From assembly GCA_945889445.1 (NCBI GenBank), contig CAMDBX010000023.1, forward strand, positions 1 to 46,843: 46,843 nt of DNA, written 5' to 3'. The notes under the pieces are model-generated. The model worked only from the letters and a program-made list of their open reading frames with translations, was not told the origin of the DNA and ran no database searches. The position numbers and the translations under genes are program-made. Below, piece after piece: positions 1 to 46,843 of the stretch. The stretch is from Rhizobium sp. Q54. Its GTDB lineage: Bacteria > Pseudomonadota > Alphaproteobacteria > Rhizobiales > Aestuariivirgaceae. The first letter of the stretch is position 1. Each line of letters opens with the position of its first letter.

Positions 1-1013
1 GCCAGCGCATCGTAGTCGGCGCGGGCCATCATTTCGGCGAGTTGCCTGACCCCTACAACCGGTTCCCAGCCCAGGATGGCTTTCGCTTTGCTGGGATCAC
101 CAACCAGCAGATCCACTTCGGCCGGCCGAAACAGGCTGCTGCACACCCGGACAATTTGCCTACCGCTGCGTCGGTCCGTCGCGCGCTCGTCGAGGCCCTC
201 TCCCTCCCAGGCGAGCGACATGTCCAGTGCGCTCGCAACATGATTCACAAAGTCCCTGACCGTGGTCATGATGCCGGTTGCGAGAACGTAGTCGTCAGCC
301 TTGTCCTGCTGAAGCATGCGCCACATGCCTTCCACATATTCGCCGGCAAAGCCCCAGTCACGCCGTGCATCGAGGTTGCCCAGCAGACAGGGTTCCGTGC
401 CGCCGCGTGCCAGTTTTGCGAGGGCGAGCGAGATCTTCCGTGTCACGAACTCCCCGCCGCGCAAGGGGCTCTCATGGTTGAAGAGAATTCCCGATGATGC
501 ATGAAGCCCGAAACTCTCGCGATAGTTCCGGGTGATGAAGTGGCCGAATACCTTGGCCACGCCATATGGCGATCGGGGGTAGAGTGGAGTGGTCTCGCGC
601 TGCGGAACTTCCTGCGCCAGCCCGAACATCTCTGATGTCGATGCCTGATAGAAGCGCGTCTGTGGCGTCAACGTGCGAAGGCAGTCGAGAATGCGCAGGA
701 CCCCCATGCCGCCGACGTCGGACGTATAGACCGGCAACTCCCAGGAGGTGCCGACAAAGCTTTGGGCTGCCAGATTATAGAACTCGTCGACCGGGGTCCG
801 CTGTATTGTGCGGAAGATATTGTTGGCCTCGCTCAGATCGAAGTCATGGATGTGGACATCCCTGCGGATGCCGAGTTTCTCGAGCCGTGCCGTCCCGGCC
901 TGGGAAATGCGCCTGGCGCCGCCGTGGACGGTGTAGCCTTTCTTCAGCAGCAGCTCAGCGAGATAAGCTCCATCCTGCCCCGTGATGCCGGTTATGAAAC
1001 AGCTCTTCTTCAT
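1..1013 (-). CDS. gmd: GDP-mannose 4,6-dehydratase, C-terminus beyond window edge
   Basis: Converts GDP-D-mannose to GDP-4-dehydro-6-deoxy-D-mannose, the cytoplasmic entry step to GDP-fucose, GDP-rhamnose and related sugars for surface polysaccharides. Reading down from the ATG at 1013, the protein begins MKKSCFITGITGQDGAYLAE, with the Rossmann glycine motif GITGQDG. It then shows the short-chain dehydrogenase/reductase YGVAK pair (Tyr and Lys spaced by three) and the family signature FNHESPLRG. About 337 codons are visible without a stop, so only the last few residues lie outside. The start is supported by a GGAGAGCGGG stretch just upstream. It is divergent from a large glycosyltransferase, which fits a polysaccharide locus continuing to the left. 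Family assignment is firm; the final deoxysugar cannot be told. Confidence 0.93.
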   Translation of the reverse strand, partial: MKKSCFITGITGQDGAYLAELLLKKGYTVHGGARRISQAGTARLEKLGIRRDVHIHDFDLSEANNIFRTIQRTPVDEFYNLAAQSFVGTSWELPVYTSDVGGMGVLRILDCLRTLTPQTRFYQASTSEMFGLAQEVPQRETTPLYPRSPYGVAKVFGHFITRNYRESFGLHASSGILFNHESPLRGGEFVTRKISLALAKLARGGTEPCLLGNLDARRDWGFAGEYVEGMWRMLQQDKADDYVLATGIMTTVRDFVNHVASALDMSLAWEGEGLDERATDRRSGRQIVRVCSSLFRPAEVDLLVGDPSKAKAILGWEPVVGVRQLAEMMARADYDAL

Positions 1014-1377
1014 CCCGCTCTCCGCTGGCGTGGTGCCAGGGTGACACCGAACGGAATGAACGCGTCAACCACAAGCACTATCTGGGGGCCGTCTTTTATT
1101 ACATCCGTCATTCACTCGGCAATCCTTGTATCACCGCCGACATCTCCGGGCGCTGAGCACATGCGTCAACGTGGATATTTGGCCCGGGAAGTATCGTGCG
1201 CGAGTAAGTGATTTTGCCTACCATGAGGCATGCCTGCCTCCCTTGCCTCGGGATGGCTATTGCCGAGGGTTCCTTATGAACGCGCCCCAGAATCGCATGG
1301 CACCGTCTGTCAGAACCGAGTAGTTTCCGCCACCACCTATCAATCCCGTGCTTTGCAGTTAGACGGAACGCTTTTGC
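1014..1377. other. Divergent intergenic region between gmd and the glycosyltransferase
   Basis: This 364-bp stretch separates two divergent genes and should carry both promoters, but I see no convincing -35/-10 pair. A small hairpin is visible (GAGGCA 1225-1230 with TGCCTC 1235-1240). Short reading frames here lack ribosome-binding sites and family resemblance. Confidence 0.4.
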
Positions 1378-4300
1378 ATGCGAGGACTTATCGAGGCCAC
1401 CTTCGGTCGGCTACTCACTGCAACTGGCCTCAAGAAGAAATGCCAGTCGACTTCGATTGAAGAGGCGATCCGGGTTATACGTCCTGAGTTTGACGTCGAA
1501 TGGTATGTTTCGAGATACCCCGAAGTCAGGGACAGCGGCGTTGACCCCGTGTTGCACTACGTCTTGACGGGTGCCGATAGCGGTTTTGATCCGCATCCCG
1601 ACTTCAATACGCTCAGGTATCTGCAGCGCTACGACGACGTTCGGGTCAACGGCATAAATCCCTACGCCCACTGGCTGCTCTTCGGCCGCGGCGAGGGGAG
1701 GACGGGCTGCGGCACGCGAACGGCGATCGCGGGCGGGCTAACAGACTGGAAATTGCGCAGCAATGCGATGTTCTCGGTGTTCCTGCGGTGCCCATCCAAG
1801 CCACAGGAACAGATCGACGCCACCATCAAGAGCCTCGAGCGGCAGACCTACCGAAATTTCGAAGTGATATTGCTGGGTCATGCCAGCCCCGGGCCGACAG
1901 ACCTGTTCGCGCAGTCGTCACGCGGTCTGTTCTGTGAACCCCTCCTGAGCCCCACTGATGTGCTATCGTCGGGTGGCGAGGCGGTCTGGCGCGGCGACTA
2001 CCTGATGATGCTTGAGGCCGGAGACAGGCTGGAGGAGTGCGCGCTGGCATCCCTCGCTGCGAGCGCCGCACAAGGATCCGATGGCGCCGGTATCCTCGTC
2101 TTTGACCATGTAGCAGGCCAGCAAGGCATCCGCCGTTGCAATCCGGGACTTGACCCCGACCTCCTCGCCCACAACAACGGCCTCATGTCGGCGTGTGCCG
2201 TGTCGAGGCCCACGTTCTTGCAACTGTCGGGCAAGGCGGGTTTCTCCGACCTGCTTGGTCTTGTCCTCTCTGCCGCTGAGGAGGGTGTATCCTGGCGACA
2301 TGTTGCCGAGATACTGCTTCACACTGTGGCCGAGCCGGTTTCAGCAGAGTTTGTGATCTCAGGCGATCCAGCGACGGTAGGCGTTTCGGTGATCATCCCA
2401 AGCTGCAACCGCCCTGACCTCCTCAGGTCGTGCACGCGCTTTCTCAGCAGGCTGGAGGCGCCCTTTGAACTGATTGTCGTTGACAACGGAAGCACTGATC
2501 CCGAGATCGAGGACCTGTACAGTCAGCTCGAGCGGGATTTTGCTGCGAGGGTGCTGCGGGTCGCTCACGAGTTCAACTATTCCCGCATGGTCAATGTCGG
2601 GGCAGCGGCAGCCGTGCACGAGTGCCTTCTTCTTCTCAACAATGATGTGGTGATCGATAACCCGGCCGCTGTCGTCACGGCGCTTGACTATGCCATGCGC
2701 CCCGGCGTCGGCGTCGTGGGAAGTGTGCTCCGCTACCCCGACGGTGGTGTGCAGCACGCTGGGTTTGTGTTCTGGCTGGATCGTGCTGGCAACATAAGAT
2801 CCGAACATGTCCTGCGCCACGCAATCGATGATGAGGGGGTTGTTCTTGGCGCGCTGTCGGCTCCGCGGGGTTGGCAGGCCGTCACCGGTGCGTTTCAGGT
2901 GGTCCGCAGGTCCGTGTTCGAGGCGGTCGGCGGCTACGATGAGTGCAATCTCCCGATCGAGTTCAACGACGTCGATTTCTGCTTCCGGCTTCGTGCGATC
3001 GGCAAGCGGGTGGTATGTCTTCCCCTTCGCGGTATCGTTCACGATGAGTCAAGCAGTCGCAAGAGCATCGACCCGGATGCGAATGCAACCATGCTCAGAG
3101 TTGCGCACTCGGTCATGAAGGCTCGATGGCTGAGCAACTTTCAGCAGGACCCCTTCTTCCATTCCGAGCTGCGAAGAACCATGGGCGTGACGACACTTGA
3201 GGATCGGTCAGGTGGCAGCGGTGGACGGCCGGCAGCCGGCCAGCGTGTTCGTGGTTGTTTCTTGTCGCAAGGTGGTGTCTCGCCGGACGCATGTGGCCCA
3301 CGCCACATCTCGCCGGGCATTTGCATCCTTGGCTTCCTGAACTCCGAGATCGGCCTGGGAGAGGCAGCGCGAAACTTGGGCAGGGCCTGCGATACAGCAA
3401 GGCTGCCCACAAGCTATGTGAACAGGCCCCTCGCCAAACGGAGCAACGAACCGGCCATCGAAACCTTCTTTCAGCGCCGCCCGGATCGTCTCGTGACACT
3501 CAGGGTCGAGGGGTTAACACTGGAGGGCTACGACTTCGATGACGCAGGTCAGGGTCGCTTCCAAGTACTTTATCCCTACTGGGAACTCCCCCGGATACCC
3601 AAGGGTGCCATTGCAATGCTCGACCGATATGATGAGATCTGGGCTGGATCGGAGTTCATCGCAACGGCCCTGCGCGCGGCCGTGCGCAAGCCGGTCCGGC
3701 TGGTTCCCCAGCCCCTGCACGTGCCCAAGGTGCTGCCCTCCGCGCCGCCACAGTCAGGCAGGCTGCGCTTTCTCACCTACTTCGACTATGACTCCCATAT
3801 GGCCCGGAAGAACCCACAGGCCACGATTGCGGCATTCCGGGCAGCCTTTCCTGCGCGCCGTGACGTGGAACTCGTGGTCAAGGCCCGGGGCCTCGACAAC
3901 GCTGAGGCGCGTCGGCAAATCGCAACTTCGATCGGGGGCGACAGGCGCATTCGTTTGATCGATGCCACCATGTCGCGGCTTGAGGTGAGCGGACTGATGG
4001 GCGAAACCGATGTCTTCGTGTCCCTCCACCGCTCGGAGGGCTTCGGCTTTGGTGCCGCCGAGGCGCTCGCTGCCGGGAAGGCCGTGATCGCCACGGGCTG
4101 GAGTGCCACCAGTGAATTGGTGACCCCAGAGACAGGGTTTGTGGTCGATTACAAACTTCGACCCATTGAGAAGTCGGAGTACGTCTATACCGAGAACCAG
4201 GTCTGGGCAGAACCACTCCTGGACTCGGCTGTCGCACAGTTTCGCGCGGTCGCTGAAGATCCGGCGGCGGCCATGGCGCGCGCGCGCAAGGGACATGCCC

Positions 4301-4389
4301 TGCTTCTCGGGCGCAATTCGTTCGCATCGATCGGAGGGTGCATTGCTCAGGCGCTCGACGAGCTTGGCGCGATTCAGGGGCTTCCCTGA
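1378..4389 (+). CDS. Three-domain glycosyltransferase (two GT2-like, one GT4)
   Basis: A 1003-residue protein likely to assemble a surface polysaccharide repeat unit at the cytoplasmic membrane face. Residues about 30-105 carry two copies of the WYxxxYPEV...HY motif seen N-terminal to rhizobial exopolysaccharide transferases (WYVSRYPEVRDSG...LHYVLTG). Residues 125-290 resemble a degenerate GT2 fold (QTYRNFEVILLG, GDYLMMLEAGD). Residues about 333-560 are a clear GT2 domain: VSVIIPSCNRPDLL, VVDNGSTD, LLLNNDVV near 420, then GGYDE and NDVDFCFR. Residues about 647-1000 are a GT4 domain with SEGFGFGAAEALAAGKAVIA near 885, the E-x7-E nucleotide-sugar signature. The start follows a weak GGAA at 1365. 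Sugar and acceptor are unknown; the adjacent gmd suggests a deoxyhexose-containing glycan. The first GT2 domain may be inactive. Confidence 0.9.
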   Translation: MRGLIEATFGRLLTATGLKKKCQSTSIEEAIRVIRPEFDVEWYVSRYPEVRDSGVDPVLHYVLTGADSGFDPHPDFNTLRYLQRYDDVRVNGINPYAHWLLFGRGEGRTGCGTRTAIAGGLTDWKLRSNAMFSVFLRCPSKPQEQIDATIKSLERQTYRNFEVILLGHASPGPTDLFAQSSRGLFCEPLLSPTDVLSSGGEAVWRGDYLMMLEAGDRLEECALASLAASAAQGSDGAGILVFDHVAGQQGIRRCNPGLDPDLLAHNNGLMSACAVSRPTFLQLSGKAGFSDLLGLVLSAAEEGVSWRHVAEILLHTVAEPVSAEFVISGDPATVGVSVIIPSCNRPDLLRSCTRFLSRLEAPFELIVVDNGSTDPEIEDLYSQLERDFAARVLRVAHEFNYSRMVNVGAAAAVHECLLLLNNDVVIDNPAAVVTALDYAMRPGVGVVGSVLRYPDGGVQHAGFVFWLDRAGNIRSEHVLRHAIDDEGVVLGALSAPRGWQAVTGAFQVVRRSVFEAVGGYDECNLPIEFNDVDFCFRLRAIGKRVVCLPLRGIVHDESSSRKSIDPDANATMLRVAHSVMKARWLSNFQQDPFFHSELRRTMGVTTLEDRSGGSGGRPAAGQRVRGCFLSQGGVSPDACGPRHISPGICILGFLNSEIGLGEAARNLGRACDTARLPTSYVNRPLAKRSNEPAIETFFQRRPDRLVTLRVEGLTLEGYDFDDAGQGRFQVLYPYWELPRIPKGAIAMLDRYDEIWAGSEFIATALRAAVRKPVRLVPQPLHVPKVLPSAPPQSGRLRFLTYFDYDSHMARKNPQATIAAFRAAFPARRDVELVVKARGLDNAEARRQIATSIGGDRRIRLIDATMSRLEVSGLMGETDVFVSLHRSEGFGFGAAEALAAGKAVIATGWSATSELVTPETGFVVDYKLRPIEKSEYVYTENQVWAEPLLDSAVAQFRAVAEDPAAAMARARKGHALLLGRNSFASIGGCIAQALDELGAIQGLP

Positions 4390-4648
4390 GGGATCTCTTC
4401 GGGCAAGGCGAGAGCCGTCGCCCGACTGGATGAGACCCTGGCCCGTCGCGCCAGGACTGGGCGGCCAGTCGCCGGTCTTGGCCCACCTTGGCGAGACCCG
4501 ACTTGCATTGATCGGTTGTCCTGTCCTCGCGTGGGGCAAGCCATGCCGGATAGCCAATCGGCCATTGCGCAGAGTACCCATTTGTTCCACGCGGGGGGCG
4601 GTCTAAGCTGCCGCACCCGTACCTCGTTGGCCGGGACATGGGGTGAAC

Positions 4649-7600
4649 ATGCCGTCCTTTCGCAAGATCCTGATCGCCAATCGCGGCGAAATCGCCATCC
4701 GCGTCATGCGCGCGGCAACCGAGCTCGGCAAGAAGACGGTGGCCGTCTATGCCGAGGAGGACAAGCTGTCGCTCCACCGCTTCAAGGCGGACGAGGCCTA
4801 TCGCATCGGCGAGGGGCTGGGGCCGGTCGCGGCCTATCTCTCGATCCCCGAGATCATCCGGGTGGCCAAGGCCTGCGGCGCCGATGCGATCCACCCGGGC
4901 TATGGGTTGCTGTCCGAGAATCCGGATTTCGTCGAGGCCTGCGTCGCGGCAGGCATCACCTTCATCGGTCCCAAGGCGGAAACAATGCGCGCGCTGGGCG
5001 ACAAGGCGAGTGCGAGGCGCGTGGCAATCGCCGCCGGCGCTCCTGTGATCCCGGCGACCGAGGTGCTGGGCGACGACATGGACGCCGTCGCGCGTGATGC
5101 GGCCGCCATCGGCTATCCGCTCATGCTCAAGGCCAGCTGGGGCGGCGGCGGGCGCGGCATGCGGCCGATCAACGGCCCTGATGAACTCGTGGCCAAGGTG
5201 CTGGAGGGCCGCCGCGAGGCGCAGTCCGCCTTCGGCAATGGCGAGGGCTATCTCGAGAAGATGATCGAGCGGGCGCGCCACGTCGAGGTGCAGATCCTCG
5301 GCGACAAGTATGGCGCGATCTATCATCTCTATGAGCGTGACTGCACCGTGCAGCGCCGCAACCAGAAGGTCGTCGAGCGCGCGCCAGCGCCCTACCTGAA
5401 CGAGGCCCAGCGCGCCGAGATCTGCGATCTCGGTCGCCGCATCTGCGCCCATGTGGGCTATGAATGCGCCGGCACGGTCGAGTTCCTGATGGACATGGAC
5501 AGCGGCCGCTTCTACTTCATCGAGGTCAACCCGCGCGTCCAGGTCGAGCATACGGTGACCGAGCAGGTGACCGGCATCGACATCGTGCGGGCCCAGATCC
5601 TCATTGCCGAAGGCAAGACGCTGGAAGAAGCCACGGGTGTTGCCACCCAGCAGGGCGTGCGCCTCTACGGCCACGCGCTGCAATGCCGGGTGACGACGGA
5701 AGACCCGCAGAACAACTTCATTCCCGATTATGGCCGCATCACTGCCTATCGCTCGGCCACCGGCATGGGCATCAGGCTCGATGGCGGCACGGCCTATGCG
5801 GGTGCCGTCATCACCAGGTTCTACGACTCGCTGCTGGTCAAGGTCACCGCCTGGGCGCAGACGCCCGACCAGGCGATTGCCCGCATGAGCCGCGCCCTGT
5901 CCGAGTTTCGCGTGCGCGGCGTTGCCACCAACATCGCCTTCGTCGAGAACCTGCTGAAGCACCCGAGCTTCCTCGAAAACAGCTGCACCACGAAGTTCAT
6001 CGACACCACGCCAGCACTCTTCGAGTTCAAGAAGCGCCGCGACCGCGCAACCAAGATCCTCACCTACATCGCCGACATCGCGGTGAACGGGCACCCTGAA
6101 ACCGCGGGCCGCCCGAAGCCCAAGGTCACCGGCCGGGAACTGGGCGTGCCCGGGCTGATGGGCCCGCCGCAGCCGGGCACGCGCGACCTGCTTCTCGCCA
6201 AGGGCCCCCAGGCGGTGGCCAACTGGATGCTGGGCGAGAAGCGGCTGCTGCTCACCGACACGACGATGCGTGACGGCCACCAGTCGCTGCTGGCAACTCG
6301 CATGCGCTCGATCGACATGATCCGGGTGGCTCCGGCCTATGCGGCCAATCTGCCCCAACTGTTCAGCGTCGAATGCTGGGGTGGTGCCACCTTCGACGTC
6401 GCCTACCGCTTCCTGCAGGAGTGCCCCTGGCAGCGCCTGCGCGACTTGCGCGAACGCATGCCGAACCTGATGCTGCAGATGCTGCTGCGTGGTGCCAATG
6501 GCGTCGGCTACACCACTTACCCTGACAATGTGGTCAAGGCCTTCGTGGCGCAGGCCGCCAGGACCGGCATCGACGTGTTCCGCGTCTTCGACAGCCTGAA
6601 CTGGGTCGAGAACATGCGCGTCGCCATGGATGCGGTGCTGGAGGCCAATCGCGTCTGCGAGGCGGCCATCTGCTACACCGGCGACATCCTCGATCCGAAC
6701 CGTGCCAAGTATGACCTCAAATACTATGTCGGCATGGCGAAGGAATTGCAGGCCGCCGGCGCGCATGTGCTCGGGTTGAAGGACATGGCCGGCCTGCTGA
6801 AGCCCGCCGCCGCCCGGCTCCTCGTCAGGACACTGAAGGAGGAGGTGGGCCTTCCCATCCACTTCCACACCCACGACACCAGCGGCATCGCAGGGGCCAG
6901 CGTGCTCGCCGCCGCCGAGGCCGGTGCGGATGCGGTGGATGCCGCGATGGATGCCTTCTCGGGCGGTACCTCGCAGCCCTGCCTCGGCTCCATCGTGGAG
7001 GCGTTGGCGCATACCGACCGCGACACCGGGCTCGATGCTTCCGCCATCCGCGCCATCTCGAACTACTGGGAGGGCGTGCGCCACCAGTATGCGGCCTTCG
7101 AGAGCGGAATCGAGGCACCTGCCTCCGAGGTTTATCTCCACGAAATGCCCGGCGGCCAGTTCACCAACCTCAAGGCCCAGGCCCGCAGCATGGGGCTCGA
7201 GCCACGCTGGCATGAGGTGGCTGAGGCCTATGCCCAGGCCAACCTGATGTTCGGCGACATCGTGAAGGTGACGCCGTCATCGAAGGTGGTGGGCGACATG
7301 GCGTTGATGATGGTGGCGCAGGGGCTGACGCGCCAGCAGGTCGAGGATCCGGCCGTCGATGTCTCCTTCCCGGACTCCGTGGTCGACATGTTGAAGGGCA
7401 ATCTCGGCCAGCCTCCCGGCGGCTGGCCCCAGGCGCTCCAGCGCAAGGCGCTCAAGGGTGAGAAACCCGTCACCGTGCGGCCCGGTTCGCTGGTGCCGTC
7501 CGTCGACCTCGACGAGACGCGCCTCACCCTGTCGAAGACCCTCAAGGGCCGCCCGGTCGATAGCGAGGACCTCAACGGCTATCTCATGTATCCGAAGGTC

Positions 7601-8092
7601 TTCCTCGACTACATGGGCCGCCACCGCATCTATGGTCCGGTGCGCGTGCTGCCCACGCCGGTGTTCTTCTACGGCATGCAGCCGGGCGAGGAGATCTCGG
7701 TCGAGATCGACCCCGGCAAGACCCTCGAGGTTCGCCTGCAGGCCGTCGGAGAAACCACCGAGGAAGGCGAGGTGAAGGTGTTCTTCGAGTTGAACGGCCA
7801 GCCCCGCGTCATCCGCGTGCCGAACCGCGCGGTGAAGGCGAAGGCGCCGGTCAGGGCCAAGGCGGAGGATGGCAACCCCCTGCATGTTGGGGCACCGATG
7901 CCGGGGTCTATCGCCGCCGTCGCGGTTGCCGCGGGCCAGAAGGTGGCCGCGGGCGACCTGCTCTTCACCATCGAGGCGATGAAGATGGAAATGGGGCTGC
8001 GCGCCGAGCGCGCCGCAACCGTCAAGGCCATCCACGTCCACCCGGGCTCGCAGGTGGACGCCAAGGACCTGCTGCTCGATTTCGAGGCCTGA
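4649..8092 (+). CDS. pyc: Pyruvate carboxylase
   Basis: Carboxylates pyruvate to oxaloacetate using ATP, bicarbonate and biotin; anaplerotic and cytoplasmic. At about 1147 residues it is the usual single-chain length. Order: biotin carboxylase (ILIANRGEIAIRVMRA at the N-terminus, the glycine-rich ATP loop GGGGRGM, FIEVNPRVQVEHTVTE), carboxyltransferase TIM barrel (DTTMRDGHQSLLATR, VECWGGATFD, HFHTHDTSG), linker, and a C-terminal biotinyl domain with EAMKME whose lysine, about 36 residues from the end, carries biotin. Two starts are possible: GTG at 4643 (MNMPSF) or ATG at 4649 (MPSF); GGGA at 4633 would suit the GTG, while the ATG is the commoner codon. It stands alone in a 253-bp to 2-bp gap context, with a convergent gene immediately downstream. 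Confidence 0.97.
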   Translation: MPSFRKILIANRGEIAIRVMRAATELGKKTVAVYAEEDKLSLHRFKADEAYRIGEGLGPVAAYLSIPEIIRVAKACGADAIHPGYGLLSENPDFVEACVAAGITFIGPKAETMRALGDKASARRVAIAAGAPVIPATEVLGDDMDAVARDAAAIGYPLMLKASWGGGGRGMRPINGPDELVAKVLEGRREAQSAFGNGEGYLEKMIERARHVEVQILGDKYGAIYHLYERDCTVQRRNQKVVERAPAPYLNEAQRAEICDLGRRICAHVGYECAGTVEFLMDMDSGRFYFIEVNPRVQVEHTVTEQVTGIDIVRAQILIAEGKTLEEATGVATQQGVRLYGHALQCRVTTEDPQNNFIPDYGRITAYRSATGMGIRLDGGTAYAGAVITRFYDSLLVKVTAWAQTPDQAIARMSRALSEFRVRGVATNIAFVENLLKHPSFLENSCTTKFIDTTPALFEFKKRRDRATKILTYIADIAVNGHPETAGRPKPKVTGRELGVPGLMGPPQPGTRDLLLAKGPQAVANWMLGEKRLLLTDTTMRDGHQSLLATRMRSIDMIRVAPAYAANLPQLFSVECWGGATFDVAYRFLQECPWQRLRDLRERMPNLMLQMLLRGANGVGYTTYPDNVVKAFVAQAARTGIDVFRVFDSLNWVENMRVAMDAVLEANRVCEAAICYTGDILDPNRAKYDLKYYVGMAKELQAAGAHVLGLKDMAGLLKPAAARLLVRTLKEEVGLPIHFHTHDTSGIAGASVLAAAEAGADAVDAAMDAFSGGTSQPCLGSIVEALAHTDRDTGLDASAIRAISNYWEGVRHQYAAFESGIEAPASEVYLHEMPGGQFTNLKAQARSMGLEPRWHEVAEAYAQANLMFGDIVKVTPSSKVVGDMALMMVAQGLTRQQVEDPAVDVSFPDSVVDMLKGNLGQPPGGWPQALQRKALKGEKPVTVRPGSLVPSVDLDETRLTLSKTLKGRPVDSEDLNGYLMYPKVFLDYMGRHRIYGPVRVLPTPVFFYGMQPGEEISVEIDPGKTLEVRLQAVGETTEEGEVKVFFELNGQPRVIRVPNRAVKAKAPVRAKAEDGNPLHVGAPMPGSIAAVAVAAGQKVAAGDLLFTIEAMKMEMGLRAERAATVKAIHVHPGSQVDAKDLLLDFEA

Positions 8093-8094
8093 CC

Positions 8095-9255
8095 TCAGCT
8101 CGTCCTGAGCGATTGGGGGCGGGCATCGGTCCACGCGCCGCCCTGTGCCGCGGATTCCACCGCCGCACCTATGGCCGCAATGGAGCGCAGCCCATCCTCG
8201 GCGGTGGGGAACTGGCAGGCCAGGGGGTCCGGCGCGCGGCCCGCGCGGCCGGCGCGAATGACCTCGGCAAGATCGGCATAGATGTTGGCAAAGGCCACCA
8301 GCATCCCTTCGGAGTGCCCGGTGGCGATGCGCGTGGCGCGCGCCGCCTCGGGCGAATCCGCGCTGCCCCGCTCGATCACCTCGGTGCGGCCGTTCAGCGG
8401 CGTCCAGAACAGCTGATCCGGCCACTGCTGGGCCCAGCGCAAGCCGCCCTTCTCGCCGAAGAGGCGGATGTTGAGGCCGTGGAAGCTGCCCACCGCAACG
8501 GAGCTGGTCCACAGCCGCACGGTGGTGCCGCCATCCATGCGCACATTTACCATGGCGTCGTCCTCCAGCTTGCGGCTGGCAATGGTCGACAGGAAGTCCG
8601 AGGAGAGGTCGCGGGCGTTCTGGCCGGAGACATAGCTCGCCATGTGCAGCGCATGGATGCCGCAATCGGCAAACTGCCCGGACTGGCCGGCCTGCGCCGG
8701 GTCATAGCGCCAGCGCATGCGCGGATTGTCGGCATCCGCGGCATCGGCATGGAAGCCGTGCGAGAACTCGACCACCGCCAGCCGCAGCTGGCCCAGGTCG
8801 CCGCGGGCCACCATGGCCCGCATGTGGCGCACCAGAGGATAGCCGGTATAGCCGTAATTCACCGCGCACACGGCTCCGCTGCGCCTGGCCGTGGCGGCAA
8901 TGTCCTCGGCCTCGGCGAGCGTCACCGTCATCGGCTTCTCGCACAGCACGTTGATGCCCGCCTCGAGGAAGGCCTTGGTGATGGCGTGGTGCGTGGCGTT
9001 GGGTGTCGCAACGGTCACGAGGTCGAGCCGGTCGGGGCGGTTCCGCTCGCCTTCCAGCATCTCGCGCCAGTCGCCATAGCAGCGATCAGGGGCAATGCCG
9101 AGGCTGTGGGCAAATGCCTTGCCGCGCTCGGGCACCGCGTCCAGTGCGCCGGCAACCATGGCGAACTGCCCGTCGAGCCCGGCGCTGATGCGGTGGACCG
9201 GCCCGATCTGGCTTCCTTCGCCGCCGCCGATCATGCCCCAGTTCAGTCGTGTCAT
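8095..9255 (-). CDS. Gfo/Idh/MocA-family NAD(P)-dependent sugar dehydrogenase
   Basis: A 386-residue oxidoreductase, last gene of a minus-strand three-gene operon (11294 to 8095). The N-terminal Rossmann domain has WGMIGGGEGSQIG, followed by VTVATPNATHH and the family CEKPMT motif (lysine of the catalytic EKP). The C-terminal alpha/beta domain has CGIHALHMASYVSG, where Gfo/Idh/MocA enzymes carry substrate-contacting His/Asp residues. The family oxidises or interconverts polyols and sugars such as myo-inositol, scyllo-inositol and glucosides. Context with IolB, IolC and IolE-like genes suggests a cyclitol or deoxysugar substrate. Twelve bases separate it from the upstream gene. It ends 2 bp from the convergent pyc stop. 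Confidence 0.9.
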   Translation of the reverse strand: MTRLNWGMIGGGEGSQIGPVHRISAGLDGQFAMVAGALDAVPERGKAFAHSLGIAPDRCYGDWREMLEGERNRPDRLDLVTVATPNATHHAITKAFLEAGINVLCEKPMTVTLAEAEDIAATARRSGAVCAVNYGYTGYPLVRHMRAMVARGDLGQLRLAVVEFSHGFHADAADADNPRMRWRYDPAQAGQSGQFADCGIHALHMASYVSGQNARDLSSDFLSTIASRKLEDDAMVNVRMDGGTTVRLWTSSVAVGSFHGLNIRLFGEKGGLRWAQQWPDQLFWTPLNGRTEVIERGSADSPEAARATRIATGHSEGMLVAFANIYADLAEVIRAGRAGRAPDPLACQFPTAEDGLRSIAAIGAAVESAAQGGAWTDARPQSLRTS

Positions 9256-9267
9256 GTGGTGAACCTG

Positions 9268-10161
9268 TCAGTTGAAGCCGATGGACAAGAGATAGTCGCG
9301 GTTGGCGCGCGCGTCGCTGACCGGTGACGTGGTGCCCGACGGGTCGCAGTCCTGCTCCACGGTGCACCAGCCCTGGTAGCCGGCATCGATCAGCATCTGC
9401 CGCACCGCGTGAAAATCGGTGACGCCCTTGCCGAGGTTGCAGAAAATGCCCTGCCCGCAGGCATCATAGAAGCCGGTGCGGCTGGCCACCACGGCGGCCC
9501 GCACCACGGGGTCCACGTCCTTGAAGTGGACATAGGATATCCGGTCCATGTGGCGTGCCATGAACGGCACCGGATCAAAGCCCGCATAATGCGAGTGCCC
9601 GGTATCGAGGCAGATCTTCAGGATCGCCGGATCGATGTCGGCAAGCAGGCGCTCGATTTCCGGCTCGAAGTCGATGAAGCCGGCCGCATGCGGGTGGATC
9701 GAAACGTCCAGCCCATACTCCTCGTGGCCCATGCGGGCGATGTCGCGCAGGCGCGCCGCGAAGGCGTTCCACTCGGCGTCGTCCATCTGCTCGGCCTCGG
9801 CGGGCCGCCCGGCGGTGGGCGCGCGCCGCGGCGAGATGGAGTCGATCAGCACCAGGTGGCGGGCGCCATGCGCGGTCAGCGAACGGCAGGTGCGGATGGC
9901 GGCATCCTTCACCTCATCCCATTTGGCAGGATCGTGAAACGGCCGGAAGACCACGCCGCCGATCAGCGTCAGGCCGCGCTCGCCCAGCGCATCGCCGAGG
10001 CGCGCGGGATCCTCCGGCATGAAGCCGATGGGCCCCAGCTCGATGCCGGAATATCCGGCGGCCCGGCACTCATCGAGAACCCGCGACCATGGCGGATTGC
10101 GCGGGTCGTCGGCGAATTCCACGCCCCAGGAACAGGGCGCATTTCCGATGCGAATGGTCAT
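9268..10161 (-). CDS. Sugar phosphate isomerase/epimerase, IolE-like (inosose dehydratase type)
   Basis: A 297-residue xylose-isomerase-like TIM-barrel protein. The start is ATG at 10161 (MTIRIGNAPCSWGVEF), because homology begins there; longer frames reach into the neighbour. Family features: IRIGNAPCSWG, GYSGIELGPIGFMP, HPHAAGFID, CLDTGHSHYAG, VHFKDVD and CTVEQD near the end; these contain the His, Asp and Glu ligands for the divalent metal. IolE removes water from 2-keto-myo-inositol, and the neighbourhood with iolB and iolC homologues supports a related reaction. Relatives include IolH, hydroxypyruvate isomerase and 3-ketosugar epimerases, so the exact reaction is an inference. It overlaps the upstream dehydrogenase by 4 bp, indicating translational coupling. 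Confidence 0.85.
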   Translation of the reverse strand: MTIRIGNAPCSWGVEFADDPRNPPWSRVLDECRAAGYSGIELGPIGFMPEDPARLGDALGERGLTLIGGVVFRPFHDPAKWDEVKDAAIRTCRSLTAHGARHLVLIDSISPRRAPTAGRPAEAEQMDDAEWNAFAARLRDIARMGHEEYGLDVSIHPHAAGFIDFEPEIERLLADIDPAILKICLDTGHSHYAGFDPVPFMARHMDRISYVHFKDVDPVVRAAVVASRTGFYDACGQGIFCNLGKGVTDFHAVRQMLIDAGYQGWCTVEQDCDPSGTTSPVSDARANRDYLLSIGFN

Positions 10162-11294
10162 GTGTCGTGATCTTCCCCTTCGCGGCCATGGACGTCGATC
10201 CAGCCGCGTGACGATTGCGAGGCCCAAGCCGCCGCGATGACCTGGTTGACGAGGTGCCCGTCCGCGAAGCTCGGCCACTTGGGCGTGCCTGAAGCAATGG
10301 CTTCGAGGAAGTCGCGTGCCTCGATAATGATCTGGTCCTGATAGCCGGTGCCGTGCCCCGGCCCCAGGCAGAAGGCCTTGTAGTCCGGGTGCTCCGGCCC
10401 CGTCAGGATCTTGGTGAAGCCCTGCCGCCCGGCCGCACCCTCGGCCTTGTAAAGCCAGACGGCGTTCTGGTCTTCCTGGTCGAAGCGCAGCGCACCCCTG
10501 GTTCCGAACACGTCATAGGCATAACCCATCTTGCGGCCGGTCGCGACGCGGCTGATGAACAGGTGCCCCATGGCGCCGTTTTCGAAGCGGCACATGATCT
10601 GCCCCTGGTCGTCGTTGCTCACGGCTTCCGGCCCCGTGGGCGAGGGCCGTGTCCGGTGCACCGTCTCGATGTCGGCGCACAGGCTGCGGATCGGCCCCAT
10701 CAGGGCCAGTGCCGCATTGATGATGTGGGGTGCAAGGTCACCCATGTTGCCGTTCGGCTTGCCGCGCGTGCGCCATGAGGCGGGGGCCGCCGGGTCGGCG
10801 CAGAAATCCTCGGTGTGCTCGCCGCGAAACCACGTCACGTCACCGATCTCGCCGGTCGAAATGATCTGCCGGGCCAGCTGCGAGGCGGGCGTGCGAATGT
10901 AGTTGAAGCCGGTCATGTGCACGCGTCCGCTGCGCTGCGCCGCCGCGAGCATCTCCCGGCTGTCGGACAGGCCAAGGCCAAGGGGCTTCTCGCAGAATAC
11001 GTGCTTGCCCGCCGCAAACGCCGCGAGCGCAATGTCCCGGTGGGTCTCCTGCGGGCTGGCGATCACCACCGCCTCCACCCTGGGGTCCGCCACCAGCACG
11101 CGCCAGTCTGCCGTCGCGCGTGCAAAGCCGAATTGCCGCGCCTTTTCGGCAGCGCCCTGCGGCGTGGTGGTGCAGATCATCTCGAGCGAAGGTCTGAGTG
11201 CGGTGTCGAACAACGCGGCCACGGCCGACATGGCCACCGCATGGGCCTTGCCCATGTAGCCGCCGCCGACGATCCCGATTCCGATCCTGGTCAC
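10158..11294 (-). CDS. Gfo/Idh/MocA-family dehydrogenase (possible IolG role)
   Basis: First gene of the minus-strand operon. The Rossmann core is VTRIGIGIVGGGYMGKAHAV and the catalytic EKP motif is in HVFCEKPLG; the C-terminal domain has GDLAPHIINAALALMG. About 378 residues, typical for the family. I place the start at GTG 11294, which gives the usual VTRIGIGIVGGG beginning. An in-frame ATG at 11312 would abut the LacI-type palindrome and lacks a ribosome-binding site, and the longest frame (11408) runs through the divergent promoter and into iolC. By context one of the two dehydrogenases of this operon may oxidise an inositol isomer, but the family is too broad to name the substrate. Confidence 0.88.
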   Translation of the reverse strand: MTRIGIGIVGGGYMGKAHAVAMSAVAALFDTALRPSLEMICTTTPQGAAEKARQFGFARATADWRVLVADPRVEAVVIASPQETHRDIALAAFAAGKHVFCEKPLGLGLSDSREMLAAAQRSGRVHMTGFNYIRTPASQLARQIISTGEIGDVTWFRGEHTEDFCADPAAPASWRTRGKPNGNMGDLAPHIINAALALMGPIRSLCADIETVHRTRPSPTGPEAVSNDDQGQIMCRFENGAMGHLFISRVATGRKMGYAYDVFGTRGALRFDQEDQNAVWLYKAEGAAGRQGFTKILTGPEHPDYKAFCLGPGHGTGYQDQIIIEARDFLEAIASGTPKWPSFADGHLVNQVIAAAWASQSSRGWIDVHGREGEDHDT

Positions 11295-11311
11295 GCCCCG
11301 ATCATTCCACA

Positions 11312-11327
11312 TTGCAAGCGCTTGCAA
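11312..11327. promoter_or_regulatory. LacI-family operator, perfect 16-bp palindrome
   Basis: TTGCAAGCGCTTGCAA is a perfect inverted repeat with the central CG step typical of LacI/GalR-family operators. It lies between the divergent dehydrogenase start (11294) and iolC start (11383), so one dimer could control both operons. The LacI-family gene at 14025-15080 is the obvious candidate ligand. Confidence 0.85.
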
Positions 11328-11382
11328 GGGAACTACACAGCAACTATCCTGAATCGTCAAGTCTGCGGGAGCGTGGCGTCTG

Positions 11383-12345
11383 ATGCGCGATGGGCTGCGT
11401 CCCAACAATTTTCTGGTGCTCGGCCGGGCCGGCCTCGACCTCTATGCCGACCCGCCCGGCTGCCACATGGAGGAGGCCACGCGCTTCACCTCCGCGCTTG
11501 GCGGCTCGGGCGCCAACATCGCCGCCGGCATCGTGAAGCTGGGCGGCGCCGCAGCACTCCTCACCACGGTTTCGGACGATGCGGTCGGCCGCTTCGTGCT
11601 GCGCGAGCTTGACCGCTATGGCGTCAACCGCGCGCATATTCGCATGGTGAAGGGCGAGGCCAGAACCTCGCTTGCCGTCGTCGAGACGCGGAACGAGGAC
11701 TGCCAGTCGGTGATCTACCGCAATGGCGCAGCCGATTTCACGCTGGCGCCGGAGAACGTCGCGTCGATCCCTTTTGAAACCTTCGGCGCGCTGATCGTCA
11801 CCGGCACGGCACTCGCCGTGGAACCCTCCCGCGCTGCCGCGCTGCTGGCCATGGCCAGCGCGCGGGCGGCCCATGTGCCGGTGATCCTCGATGTCGACTA
11901 CCGGCCTTATTCATGGGCAAGCGCCGCCGAGGCCGAACGCACCTGCCGCGATGCCGCAGAGCGTGCTGACATCGTGATCGGCAACGACCTCGAGTTCGAC
12001 GTCATGGCGGGGGGCGCCGGCGGGCGTGATCTGGCAGGCCGGCTTGCAGCGCACGGTACCACCGTCGTCTACAAGATGGGCGAGAAGGGCTCCGTCTCCT
12101 TCGCCGACGGGCAGAGCTTCGAAACGCCGGTCTTCGCGGTCACGGCCCTGAAGCCCACGGGTGCGGGGGATGCCTTCATGGCCGGTGTCGTCACCGGCCT
12201 CGCCGAGGGGCTGGGCCTCGCGGCCGCGGTCAGCCGCGGCGCGGCCGCCGCCGCCATCACCGTCACCCGCGTCGGTTGCGCGCCGGCTTCGCCCACGGCG
12301 GCCGAACTCGCCGCCTTCATGCTGCGCCATCAACCGCCCGCCTGA
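11383..12345 (+). CDS. iolC: 5-dehydro-2-deoxygluconokinase, PfkB family
   Basis: Phosphorylates 5-dehydro-2-deoxygluconate with ATP in inositol breakdown. The 320-residue protein has the IolC-like N-terminus LVLGRAGLDLYADPPG, the substrate-binding GGSGANIAAGIVKLGG, and the PfkB C-terminal signature PTGAGDAFMAGV with the catalytic Asp and anion hole. TSLAVVE and YRNGAADF are also IolC-like. It is the first gene of a plus-strand operon iolC-iolB-iolJ, 13 bp before iolB. The LacI-type palindrome is 55 bp upstream, so induction by derepression is likely. Other PfkB sugar kinases are possible but the iolB neighbour makes IolC the best call. Confidence 0.9.
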   Translation: MRDGLRPNNFLVLGRAGLDLYADPPGCHMEEATRFTSALGGSGANIAAGIVKLGGAAALLTTVSDDAVGRFVLRELDRYGVNRAHIRMVKGEARTSLAVVETRNEDCQSVIYRNGAADFTLAPENVASIPFETFGALIVTGTALAVEPSRAAALLAMASARAAHVPVILDVDYRPYSWASAAEAERTCRDAAERADIVIGNDLEFDVMAGGAGGRDLAGRLAAHGTTVVYKMGEKGSVSFADGQSFETPVFAVTALKPTGAGDAFMAGVVTGLAEGLGLAAAVSRGAAAAAITVTRVGCAPASPTAAELAAFMLRHQPPA

Positions 12346-12358
12346 CCGAGGGACCCTC

Positions 12359-13201
12359 ATGCACCTTCCGCCCTTCGACAACCGCAACACGCCGATCATC
12401 GACGTTGATGATGCGCGCGTGCCGCTCAATTACTTCAACATCGTGAAGCTTGAGCGCGGCATGGCCTTCGAATATCGCGTGCCGGGATATGAGACGGCGA
12501 TCGTGCCCGCCACCGGCACGGTCGACGTCGATGTTGCGGGCGAGCACTTCGCTGCCATCGGCAACCGCACGGTTGACGTCTGGGGTGGCGAGCCCGAAGG
12601 CGTGTTCGTGCCGCAGGGTGCCGTGGCGCGGCTGGTCTGCACCTCGGAGGCAGCGGAGGTGTTCATCGCCGGTGCGCGCTTTGATGGCGAGCTTGAGCCC
12701 TTCGCGGTGCGCGCCGCCGACATCGACACCGTGCAATATGGCTCCGACGACACCAAGACGCACCGCAAGATCAAGCACATCCTCGGCACCAAGTATCGCG
12801 GCCGCGTGGGCCGCCTGCTGGTGTCGGAACTTTTCACCGTGGGCGCCGGCGGCTGGTCCGGATTTCCGCCGCACAAGCACGATACCGACCGCCTGCCCGA
12901 TGAGACGCGCCACGACGAGACCTATAACTTCCGCTTTCGCCCGCACCATGGCTTCGGCCTTCAGCTGGTCCAGCGCGAGGACGGCGCAATCGGCGAGGCC
13001 TATCACATCGTCAATGGCTCCACCGTCATCCTCGACAGTGGCTATCACCCTTGTGTCGCCGCACCCGGATACGAGATGTATTACTTCACCATTCTGGGCG
13101 GCCTCAGCCAGCGGCCGCTGGTGCAGTTCTTCCAGCCCGAGCACGCCTATCAGGTCGAGACCATCCCCGGCATCAAGGACATGATCGCGAAGTTCAAATG
13201 A
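12359..13201 (+). CDS. iolB: 5-deoxy-glucuronate isomerase
   Basis: Isomerises 5-deoxy-glucuronate to 5-dehydro-2-deoxygluconate, the IolC substrate. The 280-residue bicupin starts at ATG 12359 (MHLPPFDNRN) after a GAGGGACC ribosome-binding site; a longer frame runs back inside iolC and is not used. The diagnostic segment is WSGFPPHKHDTDRLPDETRH followed by ETYNFRF, giving His and Glu metal ligands, and later GYHPCVAAPGYEMYY. Its stop overlaps the next start in an ATGA. The plus-strand genes thus encode consecutive steps: IolB, IolC, IolJ. Confidence 0.93.
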   Translation: MHLPPFDNRNTPIIDVDDARVPLNYFNIVKLERGMAFEYRVPGYETAIVPATGTVDVDVAGEHFAAIGNRTVDVWGGEPEGVFVPQGAVARLVCTSEAAEVFIAGARFDGELEPFAVRAADIDTVQYGSDDTKTHRKIKHILGTKYRGRVGRLLVSELFTVGAGGWSGFPPHKHDTDRLPDETRHDETYNFRFRPHHGFGLQLVQREDGAIGEAYHIVNGSTVILDSGYHPCVAAPGYEMYYFTILGGLSQRPLVQFFQPEHAYQVETIPGIKDMIAKFK

Positions 13202-14028
13202 CCATCGCCACGCTGCGCCAGCTTCTCGATGCCGCCACCGCCGGCCACCATGCCGTGGCGGGGCTCGTGGTGCTGGGCTGGGAAGATGCGCTGGCCTTCG
13301 CGGAAGCAGCCGACGAGGCCGGCCAGCCCATCGTGCTGCAGGCGGGCCCGGGGTCGCGCCGCCACACGCCATTGGCGGTTCTCGGCCCCATGTTCCGCCA
13401 TCTCGCGGAGCAGGCGCGGGTTCCCGTTGCCTGCCACATCGACCATGCCACCACGCTGGAGGAGTGCCGGGCAGGCATCGACCACGGCTTCACCTCGGTG
13501 ATGATCGACGGCTCGGCGCTGCCGCTTGACGAGAACATCGCCCTTACCCGCAGCGTCGTCGAGGTGGCGGCACCGGCGGGCGTTTCGGTTGAGGGCGAGG
13601 TGGGCTTCGTCGGCTATGCCGGTGGCCGGGCCTCGGCCTTCACCACCCCGGCGGATGCTGCCCGCTTCGCGGCGGAAACCGGGGTCGATGCCCTCGCCAT
13701 CTCGGTGGGCAACGTCCATCTCCAGACCGAGACGTCGGATGGCATCGACCTTGACGCGCTTGGCGCCATCGAGGCCGTCACCACCCTTCCGCTGGTGCTG
13801 CATGGCGGCAGCGGCATCGATCCGGCGGTTCGCCGCATGCTGTCGCGCCAGCACCGGGTGAAGAAGTTCAATGTCGGCACCGAGATCCGCCAGGCCTTCG
13901 GTGCCTCGGTCCGCGCAACGCTCGCCCGGCATCCGCACAGCTTCGACCGTCTGGAGATCCTGCGGCCGACCATTGCCGCCCAGCGCGAGGCCGCGCTCCG
14001 CGTCATTCGCAATCTCGGTCCGGGCTAG
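13198..14028 (+). CDS. iolJ: Class II aldolase, IolJ-like (5-dehydro-2-deoxyphosphogluconate aldolase)
   Basis: Expected to cleave the phosphorylated IolC product to dihydroxyacetone phosphate and malonate semialdehyde. The 276-residue protein fits the zinc-dependent fructose-bisphosphate aldolase class II family: VACHIDHAT with Asp82 and His83, VEGEVGFVG with Glu134, VGNVHLQT with His174, and LVLHGGSGI with His202. The VGNVH segment stands where relatives usually read GTSHG, so substrate choice may differ. It starts within the iolB stop (ATGA overlap). Its stop codon overlaps that of the convergent regulator through a shared CTAG at 14025-14028. A tagatose- or fructose-bisphosphate aldolase role is the alternative. 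Confidence 0.83.
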   Translation: MTIATLRQLLDAATAGHHAVAGLVVLGWEDALAFAEAADEAGQPIVLQAGPGSRRHTPLAVLGPMFRHLAEQARVPVACHIDHATTLEECRAGIDHGFTSVMIDGSALPLDENIALTRSVVEVAAPAGVSVEGEVGFVGYAGGRASAFTTPADAARFAAETGVDALAISVGNVHLQTETSDGIDLDALGAIEAVTTLPLVLHGGSGIDPAVRRMLSRQHRVKKFNVGTEIRQAFGASVRATLARHPHSFDRLEILRPTIAAQREAALRVIRNLGPG

Positions 14029-15080
14029 ACAGGCTTCAGCGACCGGCGCTCGATGAGCGAGCAGCCGAAGTGGCGCGAGGGCGGGGCGCTTGCCACACCC
14101 TCGGTCATCGCCGCGATCATCTCGACGGCCGCGCTGATGATCTTTGCGATGGGCTGGCGGATGGTGGTCAGGCCATAGGCTGGCCACCCCGCCATGGCGA
14201 TGTCGTTGAAGCCCAGTATGCCGATGTCTTTCGGAACCCTCACCTTGCCTTCGATGCAGGCATCCAGCGCGCCGATGGCGAGAATGTCGTCGCCGCAGAA
14301 CACCGCATCGATGCCGCCTTTCTTCAGCAGGGCCCGCATCAGCGTCTGCCCCGCATCATGCGAGTAGGACGTGCTGAACAGCGCGGCGCGCGGCTTCAGG
14401 CCATGGGTTGCCAGTCCCTGGCTCAGCCCCTTGAGGCGGTCGGTGGTTGAACTGGCGGATTCAGGCCCGCCCAGAAACGCGATCCGCCGATAGCCGCGCG
14501 CAACCAGCGTCGATGCGGCAAGCTTGCCGCCGGCCACATTGTCCACGCCCGCAACCGCGATGCCGCGTGCCGGGCCGACGCGCCCGAAGGCATGCACCGC
14601 CGGAATTCCGGCCGCCCGGCACCCGGCAACGAACCGCGGCGGCAGGGTGGATGATGCAATGATGACACCATCCACATTGTATTGCCGCAGCATGTCGAGT
14701 GCTCCCGCCATCTCCCGCGTGCCGGAGAGATTGGCCAGCAGCGGCCGAAGCCCACGCTGCTGGAGGAGGCGGGTGAACTGGTCGAAGATTTCCATGAAGG
14801 CCGGGTTGTCGAAATTGTTGGAGACGAGGCCGATCAGCTTGGTGCGCCCGGTCATCAGGCTCTGGGCCAGGACATTGGGGCGATAGCCAAGCGCGCGCGC
14901 CGCCAGCAGCACCCGCTCGCGCGTGGCGGGCGAAACGCTGGCACCATCGGTGAAGGTGCGCGACACCGCCGAAATGGACACGCCGGCCTTGTCGGCGACT
15001 TGGCGCGCGGTCAGGCGTCGGGTCTGGCTGCGGGGTGCTTCGGCCGTCACGGTCTGTTCCCGAATTGTAGGCTTCTGCAT
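14025..15080 (-). CDS. LacI-family transcriptional regulator
   Basis: Likely repressor of the inositol-type operons. Near the N-terminus lies the helix-turn-helix LTARQVADKAGVSISAVSRT followed by the hinge segment ALGYRPNVLAQSLMTGRTKL; the rest is a periplasmic-binding-protein-like sensor domain (IGLVSNNFDNPAF, VDGVIIASS, GYRRIAFLGG, GILGFNDIAMAGW, LTTIRQP). I use ATG 15080 (MQKPTIREQ); the longer frame from 15119 has no better ribosome site. It is convergent to iolJ. A perfect palindrome at 11312-11327 and a weaker one at 15150-15165, upstream of this gene, suggest control of the iol operons and perhaps autoregulation. The inducer is unknown. Confidence 0.93.
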   Translation of the reverse strand: MQKPTIREQTVTAEAPRSQTRRLTARQVADKAGVSISAVSRTFTDGASVSPATRERVLLAARALGYRPNVLAQSLMTGRTKLIGLVSNNFDNPAFMEIFDQFTRLLQQRGLRPLLANLSGTREMAGALDMLRQYNVDGVIIASSTLPPRFVAGCRAAGIPAVHAFGRVGPARGIAVAGVDNVAGGKLAASTLVARGYRRIAFLGGPESASSTTDRLKGLSQGLATHGLKPRAALFSTSYSHDAGQTLMRALLKKGGIDAVFCGDDILAIGALDACIEGKVRVPKDIGILGFNDIAMAGWPAYGLTTIRQPIAKIISAAVEMIAAMTEGVASAPPSRHFGCSLIERRSLKPV

Positions 15081-15149
15081 AGCCAGCCCGCTTGGCCGCC
15101 GCAATTGGCTGTGCGGCATTGGGCAGCGGGCGAGGGTGCAGCGAGCCGG

Positions 15150-15165
15150 ATGCGAGCGCTTGTCA
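15150..15165. promoter_or_regulatory. Possible degenerate LacI-type operator
   Basis: ATGCGAGCGCTTGTCA shares the AGCGCTTG core and most flanking positions with the perfect palindrome at 11312. It lies between the divergent LacI-family gene and the kinase/dehydrogenase operon. The match is imperfect, so this is a suggestion only. Confidence 0.4.
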
Positions 15166-15242
15166 GCAGCAGTGACAGGCAGGCGTCCGGTGCGTTATCT
15201 TCGCCCGAGGAACAGACCAGATTGCCCGCGGGAGGTGTGAGC

Positions 15243-16136
15243 ATGACGACGCAATTGCCCCACCACCTGCTGGCCCTGCCGTGCTGGTCGGGGCCCATCA
15301 CCGCTGCGCCACTGCCCGGCGGGCTCTCCAACGAAAGCTGGAAGGTGACGGATGCGGCCGGCACCCATGTGGCGCGCTTCGGACGCGATTTTCCGGTCCA
15401 CCACGTGGAGCGTGCCCGCGAGGCGATGACGGCACGCGCCGCCCATGCGGCAGGCTTCGCGCCCGCCGTCGAGTTCACAGCACCCGGCGTCATGGTCACC
15501 GCCTTCATCGCGGCCCGCACCTGGCAGGCGGCGGATGTTCGCGCCAATCCGCGCCGCGTGGCGGAGCTGCTGCAGCGCTTCCACCGCGAGCTTCCCGCCC
15601 ATGTCGCGGGCACAGGGGTCATCTTCTGGCCCTTCCACGTCATTCGTGACTACGCCCGCACGCTTCAGGCGGGTGAAAGCCCGTTCATGGGCCAGGTGGA
15701 CGGGCTGCTTGGCCTGGCGGCGGCATTCGAGGCCGCGCAGCTGCCGCTTCCCATCGTCTTCGGCCACCACGACCTGCTGCCCGCCAATTTCCTCGAGGAC
15801 GATGAGCGTCTGTGGCTCATCGACTTCGAATATGCCGGGTTCGGCACCGCCATGTTCGATCTCGCGGGTGCTGCGGCCAACGCCGAGATGCAGGACGAGG
15901 AGGCCGCACTGCTGCTCGCCGCCTATTTTGGCCGGGAACCGGACGCCGCCATCTGGCGCGCCTTCGACGCCATGCAGGGTGCCGCGTTGGTGCGCGAGGC
16001 GATGTGGGCCATGGTCTCCGACATCCATCTCGCGGCACCGGGTGCGGACTACACCGCCTATGCGCATGACAACCTGGCGAAGCTCGCGAACTTCCTAGAC
16101 CGCTACCAGATCAAACACGGGACGACCGCATCATGA
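15243..16136 (+). CDS. Aminoglycoside phosphotransferase/choline kinase-family protein
   Basis: A 297-residue small-molecule kinase-fold protein. The start at 15243 has an excellent GGAGGTG site at 15231; longer frames extend into the regulator's promoter. It shows the Brenner-type catalytic loop FGHHDLLPANFL (Asp and Asn as in HxDxxxxN) and the Mg-binding WLIDFEYAG, plus the N-terminal GGLSNESWKV nucleotide loop. These proteins phosphorylate choline, ethanolamine, thiamine or sugars. Its stop overlaps the start of a dimethylglycine/sarcosine dehydrogenase-like gene (ATGA), so a substrate related to choline or betaine metabolism is a reasonable inference. It is unlikely to be an antibiotic resistance enzyme in this setting. 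Confidence 0.88.
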   Translation: MTTQLPHHLLALPCWSGPITAAPLPGGLSNESWKVTDAAGTHVARFGRDFPVHHVERAREAMTARAAHAAGFAPAVEFTAPGVMVTAFIAARTWQAADVRANPRRVAELLQRFHRELPAHVAGTGVIFWPFHVIRDYARTLQAGESPFMGQVDGLLGLAAAFEAAQLPLPIVFGHHDLLPANFLEDDERLWLIDFEYAGFGTAMFDLAGAAANAEMQDEEAALLLAAYFGREPDAAIWRAFDAMQGAALVREAMWAMVSDIHLAAPGADYTAYAHDNLAKLANFLDRYQIKHGTTAS

Positions 16137-18574
16137 CACTGCCAACCCACGCCCAGGTCATCGTCATTGGCGGCGGCATCATCGGCTGTTCCACGGCCTA
16201 TCACCTGGCGCGTGACCACAAGGCGGACGTGCTGCTGCTCGAACAGGGCCAGCTCACCTCGGGCTCCACCTGGCATGCCGCGGGCCTCGTCGGCCAGCTG
16301 CGCGCGTCAGCTTCGATCACCCGGGTGCTGAAGTATTCGGTCGAGCTCTACAAGGGCCTCGCCGCCGAAACCGGCCTCGAGACCGGCTGGAAGATGACCG
16401 GCTGCCTGCGGCTTGCCACCAACCAGGACCGCTGGACCGAATATCGTCGCCTCGCCACCACGGCGCGCAGCTTCGGCATGGAGATGCACCTGGTCTCGCC
16501 TGACGAGGTGAAGAAGATGTGGCCGCTCATGGATGTTTCCGACCTCGTGGGCGCCAGCTGGCTTCCAACCGACGGCCAGGCCAGCCCGTCCGACATCACC
16601 CAGTCGCTTGCCAAGGGTGCGCGCATGCATGGCGCGCGCCTGGTGGAGAATGTCCATGTCACCGGCTTCCGCATGAAGGACGGCCGCATCACCCATGTCG
16701 AGACCGACCAGGGCGTCGTCGCCTGCGACAAGGTGGTGAACTGCGCGGGGCAGTGGGCCCGGCAGGTGGGCGCACTTGCCGGCATCAACGTGCCGCTCCA
16801 GCCGGTGAAGCACCAGTACATCATCACCGAGCGCATCGAGGGCCTGTCCTCCGACGCCGCCACCATCCGCGACCCGGACCGGCGCACCTACTTCAAGGAG
16901 GAGGTGGGCGGTCTCGTCATGGGCGGCTACGAGCCTGATCCCCAGCCCTGGATGACGGGCGACGTGCCGCAGGACTGGCAGTTCCGCCTCTTCGACGACG
17001 ACTACGATCACTTCGAGCAGCACATGGACCAGGCCATCGCCCGCGTGCCCGCTCTCGCCCATGCCGGGGTGAAGCGGATGATCAACGGGCCGGAGAGCTT
17101 CACGCCTGACGGCAACTTCATCCTCGGCCCGGCGCCCGAATGCGCCAACATGTTCGTGGGGGCCGGCTTCAACGCCTTCGGCATCGCCTCGGGCGGCGGT
17201 GCCGGCTGGGTGCTGGCACAGTGGGTCATGTCGGGCGAGGCGCCGCTCGACCTGTGGGTCGTCGACATCCGCCGCTTCTCTGACCTCCACAAGGACCGCG
17301 ACTGGGTGCTCGAACGCACCTGCGAGGCCTATGGCAAGCACTACACCATCGGCTTTCCGCACGAGGAATATGAAAGCGGCCGCCCGCGCATCGTCTCGCC
17401 GCTCTATGACCGGCTCAAGGCGCAAGGCGCGGTGTTCGGCTCCAAGCTCGGCTGGGAGCGACCCAACTGGTTTGCGCCCGCAGGCGTGGAGCCGCGTGAC
17501 GTCTACGCCATGGGCCGCCAGAACTGGTTTGCCCATGTGGGTGGCGAGCACGCTCATGTGCGCGAGAAGGCGGGCATCTTCGACCAGTCGAGCTTCGCCA
17601 AGTACGAAATCTCCGGACCCGGCGCCGCCGAGGCGCTGGAGTGGATCTGTGCCGGCCACGTTGCCAAGCAGCCGGGCCGCATCACCTACACGCAGCTCCT
17701 CAACAGCCGTGGCGGCATCGAGGCCGACCTCACGGTGGCGCGCCTCTCGGACGAGCATTTCTACATCGTCACCGGAACCGGCTTCCGCACCCATGACCTG
17801 GCCTGGATCCGCGATCACCTTCCCGCGCAATCTCAGGCGAGCCTCGTCGACGTGACGGAGCAGTGGGGCACGCTTTCGCTCATGGGCCCGCTGGCACGCA
17901 CCATTCTCGCGGCCGTCACCACCGATGACGTTTCGAACGCAGGCTTCCCCTTCGGCCATGTGCGCGTGATCTCGATCGCCGGCGTCCAGGTGCGGGCGCT
18001 GCGCATCACCTATGTGGGTGAACTCGGCTGGGAACTGCACGTGCCGCTGGCCGAAACGGGCAAGGTCTATGACGCGCTGATGGCGGCAGGCGCACCGCTC
18101 GGCCTCAGGCCGGTGGGCTATCGCGCGCTCGAGTCGCTGCGCCTCGAGAAGGGCTATCGGGCGTGGTCCTCCGACATCACGCCGAACGACACGCCGTTCG
18201 AGGCGGGCCTCGGCTGGGCGGTGAAGATGCGGGCCAACACGCCCTTCATAGGGCGTCCCGCGCTTGAGGCCGTTGCCGCGAAGCCGCTCACCAAGCGGCT
18301 CGCGGGCTTCACCATTGCCGACCCCGCAGCGGTGCTGGTGGGCCGCGAAACCATCCTGCGCAACGGCGTGCCCGTTGGCTATCTCACCTCGGGCGGCTAT
18401 GGCTACACGCTCCAGCGCAGCATCGGCTATGGCTATGTGCGCAATGCCGAGGGCGTGAGCGACGAGTTCCTGCGCACGGGGCGCTATGAGATCGTGGTGG
18501 CCAGCGAAACCTTCCCGGCGGAAATCGGCCTCGCACCCTTCATCGATCCGGCCAATGCGCGGATCAAGGCCTGA
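16133..18574 (+). CDS. Dimethylglycine/sarcosine dehydrogenase-like FAD enzyme with GcvT domain
   Basis: An 813-residue protein that probably demethylates an N-methylated amine and passes the one-carbon unit to tetrahydrofolate. Residues 8-400 form the D-amino-acid-oxidase-type FAD domain (VIVIGGGIIGCSTAYHLA). The segment LTSGSTWHAAGL includes His48, equivalent to the His that binds FAD covalently in dimethylglycine and sarcosine dehydrogenases. The C-terminal half is an aminomethyltransferase (GcvT) domain (FDQSSFAKYEISGPGA, YVGELGWELHVP, GYRALESLRLEKGYRAW). It overlaps the upstream kinase gene by 4 bp. The specific substrate (dimethylglycine, sarcosine or another methylamine) cannot be decided. 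It ends 5 bp from a convergent gene. Confidence 0.9.
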   Translation: MTLPTHAQVIVIGGGIIGCSTAYHLARDHKADVLLLEQGQLTSGSTWHAAGLVGQLRASASITRVLKYSVELYKGLAAETGLETGWKMTGCLRLATNQDRWTEYRRLATTARSFGMEMHLVSPDEVKKMWPLMDVSDLVGASWLPTDGQASPSDITQSLAKGARMHGARLVENVHVTGFRMKDGRITHVETDQGVVACDKVVNCAGQWARQVGALAGINVPLQPVKHQYIITERIEGLSSDAATIRDPDRRTYFKEEVGGLVMGGYEPDPQPWMTGDVPQDWQFRLFDDDYDHFEQHMDQAIARVPALAHAGVKRMINGPESFTPDGNFILGPAPECANMFVGAGFNAFGIASGGGAGWVLAQWVMSGEAPLDLWVVDIRRFSDLHKDRDWVLERTCEAYGKHYTIGFPHEEYESGRPRIVSPLYDRLKAQGAVFGSKLGWERPNWFAPAGVEPRDVYAMGRQNWFAHVGGEHAHVREKAGIFDQSSFAKYEISGPGAAEALEWICAGHVAKQPGRITYTQLLNSRGGIEADLTVARLSDEHFYIVTGTGFRTHDLAWIRDHLPAQSQASLVDVTEQWGTLSLMGPLARTILAAVTTDDVSNAGFPFGHVRVISIAGVQVRALRITYVGELGWELHVPLAETGKVYDALMAAGAPLGLRPVGYRALESLRLEKGYRAWSSDITPNDTPFEAGLGWAVKMRANTPFIGRPALEAVAAKPLTKRLAGFTIADPAAVLVGRETILRNGVPVGYLTSGGYGYTLQRSIGYGYVRNAEGVSDEFLRTGRYEIVVASETFPAEIGLAPFIDPANARIKA

Positions 18575-18579
18575 CGCAA

Positions 18580-19110
18580 CTATGATCTTGCGGTGAAGAA
18601 CCGCAGTCCGCCGACCGCCACGTCGGCCGTGAAGGCCCGGCCGATTGCCACGATCCCGATGCGCCGTAGCAGATGGGCATCGAAGGGCAGGTCGGTGCGG
18701 TGGGAGGCGAAGTCCTGGAACGGAAACCTGATTTCCTGCCAGCTTGGTCCCGCCGCAAAGCTCATGCGGTAGGATTGCCACGGGCGCGACAGGTTCGCGG
18801 TCCTGAGGTGCAGGCCATAGTCCTCGCCATTGCCCCAGACGTCGAGGGCGATGCCGGCGAAGCCGGATGCATCGAAGGCCGCGCCGCCGGGCGCCAGGTC
18901 GAGGGCGATCTGCAGGAAGCCGCCATTGTTCTCGAGGCTCACCGCCCCCTGCATGCGGATGGCGGGCCGCTGGGCGATGACCGTGCGTGTCATCTGCCCG
19001 GCCGACACGCCGCCCATGACCGCATCCGACAGCATCTGCCAGCGCGCGCCGTTGCTGGCGTCGGGAAAGTCTCCGGAAAGATCGTCGATCGTGGGGGCCA
19101 TGGCGATCAT
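18580..19110 (-). CDS. CIA30 family protein (NADH:ubiquinone oxidoreductase assembly-factor-like)
   Basis: A 176-residue protein with the CIA30-type pattern: WQMLSDAVMGGVSAG, then GAVSLENNGGFLQIALDL, then LHLRTANLSRPWQSYRM and FPFQDF. The fold is a galactose-binding-like beta sandwich; eukaryotic homologues act in complex I assembly, but bacterial members are uncharacterised and need not. No signal peptide is seen. Start may be 19110 or the ATG three codons later. It lies 33 bp after the VIT-family gene on the same strand, and the two may be co-transcribed. Confidence 0.82.
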   Translation of the reverse strand: MIAMAPTIDDLSGDFPDASNGARWQMLSDAVMGGVSAGQMTRTVIAQRPAIRMQGAVSLENNGGFLQIALDLAPGGAAFDASGFAGIALDVWGNGEDYGLHLRTANLSRPWQSYRMSFAAGPSWQEIRFPFQDFASHRTDLPFDAHLLRRIGIVAIGRAFTADVAVGGLRFFTARS

Positions 19111-19143
19111 CAGTCTGCCGTTACGTGAGCGGGGTACACGCGA

Positions 19144-19869
19144 CTAGACGCTCACCCCGAAGACATAGCCAACCCCGGCGGTGATCGCCATGGCAGCCGC
19201 GCCCCAGAACAGCACGCGCAGCGTGGCGGGCAGCTTGGGTGCCGCACCGGCATGGGCACCGAGTGCGCCGAGTCCCGCGAGCGCGATCAGCGTGGTGACG
19301 ACCACGGTGGGAATGATCTGGCCGGACGGTGCCAAAACCGCGGCAGCCACGGGCAGGGCGGCGGCCACGGAGAAGGTGAGGCCGGAGGCGATGGCGGCCT
19401 GCAGCGGATTGGCGGCATGCACTTCCGAAAGGCCGAGCTCGTCACGGACGTGTGCGCTGAGTGCGTCCTTCTCGGTCAGCTCGCGCGCAACGAGTGCGGC
19501 CGTGGCGGGCGAGAGACCGCGCGATTCATAGATCGAGGCGAGCTCGCGCTCCTCCGCTGCCGGCGTGTCGACCAGCGCCTTGCGTTCGCGCGCGATGTCG
19601 GCCTGTTCGATGTCGGACTGCGAACTCACCGAGACATATTCGCCAGCCGCCATTGACATGGCGCCGGCGGCGAGGCCGGCGAAGCCGGCGATCAGCACCG
19701 CCTGCGGGCTGGGGTCTGCCGCAGCGACGCCGACGACGAGCGAGGACACCGAGACGATCCCGTCATTGGCGCCAAGCACCGCGGCCCTGAGCCAGCCTGA
19801 GCGGTTGATGTAGTGCAGCTCCTCATGAGCCGTCTCGTAGGGAAGCTTGGTGTTTGCGTCGCTGGTCAT
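19144..19869 (-). CDS. VIT1/CCC1-family iron/manganese transporter
   Basis: A 241-residue inner-membrane protein expected to move Fe(II) or Mn(II). The N-terminal helix has the VIT signature AAVLGANDGIVSVSSLVVGV followed by a second helix AGFAGLAAGAMSMAAGEYVS, where Met and Glu line the metal path. The cytoplasmic segment (about 95-150) is Glu-rich as in VIT proteins, where it binds metal. Three more hydrophobic helices follow. Start ATG 19869 has an AAAGG-like site upstream. It sits just downstream of the sensor kinase/response regulator pair on the same strand but with a 41-bp gap, so co-regulation with the flavin/iron-type locus is possible but not shown. Confidence 0.92.
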   Translation of the reverse strand: MTSDANTKLPYETAHEELHYINRSGWLRAAVLGANDGIVSVSSLVVGVAAADPSPQAVLIAGFAGLAAGAMSMAAGEYVSVSSQSDIEQADIARERKALVDTPAAEERELASIYESRGLSPATAALVARELTEKDALSAHVRDELGLSEVHAANPLQAAIASGLTFSVAAALPVAAAVLAPSGQIIPTVVVTTLIALAGLGALGAHAGAAPKLPATLRVLFWGAAAMAITAGVGYVFGVSV

Positions 19870-19910
19870 GAAGGTAGCCTTTGAAAGGGGTGTGGTCGGG
19901 CGTTGCGTGT

Positions 19911-21284
19911 CTATGCGCCGGGGTGAGGCCTTGCGGTTTGATCTGCCGCAAGGCCCACGTCAACGGGAAGTCCGATTTCCACCTCGAAGCCCTGGTCGCG
20001 GCCGGTGGCGGGAGAGCGCAGGGTGAGCGTGCTGCCGAGCCGCTCGGCGATTGCCGCGACGATGGCGAGGCCGAGGCCGCTGCCCTCGTTGCCGGCACCC
20101 CCGCGCTCGAAACGTGCGGTGAGGCGCGACAGAACTTCAGGCGGCACCACCGGCCCGTCGTTCACGACCCTCAGCACACCATCAGGTGTCAAGGTGATGT
20201 CGATGCGACCATCCTCCGCGCCGTGGCGCAGGGCGTTCTCGATCAGGTTGCGCAGCAGGATGCCGAAGGCATCGGGGTCGAGGTCCGACAGCACGGGCTG
20301 GTCCGGAAGCGCGAGCTGCACGCGGCCCGGCGCGGCTTTGCGTGCCGCATCCTCGGTCACGATGCGCGCTGCGGGGCGCAGGTCCTGCGCGGCATCGAGG
20401 CGCAGCCGCCCGCCCTCGGCGCGGGCCAGCTGCATCAGCCGCTCGGACAGGCGCGTCAGGCGCTTGAGCGTGGCCTCGATGTCGGCGGCGCGCGCGGCGG
20501 CGGCCGTGTCCGTAGTTTCGCCGCGCAGCCGCTGGGCTTGCGCAATGGCACCGGCAAGCGGCGTGCGCAACTCGTGCGCGGCATGCGCTGCAAAGCTGCG
20601 CTCGGCCTCGAAGGCGGCCTTCAGCCGGTCGAGAACACCGTTGAGGGTGGTGGCGACGGGAGCGATTTCGGCCGGCAGGTCGCCCGTCGGCACGGTGGAG
20701 AGATCGCGCCCGCCGCGCGCCGCAAGCTTCGCCCGGAAGCGCCGCAGCGGTGCGAGGCTGGCCCTGACCGCCAGCATGATGATGGCGATGGAGATGGGAA
20801 TGACCAGCAGCAGCGGCAGCCCGAGGGCGAGGATCACCTCGCGAAACACGGTGGAGCGGTGGCTCATCGGCTCGGCCACCGAGATGCGCACCGTGCCCTT
20901 CAGCGCGTCCTCATTGTAGATGCGGAAGCCCTCCGTCTGGCGGAAGCCCGGGCCGTCATAGGGCGGAAAGATGCTGGGTTCGGCCAAGTGCGACTGCAGC
21001 AGGATGCGCCCGGTGGGATCGCGCACCACATAGGTGAAGTACTCGTCGCGCTGGCGGAGCGAGCCCAGGCGCTGGCTGGTGCCGTCATCCTCGCGCTCGA
21101 CGATGTCCATGACGGCGAGCGGCAGCAGGCGCTCCGAGGTTTCCTGCAGGGCGGAATCGAAGACCTCGTTGATCTCCTGCCGCAGCAGCAGGGCGGTGAT
21201 CGAGGCGGCGGCGATCCACAGCAGCGTGAGCAGCAGGCCGAGCGAAATGCCGAGGCGTGCCTGCAGGCTCAGCGGCTTGCTCAC
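19911..21284 (-). CDS. Sensor histidine kinase (OmpR-type partner)
   Basis: A 457-residue membrane kinase. The true start is GTG 21284, which overlaps the response-regulator stop (GTGA); longer frames are shadows of that gene. TM1 spans about residues 10-34 and TM2 about 150-173, enclosing a periplasmic sensor of about 115 residues. A HAMP-like linker follows, then the H-box HAAHELRTPLAGA with His237, an N-box NLIENALRHG and the GSGLGLAIVAAIA ATP-lid region. It resembles the QseC/PmrB group in layout. The pair is divergent from the PepSY/flavin locus, so it probably regulates it. The sensed signal is unknown; the position near VIT and PepSY genes makes a metal or redox cue plausible. Confidence 0.93.
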   Translation of the reverse strand: MSKPLSLQARLGISLGLLLTLLWIAAASITALLLRQEINEVFDSALQETSERLLPLAVMDIVEREDDGTSQRLGSLRQRDEYFTYVVRDPTGRILLQSHLAEPSIFPPYDGPGFRQTEGFRIYNEDALKGTVRISVAEPMSHRSTVFREVILALGLPLLLVIPISIAIIMLAVRASLAPLRRFRAKLAARGGRDLSTVPTGDLPAEIAPVATTLNGVLDRLKAAFEAERSFAAHAAHELRTPLAGAIAQAQRLRGETTDTAAAARAADIEATLKRLTRLSERLMQLARAEGGRLRLDAAQDLRPAARIVTEDAARKAAPGRVQLALPDQPVLSDLDPDAFGILLRNLIENALRHGAEDGRIDITLTPDGVLRVVNDGPVVPPEVLSRLTARFERGGAGNEGSGLGLAIVAAIAERLGSTLTLRSPATGRDQGFEVEIGLPVDVGLAADQTARPHPGA

Positions 21285-21940
21285 GGCACACCCAGCCGGT
21301 AGCCGAGGCCGCGCTCGGTGTCGATCACCTCGTTGCCCAGCTTCTTGCGCAGCCGGCTGACGTGCACCTCGATGGTGTTGCTCTCGACCTCCGAGTCGAA
21401 GGCATAGAGCTTTTCCTCCAGCTGGGCCTTGGACAGCAGCTGGCCCGGCCGCGCCAGGAATGCATCGAACAGTGCCCACTCGCGCGCGGTGAGTGCAATC
21501 GGCTTGCCGGCGCGGCGAATGCTCTTCGCGGCGCGGTCGATCTCGAGCGTGCCATGGGTGATGATGGGATTGGGATTGCCGGTGTAGCGCCGCGCCACCG
21601 AACCGATGCGCGCGGAGAGTTCGGCGAGGTCGAAGGGCTTGACCAGATAGTCGTCAGCCCCGGCATTGAGGCCGTCGATGCGGTCCGACACCTGGTCGAG
21701 CGCGGTGAGGATGATGACCGGCGTCACGTCGCCCCGCCCGCGCAGCGTCTTGAGGAAGGGCAGGCCGCGTCCATCGGGCAGCATGAGATCAAGCAGCACG
21801 AGGTCATAGGCCGCCCCCGCCATGGCATCGCCCGCCTGGTCGAGGCGGGTCATCCAGTCCACCGAGTGGCCGTCGGCGGCGATCTGGTCGCGCACTGCGG
21901 CGCCCAGAACCGTGTCGTCCTCGATCAGCAGGATTCGCAT
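21281..21940 (-). CDS. OmpR/PhoB-family response regulator
   Basis: A 219-residue regulator with a receiver domain (LLIEDD near the N-terminus, Asp51 in LVLLDLMLPDGRG as phosphoacceptor, Thr in ILTA, Lys in VKPFDLAEL) and a winged-helix DNA-binding domain (LTAREWALFDAFL, VEVHVSRLRKKL-like segment EVHVSRLRKKLG, GLGYRL). Its 3' end overlaps the kinase start by 4 bp. Between it and the divergent PepSY gene are two GCTGAC repeats spaced 11 bp, the spacing expected for tandem binding by this family. It is therefore the likely activator of the locus at 22081-26634, and of itself. Confidence 0.95.
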   Translation of the reverse strand: MRILLIEDDTVLGAAVRDQIAADGHSVDWMTRLDQAGDAMAGAAYDLVLLDLMLPDGRGLPFLKTLRGRGDVTPVIILTALDQVSDRIDGLNAGADDYLVKPFDLAELSARIGSVARRYTGNPNPIITHGTLEIDRAAKSIRRAGKPIALTAREWALFDAFLARPGQLLSKAQLEEKLYAFDSEVESNTIEVHVSRLRKKLGNEVIDTERGLGYRLGVP

Positions 21941-21981
21941 GGTGCTCCGCTCGTCGTTCTGGGCCTGTCTTGTGCCCGGCG

Positions 21982-22032
21982 GCTGACGCCTTGCTGACAG
22001 CCCCTTGCGCCGGGCTTCAGGCTGCTGTCAGC
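21982..22032. promoter_or_regulatory. Candidate response-regulator binding repeats
   Basis: GCTGAC occurs at 21982-21987 and 21993-21998, an 11-bp direct repeat, and the inverse CTGTCAGC follows at 22025-22032. OmpR/PhoB-family regulators bind direct repeats with about one helical turn between half sites. The site sits in the 140-bp gap between the regulator gene and the divergent PepSY gene. Confidence 0.5.
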
Positions 22033-22080
22033 TTTGCCGCGCAGTGTCCGGTCTCACAGGCCGTAACATGGAAGAGCCCG

Positions 22081-22383
22081 ATGCGGAAGACATTGACGAT
22101 GCCGGCAATCCTGGCGCTGTGCCTGGGCCTCTCGGCCGGCGCGGCGCTGGCGGAGGAGGGCTGCTTTGCGCCGATGGGCGAGTGGCAGCCGCGCGAGGCG
22201 GTGGTGAAGCTGGCCAAAGCCAAGGGCTGGACGGTGCGGCGCATCAAGATCGATGACGGCTGCTACGAGATCGACGGCAAGGACCAGGCCGGGCAGCGCA
22301 TCGAGGTGATCGTTCACCCCGCGACGCTCGAGGTGCTGGAGCTCGAGCACGAAGCGCCGGAAGGCGACGCGGACGAGGACTGA
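22081..22383 (+). CDS. Secreted PepSY-domain protein
   Basis: A 100-residue exported protein. The start ATG 22081 has a GGAAGAG site; the longer upstream frame overlaps the regulatory region. Residues 1-24 are a signal peptide (MRKTLTMPAILALCLGLSAG, cleavage likely after ALA). The mature part is one PepSY-like unit: EAVVKLAKAKGWTVRRIKID followed by YEIDGKDQAGQRIEVIVHP and an acidic tail. Two cysteines (CF near 28 and GCYE near 61) could form a periplasmic disulfide. Such small PepSY proteins commonly sit beside two-component systems, as here, and may modulate the sensor or the reductase; the role is not proved. Confidence 0.88.
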   Translation: MRKTLTMPAILALCLGLSAGAALAEEGCFAPMGEWQPREAVVKLAKAKGWTVRRIKIDDGCYEIDGKDQAGQRIEVIVHPATLEVLELEHEAPEGDADED

Positions 22384-22442
22384 GCGTCCACCACGGCCCG
22401 GCCACGGCCCGGCGACTTTCTCCCATAAACGGAATTTAATCC

Positions 22443-22471
22443 TTGACAGCGCGCGCTCGATGTGGTAGTTT
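22443..22471 (+). promoter_or_regulatory. Strong sigma-70-type promoter candidate
   Basis: TTGACA at 22443-22448 is a perfect -35 element, followed by a 17-bp spacer and TAGTTT at 22466-22471 as -10. It would start transcription near 22478 and give a leader of about 130 nt before the Asp-rich protein gene at 22610. Confidence 0.65.
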
Positions 22472-22516
22472 CGGGCATCCTCCACAATTGGGTTTCGGAC
22501 GCGCCGCCGGGTCATT

Positions 22517-22556
22517 CCTGACGGCAGGCTGAAGCTGATTTCGCCGCGCCGTCAGG
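22517..22556 (+). promoter_or_regulatory. Leader-RNA hairpin (9-bp perfect stem)
   Basis: CCTGACGGC at 22517-22525 pairs perfectly with GCCGTCAGG at 22548-22556 around a 22-nt loop. It falls inside the predicted leader between the promoter at 22443 and the start codon at 22610. No T-run follows, so it is not a simple terminator; mRNA stabilisation or leader regulation is possible. It could also be a DNA inverted repeat bound by a protein. Confidence 0.5.
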
Positions 22557-22609
22557 ATTGCCTCAGTTGCCCGCTCCACAGTGGGTCAACACCAACAGGA
22601 GACCCTGCC

Positions 22610-22975
22610 ATGTCGAAGATCTTGAGCCTGCTTCTTGCCTCCGCCGCGCTGACCGCCGTGGTTGGCGTTCCCGCCTGGAGCGCCATGCACCTGCCGCAGC
22701 AGGGCGCGGCCGTGACGCCGATGACTGCCGTGCTCGGCAGCACCGACACCGCCGAGCTTCTCGTGCTTGTCGACGATGATGATGACGAGGATGAGGACGC
22801 AGACGGAAACGTGAAGCGCGGCACGTCTAACGATGACGATGACGCGGAGGAGTGCGATGACGACGACCGCAGCTGTGGCGCCGCCGCCGCGACCCAGGCA
22901 GCCCCCGCCGGCACGGTGGCCCCGCCGCAGAACGGCCTGTTCGACACCGGAACCCCGCAGGTTCAGGTGAAGTGA
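22610..22975 (+). CDS. Secreted Asp-rich low-complexity protein
   Basis: A 121-residue protein with an AGGAGA ribosome site. Residues 1-24 form a signal peptide (MSKILSLLLASAALTAVVGV, then PAWSA). Residues about 54-85 are extremely acidic: VDDDDDEDEDADG, a short KRGTS break, then DDDDAEECDDDD. The tail is Ala/Pro-rich with no lipobox. No family recognised. Polyanionic stretches of this kind can bind Ca, Fe or other cations, and two cysteines flank the second run (EEC and RSC). It lies between the PepSY gene and the DUF2271 gene, under its own promoter, and probably serves the same periplasmic redox/metal system; that is inference from position. Confidence 0.8.
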   Translation: MSKILSLLLASAALTAVVGVPAWSAMHLPQQGAAVTPMTAVLGSTDTAELLVLVDDDDDEDEDADGNVKRGTSNDDDDAEECDDDDRSCGAAAATQAAPAGTVAPPQNGLFDTGTPQVQVK

Positions 22976-23005
22976 CGGCCCCAGTAAATCCGGAGACAGA
23001 CTGAC

Positions 23006-23479
23006 ATGTTGAAATCGCTTTTCGCCGCCCTTGCCGTGACCACGGCCCTGGGCTTTCCCGCCGCAGCCATGGCCAAGCCGGTGACATTCACCACCACGCT
23101 CAAGGACTATGGCGGCAATGGCGCCTATCTTGCCTTCTACGTCACCGACAAGAGCGGCGCCTATGCCGGCAGCCTGTGGATGGCTGGTGGCAAGTCGAAA
23201 TACTACAAGCATCTTGCCAACTGGTACCAGGCAACCGGCGGCGACCGCGCGCAGATCAACGGCATCACCGGCGCCTCGGTGGGGTCCGGCCGCACCCTCG
23301 AGGTGACGCTCGACCTGAAGGACGCGCTGTTCGACGCGGGTTACACGCTGCACGTCGACGCGAGTGTCGAGGACAGGCGCGACAGCCCCGATGACGTGAA
23401 GGTGCCGCTCACCTCGGCCGGCGCCGGAACGCCGGTGAAGGGCCGCCGCTACGTCTCGACCTTCACCTACGGCATGTAA
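23006..23479 (+). CDS. DUF2271-family periplasmic protein
   Basis: A 157-residue exported protein with signal peptide 1-23 (MLKSLFAALAVTTALGFPAA, then AMA) and a GGAGAC ribosome site. The mature part is a beta-rich DUF2271 domain: YLAFYVTDKSGAYAGSLWM, YYKHLANWYQA, then NGITGAS at residues 85-91 and a C-terminal VKGRRYVSTFTYGM. The NGITGAS segment resembles the sequence around residues flavinylated by ApbE (Asp/Ser-Gly-x-Ser/Thr-Gly-Ala-Thr/Ser), and an ApbE gene lies two genes downstream. DUF2271 genes often accompany PepSY reductases. It may thus be a flavin-carrying electron-transfer protein; covalent FMN is a hypothesis here. Confidence 0.85.
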   Translation: MLKSLFAALAVTTALGFPAAAMAKPVTFTTTLKDYGGNGAYLAFYVTDKSGAYAGSLWMAGGKSKYYKHLANWYQATGGDRAQINGITGASVGSGRTLEVTLDLKDALFDAGYTLHVDASVEDRRDSPDDVKVPLTSAGAGTPVKGRRYVSTFTYGM

Positions 23480-23492
23480 GGGTACCATCGCG

Positions 23493-25700
23493 ATGATCCG
23501 TCTGCTGCACCGCTGGCCGGGCCTTGCCGCCCTGCTGCTCGTCGTCCTGCTGTCGCTGAGCGGCGCCGCGCTGTCGGTATTCCCGGCAGCCGACAGCCTT
23601 TCGGCACCGCAGGCCGATGCGGCCATGAGCGTGGCGGATCTCGCCAGTCGTGTCCGGAAGCAGTATCCGGAGGTGGAGCAGATCAAGCGCGCGCCGTCAG
23701 GCCTGATCACCGCCTACTGGTTCGACGGTGATCAGGCCGCGGCCGCCACCATCGACCCCGCGACCGGCAAGGCCGCGGGCTCCGCCGATGCCAATCCGGT
23801 GCAGCGCTGGCTCACCAATTTCCACCGCTCGCTGTTCCTCGAGGATGCCGGGCGCCTGGTGATGGCGCTGGGCGCGCTGGCAATGCTGGTGCTGTCGATC
23901 TCGGGCGTGATGCTGGTGGCCCGCCGGGCGGGCGGCTGGCGCCACTGGTTCTCGGGCCTCAAGGGCCCGCTGGCCGGACGCCTGCATGTTGAAATCGCGC
24001 GCATCGCGGTGGCCGGGCTGATGCTCTCCTCCGTCACCGCGCTGTGGATGACGGCATCGACCTTCGGGCTGCTTCCCGATCAGCCCGCGACACTGGAGAT
24101 GCCGGCCGAGACGAGCGCCGAGGCGGGCACGCCGATCGGCCTGATCGGCACACTGCGCAGCACGCCGCTGACGAGCCTGCGCGAATTGTCCTTCCCGGCG
24201 CCGGATGACCCGGCGGATGTCTACACGCTGACCACCGACACGGGTTCAGGCTACATCGACCAGGGCACCGGCGCGTTGCTCGCCTGGCAGGACCTGACCG
24301 GCTGGGAGCAACTGTCCGAAACCATCTACATGCTGCACACCGGCAAGGGTGCCGCTGTGCTGGGGCTGATCCTCGGTCTTCTGGCACTGGGTGTGCCGTT
24401 GATGGGTGCCACCGGCACGCTGATCTGGCTTTCCGCCCGCCGCGGCCGTCCGCGCCTTCAGGGCAATGCGCCGCTTGGCCGGGCCGAGACCGTCATTCTG
24501 GTCGGCAGCGAGGGTGGCAGCACATGGGGCTTTGCGGCCACGCTGCACAAGGCGCTGCGCGCCGCCGGCCAGCAGGTGCATGCCGCCCCTCTGGCACGCT
24601 TCGACGCGGCGGCGTTGGCCAATGCAAAACGCGTCATCATCCTTGCCGCCACCTATGGCAATGGCGGCGAGCCCGCCTCCGCCAAGGGCTTCCTTGCCAG
24701 GCTGCAGGCAATGCACACGCCACCTGCCGCATCGCTGGCCGTGCTGGGCTTCGGCGACAGTGGCTTCCAGGCCTTCTGCGGCTATGCGCAGGAGATCGCG
24801 AAGGTCGCGGCAGGCAAGGGCTGGCAGTCGCTCATGGATGTGGCCACGGTGGATCGCCAGTCGCCGCAGGACTTCGCGCGCTGGGGGAGGGAGCTGGGCT
24901 CCAAGCTGGGCCTGCCGCTCGACCTCGTGCACCAGCCGGTGCTGCCCGCCGCAACGCCGCTTACCCTTGTGTCGCGCCGCGACTATGGGGCGGAGGTGCA
25001 GGCGCCGAGTGCCATCCTGCGCTTCAGCATTCCCAGGGCTTCGCTGTGGCAGCGCCTGACCGGCACCGGCTTCGCGCGCTTCGTGGCGGGCGACCTCATT
25101 GGCGTGGTTCCGCAAGGCTCCACCATTCCGCGCTTCTATTCGCTGGCCTCCGGCGCGGCCGATGGTTTCATCGAGATCGTGGTGCGCCGCCAGCCCGGCG
25201 GGCTTTGCTCAGGCCAGCTCACGCAGCTGGAGCCGGGGCAAACGGCGCTCGCCTTCCTCAAGTCCAATCCGGGGTTCCGTCTTGCCGCAGGCACGGCGCC
25301 GGTGATCCTCATTGGCGCTGGTTCGGGGATCGGCCCGCTGGCCGGTTTCATCCGCGGCAATGCCGCGGGCCGCGCCATGCATCTGTTCTTCGGCATGCGC
25401 CACGCCGCCAGCGACTTCCTCTATGGCGAAGAGTTGCAGCAGTGGCATGAACAGGGCCGCCTTGCCAGCCTCGTCACGGCTTCCTCGCGCGGCAAGCGCC
25501 CGCACCATGTGCAGGATGCACTGCGCGCCGAAGCGGCCGATGTGCTGCAGCTCATCACGCAGGGTGCGCGCATCATGGTGTGCGGCGGGCGCGAGATGGC
25601 GGCGTGCGTGAGCGAGGCGCTGACCGGGATCCTCGCACCTGCGGGCCTCACGCCTGCGATGCTGCGCGCGGAAGGGCGCTATCTTGAAGATGTCTACTGA
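23493..25700 (+). CDS. PepSY-TM membrane protein fused to flavodoxin and FAD/NAD(P) reductase
   Basis: A 735-residue transmembrane electron-transfer protein. Residues 1-350 are a PepSY-associated TM region with an N-terminal helix (WPGLAALLLVVLLSLSGAAL), PepSY-like periplasmic parts and further helices near 125, 170 and 300; His in FHRSLF and YMLHTGKG may hold heme or quinone. From about 333 a flavodoxin-like domain begins (VILVGSEGGSTWGFA, ILAATYGNGGE, VLGFGDSGFQAFC). After 500 comes a cytochrome P450 reductase-like FAD/NAD(P) module: RFYSLAS for FAD, GGLCSGQL, ILIGAGSGIGPLAGFIRG for NAD(P), LFFGMRHAASDFLY, MVCGGREMA. It likely passes cytoplasmic NAD(P)H electrons to periplasmic carriers. 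The ApbE gene overlaps its end. Confidence 0.92.
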   Translation: MIRLLHRWPGLAALLLVVLLSLSGAALSVFPAADSLSAPQADAAMSVADLASRVRKQYPEVEQIKRAPSGLITAYWFDGDQAAAATIDPATGKAAGSADANPVQRWLTNFHRSLFLEDAGRLVMALGALAMLVLSISGVMLVARRAGGWRHWFSGLKGPLAGRLHVEIARIAVAGLMLSSVTALWMTASTFGLLPDQPATLEMPAETSAEAGTPIGLIGTLRSTPLTSLRELSFPAPDDPADVYTLTTDTGSGYIDQGTGALLAWQDLTGWEQLSETIYMLHTGKGAAVLGLILGLLALGVPLMGATGTLIWLSARRGRPRLQGNAPLGRAETVILVGSEGGSTWGFAATLHKALRAAGQQVHAAPLARFDAAALANAKRVIILAATYGNGGEPASAKGFLARLQAMHTPPAASLAVLGFGDSGFQAFCGYAQEIAKVAAGKGWQSLMDVATVDRQSPQDFARWGRELGSKLGLPLDLVHQPVLPAATPLTLVSRRDYGAEVQAPSAILRFSIPRASLWQRLTGTGFARFVAGDLIGVVPQGSTIPRFYSLASGAADGFIEIVVRRQPGGLCSGQLTQLEPGQTALAFLKSNPGFRLAAGTAPVILIGAGSGIGPLAGFIRGNAAGRAMHLFFGMRHAASDFLYGEELQQWHEQGRLASLVTASSRGKRPHHVQDALRAEAADVLQLITQGARIMVCGGREMAACVSEALTGILAPAGLTPAMLRAEGRYLEDVY

Positions 25701-26634
25701 GCCGCTGCGCCACGCCCTCAACGGCCCGACCATGGGCACGCGCTGGTCGGCGCTGTTCTTCACCCCGGCTGATTTCGACGCGGCACCGCTGCAGACTGCT
25801 ATGCAAATGGCAGTGGCCGAGGTCGATGACCAGATGTCGAGCTGGAAGCCGGACAGCGACCTGATGCGCATCAATCGTGCGCCGCCGGGTGAGTGGATCG
25901 CGGCACCCGCACAACTGCTTGCCGTGCTGCGCCTGGGCCTCGCCATCGGCCAGGCATCGGGTGGCGCTTTCGATGTCGGCATGGGAGACGCGGTCACCGC
26001 CTGGGGCTTCGGCCCCGATGCCGCCTCGGGCGAGCGCATCCGCATCGCGCTGCAGGCGCCGCGTCGCCCAAGCTGGGAGGCGGTGGAAATCGGCGAGGCC
26101 GCGCTGCGCAAGCACGAGGCCATCACCCTCGACCTCAACGGCATCGCCAAGGGCCATGGCGTCGACCGCCTCGCCGAGACGATGCTGCAATTCGGCATCA
26201 AGGCCTTTCTGGTGGGCATCGACGGCGAAATGCGCGCTGCCGGTCTTCGGCCCGACGGCGAGCCGTGGACCATCGCCGTCGAGCAGCCTGACACAACGCG
26301 CCGCGCCGCGCAGGCGGTGCTGGCCCTGGAGGATGCCGCCGTGGCAACCTCCGGCGACTATCGCCACTGGGTGGAGGTGGGAGGCAGGCGCCTGTCGCAC
26401 ACCATGGACCCTAAGCGCGGCGCGCCGCTTGCCGCAAGCCCCGCTTCGGTCACCGTCGTCGCCCGCAGTTGCGCCGAGGCCGATGCCTGGGCAACCGCGC
26501 TGATGGTGCTCGGTGCAGATCGCGGCGCCGCCCTTGCCACCGAACGCGGCATCGACGCGCTGTTCCTCACCCGCGATGCCGGAGGTGCCATCACATCACG
26601 CCCGGTGGGAGCGCTGTTCAGCCATCACCCGTGA
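25690..26634 (+). CDS. apbE: FAD:protein FMN transferase (ApbE family)
   Basis: Transfers FMN from FAD to a Ser/Thr of flavoproteins. The 314-residue protein has the ApbE marks: NGPTMGTRWSALFF, ITLDLNGIAKGHGVDRLAE, a glycine segment VGIDGEMRAAG in place of the usual GGEIRA, ATSGDYRHW, LSHTMDPKRGAPL, and a C-terminal ADAWATALMVLG with metal-binding Asp. I use ATG 25690; a TTG at 25684 is the only longer option. No signal peptide or lipobox is present, although most ApbE proteins are exported, so it may act in the cytoplasm. It overlaps the reductase gene by 11 bp and is the last gene of the locus; DUF2271 or the PepSY reductase are candidate substrates. Confidence 0.92.
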   Translation: MSTEPLRHALNGPTMGTRWSALFFTPADFDAAPLQTAMQMAVAEVDDQMSSWKPDSDLMRINRAPPGEWIAAPAQLLAVLRLGLAIGQASGGAFDVGMGDAVTAWGFGPDAASGERIRIALQAPRRPSWEAVEIGEAALRKHEAITLDLNGIAKGHGVDRLAETMLQFGIKAFLVGIDGEMRAAGLRPDGEPWTIAVEQPDTTRRAAQAVLALEDAAVATSGDYRHWVEVGGRRLSHTMDPKRGAPLAASPASVTVVARSCAEADAWATALMVLGADRGAALATERGIDALFLTRDAGGAITSRPVGALFSHHP

Positions 26635-27052
26635 CGAGGTGTGCGTGAACATCACGCCAGTAAAGACGGCCCTCCCTATGCCCGCGGGTACAGCCCCCAT
26701 CAACCGGAGGTACGGCCAGGCGACGGTCGTGGTCACGTCATTCAGCCACACGCTGAACGACCCGGCATGAGGAATGAGCCGTGTCCGGCAAGATGAAGGC
26801 GCTGCAGCTGTTTGACCGATCTCGAACCAGGTGCAGGCCACTGGCGAACTGACGTTATGGCGATGGTTGCAACCCGCATCGGGGCATTCCGGAACATTGA
26901 AATCCGCCTCGAAACATCCGGATTTAAGTAAAAACCACAAGGTTCGTGCGGCGGCTTGTCACGTCATGCGCGGTCGTCGTTATTGAAACGCCTCATATCA
27001 AGGTGATATTGACTGCGGCTATATGCGGCCCTTCGCCAACAAGGAGAATCAC
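26635..27052 (+). other. Intergenic region upstream of fumC
   Basis: This 418-bp stretch between the ApbE and fumarase genes has lower GC than its surroundings near 26900-26990. Short reading frames in it lack ribosome sites or family features. It probably holds the fumC promoter, and an inverted repeat at 26995-27009 is described separately. I see no RNA gene or clear terminator. Confidence 0.4.
26995..27009. promoter_or_regulatory. Inverted repeat upstream of fumC
   Basis: ATATCA-AGG-TGATAT is a perfect 6-bp inverted repeat with a 3-bp spacer, 43 bp before the fumC start codon. The position and symmetry suggest an operator overlapping the promoter or transcript start. The protein is not identified. 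Confidence 0.4.
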
Positions 27053-28453
27053 ATGAGCGTGCAGATGAGAACCGAAACCGACAGCCTTGGTGCAGTCCAG
27101 GTCGAGGCCGACAAGCTGTGGGGCGCCCAGACCCAGCGCTCGCTGCAGCATTTCAGCATCGGCAAGGACCTGATGCCGCGTGAGATGATCGGCGCCTATG
27201 CGATCCTCAAGAAGGGTGCGGCCATCGCCAACCACAAGGGCGGCCGCCTCAAGGATGAGCAGTTCAATCTGATCGTCAAGGTTTGCGACGAGATCATCGC
27301 AGGCCAGCACCAGGACATGTTCCCGCTCCACGTCTGGATGACAGGCAGCGGCACGCAGTTCAACATGAACGTCAACGAGGTGATCTCCAACCGCTGCTGC
27401 CAGCTGGCCGGAACGCCCCTGGGCAGCAAGACGCCGGTTCACCCCAACGACCACGTGAACATGGCGCAGTCGTCCAACGACTCGTTCCCCTCGGCCATGT
27501 ACATCGCCTCCGCCATCGCGGTGACCAAGAACCTGATCCCCGCGGTGACAGCACTGCGCGACTCGCTCGACAAGAAGGCGGACGCCTGGAAGGACATCGT
27601 CAAGATCGGCCGCACCCACATGCAGGACGCCACGCCCCTCACGCTGGGCCAGGAGTGGTCAGGCTATGTCGGCATGCTGACCGACAACCTCGATGACATC
27701 ACCACGTCGCTGAAGTCGGTCTACAAGCTGGCGCTCGGCGGTACGGCGGTGGGCACCGGCCTCAACTCCGCACCCGGCTTCGCCGAGGCGGCGGCGCAGG
27801 AGATCGCCACACTCACGAACCTTCCCTTCATCACCGCACCGAACAAGTTCACCGTTCAGGGGGCGCACAACGCGCTTGTCGCGCTGTCCGGAACGATGAA
27901 GACGCTGGCGACCTCGCTCTACAAGATCGCCAACGACATCCGCCTGATGTCCTGCGGTCCGCGCGCCGGCTTCGCGGAACTCTCGATCCCGGCCAACGAG
28001 CCGGGCTCGTCGATCATGCCGGGCAAGGTCAACCCCACCCAGTGCGAAGCCATGGCGATGGTGGCCGTGCAGGTGATGGCCAACGACATGGCCGTCAGCT
28101 TCGGTGGCGCCAGCGGCTATCTCGAGATGAACGTCTACAAGCCGCTGATCATCTACAACATTACCCACTCGATCTCGCTGATGACCGACAGCTGCACCAA
28201 CTTCCGCACCTTCCTGGTGGAAGGCACGCAGCCCAACCTCAAGCAGATCGGCCAGTTCGTCGAGCGTTCGCTGATGCTGGTCACCGCCCTGTCGCCCGTC
28301 ATTGGCTATGACAAGGCCTCGAAGATCGCCCACTACGCGCTCGACAATGACCTGACGCTGAAGGACGCTGCCCTGAAGCTCGGCTTCGTGACCGAGGCGG
28401 AGTTCGACAAGGTGGTCGACCCGAAGAAGATGGTGTCGTGCTATGTCGCCTGA
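27053..28453 (+). CDS. fumC: Class II fumarate hydratase
   Basis: Interconverts fumarate and L-malate in the citric acid cycle, cytoplasmic homotetramer, no iron-sulfur cluster. The 466-residue length is typical. The family signature [20 protein letters not shown] is intact, and [34 protein letters not shown] and [16 protein letters not shown] supply active-site residues. The start ATG 27053 has a near-ideal AAGGAG site. Its last 11 bases overlap the aquaporin gene, an uncommon partner. The inverted repeat at 26995 may regulate both. Confidence 0.97.
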
Positions 28454-29258
28454 CGGCAACGCAACCGGCGAGGCGGCCTATGGCCGCTTCGCCCTTGCCA
28501 ACCAGGTGGGCCCCCGCTTTTCCTCCGACTGGAAGAGCGGCAATCACCGGGCGCGCCGCCTGGTGTCGGAGTTCATCGGAACATTCGGCCTGACCTTCGT
28601 CCTCTCGGGCGGTGCTGCCATACTGGCCGCCCATGGCGGGGCGGAGCTGGCCCCCTTCCAGTATGCCTTCACACTTTCGGCCGTGTCGGCCCTCTGGCTG
28701 GTCGCCGCGGTCTATTGTCTCGGAGACATCTCGGCACATTTCAACCCGGCGATGACGCTGGCCTTCACGCTGCGCGGCGACATGGGCTGGCCGATGGCCG
28801 TGGCCTACATTCTCGTGCAGTTCATTGCCGCGGCGGCAGGCTCCGTCGTTGCCGCGTGGCTGTTTGGCTTTGGCGGAAACCTGGCAGCGACCATGCCCCA
28901 GCCTGGACAGTACTGGCAGGCGGTGGTGTTCGAAGGCATCCTTACCTTCGGAATGGTGCTGGTGGTGCTCAGCATGGCCAATGGCCCGAAGCTGGTCGGC
29001 GCCTTCGTGCCGCTTGCCGTGGGCGCCTATGTCATGGCCGCCGGCACGATGGGCGGACCCTATGACGGTGCGGCCTTCAACCCGGCCCGCGCCTTCGGCC
29101 CGGACTTCGCGAGAGGTGACCTCTCGACCTACTGGGTCTATCCGCTGGGTTCGTTCCTGGGTGTCATCGTTGCCGTCGTGACGGCACGCTTCCTCAGGGG
29201 GCCGGCCAAGGCGCAGGAAGCCAATGCCGCCATGGGAAACCCGCTCGACAACGGCTAG
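28443..29258 (+). CDS. Aquaporin (MIP family)
   Basis: A 271-residue inner-membrane channel with the two half-helix NPA motifs, [12 protein letters not shown] and [12 protein letters not shown], and six hydrophobic helices. The Arg after the second NPA is the selectivity-filter Arg. An unusually long N-terminus (about 40 residues, [20 protein letters not shown]) precedes the first helix. Whether it carries water, glycerol or another small neutral solute cannot be told; the GDLS-type glycerol signature is not obvious. It begins inside fumC (11-bp overlap), so the two are probably translated from one mRNA. Confidence 0.93.
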
Positions 29259-29289
29259 GCGATGAACAGGCGCCGATGAACTCTCGCGG

Positions 29290-29319
29290 GGGCTGGACCC
29301 AGCGCGCCGCGCGGTTTTT
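29290..29319 (+). terminator. Possible rho-independent terminator after aquaporin
   Basis: A GC-rich segment with GCTGG/CCAGC pairing and overlapping CGCG repeats ends in five T residues at 29315-29319. The stem is not well separated from the T-run, so the call is weak. Confidence 0.3.
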
Positions 29320-29328
29320 AATGACAAT

Positions 29329-30657
29329 ATGCTTCACCAATCGACGGCGATTCGCACGAATTCATTGACCATGATGCCCATCCTGAACATGCGCGGCTTT
29401 ATCAGCGCCTTGCTGGTGGCGAGTGCGGCGACGCTGTGCACGTCAGCCGTGGCGCGTGCCGCTGACCCTGCGCCCGTTGCGCCGGACCCGGTCCGCGCCG
29501 CCTTTTTTGATGATGCGACATTCACCCTGCATGTTCGAAACTACCTCTTCGACCGCACCAACAACCCGGGCGACGATCCGGCAGCGTGGGCCATCGGCGG
29601 CTGGGTTGGCTACCAGACGGGTTGGATTGGTGACTTTCTCCAACTTGGTGCCGTGGCCTACACATCCCAGCCGCTCTGGGCACCGAAGGACCGCGCGGGC
29701 TCGCTTCTGCTGCTGCCGGACCAGGACGGCTTCTCGGTTCTGGGCCAGGCCTATGCAGCACTTCGCTATGAGGGCCAGGTCCTGACGCTTGGCCGCCAGA
29801 TGGTGCACCAGCCGGAAATAAACCCGCACGACAACCGCATGGTGCCCATCACTTACGAGGGGGGCTCGCTCGGCGGCGACGTTGGCATGCTCTCCTATTA
29901 TGCGGCCTTTCTGACAGCTACCAAGACGCGCGGCTCGAATGAGTTCGACAATTTCGGCGAGGTTGTCGGCGTTGATCAGGACGAGCCGATGTATCTGGGC
30001 GGACTGGCCGTTGCGCCAAGCGATGACATCAAGGCCCGCACGTCGCTTTATGTGGTGCCCGATGTTCTGTTGTCGTCATACAGCGACGGTGGGTGGAGCG
30101 GCCAGTTCGAAGGCTTCGACCTGGATCTCTCCGGCCAGTTCATGATCCAGACCGGCATTGGCGAGGAACTCCTGACCGGGCCGGACTTCACGCCATGGGT
30201 CGCCGGCATCAAGGCCGACGTCAGCCGCGGCGGCCTCACGCTCACGGCCGGATACACCGCCAATGGGTCGGATGACGACTGGCAAACCCCCTATGGCATG
30301 TGGCCCGGCTATACGAACATGATCATTGGCGTGTTTGACCGCGCCGGCGAGCAGACGCTGCTGCTGGGTGCTGCCTATGATCTCGGGCATGTCGGGATTG
30401 ATGGTCTGACCCTCAGCACTCTGGTTGCCATTGACACGCATGTTGCGGAAGACCTTCCGATGTGGAGCGAGTACGACTTCATCGCCAGTTACGACCTGTC
30501 CGCCATCGACAGCCTGCCGCACTGGCTGTCTCCGTTGTCTCTAAATGCACAATACGCGCTTCTGCAGAGTGACGATCCGGACGGCGACAGCAATCTGTCC
30601 GATGAGTTGCGTCTCATCCTGAACTACGAACTCAAATCCAGCGGCAAGGACCTCTGA
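29329..30657 (+). CDS. OprD-type outer membrane porin
   Basis: A 442-residue protein with a signal peptide (MRGFISALLVASAATLCTSA then VARAADP) and an OprD-like barrel. The conserved pattern ATFTLHVRNYLFDRT, GDFLQLGAVAYTSQPLWAP, DQDGFSVLGQAYAALR, LGRQMVHQPEINPHDNRM and ITYEGGSLG is that of OprD porins, which admit amino acids or organic acids. The last barrel strand ends LILNYELKSSGKDL rather than a terminal Phe. Start is uncertain: 29329, 29371 and 29389 all lack a good ribosome site. OprD proteins are best known from Pseudomonas, so the family is less usual in an alphaproteobacterium. It may serve the neighbouring ABC transporter. Confidence 0.83.
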   Translation: MLHQSTAIRTNSLTMMPILNMRGFISALLVASAATLCTSAVARAADPAPVAPDPVRAAFFDDATFTLHVRNYLFDRTNNPGDDPAAWAIGGWVGYQTGWIGDFLQLGAVAYTSQPLWAPKDRAGSLLLLPDQDGFSVLGQAYAALRYEGQVLTLGRQMVHQPEINPHDNRMVPITYEGGSLGGDVGMLSYYAAFLTATKTRGSNEFDNFGEVVGVDQDEPMYLGGLAVAPSDDIKARTSLYVVPDVLLSSYSDGGWSGQFEGFDLDLSGQFMIQTGIGEELLTGPDFTPWVAGIKADVSRGGLTLTAGYTANGSDDDWQTPYGMWPGYTNMIIGVFDRAGEQTLLLGAAYDLGHVGIDGLTLSTLVAIDTHVAEDLPMWSEYDFIASYDLSAIDSLPHWLSPLSLNAQYALLQSDDPDGDSNLSDELRLILNYELKSSGKDL

Positions 30658-30667
30658 TTCAGGTCCT
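30647..30667 (+). terminator. Hairpin over the porin stop codon
   Basis: AGGACCT at 30647-30653 and AGGTCCT at 30661-30667 form a perfect 7-bp stem with a 7-nt loop that contains the stop codon. There is no T-run, so it may protect or terminate the mRNA only weakly. Confidence 0.35.
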
Positions 30668-30804
30668 GATCAATCGGAAATACTCCGAACCGCGCAGTCG
30701 GCAGTGACGATGTTGCGATCCTATCCGTTTCAGGTCACTGGCAGTTGAAGAGACGCCCTGCTGAGACACGCCGAATCCGCGCATTCCCTCGGTTCAGACC
30801 CTGC

Positions 30805-31599
30805 TCACGGGCAAAGCCAGCGCCGGAGCAGGCGGAAGGCCATGTCGGAGATGAGGCCGAGCAGGCCGATCAGCATGATCGCAAGGAAGATCGTATCCAC
30901 CTGGAAGCCGCGCATCGCCTTGAGCGAGATGAAGCCGAGGCCGGAGTTTGCAGCGACGAGTTCGGCCACCACCAGGTAGGTCCAGGCCCAGCCCATGGTG
31001 ACGCGCAGCGTGTTGATGATGTTGGGAAGGGCCGCCGGGAAGATGACGTGCCAGATTGCCTCGTTGCGCTTGGTGCCCAGTGTGTAGCTGGCATTGACCA
31101 GATCGCGCGAGACGGCATGCGCCTCGTCCGCGATCATGATGAGCTGGGAGAAGAATACCCCGAAGAAAATGACGGTGACGCGCTGGCCAAGGCCGATGCC
31201 GATCCACAGGATGAACAGCGGCACCAGCGAGGTGACGGGCAGGTAGCGGATGAAGTTGACGAGCGGCTCGAGTGCGGCCTGCACGATTCTGTAGGTGCCC
31301 ATGTAGAGGCCGAGCGGCACGGCGATCACGGCGGAGAGGATGAAGCCGAGGATCACCACCTTCACGCTCGACCAGATGTGGACGAACAGCGTGCCGTCGG
31401 ACGCGAGCGTGATGCCGCGGCGGATGACCGCGTCCGGCACGGGGAGAAACATCTCGGCGACGTAGCCGCCATAGGCGGCGATTGCCCACACGCCGAGGAC
31501 CAGTGCCCAGACGATGCAGGCCGCGACCAGCGCAGCGGTTGCGGGAATGTCGCCGAACGGCGTGGTGAAGCTCTGCAGGAGCGTGCGTTTGGTGGCCAT
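30805..31599 (-). CDS. ABC transporter permease (NitT/TauT type)
   Basis: A 264-residue inner-membrane permease with about six helices. The segment AIWHVIFPAALPNIINTLRV carries the EAA-like loop that docks the ATPase, and IRYLPVTSLVPLFILWIGIG is typical of the nitrate/sulfonate/taurine group. It follows the substrate-binding protein gene by 68 bp with a hairpin between. No ATP-binding subunit is found in the window, so the ATPase must come from elsewhere or have been lost. Substrate is unknown; this group imports sulfonates, nitrate, urea, pyrimidine precursors and riboflavin-type compounds. Confidence 0.93.
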   Translation of the reverse strand: MATKRTLLQSFTTPFGDIPATAALVAACIVWALVLGVWAIAAYGGYVAEMFLPVPDAVIRRGITLASDGTLFVHIWSSVKVVILGFILSAVIAVPLGLYMGTYRIVQAALEPLVNFIRYLPVTSLVPLFILWIGIGLGQRVTVIFFGVFFSQLIMIADEAHAVSRDLVNASYTLGTKRNEAIWHVIFPAALPNIINTLRVTMGWAWTYLVVAELVAANSGLGFISLKAMRGFQVDTIFLAIMLIGLLGLISDMAFRLLRRWLCP

Positions 31600-31622
31600 G
31601 GACCCGTCCGGAATGGAAACAA

Positions 31623-31642
31623 GGCGGGCCCGATTGCCCGCC
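31623..31642 (-). terminator. Intercistronic hairpin between binding protein and permease
   Basis: GGCGGGC and GCCCGCC form a perfect 7-bp stem with a 6-nt loop, followed on the minus strand by TTGTTTCC. It could act as a partial terminator or mRNA stabiliser, giving more binding protein than permease, a common arrangement in ABC importers. Confidence 0.5.
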
Positions 31643-31667
31643 CTGCTTCAGCTGTTCTGCGAAACCG

Positions 31668-32654
31668 TCACTTCACGTTGAGGAAGGACGTGTCGATCAG
31701 GTCGTTGTAGCCGATGTCCATCTTCATCTTCTGGAAGCCGCCCCAGATCTTGTTGCCCATGGCCATCAGGTCCTTGGCCTCGCCCTTGTCGGGCGTGCCG
31801 AAGAATTCGATGTTGCGGGGCTGGTCGTAGAAGCGCACGCCCTTGGCGGCCTCGGCGAAGTCTTCCGGCTTCTCGAGATAGCCGCCAACGCCCTTGGCCA
31901 TGATGGCATAGGCCTCGTCCGGGTTGGTCTTGATGAACTCGACCGCCTTGAACAGGCCCTTGTTGAAGGCCTCGACGTCCTTGGGGTTGTTCTTGATGTA
32001 ATCGCAGGTCAGGGCGACAACGTCGACGATCACGCCGGGCGTTTCGGCGGAATCGATCAGCACCTTGCCCTGCTTCTTGGAGCGCACCAGCGACAGGTGC
32101 GGTTCCCATGTCACCGCGGCGGGGATCTGCCCGGCCATGAAGGCGGCAGCGGCATCGTCTGCTGTCATGTTGGTGATCTGCAGGTCCTTCTCGGTCATGC
32201 CCTCGCGGGTGAGCAGGATGTTGAACCAGAACTGCGACACCGAGCCCTCGTTCATGCCGATCTGCTGGCCCTTGAGGTCCTTCAGCGAGGTCACGTCCTC
32301 GCGCACCAGCACGCCGTCGCCGCCGTGGCTGTCGTCAAGCGCGACCACCGCCTTGAAGCAGAACTCGGGCGAGCGGTACTTCATGATCTCGTCGAGCGTC
32401 GAGGCGTTGCCGTCAAGCTCGCCGGCAGCGATGGCCGCCATGTAGATCGCGGCGTCCTCGATGATGCGCAGTTCGACGTCCAGCCCGTTCTCCTTGAAGA
32501 AGCCCTTGTCGCGGGCAAGGAACATGGGGCCGTAGCCGACCCAGGTGGTCATGCCCAGTCGCATGGTGCCGGCAGATGCCGGGATGGCGGTGATCGCCAG
32601 GACCACCGCGGCGGTTGCGCCGGTGGCCAGTTTGAGAAGGGTCTTGATGTTCAT
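31668..32654 (-). CDS. ABC transporter substrate-binding protein (NitT/TauT/SsuA-like)
   Basis: A 328-residue periplasmic protein with signal peptide 1-28 (ending IPASA). The core is the NMT1/SsuA-like fold: MRLGMTTWVGYGPMFLARDK, GFFKENGLDVELRI, DLKGQQIGMNEGSVSQFWF, and FMAGQIPAAVTWEPHLSLV. The start has an AGAGGAACGAGG site. It is the first gene of the minus-strand pair with the permease. Only about 34 bp separate the start from a truncated oxidoreductase pseudogene running the other way, so the operon promoter either lies in that remnant or was rearranged. Ligand is unknown. Confidence 0.93.
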   Translation of the reverse strand: MNIKTLLKLATGATAAVVLAITAIPASAGTMRLGMTTWVGYGPMFLARDKGFFKENGLDVELRIIEDAAIYMAAIAAGELDGNASTLDEIMKYRSPEFCFKAVVALDDSHGGDGVLVREDVTSLKDLKGQQIGMNEGSVSQFWFNILLTREGMTEKDLQITNMTADDAAAAFMAGQIPAAVTWEPHLSLVRSKKQGKVLIDSAETPGVIVDVVALTCDYIKNNPKDVEAFNKGLFKAVEFIKTNPDEAYAIMAKGVGGYLEKPEDFAEAAKGVRFYDQPRNIEFFGTPDKGEAKDLMAMGNKIWGGFQKMKMDIGYNDLIDTSFLNVK

Positions 32655-32687
32655 GTGCCTCGTTCCTCTGTTTCCACGCCTATTGCG

Positions 32688-33543
32688 ATCCGGCGGCCGC
32701 GTGCTGCGCGAGGCGAAGCTGCCCGGTCTTTCCGCCTGGAAGCGCGTGACCGACTACCGGCTGGGCCAGTTGCAACGCGCCACCAATGTGACACTCTACC
32801 GCGACAGCGCGCTCACCGCGGATGACATCCTGGGCTTCGGCTTCGAACACGTGGCGGTGGCCACCGGCTCCGGCTGGCGCACCGATGGCGTCGGGCGCCG
32901 CCTGCTGCGGCCTGCGCCGCTCGAAGGTGCCGATGTGCTGTCGCCGGATGACCTGATGGCGGGCAAGCGCCCGAAGCACCGCAATGTCGTGATCTTCGAC
33001 GACGACCACTATTACATGGGCGGCGTGCTGGCCGAGCTTCTGGTGAAGGACGGCTTCGAGGTCTCCGTCGTCACGCCGGCCGCCGAAGTCTCCACCTGGA
33101 TGGGCATGACCATGGAGCAGCTCTTCGTTCAGCACCGGCTGGTGAACCTTGGCGTGAAGATCATCTCGCACCACCACCTGCTGCGCGCCGACGCTGCCGG
33201 TGTCACCTACGCCTGCGGCTTCACCGGCAGGGAGACGACGATCGACGGCTGCTCGCTGGTGCCGGTGACGGCGCGGCTGCCGCACAATGCCGCGGGGCGC
33301 GAGCTTCTGGCGCGGCGGGATGAGTGGGCTGCGGCCGGCATCAAGTCCGTCACCATCATCGGCGATGCCTTGGCACCGGGCACCATCGCCGCAGCCGTCT
33401 GGGCTGGCCGGCGCTATGCCGAGGAGTTCGACGCCGATGTGGGACCGGTGCCCAAGGACATGCGGCGCGAGGTGACAGGGCTGGCCTCCGGTCCCTTCTA
33501 CTGGGATCAGCAATCCGCGACGGCGGGTGATGGTGCACCATAG
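32688..33543 (+). pseudogene. 5'-truncated trimethylamine dehydrogenase-like flavoprotein
   Basis: Recognisable sequence starts abruptly at GGRVLREAKLPGLSAWKRVT, which in trimethylamine/dimethylamine dehydrogenase-like enzymes follows the first FAD/ADP-binding strand of the C-terminal half. The rest is colinear (DYRLGQLQRATNVTLYRDSA, VAVATGSGWRTDG, NVVIFDDDHYYMGGVLAELL, TWMGMTMEQLF, SVTIIGDALAPGTIAAAVWA) to a proper stop. The FMN TIM barrel and the iron-sulfur cysteines, more than half of the usual roughly 700 residues, are missing. The open frame extends upstream only as antisense of the binding-protein gene. The junction thus marks a deletion or insertion between 32655 and 32690. A functional short protein is unlikely. 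Confidence 0.8.
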
Positions 33544-33570
33544 GTCCATGGCATCACTGGGGTCCAGTTG

Positions 33571-34176
33571 ATGGCCAAAGAAGCGAAGATTGGTGGCGTG
33601 CCGAAGCAAAGGCTCGATGCACTCACCGACGGCGTCTTTGCATTCGCCATGACACTGCTTGTGATCAACCTTGATCTTCCGGCGGGTGCGGAGGTTGCGG
33701 GTACCGATCAGCTGCTATCAGTTCTGTCGAACCTGCAGGACAATCTTCTCGTCTATGTGATCTCCTTCGTCGTCCTCGGCGCTCGCTGGATCAGAAACGC
33801 CAGGGGCCACGCCGTGGACGTCTGGTGCAGCTATGGCTATGCATGGGCGGTGGTCACCCACCTGTTCTTCGTCACGCTCATTCCGTTCTCGACGAAGCTG
33901 GTAGGCCTCTATGGCAATCTCTGGCCTGCTGTCTGCCTCTATGCGGCAAACACCATTCTCGCGGCCCTGTCTTCTCGGAGGGCGGCGGATCTGCTGGCCG
34001 CGCAGGAGGATGTCCCGGGCCCGCGCGGAGGCAAGCTCGACCTCATGGTTTTGATTGCCACGGCGCTGCTCTCCTGCGTGCTGGCCTTCGTGGCGCCGCA
34101 CTTGAGCATGTATGCCTATCTTCTCAATGCCGCGACCCCGCTCCTTCACCGGCTGCTGTCTCACGACGATGCCTGA
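33571..34176 (+). CDS. TMEM175-family (DUF1211) membrane protein
   Basis: A 201-residue protein with about six helices in one or two repeats. The first helix has RLDALTDGVFAFAMTLLVIN, matching the TMEM175 pattern RxxxFSDGvfAiaiTLL, with LTDG replacing FSDG. Bacterial members form potassium-permeable channels; ion choice here is not established. ATG 33571 is used; a TTG one codon earlier is possible. It lies 27 bp after the pseudogene and may use a promoter inside it. Confidence 0.88.
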   Translation: MAKEAKIGGVPKQRLDALTDGVFAFAMTLLVINLDLPAGAEVAGTDQLLSVLSNLQDNLLVYVISFVVLGARWIRNARGHAVDVWCSYGYAWAVVTHLFFVTLIPFSTKLVGLYGNLWPAVCLYAANTILAALSSRRAADLLAAQEDVPGPRGGKLDLMVLIATALLSCVLAFVAPHLSMYAYLLNAATPLLHRLLSHDDA

Positions 34177-34227
34177 CGAAACAAGTACCACCAAGGAATC
34201 TTGCGGGCCGGAGCTGATCAATTGGCA

Positions 34228-34282
34228 ATGGCGCAGAATGCGGAGCACGGGCTATAACCGCCATGTTGCTGATGTCGACGCA
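34228..34282 (+). repeat. Dispersed repeat copy 1 (upstream of YigZ-like gene)
   Basis: Begins ATGGCGCAGAATGCGGAGCA and continues CTATAACCGCCATGTTGCTG. It lies exactly 116 bp before the YigZ-like start codon. Related copies are at 38342, 40496 and 41840, with a partial one near 41488. Function is unknown. Confidence 0.6.
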
Positions 34283-34343
34283 TCATTGAACTGATCATCC
34301 ACCAAGATCTCGAGAGTGAACCCCGGCAGATGTTCCACGCGGC

Positions 34344-34700
34344 ATGATCATTCTCGACAACGTCATCACGGACCGAGGTTCGAAATATGCCGTCTCGGGC
34401 GGGCCATGCCGATCCGGTGACGAGGCCCGAACGTTTCTGGCTGAATTGAAACGCAACAAGAAGTTTGCCAAAGCCACGCATAATTCCTGGGGCCTCATCT
34501 GTGGCGACCAGATGATCAAGAACGATGACGGCGAGGCCGGCGCCGGCATGGTGATACTCCGCATGCTCGAAAGAGAGGGACTGCGGGACCATATCGTCGT
34601 GGTCACGAGGTGGTTCGGCGGCAAGCACCTCGGCGGCGACCGCTTTCGCCATGTGCAGGAAGCGGTGAGAACCTACATCAGGGCGTTGTCAGCCTCCTGA
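34344..34700 (+). CDS. IMPACT/YigZ N-terminal-domain protein (UPF0029)
   Basis: A 118-residue protein made only of the Impact_N domain: SKYAVSGGPCRSGDEARTFL, ELKRNKKFAKATHNSWG, KNDDGEAGAGMVILRMLE and VVVTRWFGGKHLGGDRFRHV. These Asp-Gly-Glu and RWFGGKxLG segments are the family core. Full YigZ proteins have a second ferredoxin-like domain that is absent here. Homologues touch translation control, but this short form is uncharacterised. A decayed duplicate lies at 40612-40830, with the same 116-bp distance to an upstream repeat. No clear ribosome site precedes the ATG. Confidence 0.88.
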   Translation: MIILDNVITDRGSKYAVSGGPCRSGDEARTFLAELKRNKKFAKATHNSWGLICGDQMIKNDDGEAGAGMVILRMLEREGLRDHIVVVTRWFGGKHLGGDRFRHVQEAVRTYIRALSAS

Positions 34701-34824
34701 CGATCTCGAGACGCTCGTCGATTGCCCGTCAAGGCGGTGAGCCCCGTTTCGAACAGGCGATTAAAGTACCGATGATCGGTGGGGGCAGGTGCGCTTCTGC
34801 CGCTCGCGGGTCAACGGGCACGCA

Positions 34825-35928
34825 TCATGGGATAAGCACGAAGTTGCCGATGTGGCGCTTGCGAAGGAACTCGCGCTGCGCTTCTGCAATCATCTCGAGC
34901 GCGAATGTGCGTGCCAGAAGTGGCCTGATTTCACCTCTCTCAATGTAGGAGACGAGGTTTTCAAACACCGGTTCGTCCCATGCGGTGCAGCCGATGAATG
35001 CCAGGTCCTTGAGGTAAAAGTCACGCATGTCGAAGGTGACGATCGGCCCTCCGATGGCGCCCGATGAGACGTAGCGTCCGCCGCGCCGCAGAAGCTTTGG
35101 CATCACGCTGAAGTGGGCTCCGGCAACATTGTCGACGACGAGATCGATGCTGCTTTCGCCGAGAACGGTGAGGAGGTCATCGTTGCGGTCGAGCACCGTC
35201 TCGCAGCCGAGTTGCGTGACGGCCCCGATCTTGTCGCGGTTGGTCACGCCGACAACGCGGGCGCCACGACGCCGGGCAAGCTGGATTGCAGCCGAACCAA
35301 CCCCTCCCGAAGCGCCGGTGATGAGCACCCGCTCGCCCGCGCCGAGATCTGCACGGTGAAGCATGTTCTCGGCCGCTCCATAGGCACAGGGGATTGTTGC
35401 GAGCTCTGCATCGCTCCAGTCGCAGTCGATTGGAAAGACCTCGGATGCCGGCACCTTCACGAATTCGGCGAAGGCCCCGTCGAAGTCTGACGCCATCCAG
35501 ATATTGTCAAGGCTGTCGAAGCCGTTGGAGCGCATGCAGGCCCGGACCAGGACGCGCTTGCCGAGAAGATGTTTTCCGGCGGCACCGCGCGCTTCGACGA
35601 CCTGGCCACAGCAATCCGTGCCCTGGATGAAGGGAAAGGGTGTCGGCTTGTCCCAGCCGCCATCGGCCCTGGCAGAGGCATCGGCTTCAGCGTCCCCGGA
35701 CGCCGCGTCGGTGCTGGTGGTGACACTGCTCGAATACCATCCCAGCCGCGTGTTGATTTCCGTATTGTTGACGCCTGCAGCCAGAACCTTGATCAGCACT
35801 TCGCCCGGCCCGGGCACGGGGACCGGCACGTCCCGATAGACCAGCTTGTCATAGCCGCCATTGCCGATGGTGACGACGGCCTTCATTGTCGTCGTGCAGC
35901 CGGAGATGTCGAACCTGTCTTCGGTCAT
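34825..35928 (-). CDS. Medium-chain dehydrogenase/reductase, quinone-oxidoreductase-like
   Basis: A 367-residue NAD(P)-dependent MDR enzyme. The N-terminus has PVPGPGEVLIKVLAAGVNNT, GTDCCGQVVEA, and the cofactor motif VLITGASGGVGSAAIQLARR, followed by LVVDNVAGAHFSV and a C-terminal substrate domain. Catalytic zinc ligands of alcohol dehydrogenases are not clear, so it is likely a zinc-independent reductase, though GTDCCG keeps cysteines near a ligand site. A Ser/Ala/Asp-rich insertion (about residues 68-92) is unusual. It follows the MttB-like gene by 12 bp on the same strand and is probably co-transcribed. Start may be the ATG at 35931 or 35928. Confidence 0.9.
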   Translation of the reverse strand: MTEDRFDISGCTTTMKAVVTIGNGGYDKLVYRDVPVPVPGPGEVLIKVLAAGVNNTEINTRLGWYSSSVTTSTDAASGDAEADASARADGGWDKPTPFPFIQGTDCCGQVVEARGAAGKHLLGKRVLVRACMRSNGFDSLDNIWMASDFDGAFAEFVKVPASEVFPIDCDWSDAELATIPCAYGAAENMLHRADLGAGERVLITGASGGVGSAAIQLARRRGARVVGVTNRDKIGAVTQLGCETVLDRNDDLLTVLGESSIDLVVDNVAGAHFSVMPKLLRRGGRYVSSGAIGGPIVTFDMRDFYLKDLAFIGCTAWDEPVFENLVSYIERGEIRPLLARTFALEMIAEAQREFLRKRHIGNFVLIP

Positions 35929-35940
35929 CATGAAGTTCTT

Positions 35941-37494
35941 TCAGGAACCGGCCGGTTGCATGTTTTGCTGCGCAAGGCGCACCGGATAGCGCGCCCGGAT
36001 CTGCGCGTCGATGTGGCGCGGCACGTGGGCGGGAAAGTGGCTCCCGAGGATCTCGGCCACCGTCTTGCTGGCGCGCTCCAGAATGGCAGGGCGGCCCCTC
36101 TCTTCCCACTCCTTGGGCGAGCTTCTGTCGCCCAGGATGGGATACAGATATTCGGTCTGCATGCGCGCCAGCGTCTGCGTGCTTCCCAGAAAGTGATTGG
36201 GGCCGCCGAGGCAGGTTTCGCGGATCGCCTCGACCGAAAGCGAATCTTCGCTCACCTCAATGCCGCGCACCGTGCGCTGCGTGGCGCCAATGATGTCATT
36301 GTCGATGACCAGCTGCTCCAGGCTGAAGCCAAGGAGGCTCGCGACCATGCCGGCTGATTCATAGAGGAGGTTTGCACCAGCATTGGCCACGAGGGCGTGG
36401 TTGTAAGCCTTCTCGTAACCCGATTGGATATCTGGCAGCTTCGAGTCCGTCATGCCGGAGGGGACCCCTGAGGTGAGGTCATAGAAGCGGATGACCTGGG
36501 CGGCCGCGGCAGAGAGCAGCGCTTGCTCCGGGCTGCCGCCGGACATTGCGCCGGTGCGGAGATCCGAGACGAAGCAGAACGGACCCATGATGGCAGGCGC
36601 GCCCCTCTGGACGGCATTGACGTAGACCAGCCCCGCAAGGCACTCGGCGATCTCCTGCACGAGCGAACCGGCAATGGCGGCGGGCGATGTTGCTCCTGCC
36701 TGGCCGGCCGAAACAAGGAACACCGGCATGCCGGCGCGCACCGCCACTTCAAGGCAGCGACAGGCTTCGGGGGCAAAGCGCAATGGCGGCACGACGAAGC
36801 AATTCGACTGGCTGACGAAAGGGCGCGCCCGCCATTTTTCCTCCGAACCGGCGATCAGGTGCAGCATCTCCAGTGAGGGCGCCATGAACTCCGGCTCACC
36901 CCAGCTCGTGCCCACATGCTTCGAGGTGCCGATGACCGCGGCGTAGCAAGTGTTGAAGTCCATCTCGAAGGGCAGCGCGATGTCGCGGCAGACAACGGAG
37001 CGCTGGAAGAAATGCACATGCTCCATGGCATCAACCGTGCGGGCGATGTCGTAGAGATCCTTGACCGTCGACTCGCGATAGTTACCGCTTGCCGCATCCA
37101 CCATGTTGACGGCAGCTCCGGCGGTGCCGAAGTGTACCTTCTGTCCCCACGGCTCCATGTCGTGGCGCGGGTCCTGACCGCAGAGGACGAAGTTCCTGGC
37201 AGCCCGCGCGATCGTGTCCTCGACAAGCGCCCGCGGGAATGTCAGGCGACCGTTCCCTTGCAAGATGGCGCCAGCTTCAGTCAGCAGTTCAACCCCGCTC
37301 GGCGGCGCGTCGGACAGTCCGATCTGTTCCAGAACATCGAGGGCCGCACTGTGAATGCGCGGAACATCGCCCTCGCTCAGAGGCAGGTATCGTCCGCCAT
37401 CCATGCCGGGCCAGACCGGGCGCAAGTTCGGTGGAAGTCCCGCCGCTCTTGCAGCAGTGCGGGCTTGGCGACCCAGCCGGCGTATGGTGGACAT
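35941..37494 (-). CDS. MttB-family methyltransferase (non-pyrrolysine)
   Basis: A 517-residue protein of the trimethylamine/glycine betaine methyltransferase family, which moves a methyl group from a quaternary or tertiary amine to a corrinoid protein. Features: HSAALDVLEQIGL, GQDPRHDMEPWG, VHFGTAGAAVNMVDAASGNY, FLVSAGQAGATSPAAIAGSL, GGSPEQALLSAAAAQVIRFY, GANLLYESAGMVASLLGFSL, and CLGGPNHFLGS. The frame is continuous with no in-frame amber codon, so it is the non-pyrrolysine type. The start is ATG 37494, with AGGAG 8 nt upstream; a longer frame to 37527 is not favoured. No corrinoid protein or reactivase is in the window. The MDR reductase follows closely. Substrate is unproved. Confidence 0.92.
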   Translation of the reverse strand: MSTIRRLGRQARTAARAAGLPPNLRPVWPGMDGGRYLPLSEGDVPRIHSAALDVLEQIGLSDAPPSGVELLTEAGAILQGNGRLTFPRALVEDTIARAARNFVLCGQDPRHDMEPWGQKVHFGTAGAAVNMVDAASGNYRESTVKDLYDIARTVDAMEHVHFFQRSVVCRDIALPFEMDFNTCYAAVIGTSKHVGTSWGEPEFMAPSLEMLHLIAGSEEKWRARPFVSQSNCFVVPPLRFAPEACRCLEVAVRAGMPVFLVSAGQAGATSPAAIAGSLVQEIAECLAGLVYVNAVQRGAPAIMGPFCFVSDLRTGAMSGGSPEQALLSAAAAQVIRFYDLTSGVPSGMTDSKLPDIQSGYEKAYNHALVANAGANLLYESAGMVASLLGFSLEQLVIDNDIIGATQRTVRGIEVSEDSLSVEAIRETCLGGPNHFLGSTQTLARMQTEYLYPILGDRSSPKEWEERGRPAILERASKTVAEILGSHFPAHVPRHIDAQIRARYPVRLAQQNMQPAGS

Positions 37495-37883
37495 GTGTGA
37501 AGCTCCTGAAACTCCTGTCACCGTCATGGATAGCGCGAACCCGAAGGCTCCGTAAGACCGTTTGCCGGCACATGCAGCCCGAACGTGGCCCAGATGGTAC
37601 AGGGACGTTGATCAACCATAGGGCAGCCCTGGAAGCGGAGGCCAAGGACATTGGCGCCAAGTGCACCCAGGCCTCGATCGAGCCATGGCCACAGAGTCAG
37701 CAATCGCGCTCGCCTGAGCTCCGATCGTATCACCGCCGTGGAAGCTGGTCAGGCAAAACATAGAAGCCGCCGACATACGGGTCCGGAAGGCCAATCTCGG
37801 GGTCGCCCTCTTCGCAGGCCAGAAGACCGCAGCCGCAAAGCTGAGTGGTTTTGTTCGCAAGTGACTTGCACGGCAGGATAAAG
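37495..37883. other. Intergenic region, nothing certain
   Basis: About 390 bp between the MttB-like gene and a small orphan. A frame of about 48 codons ending at 37863 (including VRKANLGVALFAGQKTAA) has protein-like composition but no start codon or ribosome site, and may be the tail of a decayed gene. I see no RNA gene or terminator. Confidence 0.35.
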
Positions 37884-38159
37884 ATGGGAATTGGTGTGCT
37901 CGGATGGGCGGTGGTTGGATTTGCCCGGATCGGCTATGACTTCTTCGCCGATGACGATGCTGTCCATTCGGTGACTGCTGCCAGCGCCACGTTCGGCTCC
38001 TTCGAGCAGGTTGGCGCCGATATGGGTCCGGTGGTGAGCGCCATGGGCCTGGGCATCCAGGGTGGTTCGGTCGATGGCCTGTCGGGACGACTGGGTGCAG
38101 TGGGAGCTATCAATAGCAACGGCTACCAGTATGGTGTAGGCGGCGAGTTGAGGTGGTAG
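37884..38159 (+). CDS. Small hypothetical protein, possible outer-membrane barrel remnant
   Basis: A 91-residue frame from ATG 37884, preceded by AGGATAA. It begins MGIGVLGWAVVGFARIGYDF, a single hydrophobic stretch, then a Gly/Ser-rich part ending SNGYQYGVGGELRW. The aromatic-alternating C-terminus with a final Trp is like the last strand of outer-membrane barrels, so this could be the end of a decayed porin or autotransporter. A GTG 13 codons earlier gives a longer form. Not recognised as a known family; a chance frame is possible. Confidence 0.4.
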   Translation: MGIGVLGWAVVGFARIGYDFFADDDAVHSVTAASATFGSFEQVGADMGPVVSAMGLGIQGGSVDGLSGRLGAVGAINSNGYQYGVGGELRW

Positions 38160-38565
38160 GTCTCATGCAGCCTGGTCGGGCGGGCTTCTGCCGGACAGAC
38201 TGCGCTTGCTTTGTCCAACACCGACCAACAGCATGCGAACGAGCACAGCGTTCCCAGATGAACCTCTGCTTTTTGCAAGGTTCCTTGCAAGATCCCGTTC
38301 TCGCGCCGTCGGGCTTGCCGATGCGACGGAAGGTAGCAAAGATGGCGCACCATGCGGAATGAAGCGTGTGGCCGCTATTTCAATGGTATGGAGTTCTATT
38401 GACCTGCTGACTGCAGGGTCGACGTCCGGTTCCAGGAGATCTGCGTGGTCGAAAGACGATCGTGTCAATTCTCGGCTTGCTCTCAATCTCCCGTCAGAAG
38501 TGTCTCAACTTTGAGTCACCGTTTGCGCTATAGGGCTAGGGACTGGGTGGCAGAGAGAAGATCAC
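38160..38565 (+). other. Gene-poor stretch with repeat copy 2
   Basis: About 405 bp without a supportable gene. It contains a dispersed repeat from 38342 and a 12-bp near-palindrome CTCAACTTTGAG near 38502-38513, upstream of the amine oxidase gene. The rest shows no recognisable structure. Confidence 0.4.
38342..38396 (+). repeat. Dispersed repeat copy 2
   Basis: Begins ATGGCGCACCATGCGGAAT, identical for 19 bases to copy 4 at 41840, then GTGTGGCCGCTATTTCAATG, which aligns loosely with copies 1 and 3. If read as a frame it gives MAHHAE and a stop. No gene follows at the 116-bp distance seen in copies 1 and 3. Confidence 0.55.
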
Positions 38566-39654
38566 ATGCGAACGACTGTTGCAATCGTCGGTGGAGGGCT
38601 TTCGGGGCTCTATGCAGCGCGACTTCTGACGGATCTCGGGATCGAGTTCCAGCTGCTCGAAGCCAGGAATCGCTTCGGCGGCCGCATCCTGTCGGTTGAC
38701 GCCAAAGGAGATCTTTCGCCTGACGGCTTCGACCTCGGGCCGTCCTGGTATTGGCCCGCGATGCATCCCCGAATGGCCCGCGTGGTTGAGGACCTTGGGC
38801 TTCCAGCCTTTGCGCAACACTCCGAGGGTGACGTTGTGATTGAGCGCTCACGATCCGAGGCTCCACGGCGCTTCCCAACGATGCGACAAGAGCCTGCGTC
38901 CATGCGGCTGGTCGGTGGAACTGGAGCGATTGTTTCCGCTCTCGTGAGGGCCTTGCCGGCAGAGCGACTACATCCAGATGTCCGGGTTACACGCATCGCG
39001 ATGCAGGATGGCGGGCTCCATCTGTCGTTGCGTGCTGGCGCCACCGTCAACGAGCTGGTCGCGGAGCGGGTGATCCTGGCACTTCCGCCGCGGCTTCTCG
39101 CTTCGACCATCGACTTCAAGCCTGCTCTGGACAGCGCGACACTGGCCCGCTGGGGCCAGACAGCGACCTGGATGGCGCCGCATGCAAAGTTCTTTGCGCT
39201 TTACGACCGGGCGTTCTGGCGTGAGTCTGGTCTGTCAGGCACGGCTCAGAGCAATGCTGGCCCTCTGGTCGAAATTCACGATGCGACCTCTGCATCCGGG
39301 TCAGCTGCGCTGTTCGGCTTTTTCGGCCTTGACAGGAAGCAGCGGTTGGCTGTCGGTGAAGCTGCTCTCGTCAATGCCTCCATCGCCCAACTCGTGCGCC
39401 TGTTCGGGCCGCCTGCTGGTCAGCCGCGTGCAACGCTGTTTAAGGACTGGACCGCGGATGCGTTCACTTCGACCGAGGCTGATGAGCTGGCGGACGGACA
39501 TCCGGTTCCCGATCCCAGGTCCTGGATTACTGGGAACTGGGCCTCTTACATCTCTCTGGCCAGCAGTGAGACAAGTGCCACCAACCCGGGCTACCTTGCC
39601 GGCGCTCTGGACGCCGCCGAGCGTGCTGTTCAGGAGACAGCCCGACGGATCTGA
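38566..39654 (+). CDS. Flavin-containing amine oxidase-like protein
   Basis: A 362-residue FAD oxidoreductase of the monoamine oxidase/phytoene desaturase superfamily. The dinucleotide motif is VAIVGGGLSGLYAARLLTDL with the acidic end of strand 2 in QLLEARNRFGGRI. It then shows FDLGPSWYWP, MRLVGGTGAIVSALVRAL, ALPPRLLAS, FKDWTADAFTSTEAD and a C-terminal FAD contact NPGYLAGALDAAERA. It is shorter than typical monoamine oxidases (about 450), missing part of the substrate domain rather than an end. The start has an AGAGAAG site. Substrate is unknown; the surrounding methylamine-type genes make an amine plausible. Confidence 0.87.
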   Translation: MRTTVAIVGGGLSGLYAARLLTDLGIEFQLLEARNRFGGRILSVDAKGDLSPDGFDLGPSWYWPAMHPRMARVVEDLGLPAFAQHSEGDVVIERSRSEAPRRFPTMRQEPASMRLVGGTGAIVSALVRALPAERLHPDVRVTRIAMQDGGLHLSLRAGATVNELVAERVILALPPRLLASTIDFKPALDSATLARWGQTATWMAPHAKFFALYDRAFWRESGLSGTAQSNAGPLVEIHDATSASGSAALFGFFGLDRKQRLAVGEAALVNASIAQLVRLFGPPAGQPRATLFKDWTADAFTSTEADELADGHPVPDPRSWITGNWASYISLASSETSATNPGYLAGALDAAERAVQETARRI

Positions 39655-39710
39655 TCAATGTACCTTCGGCTGCACAGTGCGTATGCCCGTTCGGGATGCA
39701 GCCCGGTCGC

Positions 39711-40382
39711 TCATCTCTCGCCGCGACGGAAGACAAGCAACTTGTTGTTGGCTGGTAGATCGACTGTCTCGCCGAGCCTGAGGCCTGCCGCTTCGGCGAC
39801 GCCCTCGATTTCCGCTACGTCACGCAAGCCCCAGGACGGGTTGCGAGCTTTCAGTGATTCGTCAAATGCGGCATTCGACGGCGCGTTGTGGGCGCCGTTG
39901 TGCATGAATGGACCGTAGAGAAGAAGCGAACCACCAGACCGCAGCAGGCGACCGGCTCCAGAAAACAGCCCAATGGTTGCTGCCCATGGCGCAATATGAA
40001 TCATGTTGATCGATACCATGGCATCAAACGGTGCAAGTCCCTCGACGCCCCACTCGGCTGAGCGCGTATCAACGTCAAGCGGCGCCAGGACATTGTTCAA
40101 TCCCTTGAACATGATCCAGCAGGCGGTGCTGGCGCGGGAGGCGGGATCCGGATCGCTCGGCAGCCAGGTGAGAGCGGGCATCGCCTCCGCAAAGCATACG
40201 GCATGCTCACCTGTTCCGCAGCCGATCTCCAGCACCACGCCATGCGTTGGAAGGTAACGCTTAAGGGCCTCCAGGATCGGGGCCGAGTTTCGCGCTGCCG
40301 AAGGAGAAAATATGCGCTGGTCAGGGCTGTGAGTGCGCTGTTCAAGAGCAACAGGCTCAGTGCTCTGATCTTCATCGTGCAT
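39711..40382 (-). CDS. DUF938-family SAM-dependent methyltransferase
   Basis: A 223-residue protein with the DUF938 pattern: SPSAARNSAPILEALKRYLP, VVLEIGCGTGEHAVCFAEAM as the SAM-binding motif, LTWLPSDPDP, VSINMIHIAPWAATIGLF, SLLLYGPFMHNGAHNAPSN, FDESLKARNPSWGLRDVAEI, and LPANNKLLVFRR. The family is a class I Rossmann-fold methyltransferase of unknown substrate. I use ATG 40382 with GAGGCGG upstream; a frame to 40415 is possible. It is convergent with the amine oxidase gene, 56 bp apart. Confidence 0.88.
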   Translation of the reverse strand: MHDEDQSTEPVALEQRTHSPDQRIFSPSAARNSAPILEALKRYLPTHGVVLEIGCGTGEHAVCFAEAMPALTWLPSDPDPASRASTACWIMFKGLNNVLAPLDVDTRSAEWGVEGLAPFDAMVSINMIHIAPWAATIGLFSGAGRLLRSGGSLLLYGPFMHNGAHNAPSNAAFDESLKARNPSWGLRDVAEIEGVAEAAGLRLGETVDLPANNKLLVFRRGER

Positions 40383-40495
40383 GATGTGAGTCCGCCTCAG
40401 AGAGCTATAGGTCACTCAACCGCAGATTAAAGCTGTCGAGTTGAGGACCCAAAACTGCGGATAGATCCACCTGCAGTCCTCTCAATTATACAGAA

Positions 40496-40550
40496 ATGGC
40501 GCATCATGTGAAATAAAGGTGATAACCTCTATGTCGTTGACATGGAATTT
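40496..40550 (+). repeat. Dispersed repeat copy 3 (upstream of YigZ-like pseudogene)
   Basis: Begins ATGGCGCATCATGTGAAAT, then GTGATAACCTCTATGTCGTT, aligning with copy 1. Its first base is exactly 116 bp before the pseudogene start, the same distance as in copy 1, so gene and upstream region were duplicated together. Confidence 0.65.
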
Positions 40551-40611
40551 TCGTCATCCTGATCGTCCAAGAAGAGTGCCTGTTTGAAACACGACAGATT
40601 CTGCATGTTGA

Positions 40612-40830
40612 GTGATCATTCTCGACATCGTCATTGTCAATCGAGGCTCGAAACATGCCGTCTCGGGCGCAGCATGCCGCTCTCGTCAAGAACCCCGGGA
40701 CTTTCTGGTCAAACTGAAGCGCAAAGAGAGATTTTCCAGGGCAATGCACAATTCGTGAGGGCTCATCTGCGGCGAGCAGGTGACAAAGGACGATGACAGA
40801 AAGGTCGGAGTTGGCATGGCGAGACTTACG
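40612..40830 (+). pseudogene. Decayed duplicate of the YigZ-like gene
   Basis: Reading from GTG 40612, the translation VIILDIVIVNRGSKHAVSGA, then ACRSRQEPRDFLVKLKRK and RAMHNS aligns codon by codon with the intact gene at 34344. At codon 49 a TGA (40756-40758) replaces the Trp of HNSWG. The frame resumes GLICGEQVTKDDD and breaks off after GVGMA; the RWFGGKHLG half is absent. No frameshift precedes the break. It is a nonsense-mutated, 3'-truncated copy. Too damaged to encode a functional protein. Confidence 0.85.
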
Positions 40831-40997
40831 TCGCACGCACAAACGTACGCGGGAGAAAGAAGTTGACATGCAGATACTTGATCCGGAAGCATGGATATCT
40901 GCACCAGGATCCGGATCGGCATCCTGAGATAACGCGGGCGGTGTCCGCCCCGTTTGGTGTGCGCGCCCCTGCGCAGTCAGCGTTAATGGAAACAAGC

Positions 40998-41480
40998 ATG
41001 CCGCAACAGCCCCGGGTCTTCACCGACTTTGTCCCAACACTTCAACTGTTCATCGAAGAGGAAGTCCAAGGCGAAGCGCTGTTCGCCAGATTGGCAGACT
41101 ATCATCAAGGCAAGGCCCGCCACGTGTTTCAACTCATGGCAGCGATTGAAAGTGGCGTGATCGCCGCGATGCAGCCAGCCATTGTACGGCACGGTATTGA
41201 GTTGGCGGATCCGAAAGCCTTGTACGAGGAAGGTCGACGCGAGGCAGAGGCCATGGGTTCCATGACTTGGGTGGAGTTCCTGGATCACGTCCACGAGGAC
41301 TATCCGGCATTCAACGACGAACTTGATCAGTTGCTCCGCCTTGCACCCGCAGCGGATAGGGCCGATGTGCAGCTTATGGTGGATCACGAACTGGCCTTCA
41401 CCAACTTCGCCGCCGCCGAACGAAGTGGTAATCCGAACAGTCTGGATACTCTCACTGCGTTTCTTTGGAGGGTCTCCTAA
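40998..41480 (+). CDS. Hypothetical helical protein, possibly ferritin-like
   Basis: About 160 residues, starting MPQQPRVFTDFVPTLQLFIE with GGAAAC just upstream; ATG 40986 gives a form four residues longer, and the longest frame (40863) enters the pseudogene spacer. It is almost all helical with Glu/His placements that suggest a ferritin-like four-helix bundle: FIEEEVQGEALFARLADYH, MAAIESGVIAAMQPAIVRHG and VDHELAFTNFAAAE. A di-metal site is possible but not certain, and I do not recognise a named family. It stands alone between the pseudogene and a gene-poor repeat region. Confidence 0.65.
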   Translation: MPQQPRVFTDFVPTLQLFIEEEVQGEALFARLADYHQGKARHVFQLMAAIESGVIAAMQPAIVRHGIELADPKALYEEGRREAEAMGSMTWVEFLDHVHEDYPAFNDELDQLLRLAPAADRADVQLMVDHELAFTNFAAAERSGNPNSLDTLTAFLWRVS

Positions 41481-41594
41481 GTGCAGAATCGTGTCGTGCG
41501 GAATAGAGTCGCCGAGAACTCAATGTAGGTCGAATCTTGGGAGATGACTCGCGCGTAAGTGCCTGGCATCTGCGATTCTTCAATAAGTTGCTGT

Positions 41595-41650
41595 GAGTCA
41601 AAGACCCTCCCTTCCTCAAGCCACCCGGCTTGTCTCAGGAGTGCTGCCTC
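41595..41650 (+). repeat. Second repeat type, copy a
   Basis: Contains CCCTTCCTCAAGCCACCCGG followed by CTTGTCTCAGGAGTGCTG. It aligns along its length with 42004-42058, differing at scattered bases. A short matching stretch continues upstream (TTCTTCAATAAGTT against TTCTTCCAAGAGTT). Confidence 0.6.
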
Positions 41651-41839
41651 CCGCTACTGGATGCGCCAGATCCTCAATACAATCGCGCACCCCAAAGCCT
41701 TCAAATTGTCTGATGACGGACGGTACGTCTGCATTCAAAGCGAAAGTTCATTTACCGGCTGTCGTTGCTGGCAATTGGACGTTACCTGCACGCCGAATCT
41801 GTCCGCGGGCGAACGCAAATCTCTAACTGATTGAAGTCA

Positions 41840-41894
41840 ATGGCGCACCATGCGGAATACATATCGGAAATCGTATGTTGTTGAAGTAGATGTT
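41840..41894 (+). repeat. Dispersed repeat copy 4
   Basis: Begins ATGGCGCACCATGCGGAAT, exactly as copy 2, then ACATATCGGAAATCGTATGT and TGTTGAAGTAGATG. Read as a frame it gives a 14-residue peptide beginning MAHHAEYISEI. It precedes copy b of the second repeat. Confidence 0.55.
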
Positions 41895-42003
41895 TAAAAC
41901 AAATCCGGCCATCGGCTCGAGATCGACTATCGAATACTTCGCTATTGCTTTCGCGACGGTCTCGTCAGGTGGCTGGCGGGTTCGTTCTTCCAAGAGTTAC
42001 GAT

Positions 42004-42058
42004 GAGCCAGAAAGCCACCCTTCCTTAAGTTACCCGAATTGTCTCAGGGGTGCTGTCG
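42004..42058 (+). repeat. Second repeat type, copy b
   Basis: Contains CCCTTCCTTAAGTTACCCGA followed by ATTGTCTCAGGGGTGCTG, the counterpart of copy a about 410 bp upstream. The divergence suggests an old tandem duplication. Confidence 0.6.
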
Positions 42059-42289
42059 CAGGACACGGCGGAGGCTTCGTGACGATCTGCTCGGCCCCCG
42101 ACCCCCACTTCGGCATCAGCCATCTACTTTCCAGACCATCTTCCCTCAGTTCGCCTGGTTCGGAAAATGCCGATCAGGTCAAAAGCACGAGAGAATCTAT
42201 CCTTCTTGCATCACACGAAACACTTGAAGCGCAGTGCCCGTCCAAGGCACCAGCCGTGCGGGATTCCGCAATTGAATATGTACCTTTAC

Positions 42290-42318
42290 TTAGTCTGGCT
42301 TAGTCAGCTCGGTATTAT
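42290..42318 (+). promoter_or_regulatory. Candidate promoter of the six-gene operon
   Basis: TTAGTC at 42290-42295, a 17-bp spacer, and TATTAT at 42313-42318 resemble a sigma-70-type promoter. CTTAGTC is repeated at a 10-bp interval within it, which could be an operator. The leader to ATG 42424 would be about 100 nt. Confidence 0.4.
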
Positions 42319-42423
42319 GAATATTGTCATTTTCTCTGAACATTGTTTTGGATAAGACCTCGATCGTGTCTATCGAATCGAAGCGGGCTTCGGTTTTTAT
42401 TTCCGATGAGAAACGAGACAGTA

Positions 42424-43596
42424 ATGACGCATTCCGAAGTAATGTCCCAGCCGACCGAAGAAACGTCGAGGCAGGCACCCCTCCGCAGCGGGAACAAGCG
42501 CGGCACGCTCGCCCTGCTGTTGTCGGTTATCGCTCTTGGCCTGCTGTTCTATCCAGCTATTCGGCAGGGCGTCATCACGGTGGCGGGACCCCAGCGCTGG
42601 CTTCCTGCTCAGCTTCCCTATGTTAGCCGGCTTCCCGCCGGTCCTGATGCAAAGTTGCTGGCCGCGGATCTGGCCGGTTCAGTGTCAGTGCTCGAGGAAC
42701 AGTTAGCCAATCTGGAAGCTTCGATTGCAGAGCTGCGCGAGGCTGCAGCAGCCAATACCGATGCGGCAAGCATTCAGGCGCTCGAGCAGAGGTTGATCGG
42801 CCTAAAGGACCAGTTCGTGGCCCTGGATGCACGCGACGCCACCTCGGATGTTGAGGTGAGAAACCAGTTCTCGCAGTTAGACCGGCGGCTTGCAGACTTG
42901 GCGAACACCGATGCAGCAGGCATTCAAATGCTCGAACAGAGGTTGACCGGCCTCAAGGACCAGTTCGTGGCGCTGGACGCTCGCGACGCCACCTCGGATG
43001 TGGCGTTGAAAAACCAGATATCGAAACTCGACCAGCGGCTGGCAGACACGGCCGCGCCCGAGATGGCGTCCTTGTTGGCGGCCCGGCTTGCGCTGCTGTC
43101 GATAAGTCGTGGCCTCCGCCCCGATGACCTCGACGCCATTACGGCAGCGGCCGCGGCAGACCCCGCCATGTCGGACATTGTCGCCAAACTTAAAGTGCTG
43201 GCCGAACAGAACATACCGCCTACAAGCCTGCTACGGGAGCGTTTCCCTGCCCTCGCGCACACGGCCCTGCGGCAAGCAACACGTGAGCAGCTGGGTTGGT
43301 GGGATTCGAGTGTCTTCGCAGTCCGGTCCTCTCTGTCGGACCTGGGTGTCGGCGTTGGCGCGGATGAGAGCAAGGATTCGCTGGTGATCGACGAGGCCAA
43401 CAAGCAACTGGATCTCGGGCGGCTGCAACAGGCGCTCTTCGAGATCGACGGCGGCAGCCCGGAACTGAAGTCAATTCTATCGGGATGGATCAATGACGCC
43501 AGGCAGCGGCTGGCGATTGACGATGGCCTGCTGCAACTCGTAAACCTGCTGCTGATGCGCGTCACGACGACTTCCGCTGCGGCCGGGGCAGGCTGA
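42424..43596 (+). CDS. Mic60/mitofilin-like coiled-coil inner-membrane protein
   Basis: About 390 residues, first gene of a tight operon. A short cytoplasmic N-terminus is followed by one helix (TLALLLSVIALGLLFYPAI), then a long coiled coil with two nearly identical 50-residue repeats, and a helical C-terminal domain (LAARLALLSISRGLRPDDLD, VLAEQNIPPTSLLRERFPAL, LGRLQQALFEIDG). This layout and the C-terminal pattern resemble alphaproteobacterial Mic60-like proteins, which shape the inner membrane. Usual Mic60 genes neighbour heme biosynthesis genes; here it lies beside unknown membrane proteins. Start is uncertain among ATG 42406, 42424 and 42442. Family call is by eye, moderately sure. Confidence 0.7.
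   Translation: MTHSEVMSQPTEETSRQAPLRSGNKRGTLALLLSVIALGLLFYPAIRQGVITVAGPQRWLPAQLPYVSRLPAGPDAKLLAADLAGSVSVLEEQLANLEASIAELREAAAANTDAASIQALEQRLIGLKDQFVALDARDATSDVEVRNQFSQLDRRLADLANTDAAGIQMLEQRLTGLKDQFVALDARDATSDVALKNQISKLDQRLADTAAPEMASLLAARLALLSISRGLRPDDLDAITAAAAADPAMSDIVAKLKVLAEQNIPPTSLLRERFPALAHTALRQATREQLGWWDSSVFAVRSSLSDLGVGVGADESKDSLVIDEANKQLDLGRLQQALFEIDGGSPELKSILSGWINDARQRLAIDDGLLQLVNLLLMRVTTTSAAAGAG
42754..43053 (+). repeat. 150-bp in-frame tandem duplication
   Basis: Copy one is 42754-42903 and copy two 42904-43053, each encoding 50 residues beginning NTDAA and including GLKDQFVALDARDATSDV. Most differences are synonymous or conservative. The unit lengthens the coiled coil by about 50 residues. 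Confidence 0.9.
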
Positions 43597-43605
43597 CGAC
43601 AAGTT

Positions 43606-44556
43606 GTGGCACGGTGCAATCTATTTCTGGCATCAGTCACCGTGGTCTTCATACGGTGCTGCCCGGCCGCGCTTCTCGCGCTGGCCTGGCTGCTCACAGC
43701 CGGCGTGGTGGCACCGGCCCGGGCGGACGACGCGCTGCTGTCGCAGGATGTTTCGGCACTCTTCGCGGCGCGGACGGCACGGATAGGCCCGTATGTGGCC
43801 TGGACTTACGACTGGGCAACGAGCTACGCCAATTCCTATCGCGCTGCATTCCACGTCATACGGCATATACTAACCGCTCCGGCGGGACAGCGCGGCGACG
43901 TGCTCGGAGTGCTCCGCGCGTTGCAGCAACAATCATTGCGCCAGCGTGTGAGCCGGCCGGCAGAAGATGCCTACCAGATTGCACGACTGATCAACCGCCA
44001 CGCGGCCGCACGGCTGTATGTGCTGGCCGCCGAGGCGGTTGCAGCAGCTTGCACCGGCAGCACCTCCCAGTCTTGCATCAATCGGACGCTGCCGCAGCTA
44101 CAGGCTGCAAGTGCGGGCATCCTCGCAGCGCGCCGCGAGCCAGTCGCGCTGGCCAAGGAGGCGAGTGCGCTTCAGGACATTCTGGACATCAAGCAGATCG
44201 GCGACGTCGATGTGTTCCTCGCGGTACGCCCGCTCGCCACCCGCATTCTCGTGCTGATACTGCGCTTCACCGAGTTTGCTTCGATCATCCTCTTGGTGAC
44301 AGGCAGCCTCAGGCGCGTGTACGTGCCCGATACCGCCATCACACGATTTGCCGTGGCGATCGCCATCTCATGGTCGCTCGACTACGGGTTGTTGAGAGTG
44401 GAGCGGGCCTTCAACGAGGATTCGTTCCGCGCCAACCTCGAGGCGCAGGTCCGCGAGCAGGAAACCTCTGTGAACGACTACGTGAATGTGCTGATGCGCG
44501 GCTATGAGAGCAGTTTCCTTGCCGCTGCCCGGGTTGTGTTGAAGGAGCGAGACTGA
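43606..44556 (+). CDS. Unknown membrane protein, gene 2 of the operon
   Basis: A 316-residue protein from GTG 43606, 9 bp after the preceding gene. A signal-like segment (ALLALAWLLTAGVVAPARAD) is followed by a helical, probably periplasmic domain with two cysteines close together (CTGSTSQSC), then a hydrophobic helix near residues 205-230 (ILVLILRFTEFASIILLVTG) and a second near 245-260, then a charged C-terminus. No family recognised. A later GTG at 43642 would put the signal peptide closer to the N-terminus. It is surely co-expressed with its neighbours; a shared membrane complex is an inference. Confidence 0.75.
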   Translation: MARCNLFLASVTVVFIRCCPAALLALAWLLTAGVVAPARADDALLSQDVSALFAARTARIGPYVAWTYDWATSYANSYRAAFHVIRHILTAPAGQRGDVLGVLRALQQQSLRQRVSRPAEDAYQIARLINRHAAARLYVLAAEAVAAACTGSTSQSCINRTLPQLQAASAGILAARREPVALAKEASALQDILDIKQIGDVDVFLAVRPLATRILVLILRFTEFASIILLVTGSLRRVYVPDTAITRFAVAIAISWSLDYGLLRVERAFNEDSFRANLEAQVREQETSVNDYVNVLMRGYESSFLAAARVVLKERD

Positions 44557-44558
44557 CG

Positions 44559-44963
44559 GTGACCCCGAAGCTTCACCCGCTTGGATTGCTGGGACGAGTG
44601 GTCGGCGTGTCCGCCTTCGTCTGGCTGCTGCCGCCATTCGGCATATCGACGTTGCTGGTGTCCTCTGATGAGCAACAGATGCCGGCAGCCGTTTTCTTTA
44701 TCGCGCTCATCCTGCTGGCTTGTGCCCACTTGTACCTATTTAACCGCGCCTATTACGCGTTGCGGACCAACGGCATTCTCGTATTCACGATCGTCTACAT
44801 GTTGCTTGCCTACTTCATCATGGTATTTTTCCAGATCGAAGTGTCGATACTGAATGCAAGATGGAACGCAGCCGCTTACTTAACTCTCCTATATAGCTAT
44901 GGGCTCTGCTACAATTTCGTCGATTCGTTTCTATCGGGCCTTCTCCACACGAAGAGCGTTTAA
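44559..44963 (+). CDS. Small polytopic membrane protein, gene 3 of the operon
   Basis: A 134-residue protein from GTG 44559, two bases after the previous stop. It has about four hydrophobic helices (GVSAFVWLLPPFGISTLLVS, AAVFFIALILLACAHLYLFN, GILVFTIVYMLLAYFIMVFF, AAYLTLLYSYGLCYNFVDSF). No family recognised. Tight coupling with gene 2 suggests the two proteins are made together and may associate. Confidence 0.7.
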   Translation: MTPKLHPLGLLGRVVGVSAFVWLLPPFGISTLLVSSDEQQMPAAVFFIALILLACAHLYLFNRAYYALRTNGILVFTIVYMLLAYFIMVFFQIEVSILNARWNAAAYLTLLYSYGLCYNFVDSFLSGLLHTKSV

Positions 44964-44968
44964 GCCAA

Positions 44969-45826
44969 ATGAACCAGAACCATGCCGCGTCTCGTCAGTC
45001 TCCAGCCATTCTCGTGGTGAACTGTAGCGATTCCCGCCTGACCGCCGAAGATGCCTCTGCGTCATGGAAAACACGCCTGGGTTTTGATGGTGACATTTTT
45101 GAGGTAAGGTGCCCCGGCGGTGGGCTGGCCTTGGTGGACAGCGACAGCGCGTTCTACAAATCGGCCCTGGGAAGCTTCCAGCTGTTGAGCACCGGCCGAA
45201 ACTTCTCTCGCATCATTCTGGCCTTCCACCAAGACTGCGCCTATTTTCAGGAGAAATATGGCTCAAGCGGCGATCCCGCCGACGACGAGCAGCGCAAGTG
45301 GCAGCTGATCGAGCAGGCCACTCAAAAGGTGTCCGGGTGGGCTCGCGGCATTGCAATCCGCCCTCTATACCTGACCTTCGAGGAAAATGGCGATTGTCGC
45401 CACAGCGGCGCGGCGCGTGAGCCTGAGAGGCAGCCTGCCATGCCACCGCGGCCGACCACGACCGCAGTCGCGCGGCAGGAGCGGCGGTTTTCACCTGCCT
45501 CCGCCCTGAACCTGCGCAGCTACAACCGGATTGTTGAGGAAATGCTGATCACCGAGGGCCGCAGCGTCGAGGACGCCATTGCCCAGGCGGAGGACCAATC
45601 CGGGACCTTTGCCGGTGTTCCACCGTGGCAGGTCGAGCGGCAGGCAGGAGTGTTCCTCGATCTTCTAAAAGCCGGCGGCCGGACCAATCCGCAGGAATTA
45701 CGGCAGTTGGTTCGGGCATTCGTGCAAAACTATGCAGGCGATCAGGCCTCGAAACCATTGATCCGCAGTGTAATGAACGAGTTGAACGAAGTAATCGAGA
45801 CGGGCGCCAAGAGGCGCCTCGGATGA
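44969..45826 (+). CDS. Beta-carbonic-anhydrase-like domain fused to unknown C-terminal domain
   Basis: A 285-residue protein. The N-terminal 130 residues read like a divergent beta-carbonic anhydrase: VVNCSDSRLT with Cys19, Asp21, Arg23, then FEVRCPGGGLALVD, then FHQDC with His87 and Cys90. That is the full Cys-x-Asp-Ser-Arg plus His-x2-Cys zinc and Asp/Arg dyad set. The middle (about 140-170) is Pro/Thr/Arg-rich linker. The C-terminal part is helical and unrecognised (NRIVEEMLITEGRSVEDAIA, WQVERQAGVFLDLLKAGGRT). It sits after two membrane proteins with no good ribosome site. Activity could be carbonic anhydrase, or a related zinc role such as carbonyl sulfide or carbon disulfide hydrolysis; neither is shown. 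Confidence 0.65.
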   Translation: MNQNHAASRQSPAILVVNCSDSRLTAEDASASWKTRLGFDGDIFEVRCPGGGLALVDSDSAFYKSALGSFQLLSTGRNFSRIILAFHQDCAYFQEKYGSSGDPADDEQRKWQLIEQATQKVSGWARGIAIRPLYLTFEENGDCRHSGAAREPERQPAMPPRPTTTAVARQERRFSPASALNLRSYNRIVEEMLITEGRSVEDAIAQAEDQSGTFAGVPPWQVERQAGVFLDLLKAGGRTNPQELRQLVRAFVQNYAGDQASKPLIRSVMNELNEVIETGAKRRLG

Positions 45827-45855
45827 ATCAATTACGACTTAGTTAAGAGGCAGAC

Positions 45856-46314
45856 ATGCGGCAGGCATCGCAATACGGAATCAATCAGGACGAGCAATCG
45901 AGCCCGGGCGAGGAGCGGCTGCGTCAATTGGTACGGCTGCGTACCCAGCGTGGACGCGTTTTGACGACTGACGACGAAGACAAGCTACTCGAGGAGGCAG
46001 TCACCCGACTGGACGTATCTCTCAATCGCGCTCGCGGCGTGCTCTATGCCGAGATGCAGAATGGCAACATCGAACTCGAGACTGACATCGATGATAGGAT
46101 GCAGGAACTGGTGAAGTCCGTTGCGGACGCGAAAGGCCGGCTATCGCGCCGTGATTTCGAGCGGATCGCCATCTTCTACGCGTCGCGCTTCAAGATCCCG
46201 GTGGAAACCTGCCGCCAGAAGGTGAAGAAGATCATGGAGGATGAAGGCATTTCTCCGCAGCGCGCCGGTTTCATTCCGTCACGGAGTTGGTATAGGCGCA
46301 TCAAAGTAGCATGA
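45856..46314 (+). CDS. Small helical protein, paralogue A of a tandem pair
   Basis: A 152-residue protein with a GAGG ribosome site. Pattern: RLRQLVRLRTQRGRVLTTDD, then EDKLLEEAVTRLDVSLNRAR, an acidic linker, LSRRDFERIAIFYASRF, RQKVKKIMEDEGISPQRAG and SRSWYRRI. It aligns along its length with the next gene. Family not recognised; the LTxxEED and KKIM/RRVKQLIE helices suggest a small two-part helical protein. Basic C-terminus with WYRRI. It overlaps the next gene by 4 bp. Confidence 0.7.
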   Translation: MRQASQYGINQDEQSSPGEERLRQLVRLRTQRGRVLTTDDEDKLLEEAVTRLDVSLNRARGVLYAEMQNGNIELETDIDDRMQELVKSVADAKGRLSRRDFERIAIFYASRFKIPVETCRQKVKKIMEDEGISPQRAGFIPSRSWYRRIKVA

Positions 46315-46742
46315 GGATAGAAGGTCCAGTGCGAGGCGATCCCCAAGACAAGTTGCGGGAGTTGGTGCTTCTTTACAGTCAGCGCGACAAGGTACTGACG
46401 ACTGCGGAAGAGGACAGCATCGTCAATACAGCGGTCTCGGAATATGGTTTTACCGTGGGAGCAGCCCGTGCAATCGTCATCGCCACCGCGGCGGGTGCCG
46501 GTATCGAGGTCGAGGGTGATTATGAGGATGCTGCCAAAGCTATGCTTGTGGCATTGGGCGGAACCCGGAAGTTAATCAAGGCAGAGGACTTTGACCTGAT
46601 CGCTCAGTATTATCATGGAAAAAGCAAGCTGCCTCAGGACGAGGTTCGGCGGCGGGTGAAGCAACTGATCGAGAAGGCTGGTATCTCACCAGCGCCCAGA
46701 GGCATCTTTTTCTCTACGCGCTGGTTCCGGACGATCCGCTGA
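46311..46742 (+). CDS. Small helical protein, paralogue B of a tandem pair
   Basis: A 143-residue protein starting in the ATGA at 46311. It parallels the previous protein: DKLRELVLLYSQRDKVLTTA, EEDSIVNTAVSEYGF, an acidic YEDA segment, DFDLIAQYYHG, EVRRRVKQLIEKAGISPAPR and STRWFRTIR. Divergence is large apart from the LTT-EED, DF-IA-YY, RRVK-I, GISP and W-R-I positions, so the duplication is old or functionally constrained. It is the last gene of the operon; a weak hairpin follows. Confidence 0.7.
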   Translation: MRIEGPVRGDPQDKLRELVLLYSQRDKVLTTAEEDSIVNTAVSEYGFTVGAARAIVIATAAGAGIEVEGDYEDAAKAMLVALGGTRKLIKAEDFDLIAQYYHGKSKLPQDEVRRRVKQLIEKAGISPAPRGIFFSTRWFRTIR

Positions 46743-46764
46743 GATCGAAGCAAATTGTTAGAGA

Positions 46765-46785
46765 GCCGGAGGCAGCGTTTCCGGC
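46765..46785. terminator. Possible operon-end hairpin
   Basis: GCCGGA at 46765-46770 pairs with TCCGGC at 46780-46785 around a 9-nt loop, between convergent reading frames. No T-run follows on the plus strand, so termination strength is uncertain. Confidence 0.35.
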
Positions 46786-46789
46786 CCCT

Positions 46790-46843
46790 TCAGAATGAAT
46801 GCTGCATTTGTTCCAGCTTAATGTTCACATCCTTGATGCGCTG
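46790..46843 (-). CDS. C-terminal end of a convergent gene running off the window
   Basis: On the minus strand from the window edge the frame reads QRIKDVNIKLEQMQHSF and a TGA at 46790-46792. The composition is that of a charged helix. Only 17 residues are visible, so it may be a chance frame; no family can be named. Confidence 0.35.
   Translation of the reverse strand, partial: QRIKDVNIKLEQMQHSF

Follow-up and report, generated by a model that had tools for sequence, protein, structure and literature searches.

Ideas on the origin of mitochondrial cristae from alphaproteobacterial membranes give Mic60 a central place, yet to our knowledge bacterial Mic60-like proteins have few known partners. 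The end of a 46,843-nucleotide stretch of a Rhizobium sp. Q54 contig (the window) raises the question of what a Mic60-like protein does in one tight row with two membrane proteins, a carbonic-anhydrase-like protein and two copies of a helical domain, here called HEL. An ORF check of the window found all six + strand frames open across 42424-46742. Their coordinates give distances of 9, 2, 5 and 29 bp and a final 4-bp overlap, in agreement with the six co-directional genes of the original prediction. GTG is the start codon of genes 2 and 3. Since only 101 bases of contig follow gene 6, the unit may extend further. Upstream of gene 1, positions 41481-42423 hold short frames only and two 71-nt repeats with 76% identity, and two + strand frames tried there (137 and 91 aa) gave no Pfam match; the earlier description of this neighbouring stretch as decayed and repeat-rich is fair. 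Part of the row is present twice in this genome: the C249 copy shares 94.8% DNA identity with the repeated segment and stops at the end of its contig.

Table 1 Features of the six-gene row, in positions of the window
Feature	Position	Strand	Description
Gene 1	42424..43596	+	Mic60/mitofilin-like inner-membrane protein, 390 aa
In-frame tandem repeat	42751..43047	+	150-bp unit, in coiled-coil-like part of gene 1
Gene 2	43606..44556	+	unnamed membrane family, 316 aa
Repeated segment	44460..45816	+	end of gene 2, gene 3, gene 4; second copy on contig C249
Gene 3	44559..44963	+	DUF6524-like small membrane protein, 134 aa
Gene 4	44969..45826	+	beta-carbonic-anhydrase-like domain ~10-140, helical tail ~176-285
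CxDxR motif (CSDSR) of CA domain	45023..45037	+	alignment, motif scan
HxxC motif (HQDC) of CA domain	45227..45238	+	alignment, motif scan
Gene 5	45856..46314	+	HEL domain protein, 152 aa
Gene 6	46311..46742	+	HEL domain protein, 143 aa, tandem paralogue of gene 5

Gene 1 has the layout of Mic60. A single N-terminal hydrophobic region (residues 28-53) is followed by a repeat-bearing middle that we judged by eye to be coiled-coil-like, and then by a conserved C-terminal part. The repeat copies (42751-42897 and 42901-43047) are 83% identical in DNA over 147 bp. Gene 1 itself had no Pfam Mitofilin match at E 1; Mitofilin was above its cut-off of 27.4 bits in cluster members of Stella and G840, and the 33.1 bits of the Stella counterpart back the Mic60-like assignment made originally. 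Alphaproteobacterial Mic60, the counterpart of the mitochondrial MICOS core subunit, shares the membrane segment, the coiled-coil-like middle and the mitofilin-like C-terminal part. However, canonical bacterial Mic60 sits in the haem-synthesis (hemD/hemY) locus, and gene 1 lies outside it. Since a probable canonical Mic60 gene of the host adjoins a HemY_N gene on contig C101 (no Mitofilin match at E 0.01), gene 1 is probably an extra Mic60 paralogue with different partners. In G840, a HemD-mitofilin fusion protein is encoded outside the cluster.

Genes 2 and 3 both have hydrophobic segments, near residues 6-24 and 201-232 in gene 2, as expected of the two membrane proteins predicted. Gene 2 had no Pfam match, and its motif Y-x-x-W-x-Y-x-W-x-x-S-Y-x-x-S-Y is invariant in all four aligned rows. 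Among 249 genomes of the order, 29 others gave gene-2 matches, which were weak (E 1e-5 to 6e-3) and in many cases lay in longer proteins of about 450-530 aa. Because 13 neighbourhoods of such matches held nothing matching the early profiles of genes 1, 3, 4 and 5/6, we set them aside as distant outside relatives or chance rather than cluster members. Gene 3 matched Pfam DUF6524 (PF20134) at E 1.8e-4 and 21.7 bits, under the cut-off of 27, but aligns among relatives with its Stella counterpart, which scores 112.3 bits; we therefore label it DUF6524-like. A search of the host genome with the Pfam DUF6524 model gave no match at E 0.001.

Carbonic anhydrase (CA) is the enzyme that turns CO2 into bicarbonate. 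In gene 4, we take C19/H87/C90 to be the Cys-His-Cys zinc ligands and D21/R23 to be the Asp-Arg dyad of a beta-CA, and these positions are invariant in all five aligned gene-4 rows. The protein falls under both curated cut-offs (Pro_CA_2, 16.6 bits vs 30; Pro_CA, 13.0 vs 25.7) and is thus called beta-CA-like. Its G902 counterpart reaches 37.9 bits, above the Pro_CA_2 (PF20393) cut-off, which strengthens the CA-like reading first given to gene 4. A scan for the beta-CA motif pattern in 3009 frames, taken from the window and the neighbourhoods, matched only the four proteins in the gene-4 slot. The best Foldseek match was the beta-CA 6gwu (E 9.3e-4), from a weak model (pLDDT 56) for which RadA-type folds were nearly as good. 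Unlike beta-CAs of the Pro_CA_2 family, the CA here is joined to or beside HEL and a Mic60-like gene. No hydrophobic segment above the threshold used was found in genes 4-6.

The products of genes 5 and 6 share 33% identity (E 5e-24) and are sisters in the HEL tree (93/94). HEL was modelled confidently (pLDDT 88.6), and gene 5 has two similar-looking helical halves and a conserved C-terminal W[YF]xxI end; model, identity and tree position all fit the paralogous small helical proteins foreseen at the outset. Searches of Pfam, NCBIfam, PADLOC, PHROGs and PDB gave nothing significant for HEL. Against solved structures, the best match was E 0.27 by sequence and E 1.7 by fold, and viral models gave nothing at E 0.001 or less. 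Two phylum-sample matches of the first HEL profile (E 0.002-0.007) were judged to be chance: one aligned 49 residues of a 278-aa protein without a Pfam family, and for the other, none of the frames picked from its contig matched HEL. An anti-phage defence system was rejected, as the best PADLOC match of the set (LeoA for gene 5, E 0.0044, 14.2 bits) was unconvincing. Phage or plasmid origin was likewise rejected: PHROGs gave weak matches only, with the coiled-coil-like part of gene 1 scoring best (E 0.0015), the five pattern matches to gene 4 in viral contigs included no true relative, and none was confirmed in plasmids.

Alphaproteobacteria conserve a larger cluster, of which the six genes are a compact version. 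In G006, of the same genus, genes 1-4 stand in the same order, with identities of 32% (gene 1), 41% (gene 2), 42% (gene 3) and 50-56% (gene 4, partial). The full exact set was seen only in the window, because this same-genus copy ends with its contig inside gene 4. The families of genes 1, 2, 3 and 5/6, with a CA in the gene-4 slot, occur in the window, G870, G902 and four genomes of family f132 (G911, G927, G928 and G929), and further families hold subsets. Relatives add genes for an MlaE-type ABC transporter, MlaA, ParA and bestrophin-like proteins. We found no description of the alphaproteobacterial cluster in the literature, and this HEL/DUF6524/CA cluster is apparently undescribed.

We read 20 HEL-bearing units, the window included, and in 19 of them HEL has a DUF6524 gene at a centre-to-centre distance of at most about 3.4 kb. 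Three of these units (G242, G111 and G096) had also been retrieved by a DUF6524 search and a fourth is the window itself; in the remaining 16, found through HEL or gene 2, the two genes are close in 15. By our own estimate, random placement in a 5-Mb genome would produce such closeness in ~0.1% of cases. DUF6524 alone is not a marker of the cluster: among ten genomes of the class above its cut-off, three had HEL nearby, and the other seven had none within the stretches read. The gene-2 family is present in 15 of the 20 units, M217 in 17 and, with the final profiles, a Mic60-like gene in 13; the other seven had none at the threshold used, among them G897, which had earlier given weak matches. 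According to the original prediction, a system would gain support from conserved co-occurrence in distant taxa; families shared beyond close relatives now provide this support. We infer that the six genes have a joint function at the inner membrane.

HEL is fused to two unrelated CA classes. In G902, and in G870 where the protein is cut by the contig end, a beta-CA is followed by HEL, whereas nine genomes encode the opposite order, HEL and then an iota-type CA. All nine of the latter carry a C-terminal HHSS motif, which excerpts of PMC8425729 and PMC7191908 give as an iota-CA signature, and all match TIGR02246 (member 1 under the family cut-off). Their PDB matches include 3h51 (E 2.9e-27), deposited as a CaMKII-association-domain protein and, in excerpted text, the template of an iota-CA model; the iota-CA 7c5x (E 3.7e-9, in three short stretches); and ketosteroid isomerases (E 5e-8 and weaker). 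The excerpt of PMC8425729 names Thr106, Tyr124 and Ser199 (AspCA numbering) as catalytic residues; the fusions keep HHSS, and their alignment A14 also contains invariant Thr and Tyr columns. The fusions thus resemble iota-CA (SgcJ/EcaC, NTF2-like fold) in motif and PDB matches but differ in that a HEL domain precedes the CA within a single conserved cluster; no iota-CA was found in the window. In the tree, the iota-fused HELs form one group (93/90) that excludes the one beta-fused HEL included. Judging from these sequences, CA was apparently recruited to HEL twice, independently, and fusion to two unrelated classes suggests a need for CA activity at this site. The cluster does not always include CA, since 8 of the 20 units show none: the stretches read yielded no CA domain around the clusters of G840, G111 and G096 or those of Stella and its three genus mates, nor did the short G127 contig.

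These data quite possibly reflect a small inner-membrane assembly that places a CA at the cytoplasmic face of a specialised membrane patch. The Mic60-like protein would be anchored by its one membrane segment, with the coiled coil in the periplasm, and would shape or tether the patch, of which genes 2 and 3 would form the membrane core. The HEL proteins may be cytoplasmic adaptors that dock CA on the assembly, a role we guess from fusion and adjacency, and gene 4 would convert CO2 and bicarbonate beside the membrane. In some relatives, transport of bicarbonate or a different anion may fall to a bestrophin-like protein, and lipid handling between the membranes to an MlaE-type ABC transporter with MlaA. 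Bestrophin-like genes in the cluster were above the Pfam cut-off in G870, G127 and G897 and were detected by profile in G924, G926 and G916; in G006, a 79-aa piece upstream of gene 1 matched the profile (2e-17) and no Pfam family. By contrast, tblastn with one to three queries each found no relatives of bestrophin, M217, PHL, ParA, MlaA or the ABC transporter in the window, C249 or C168; the rest of the genome was searched for the ABC transporter, Mic60-like, HEL, gene 2, gene 4 and DUF6524. Algal CO2-concentrating mechanisms pair bestrophin with CA (PMC6708349). By analogy, a bestrophin-like protein and a CA at one membrane would be the same idea, although the present proteins are bacterial, belong to PF14023 instead of algal BST, and have putative transport. 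More tentatively still, the whole cluster could be an undescribed inorganic-carbon membrane machine in which HEL docks independently recruited beta- or iota-CAs on a patch of Mic60 paralogue, DUF6524 and gene-2 protein, and which, in its larger versions, would connect with a channel resembling bestrophin and a lipid transporter of the MlaE/MlaA type.

The accessory genes also suggest a somewhat unlikely alternative, in which the cluster is an envelope lipid-trafficking or membrane-contact system built from the MlaE-type ABC transporter, MlaA, Mic60-like tethers and HEL/DUF6524/M217, and CA is a side function or adjusts pH in some lineages. An ATPase-MlaE fusion gene is found in 12 of the 20 units, a few kb from HEL in G096, G897 and others of f132 and ~15 kb away in G840, with Pfam MlaE above the cut-off in G897 and G096. 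MlaA is above its cut-off in G840 (144 bits), G111 (165) and G902 (110.5). Up to two Mic60-like genes occur per unit by the final profiles, and the Stella, G840, G111 and G096 clusters show no CA. However, a search at E 1e-40 did not detect the fused ABC in the genome of the window, G006 or G902, where CA is present, nor in two other same-genus genomes, both Stella-genus genomes searched, G127 or G334 (some of these genomes are incomplete), and two apparently independent CA recruitments are hard to square with a side function. The relatives' clusters share the MlaE permease and MlaA lipoprotein families with Mla phospholipid transport but have ATPase and permease in one protein, and its partner P370 (L084, L100 and L120 copies) has no MCE-domain match.

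Two further explanations were weighed. The joining of two CA classes to one adaptor domain, and the slight resemblance of gene 4 to standard CAs, would suit a complex that senses CO2, bicarbonate or pH, with the CA-like domain binding bicarbonate without fast turnover and HEL signalling to a membrane complex such as a bestrophin-like channel or ParA ATPase. We regard this as distinctly unlikely, since all metal-ligand and dyad positions are kept and nothing in the cluster was recognised as a signalling output domain. An accessory island of unrelated genes, adjacent by chance in this genus, could account for a gene-4 family present in just 2 of 37 genomes of the genus searched (own genome included), and for a partly duplicated operon that adjoins a gene-poor stretch at the end of its contig. 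This simple hypothesis is now highly improbable and largely refuted, because the same families are clustered across most of the eight coded HEL-carrying families of the class and an uncoded MAG, and conserved gene order is evidence against chance adjacency.

The cluster provides candidate partners of Mic60-like proteins conserved across families of the class, with CA as a natural assay handle, and HEL as a confidently modelled domain that the libraries searched do not match. It raises the question of whether a Mic60 paralogue builds a membrane patch for CO2/bicarbonate or for lipid exchange. If the inorganic-carbon membrane machine is real, it would be a bacterial membrane microdomain linking membrane architecture with CO2/bicarbonate chemistry.

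The original prediction had recognised neither the larger cluster of which this unit is a reduced version nor the recurrence of CA fusion with a second, unrelated class of the enzyme. The gene 4 tail was tried as a HEL domain, and homology was not supported by sequence (hhalign probability 2%; 198 of 2000 shuffles score as high). As a separate observation, the helices of this tail are spaced, in the weak gene 4 model, like those of HEL.

We examined the reading frames of the window and confirmed the positions and spacing of the original prediction, which described six genes on the forward strand with gaps of 9, 2, 5 and 29 bp and a final 4-bp overlap. The window is the entire 46,843-base contig C23 of a 4.94-Mb draft genome, and gene 6 ends 101 bases before the contig does. 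None of the six genes had a match over a curated cut-off, where one exists, in Pfam, NCBIfam, PADLOC or PHROGs; the useful matches below cut-off were gene 3 to DUF6524 and gene 4 to Pro_CA_2. A second, truncated copy of the end of gene 2 with genes 3 and 4 lies elsewhere in the same genome on contig C249 (3391 bases), behind genes for a sodium:dicarboxylate symporter and a solute-binding protein. Since this contig ends three codons short of the gene 4 end, the assembly may have collapsed genes 5 and 6 as repeats.

Coordinates of the six genes, repeats and related loci
Feature	Location	Remark
Genes 1-6	window 42424-46742	+ strand
Region matched by truncated copy	window 44460-45816	94.8% DNA identity to copy on C249 (L010)
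108-bp stretch in gene-poor region upstream of gene 1	window 42074-42181	82% identical to L113 (contig C168) 3877-3984
Direct repeat, 268 bp	window 34291-34558 / 40559-40826	71% identity
Third Mic60-like gene	C168 (L113) 968-1615	short, 215 aa, apart from the other two
Tandem repeats, ~125 bp	L113 (C168) 5075-5915	within large frame for repetitive protein
RND-type transporter (Pfam ACR_tran) and HlyD-type partner	L083 1654-7168; L101 381-8011	G111, G840; near HEL/DUF6524
Second DUF6524-like gene	L120 2-484	G840; downstream of first cluster

Gene 4 retains the catalytic and metal positions of a beta-carbonic anhydrase (beta-CA; C19, D21, R23, H87 and C90), and the corresponding motif pattern was matched by only four proteins, all in the gene-4 position, among 3009 frames from the neighbourhoods and the window. 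Its structure model is poor (pLDDT 56), with a beta-CA as best match and RadA folds close behind. Directly downstream, genes 5 and 6 supply a helical domain (HEL) and are sisters in the HEL tree (93/94). The HEL model from eleven rows (pLDDT 88.6) has two look-alike helical halves, and HEL gave no significant match by sequence, or by fold against solved structures and viral models. The products of genes 4-6 are probably cytoplasmic, since no hydrophobic segment exceeded threshold.

Close relatives rarely carry gene 4, which was found in 2 of 61 genomes searched (the host itself, 36 of its genus and 24 of its order). The second, G006 of the same genus, has genes 1-4 in window order as far as its contig end, and a 79-aa piece upstream of gene 1 that is bestrophin-like by profile and has no Pfam match. 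When a named genome collection was searched with gene 2, three of the 60 candidate stretches were confirmed: G006, Stella sp. ATCC 35155 (AP019701; G242) and an Alphaproteobacteria MAG (VGEN01000216; G902). Stella has HEL, gene 2, gene 1 and DUF6524 in succession on a single strand, with the membrane family M217 on the opposite strand between HEL and gene 2; in the MAG, a CA-HEL fusion accompanies gene 2, gene 1 and DUF6524. The helical tail of gene 4 occupies the position of HEL in that fusion; its homology to HEL was not supported by profile comparison and 2000 shuffles.

The HEL profile extended the cluster across Alphaproteobacteria, matching 9 of 385 class genomes; in searches of single orders it matched 9 of 36 genomes (order of G897), 4 of 43 (Stella) and 1 of 4 (G840), with the centre genomes counted throughout. 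After reading the neighbourhoods we tabulated 20 HEL-bearing clusters, which are not independent events, as nine come from family f132 and four from f170; the genomes span eight coded families (f1, f62, f77, f82, f93, f132, f160 and f170), and G902 carries no family code. DUF6524 lies within about 3.4 kb of a HEL gene in 19 of 20, the exception being G127 on a contig of only 8.7 kb. Three clusters (G242, G111 and G096) were also matched by the DUF6524 search and one is the window; with these set aside, the association holds in 15/16. By profile, the other members are M217 (17/20), the gene-2 family (15), PHL (15), P370 (10), ParA (10), TPR (7), a bestrophin-like gene (6), a PstS-like gene (3) and a Na/Pi cotransporter (2); M217, PHL and P370 are provisional labels for three families that gave no Pfam match over cut-off. 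Pfam cut-offs were passed by bestrophin-like genes in G870, G897 and G127, and by single members of the Na/Pi, phosphate-binding-like and Mitofilin families.

A Mic60-like gene is present in 13 of the 20 clusters by the final profiles (0 to 2 per cluster); some of the seven without one, such as G897, had earlier weaker matches. Gene 1 is probably an extra Mic60 paralogue, the host's canonical Mic60 likely being the gene on contig C101 that adjoins a HemY_N gene; this candidate, like gene 1, gave no Mitofilin match at E 0.01.

The gene-4 position is filled differently among relatives. In G902, and in G870, where the gene is cut by the contig end, a single protein carries a beta-CA domain followed by HEL, and the G902 protein exceeds the Pro_CA_2 cut-off. 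Nine genomes of the order of G897 instead have HEL followed by an NTF2-like domain. All nine of these fusions contain HHSS and match TIGR02246 (SgcJ/EcaC); iota-CAs are described by a (H)HHSS signature and usual annotation as SgcJ/EcaC in PMC8425729 and PMC7191908. The profile of the nine matched 3h51 (E 2.9e-27), which has served as a template for modelling bacterial iota-CA, and the iota-CA 7c5x (E 3.7e-9), with ketosteroid isomerases ranking behind. Both beta fusions adjoin DUF6524; of the nine iota fusions, seven are no more than 256 bp from it, that of G928 is 5.4 kb away and that of G916 is on a separate contig. Because the domain order is reversed (beta-CA-HEL versus HEL-iota-CA) and the iota-fused HELs cluster together in the tree (93/90) to the exclusion of the single beta-fused HEL sampled, itself on a long branch of unsure place, we read the fusions as two apparently separate recruitments.

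No other observation points as strongly to CO2 hydration itself being wanted at the cluster as this apparent convergence of two CA classes. Counted against it are the 8 of 20 clusters (four Stella-genus genomes, G840, G111, G096 and G127) in which no CA domain was found in the stretches read. The leading alternative is a system for lipid transport or contact sites, where CA would have a secondary role. Among the families that such a system would draw on, a fused ATPase-MlaE ABC gene is present in 12 of 20 clusters and MlaA in 4 (profile); MlaE passed the Pfam cut-off in G897 and G096, and MlaA in G840, G111 and G902, with a short G870 piece below. The fused ABC was absent from the search of the window's genome and G006, and the window holds a smaller version of the cluster. 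Building on the observed families, clustering, motifs and fusions, we favour a model centred on CO2 hydration, in which genes 1-3 would form an inner-membrane assembly, HEL would act as an adaptor and CA would sit on the cytoplasmic side; larger versions might add anion and lipid traffic.

The papers listed on bestrophin together with CA include some on algal CO2 concentration. In the open-licence literature we found no paper on DUF6524 and none on Mic60/Mitofilin clustered with carbonic anhydrase, MlaE or MlaA; among the papers listed there on Mic60 and intracytoplasmic membranes in Alphaproteobacteria, no title or abstract opening concerns such a cluster, which may be described outside that literature.

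The second DUF6524-like gene of G840 neighbours another phosphate-binding-like gene and the MlaE-type ABC. Genus g209, which belongs to the order of G897, includes two nearly complete 1.5-Mb one-contig genomes filed beside genomes of ~5 Mb; neither had a match in the HEL profile search, a pattern suggestive of either reduced genomes or misfiling.
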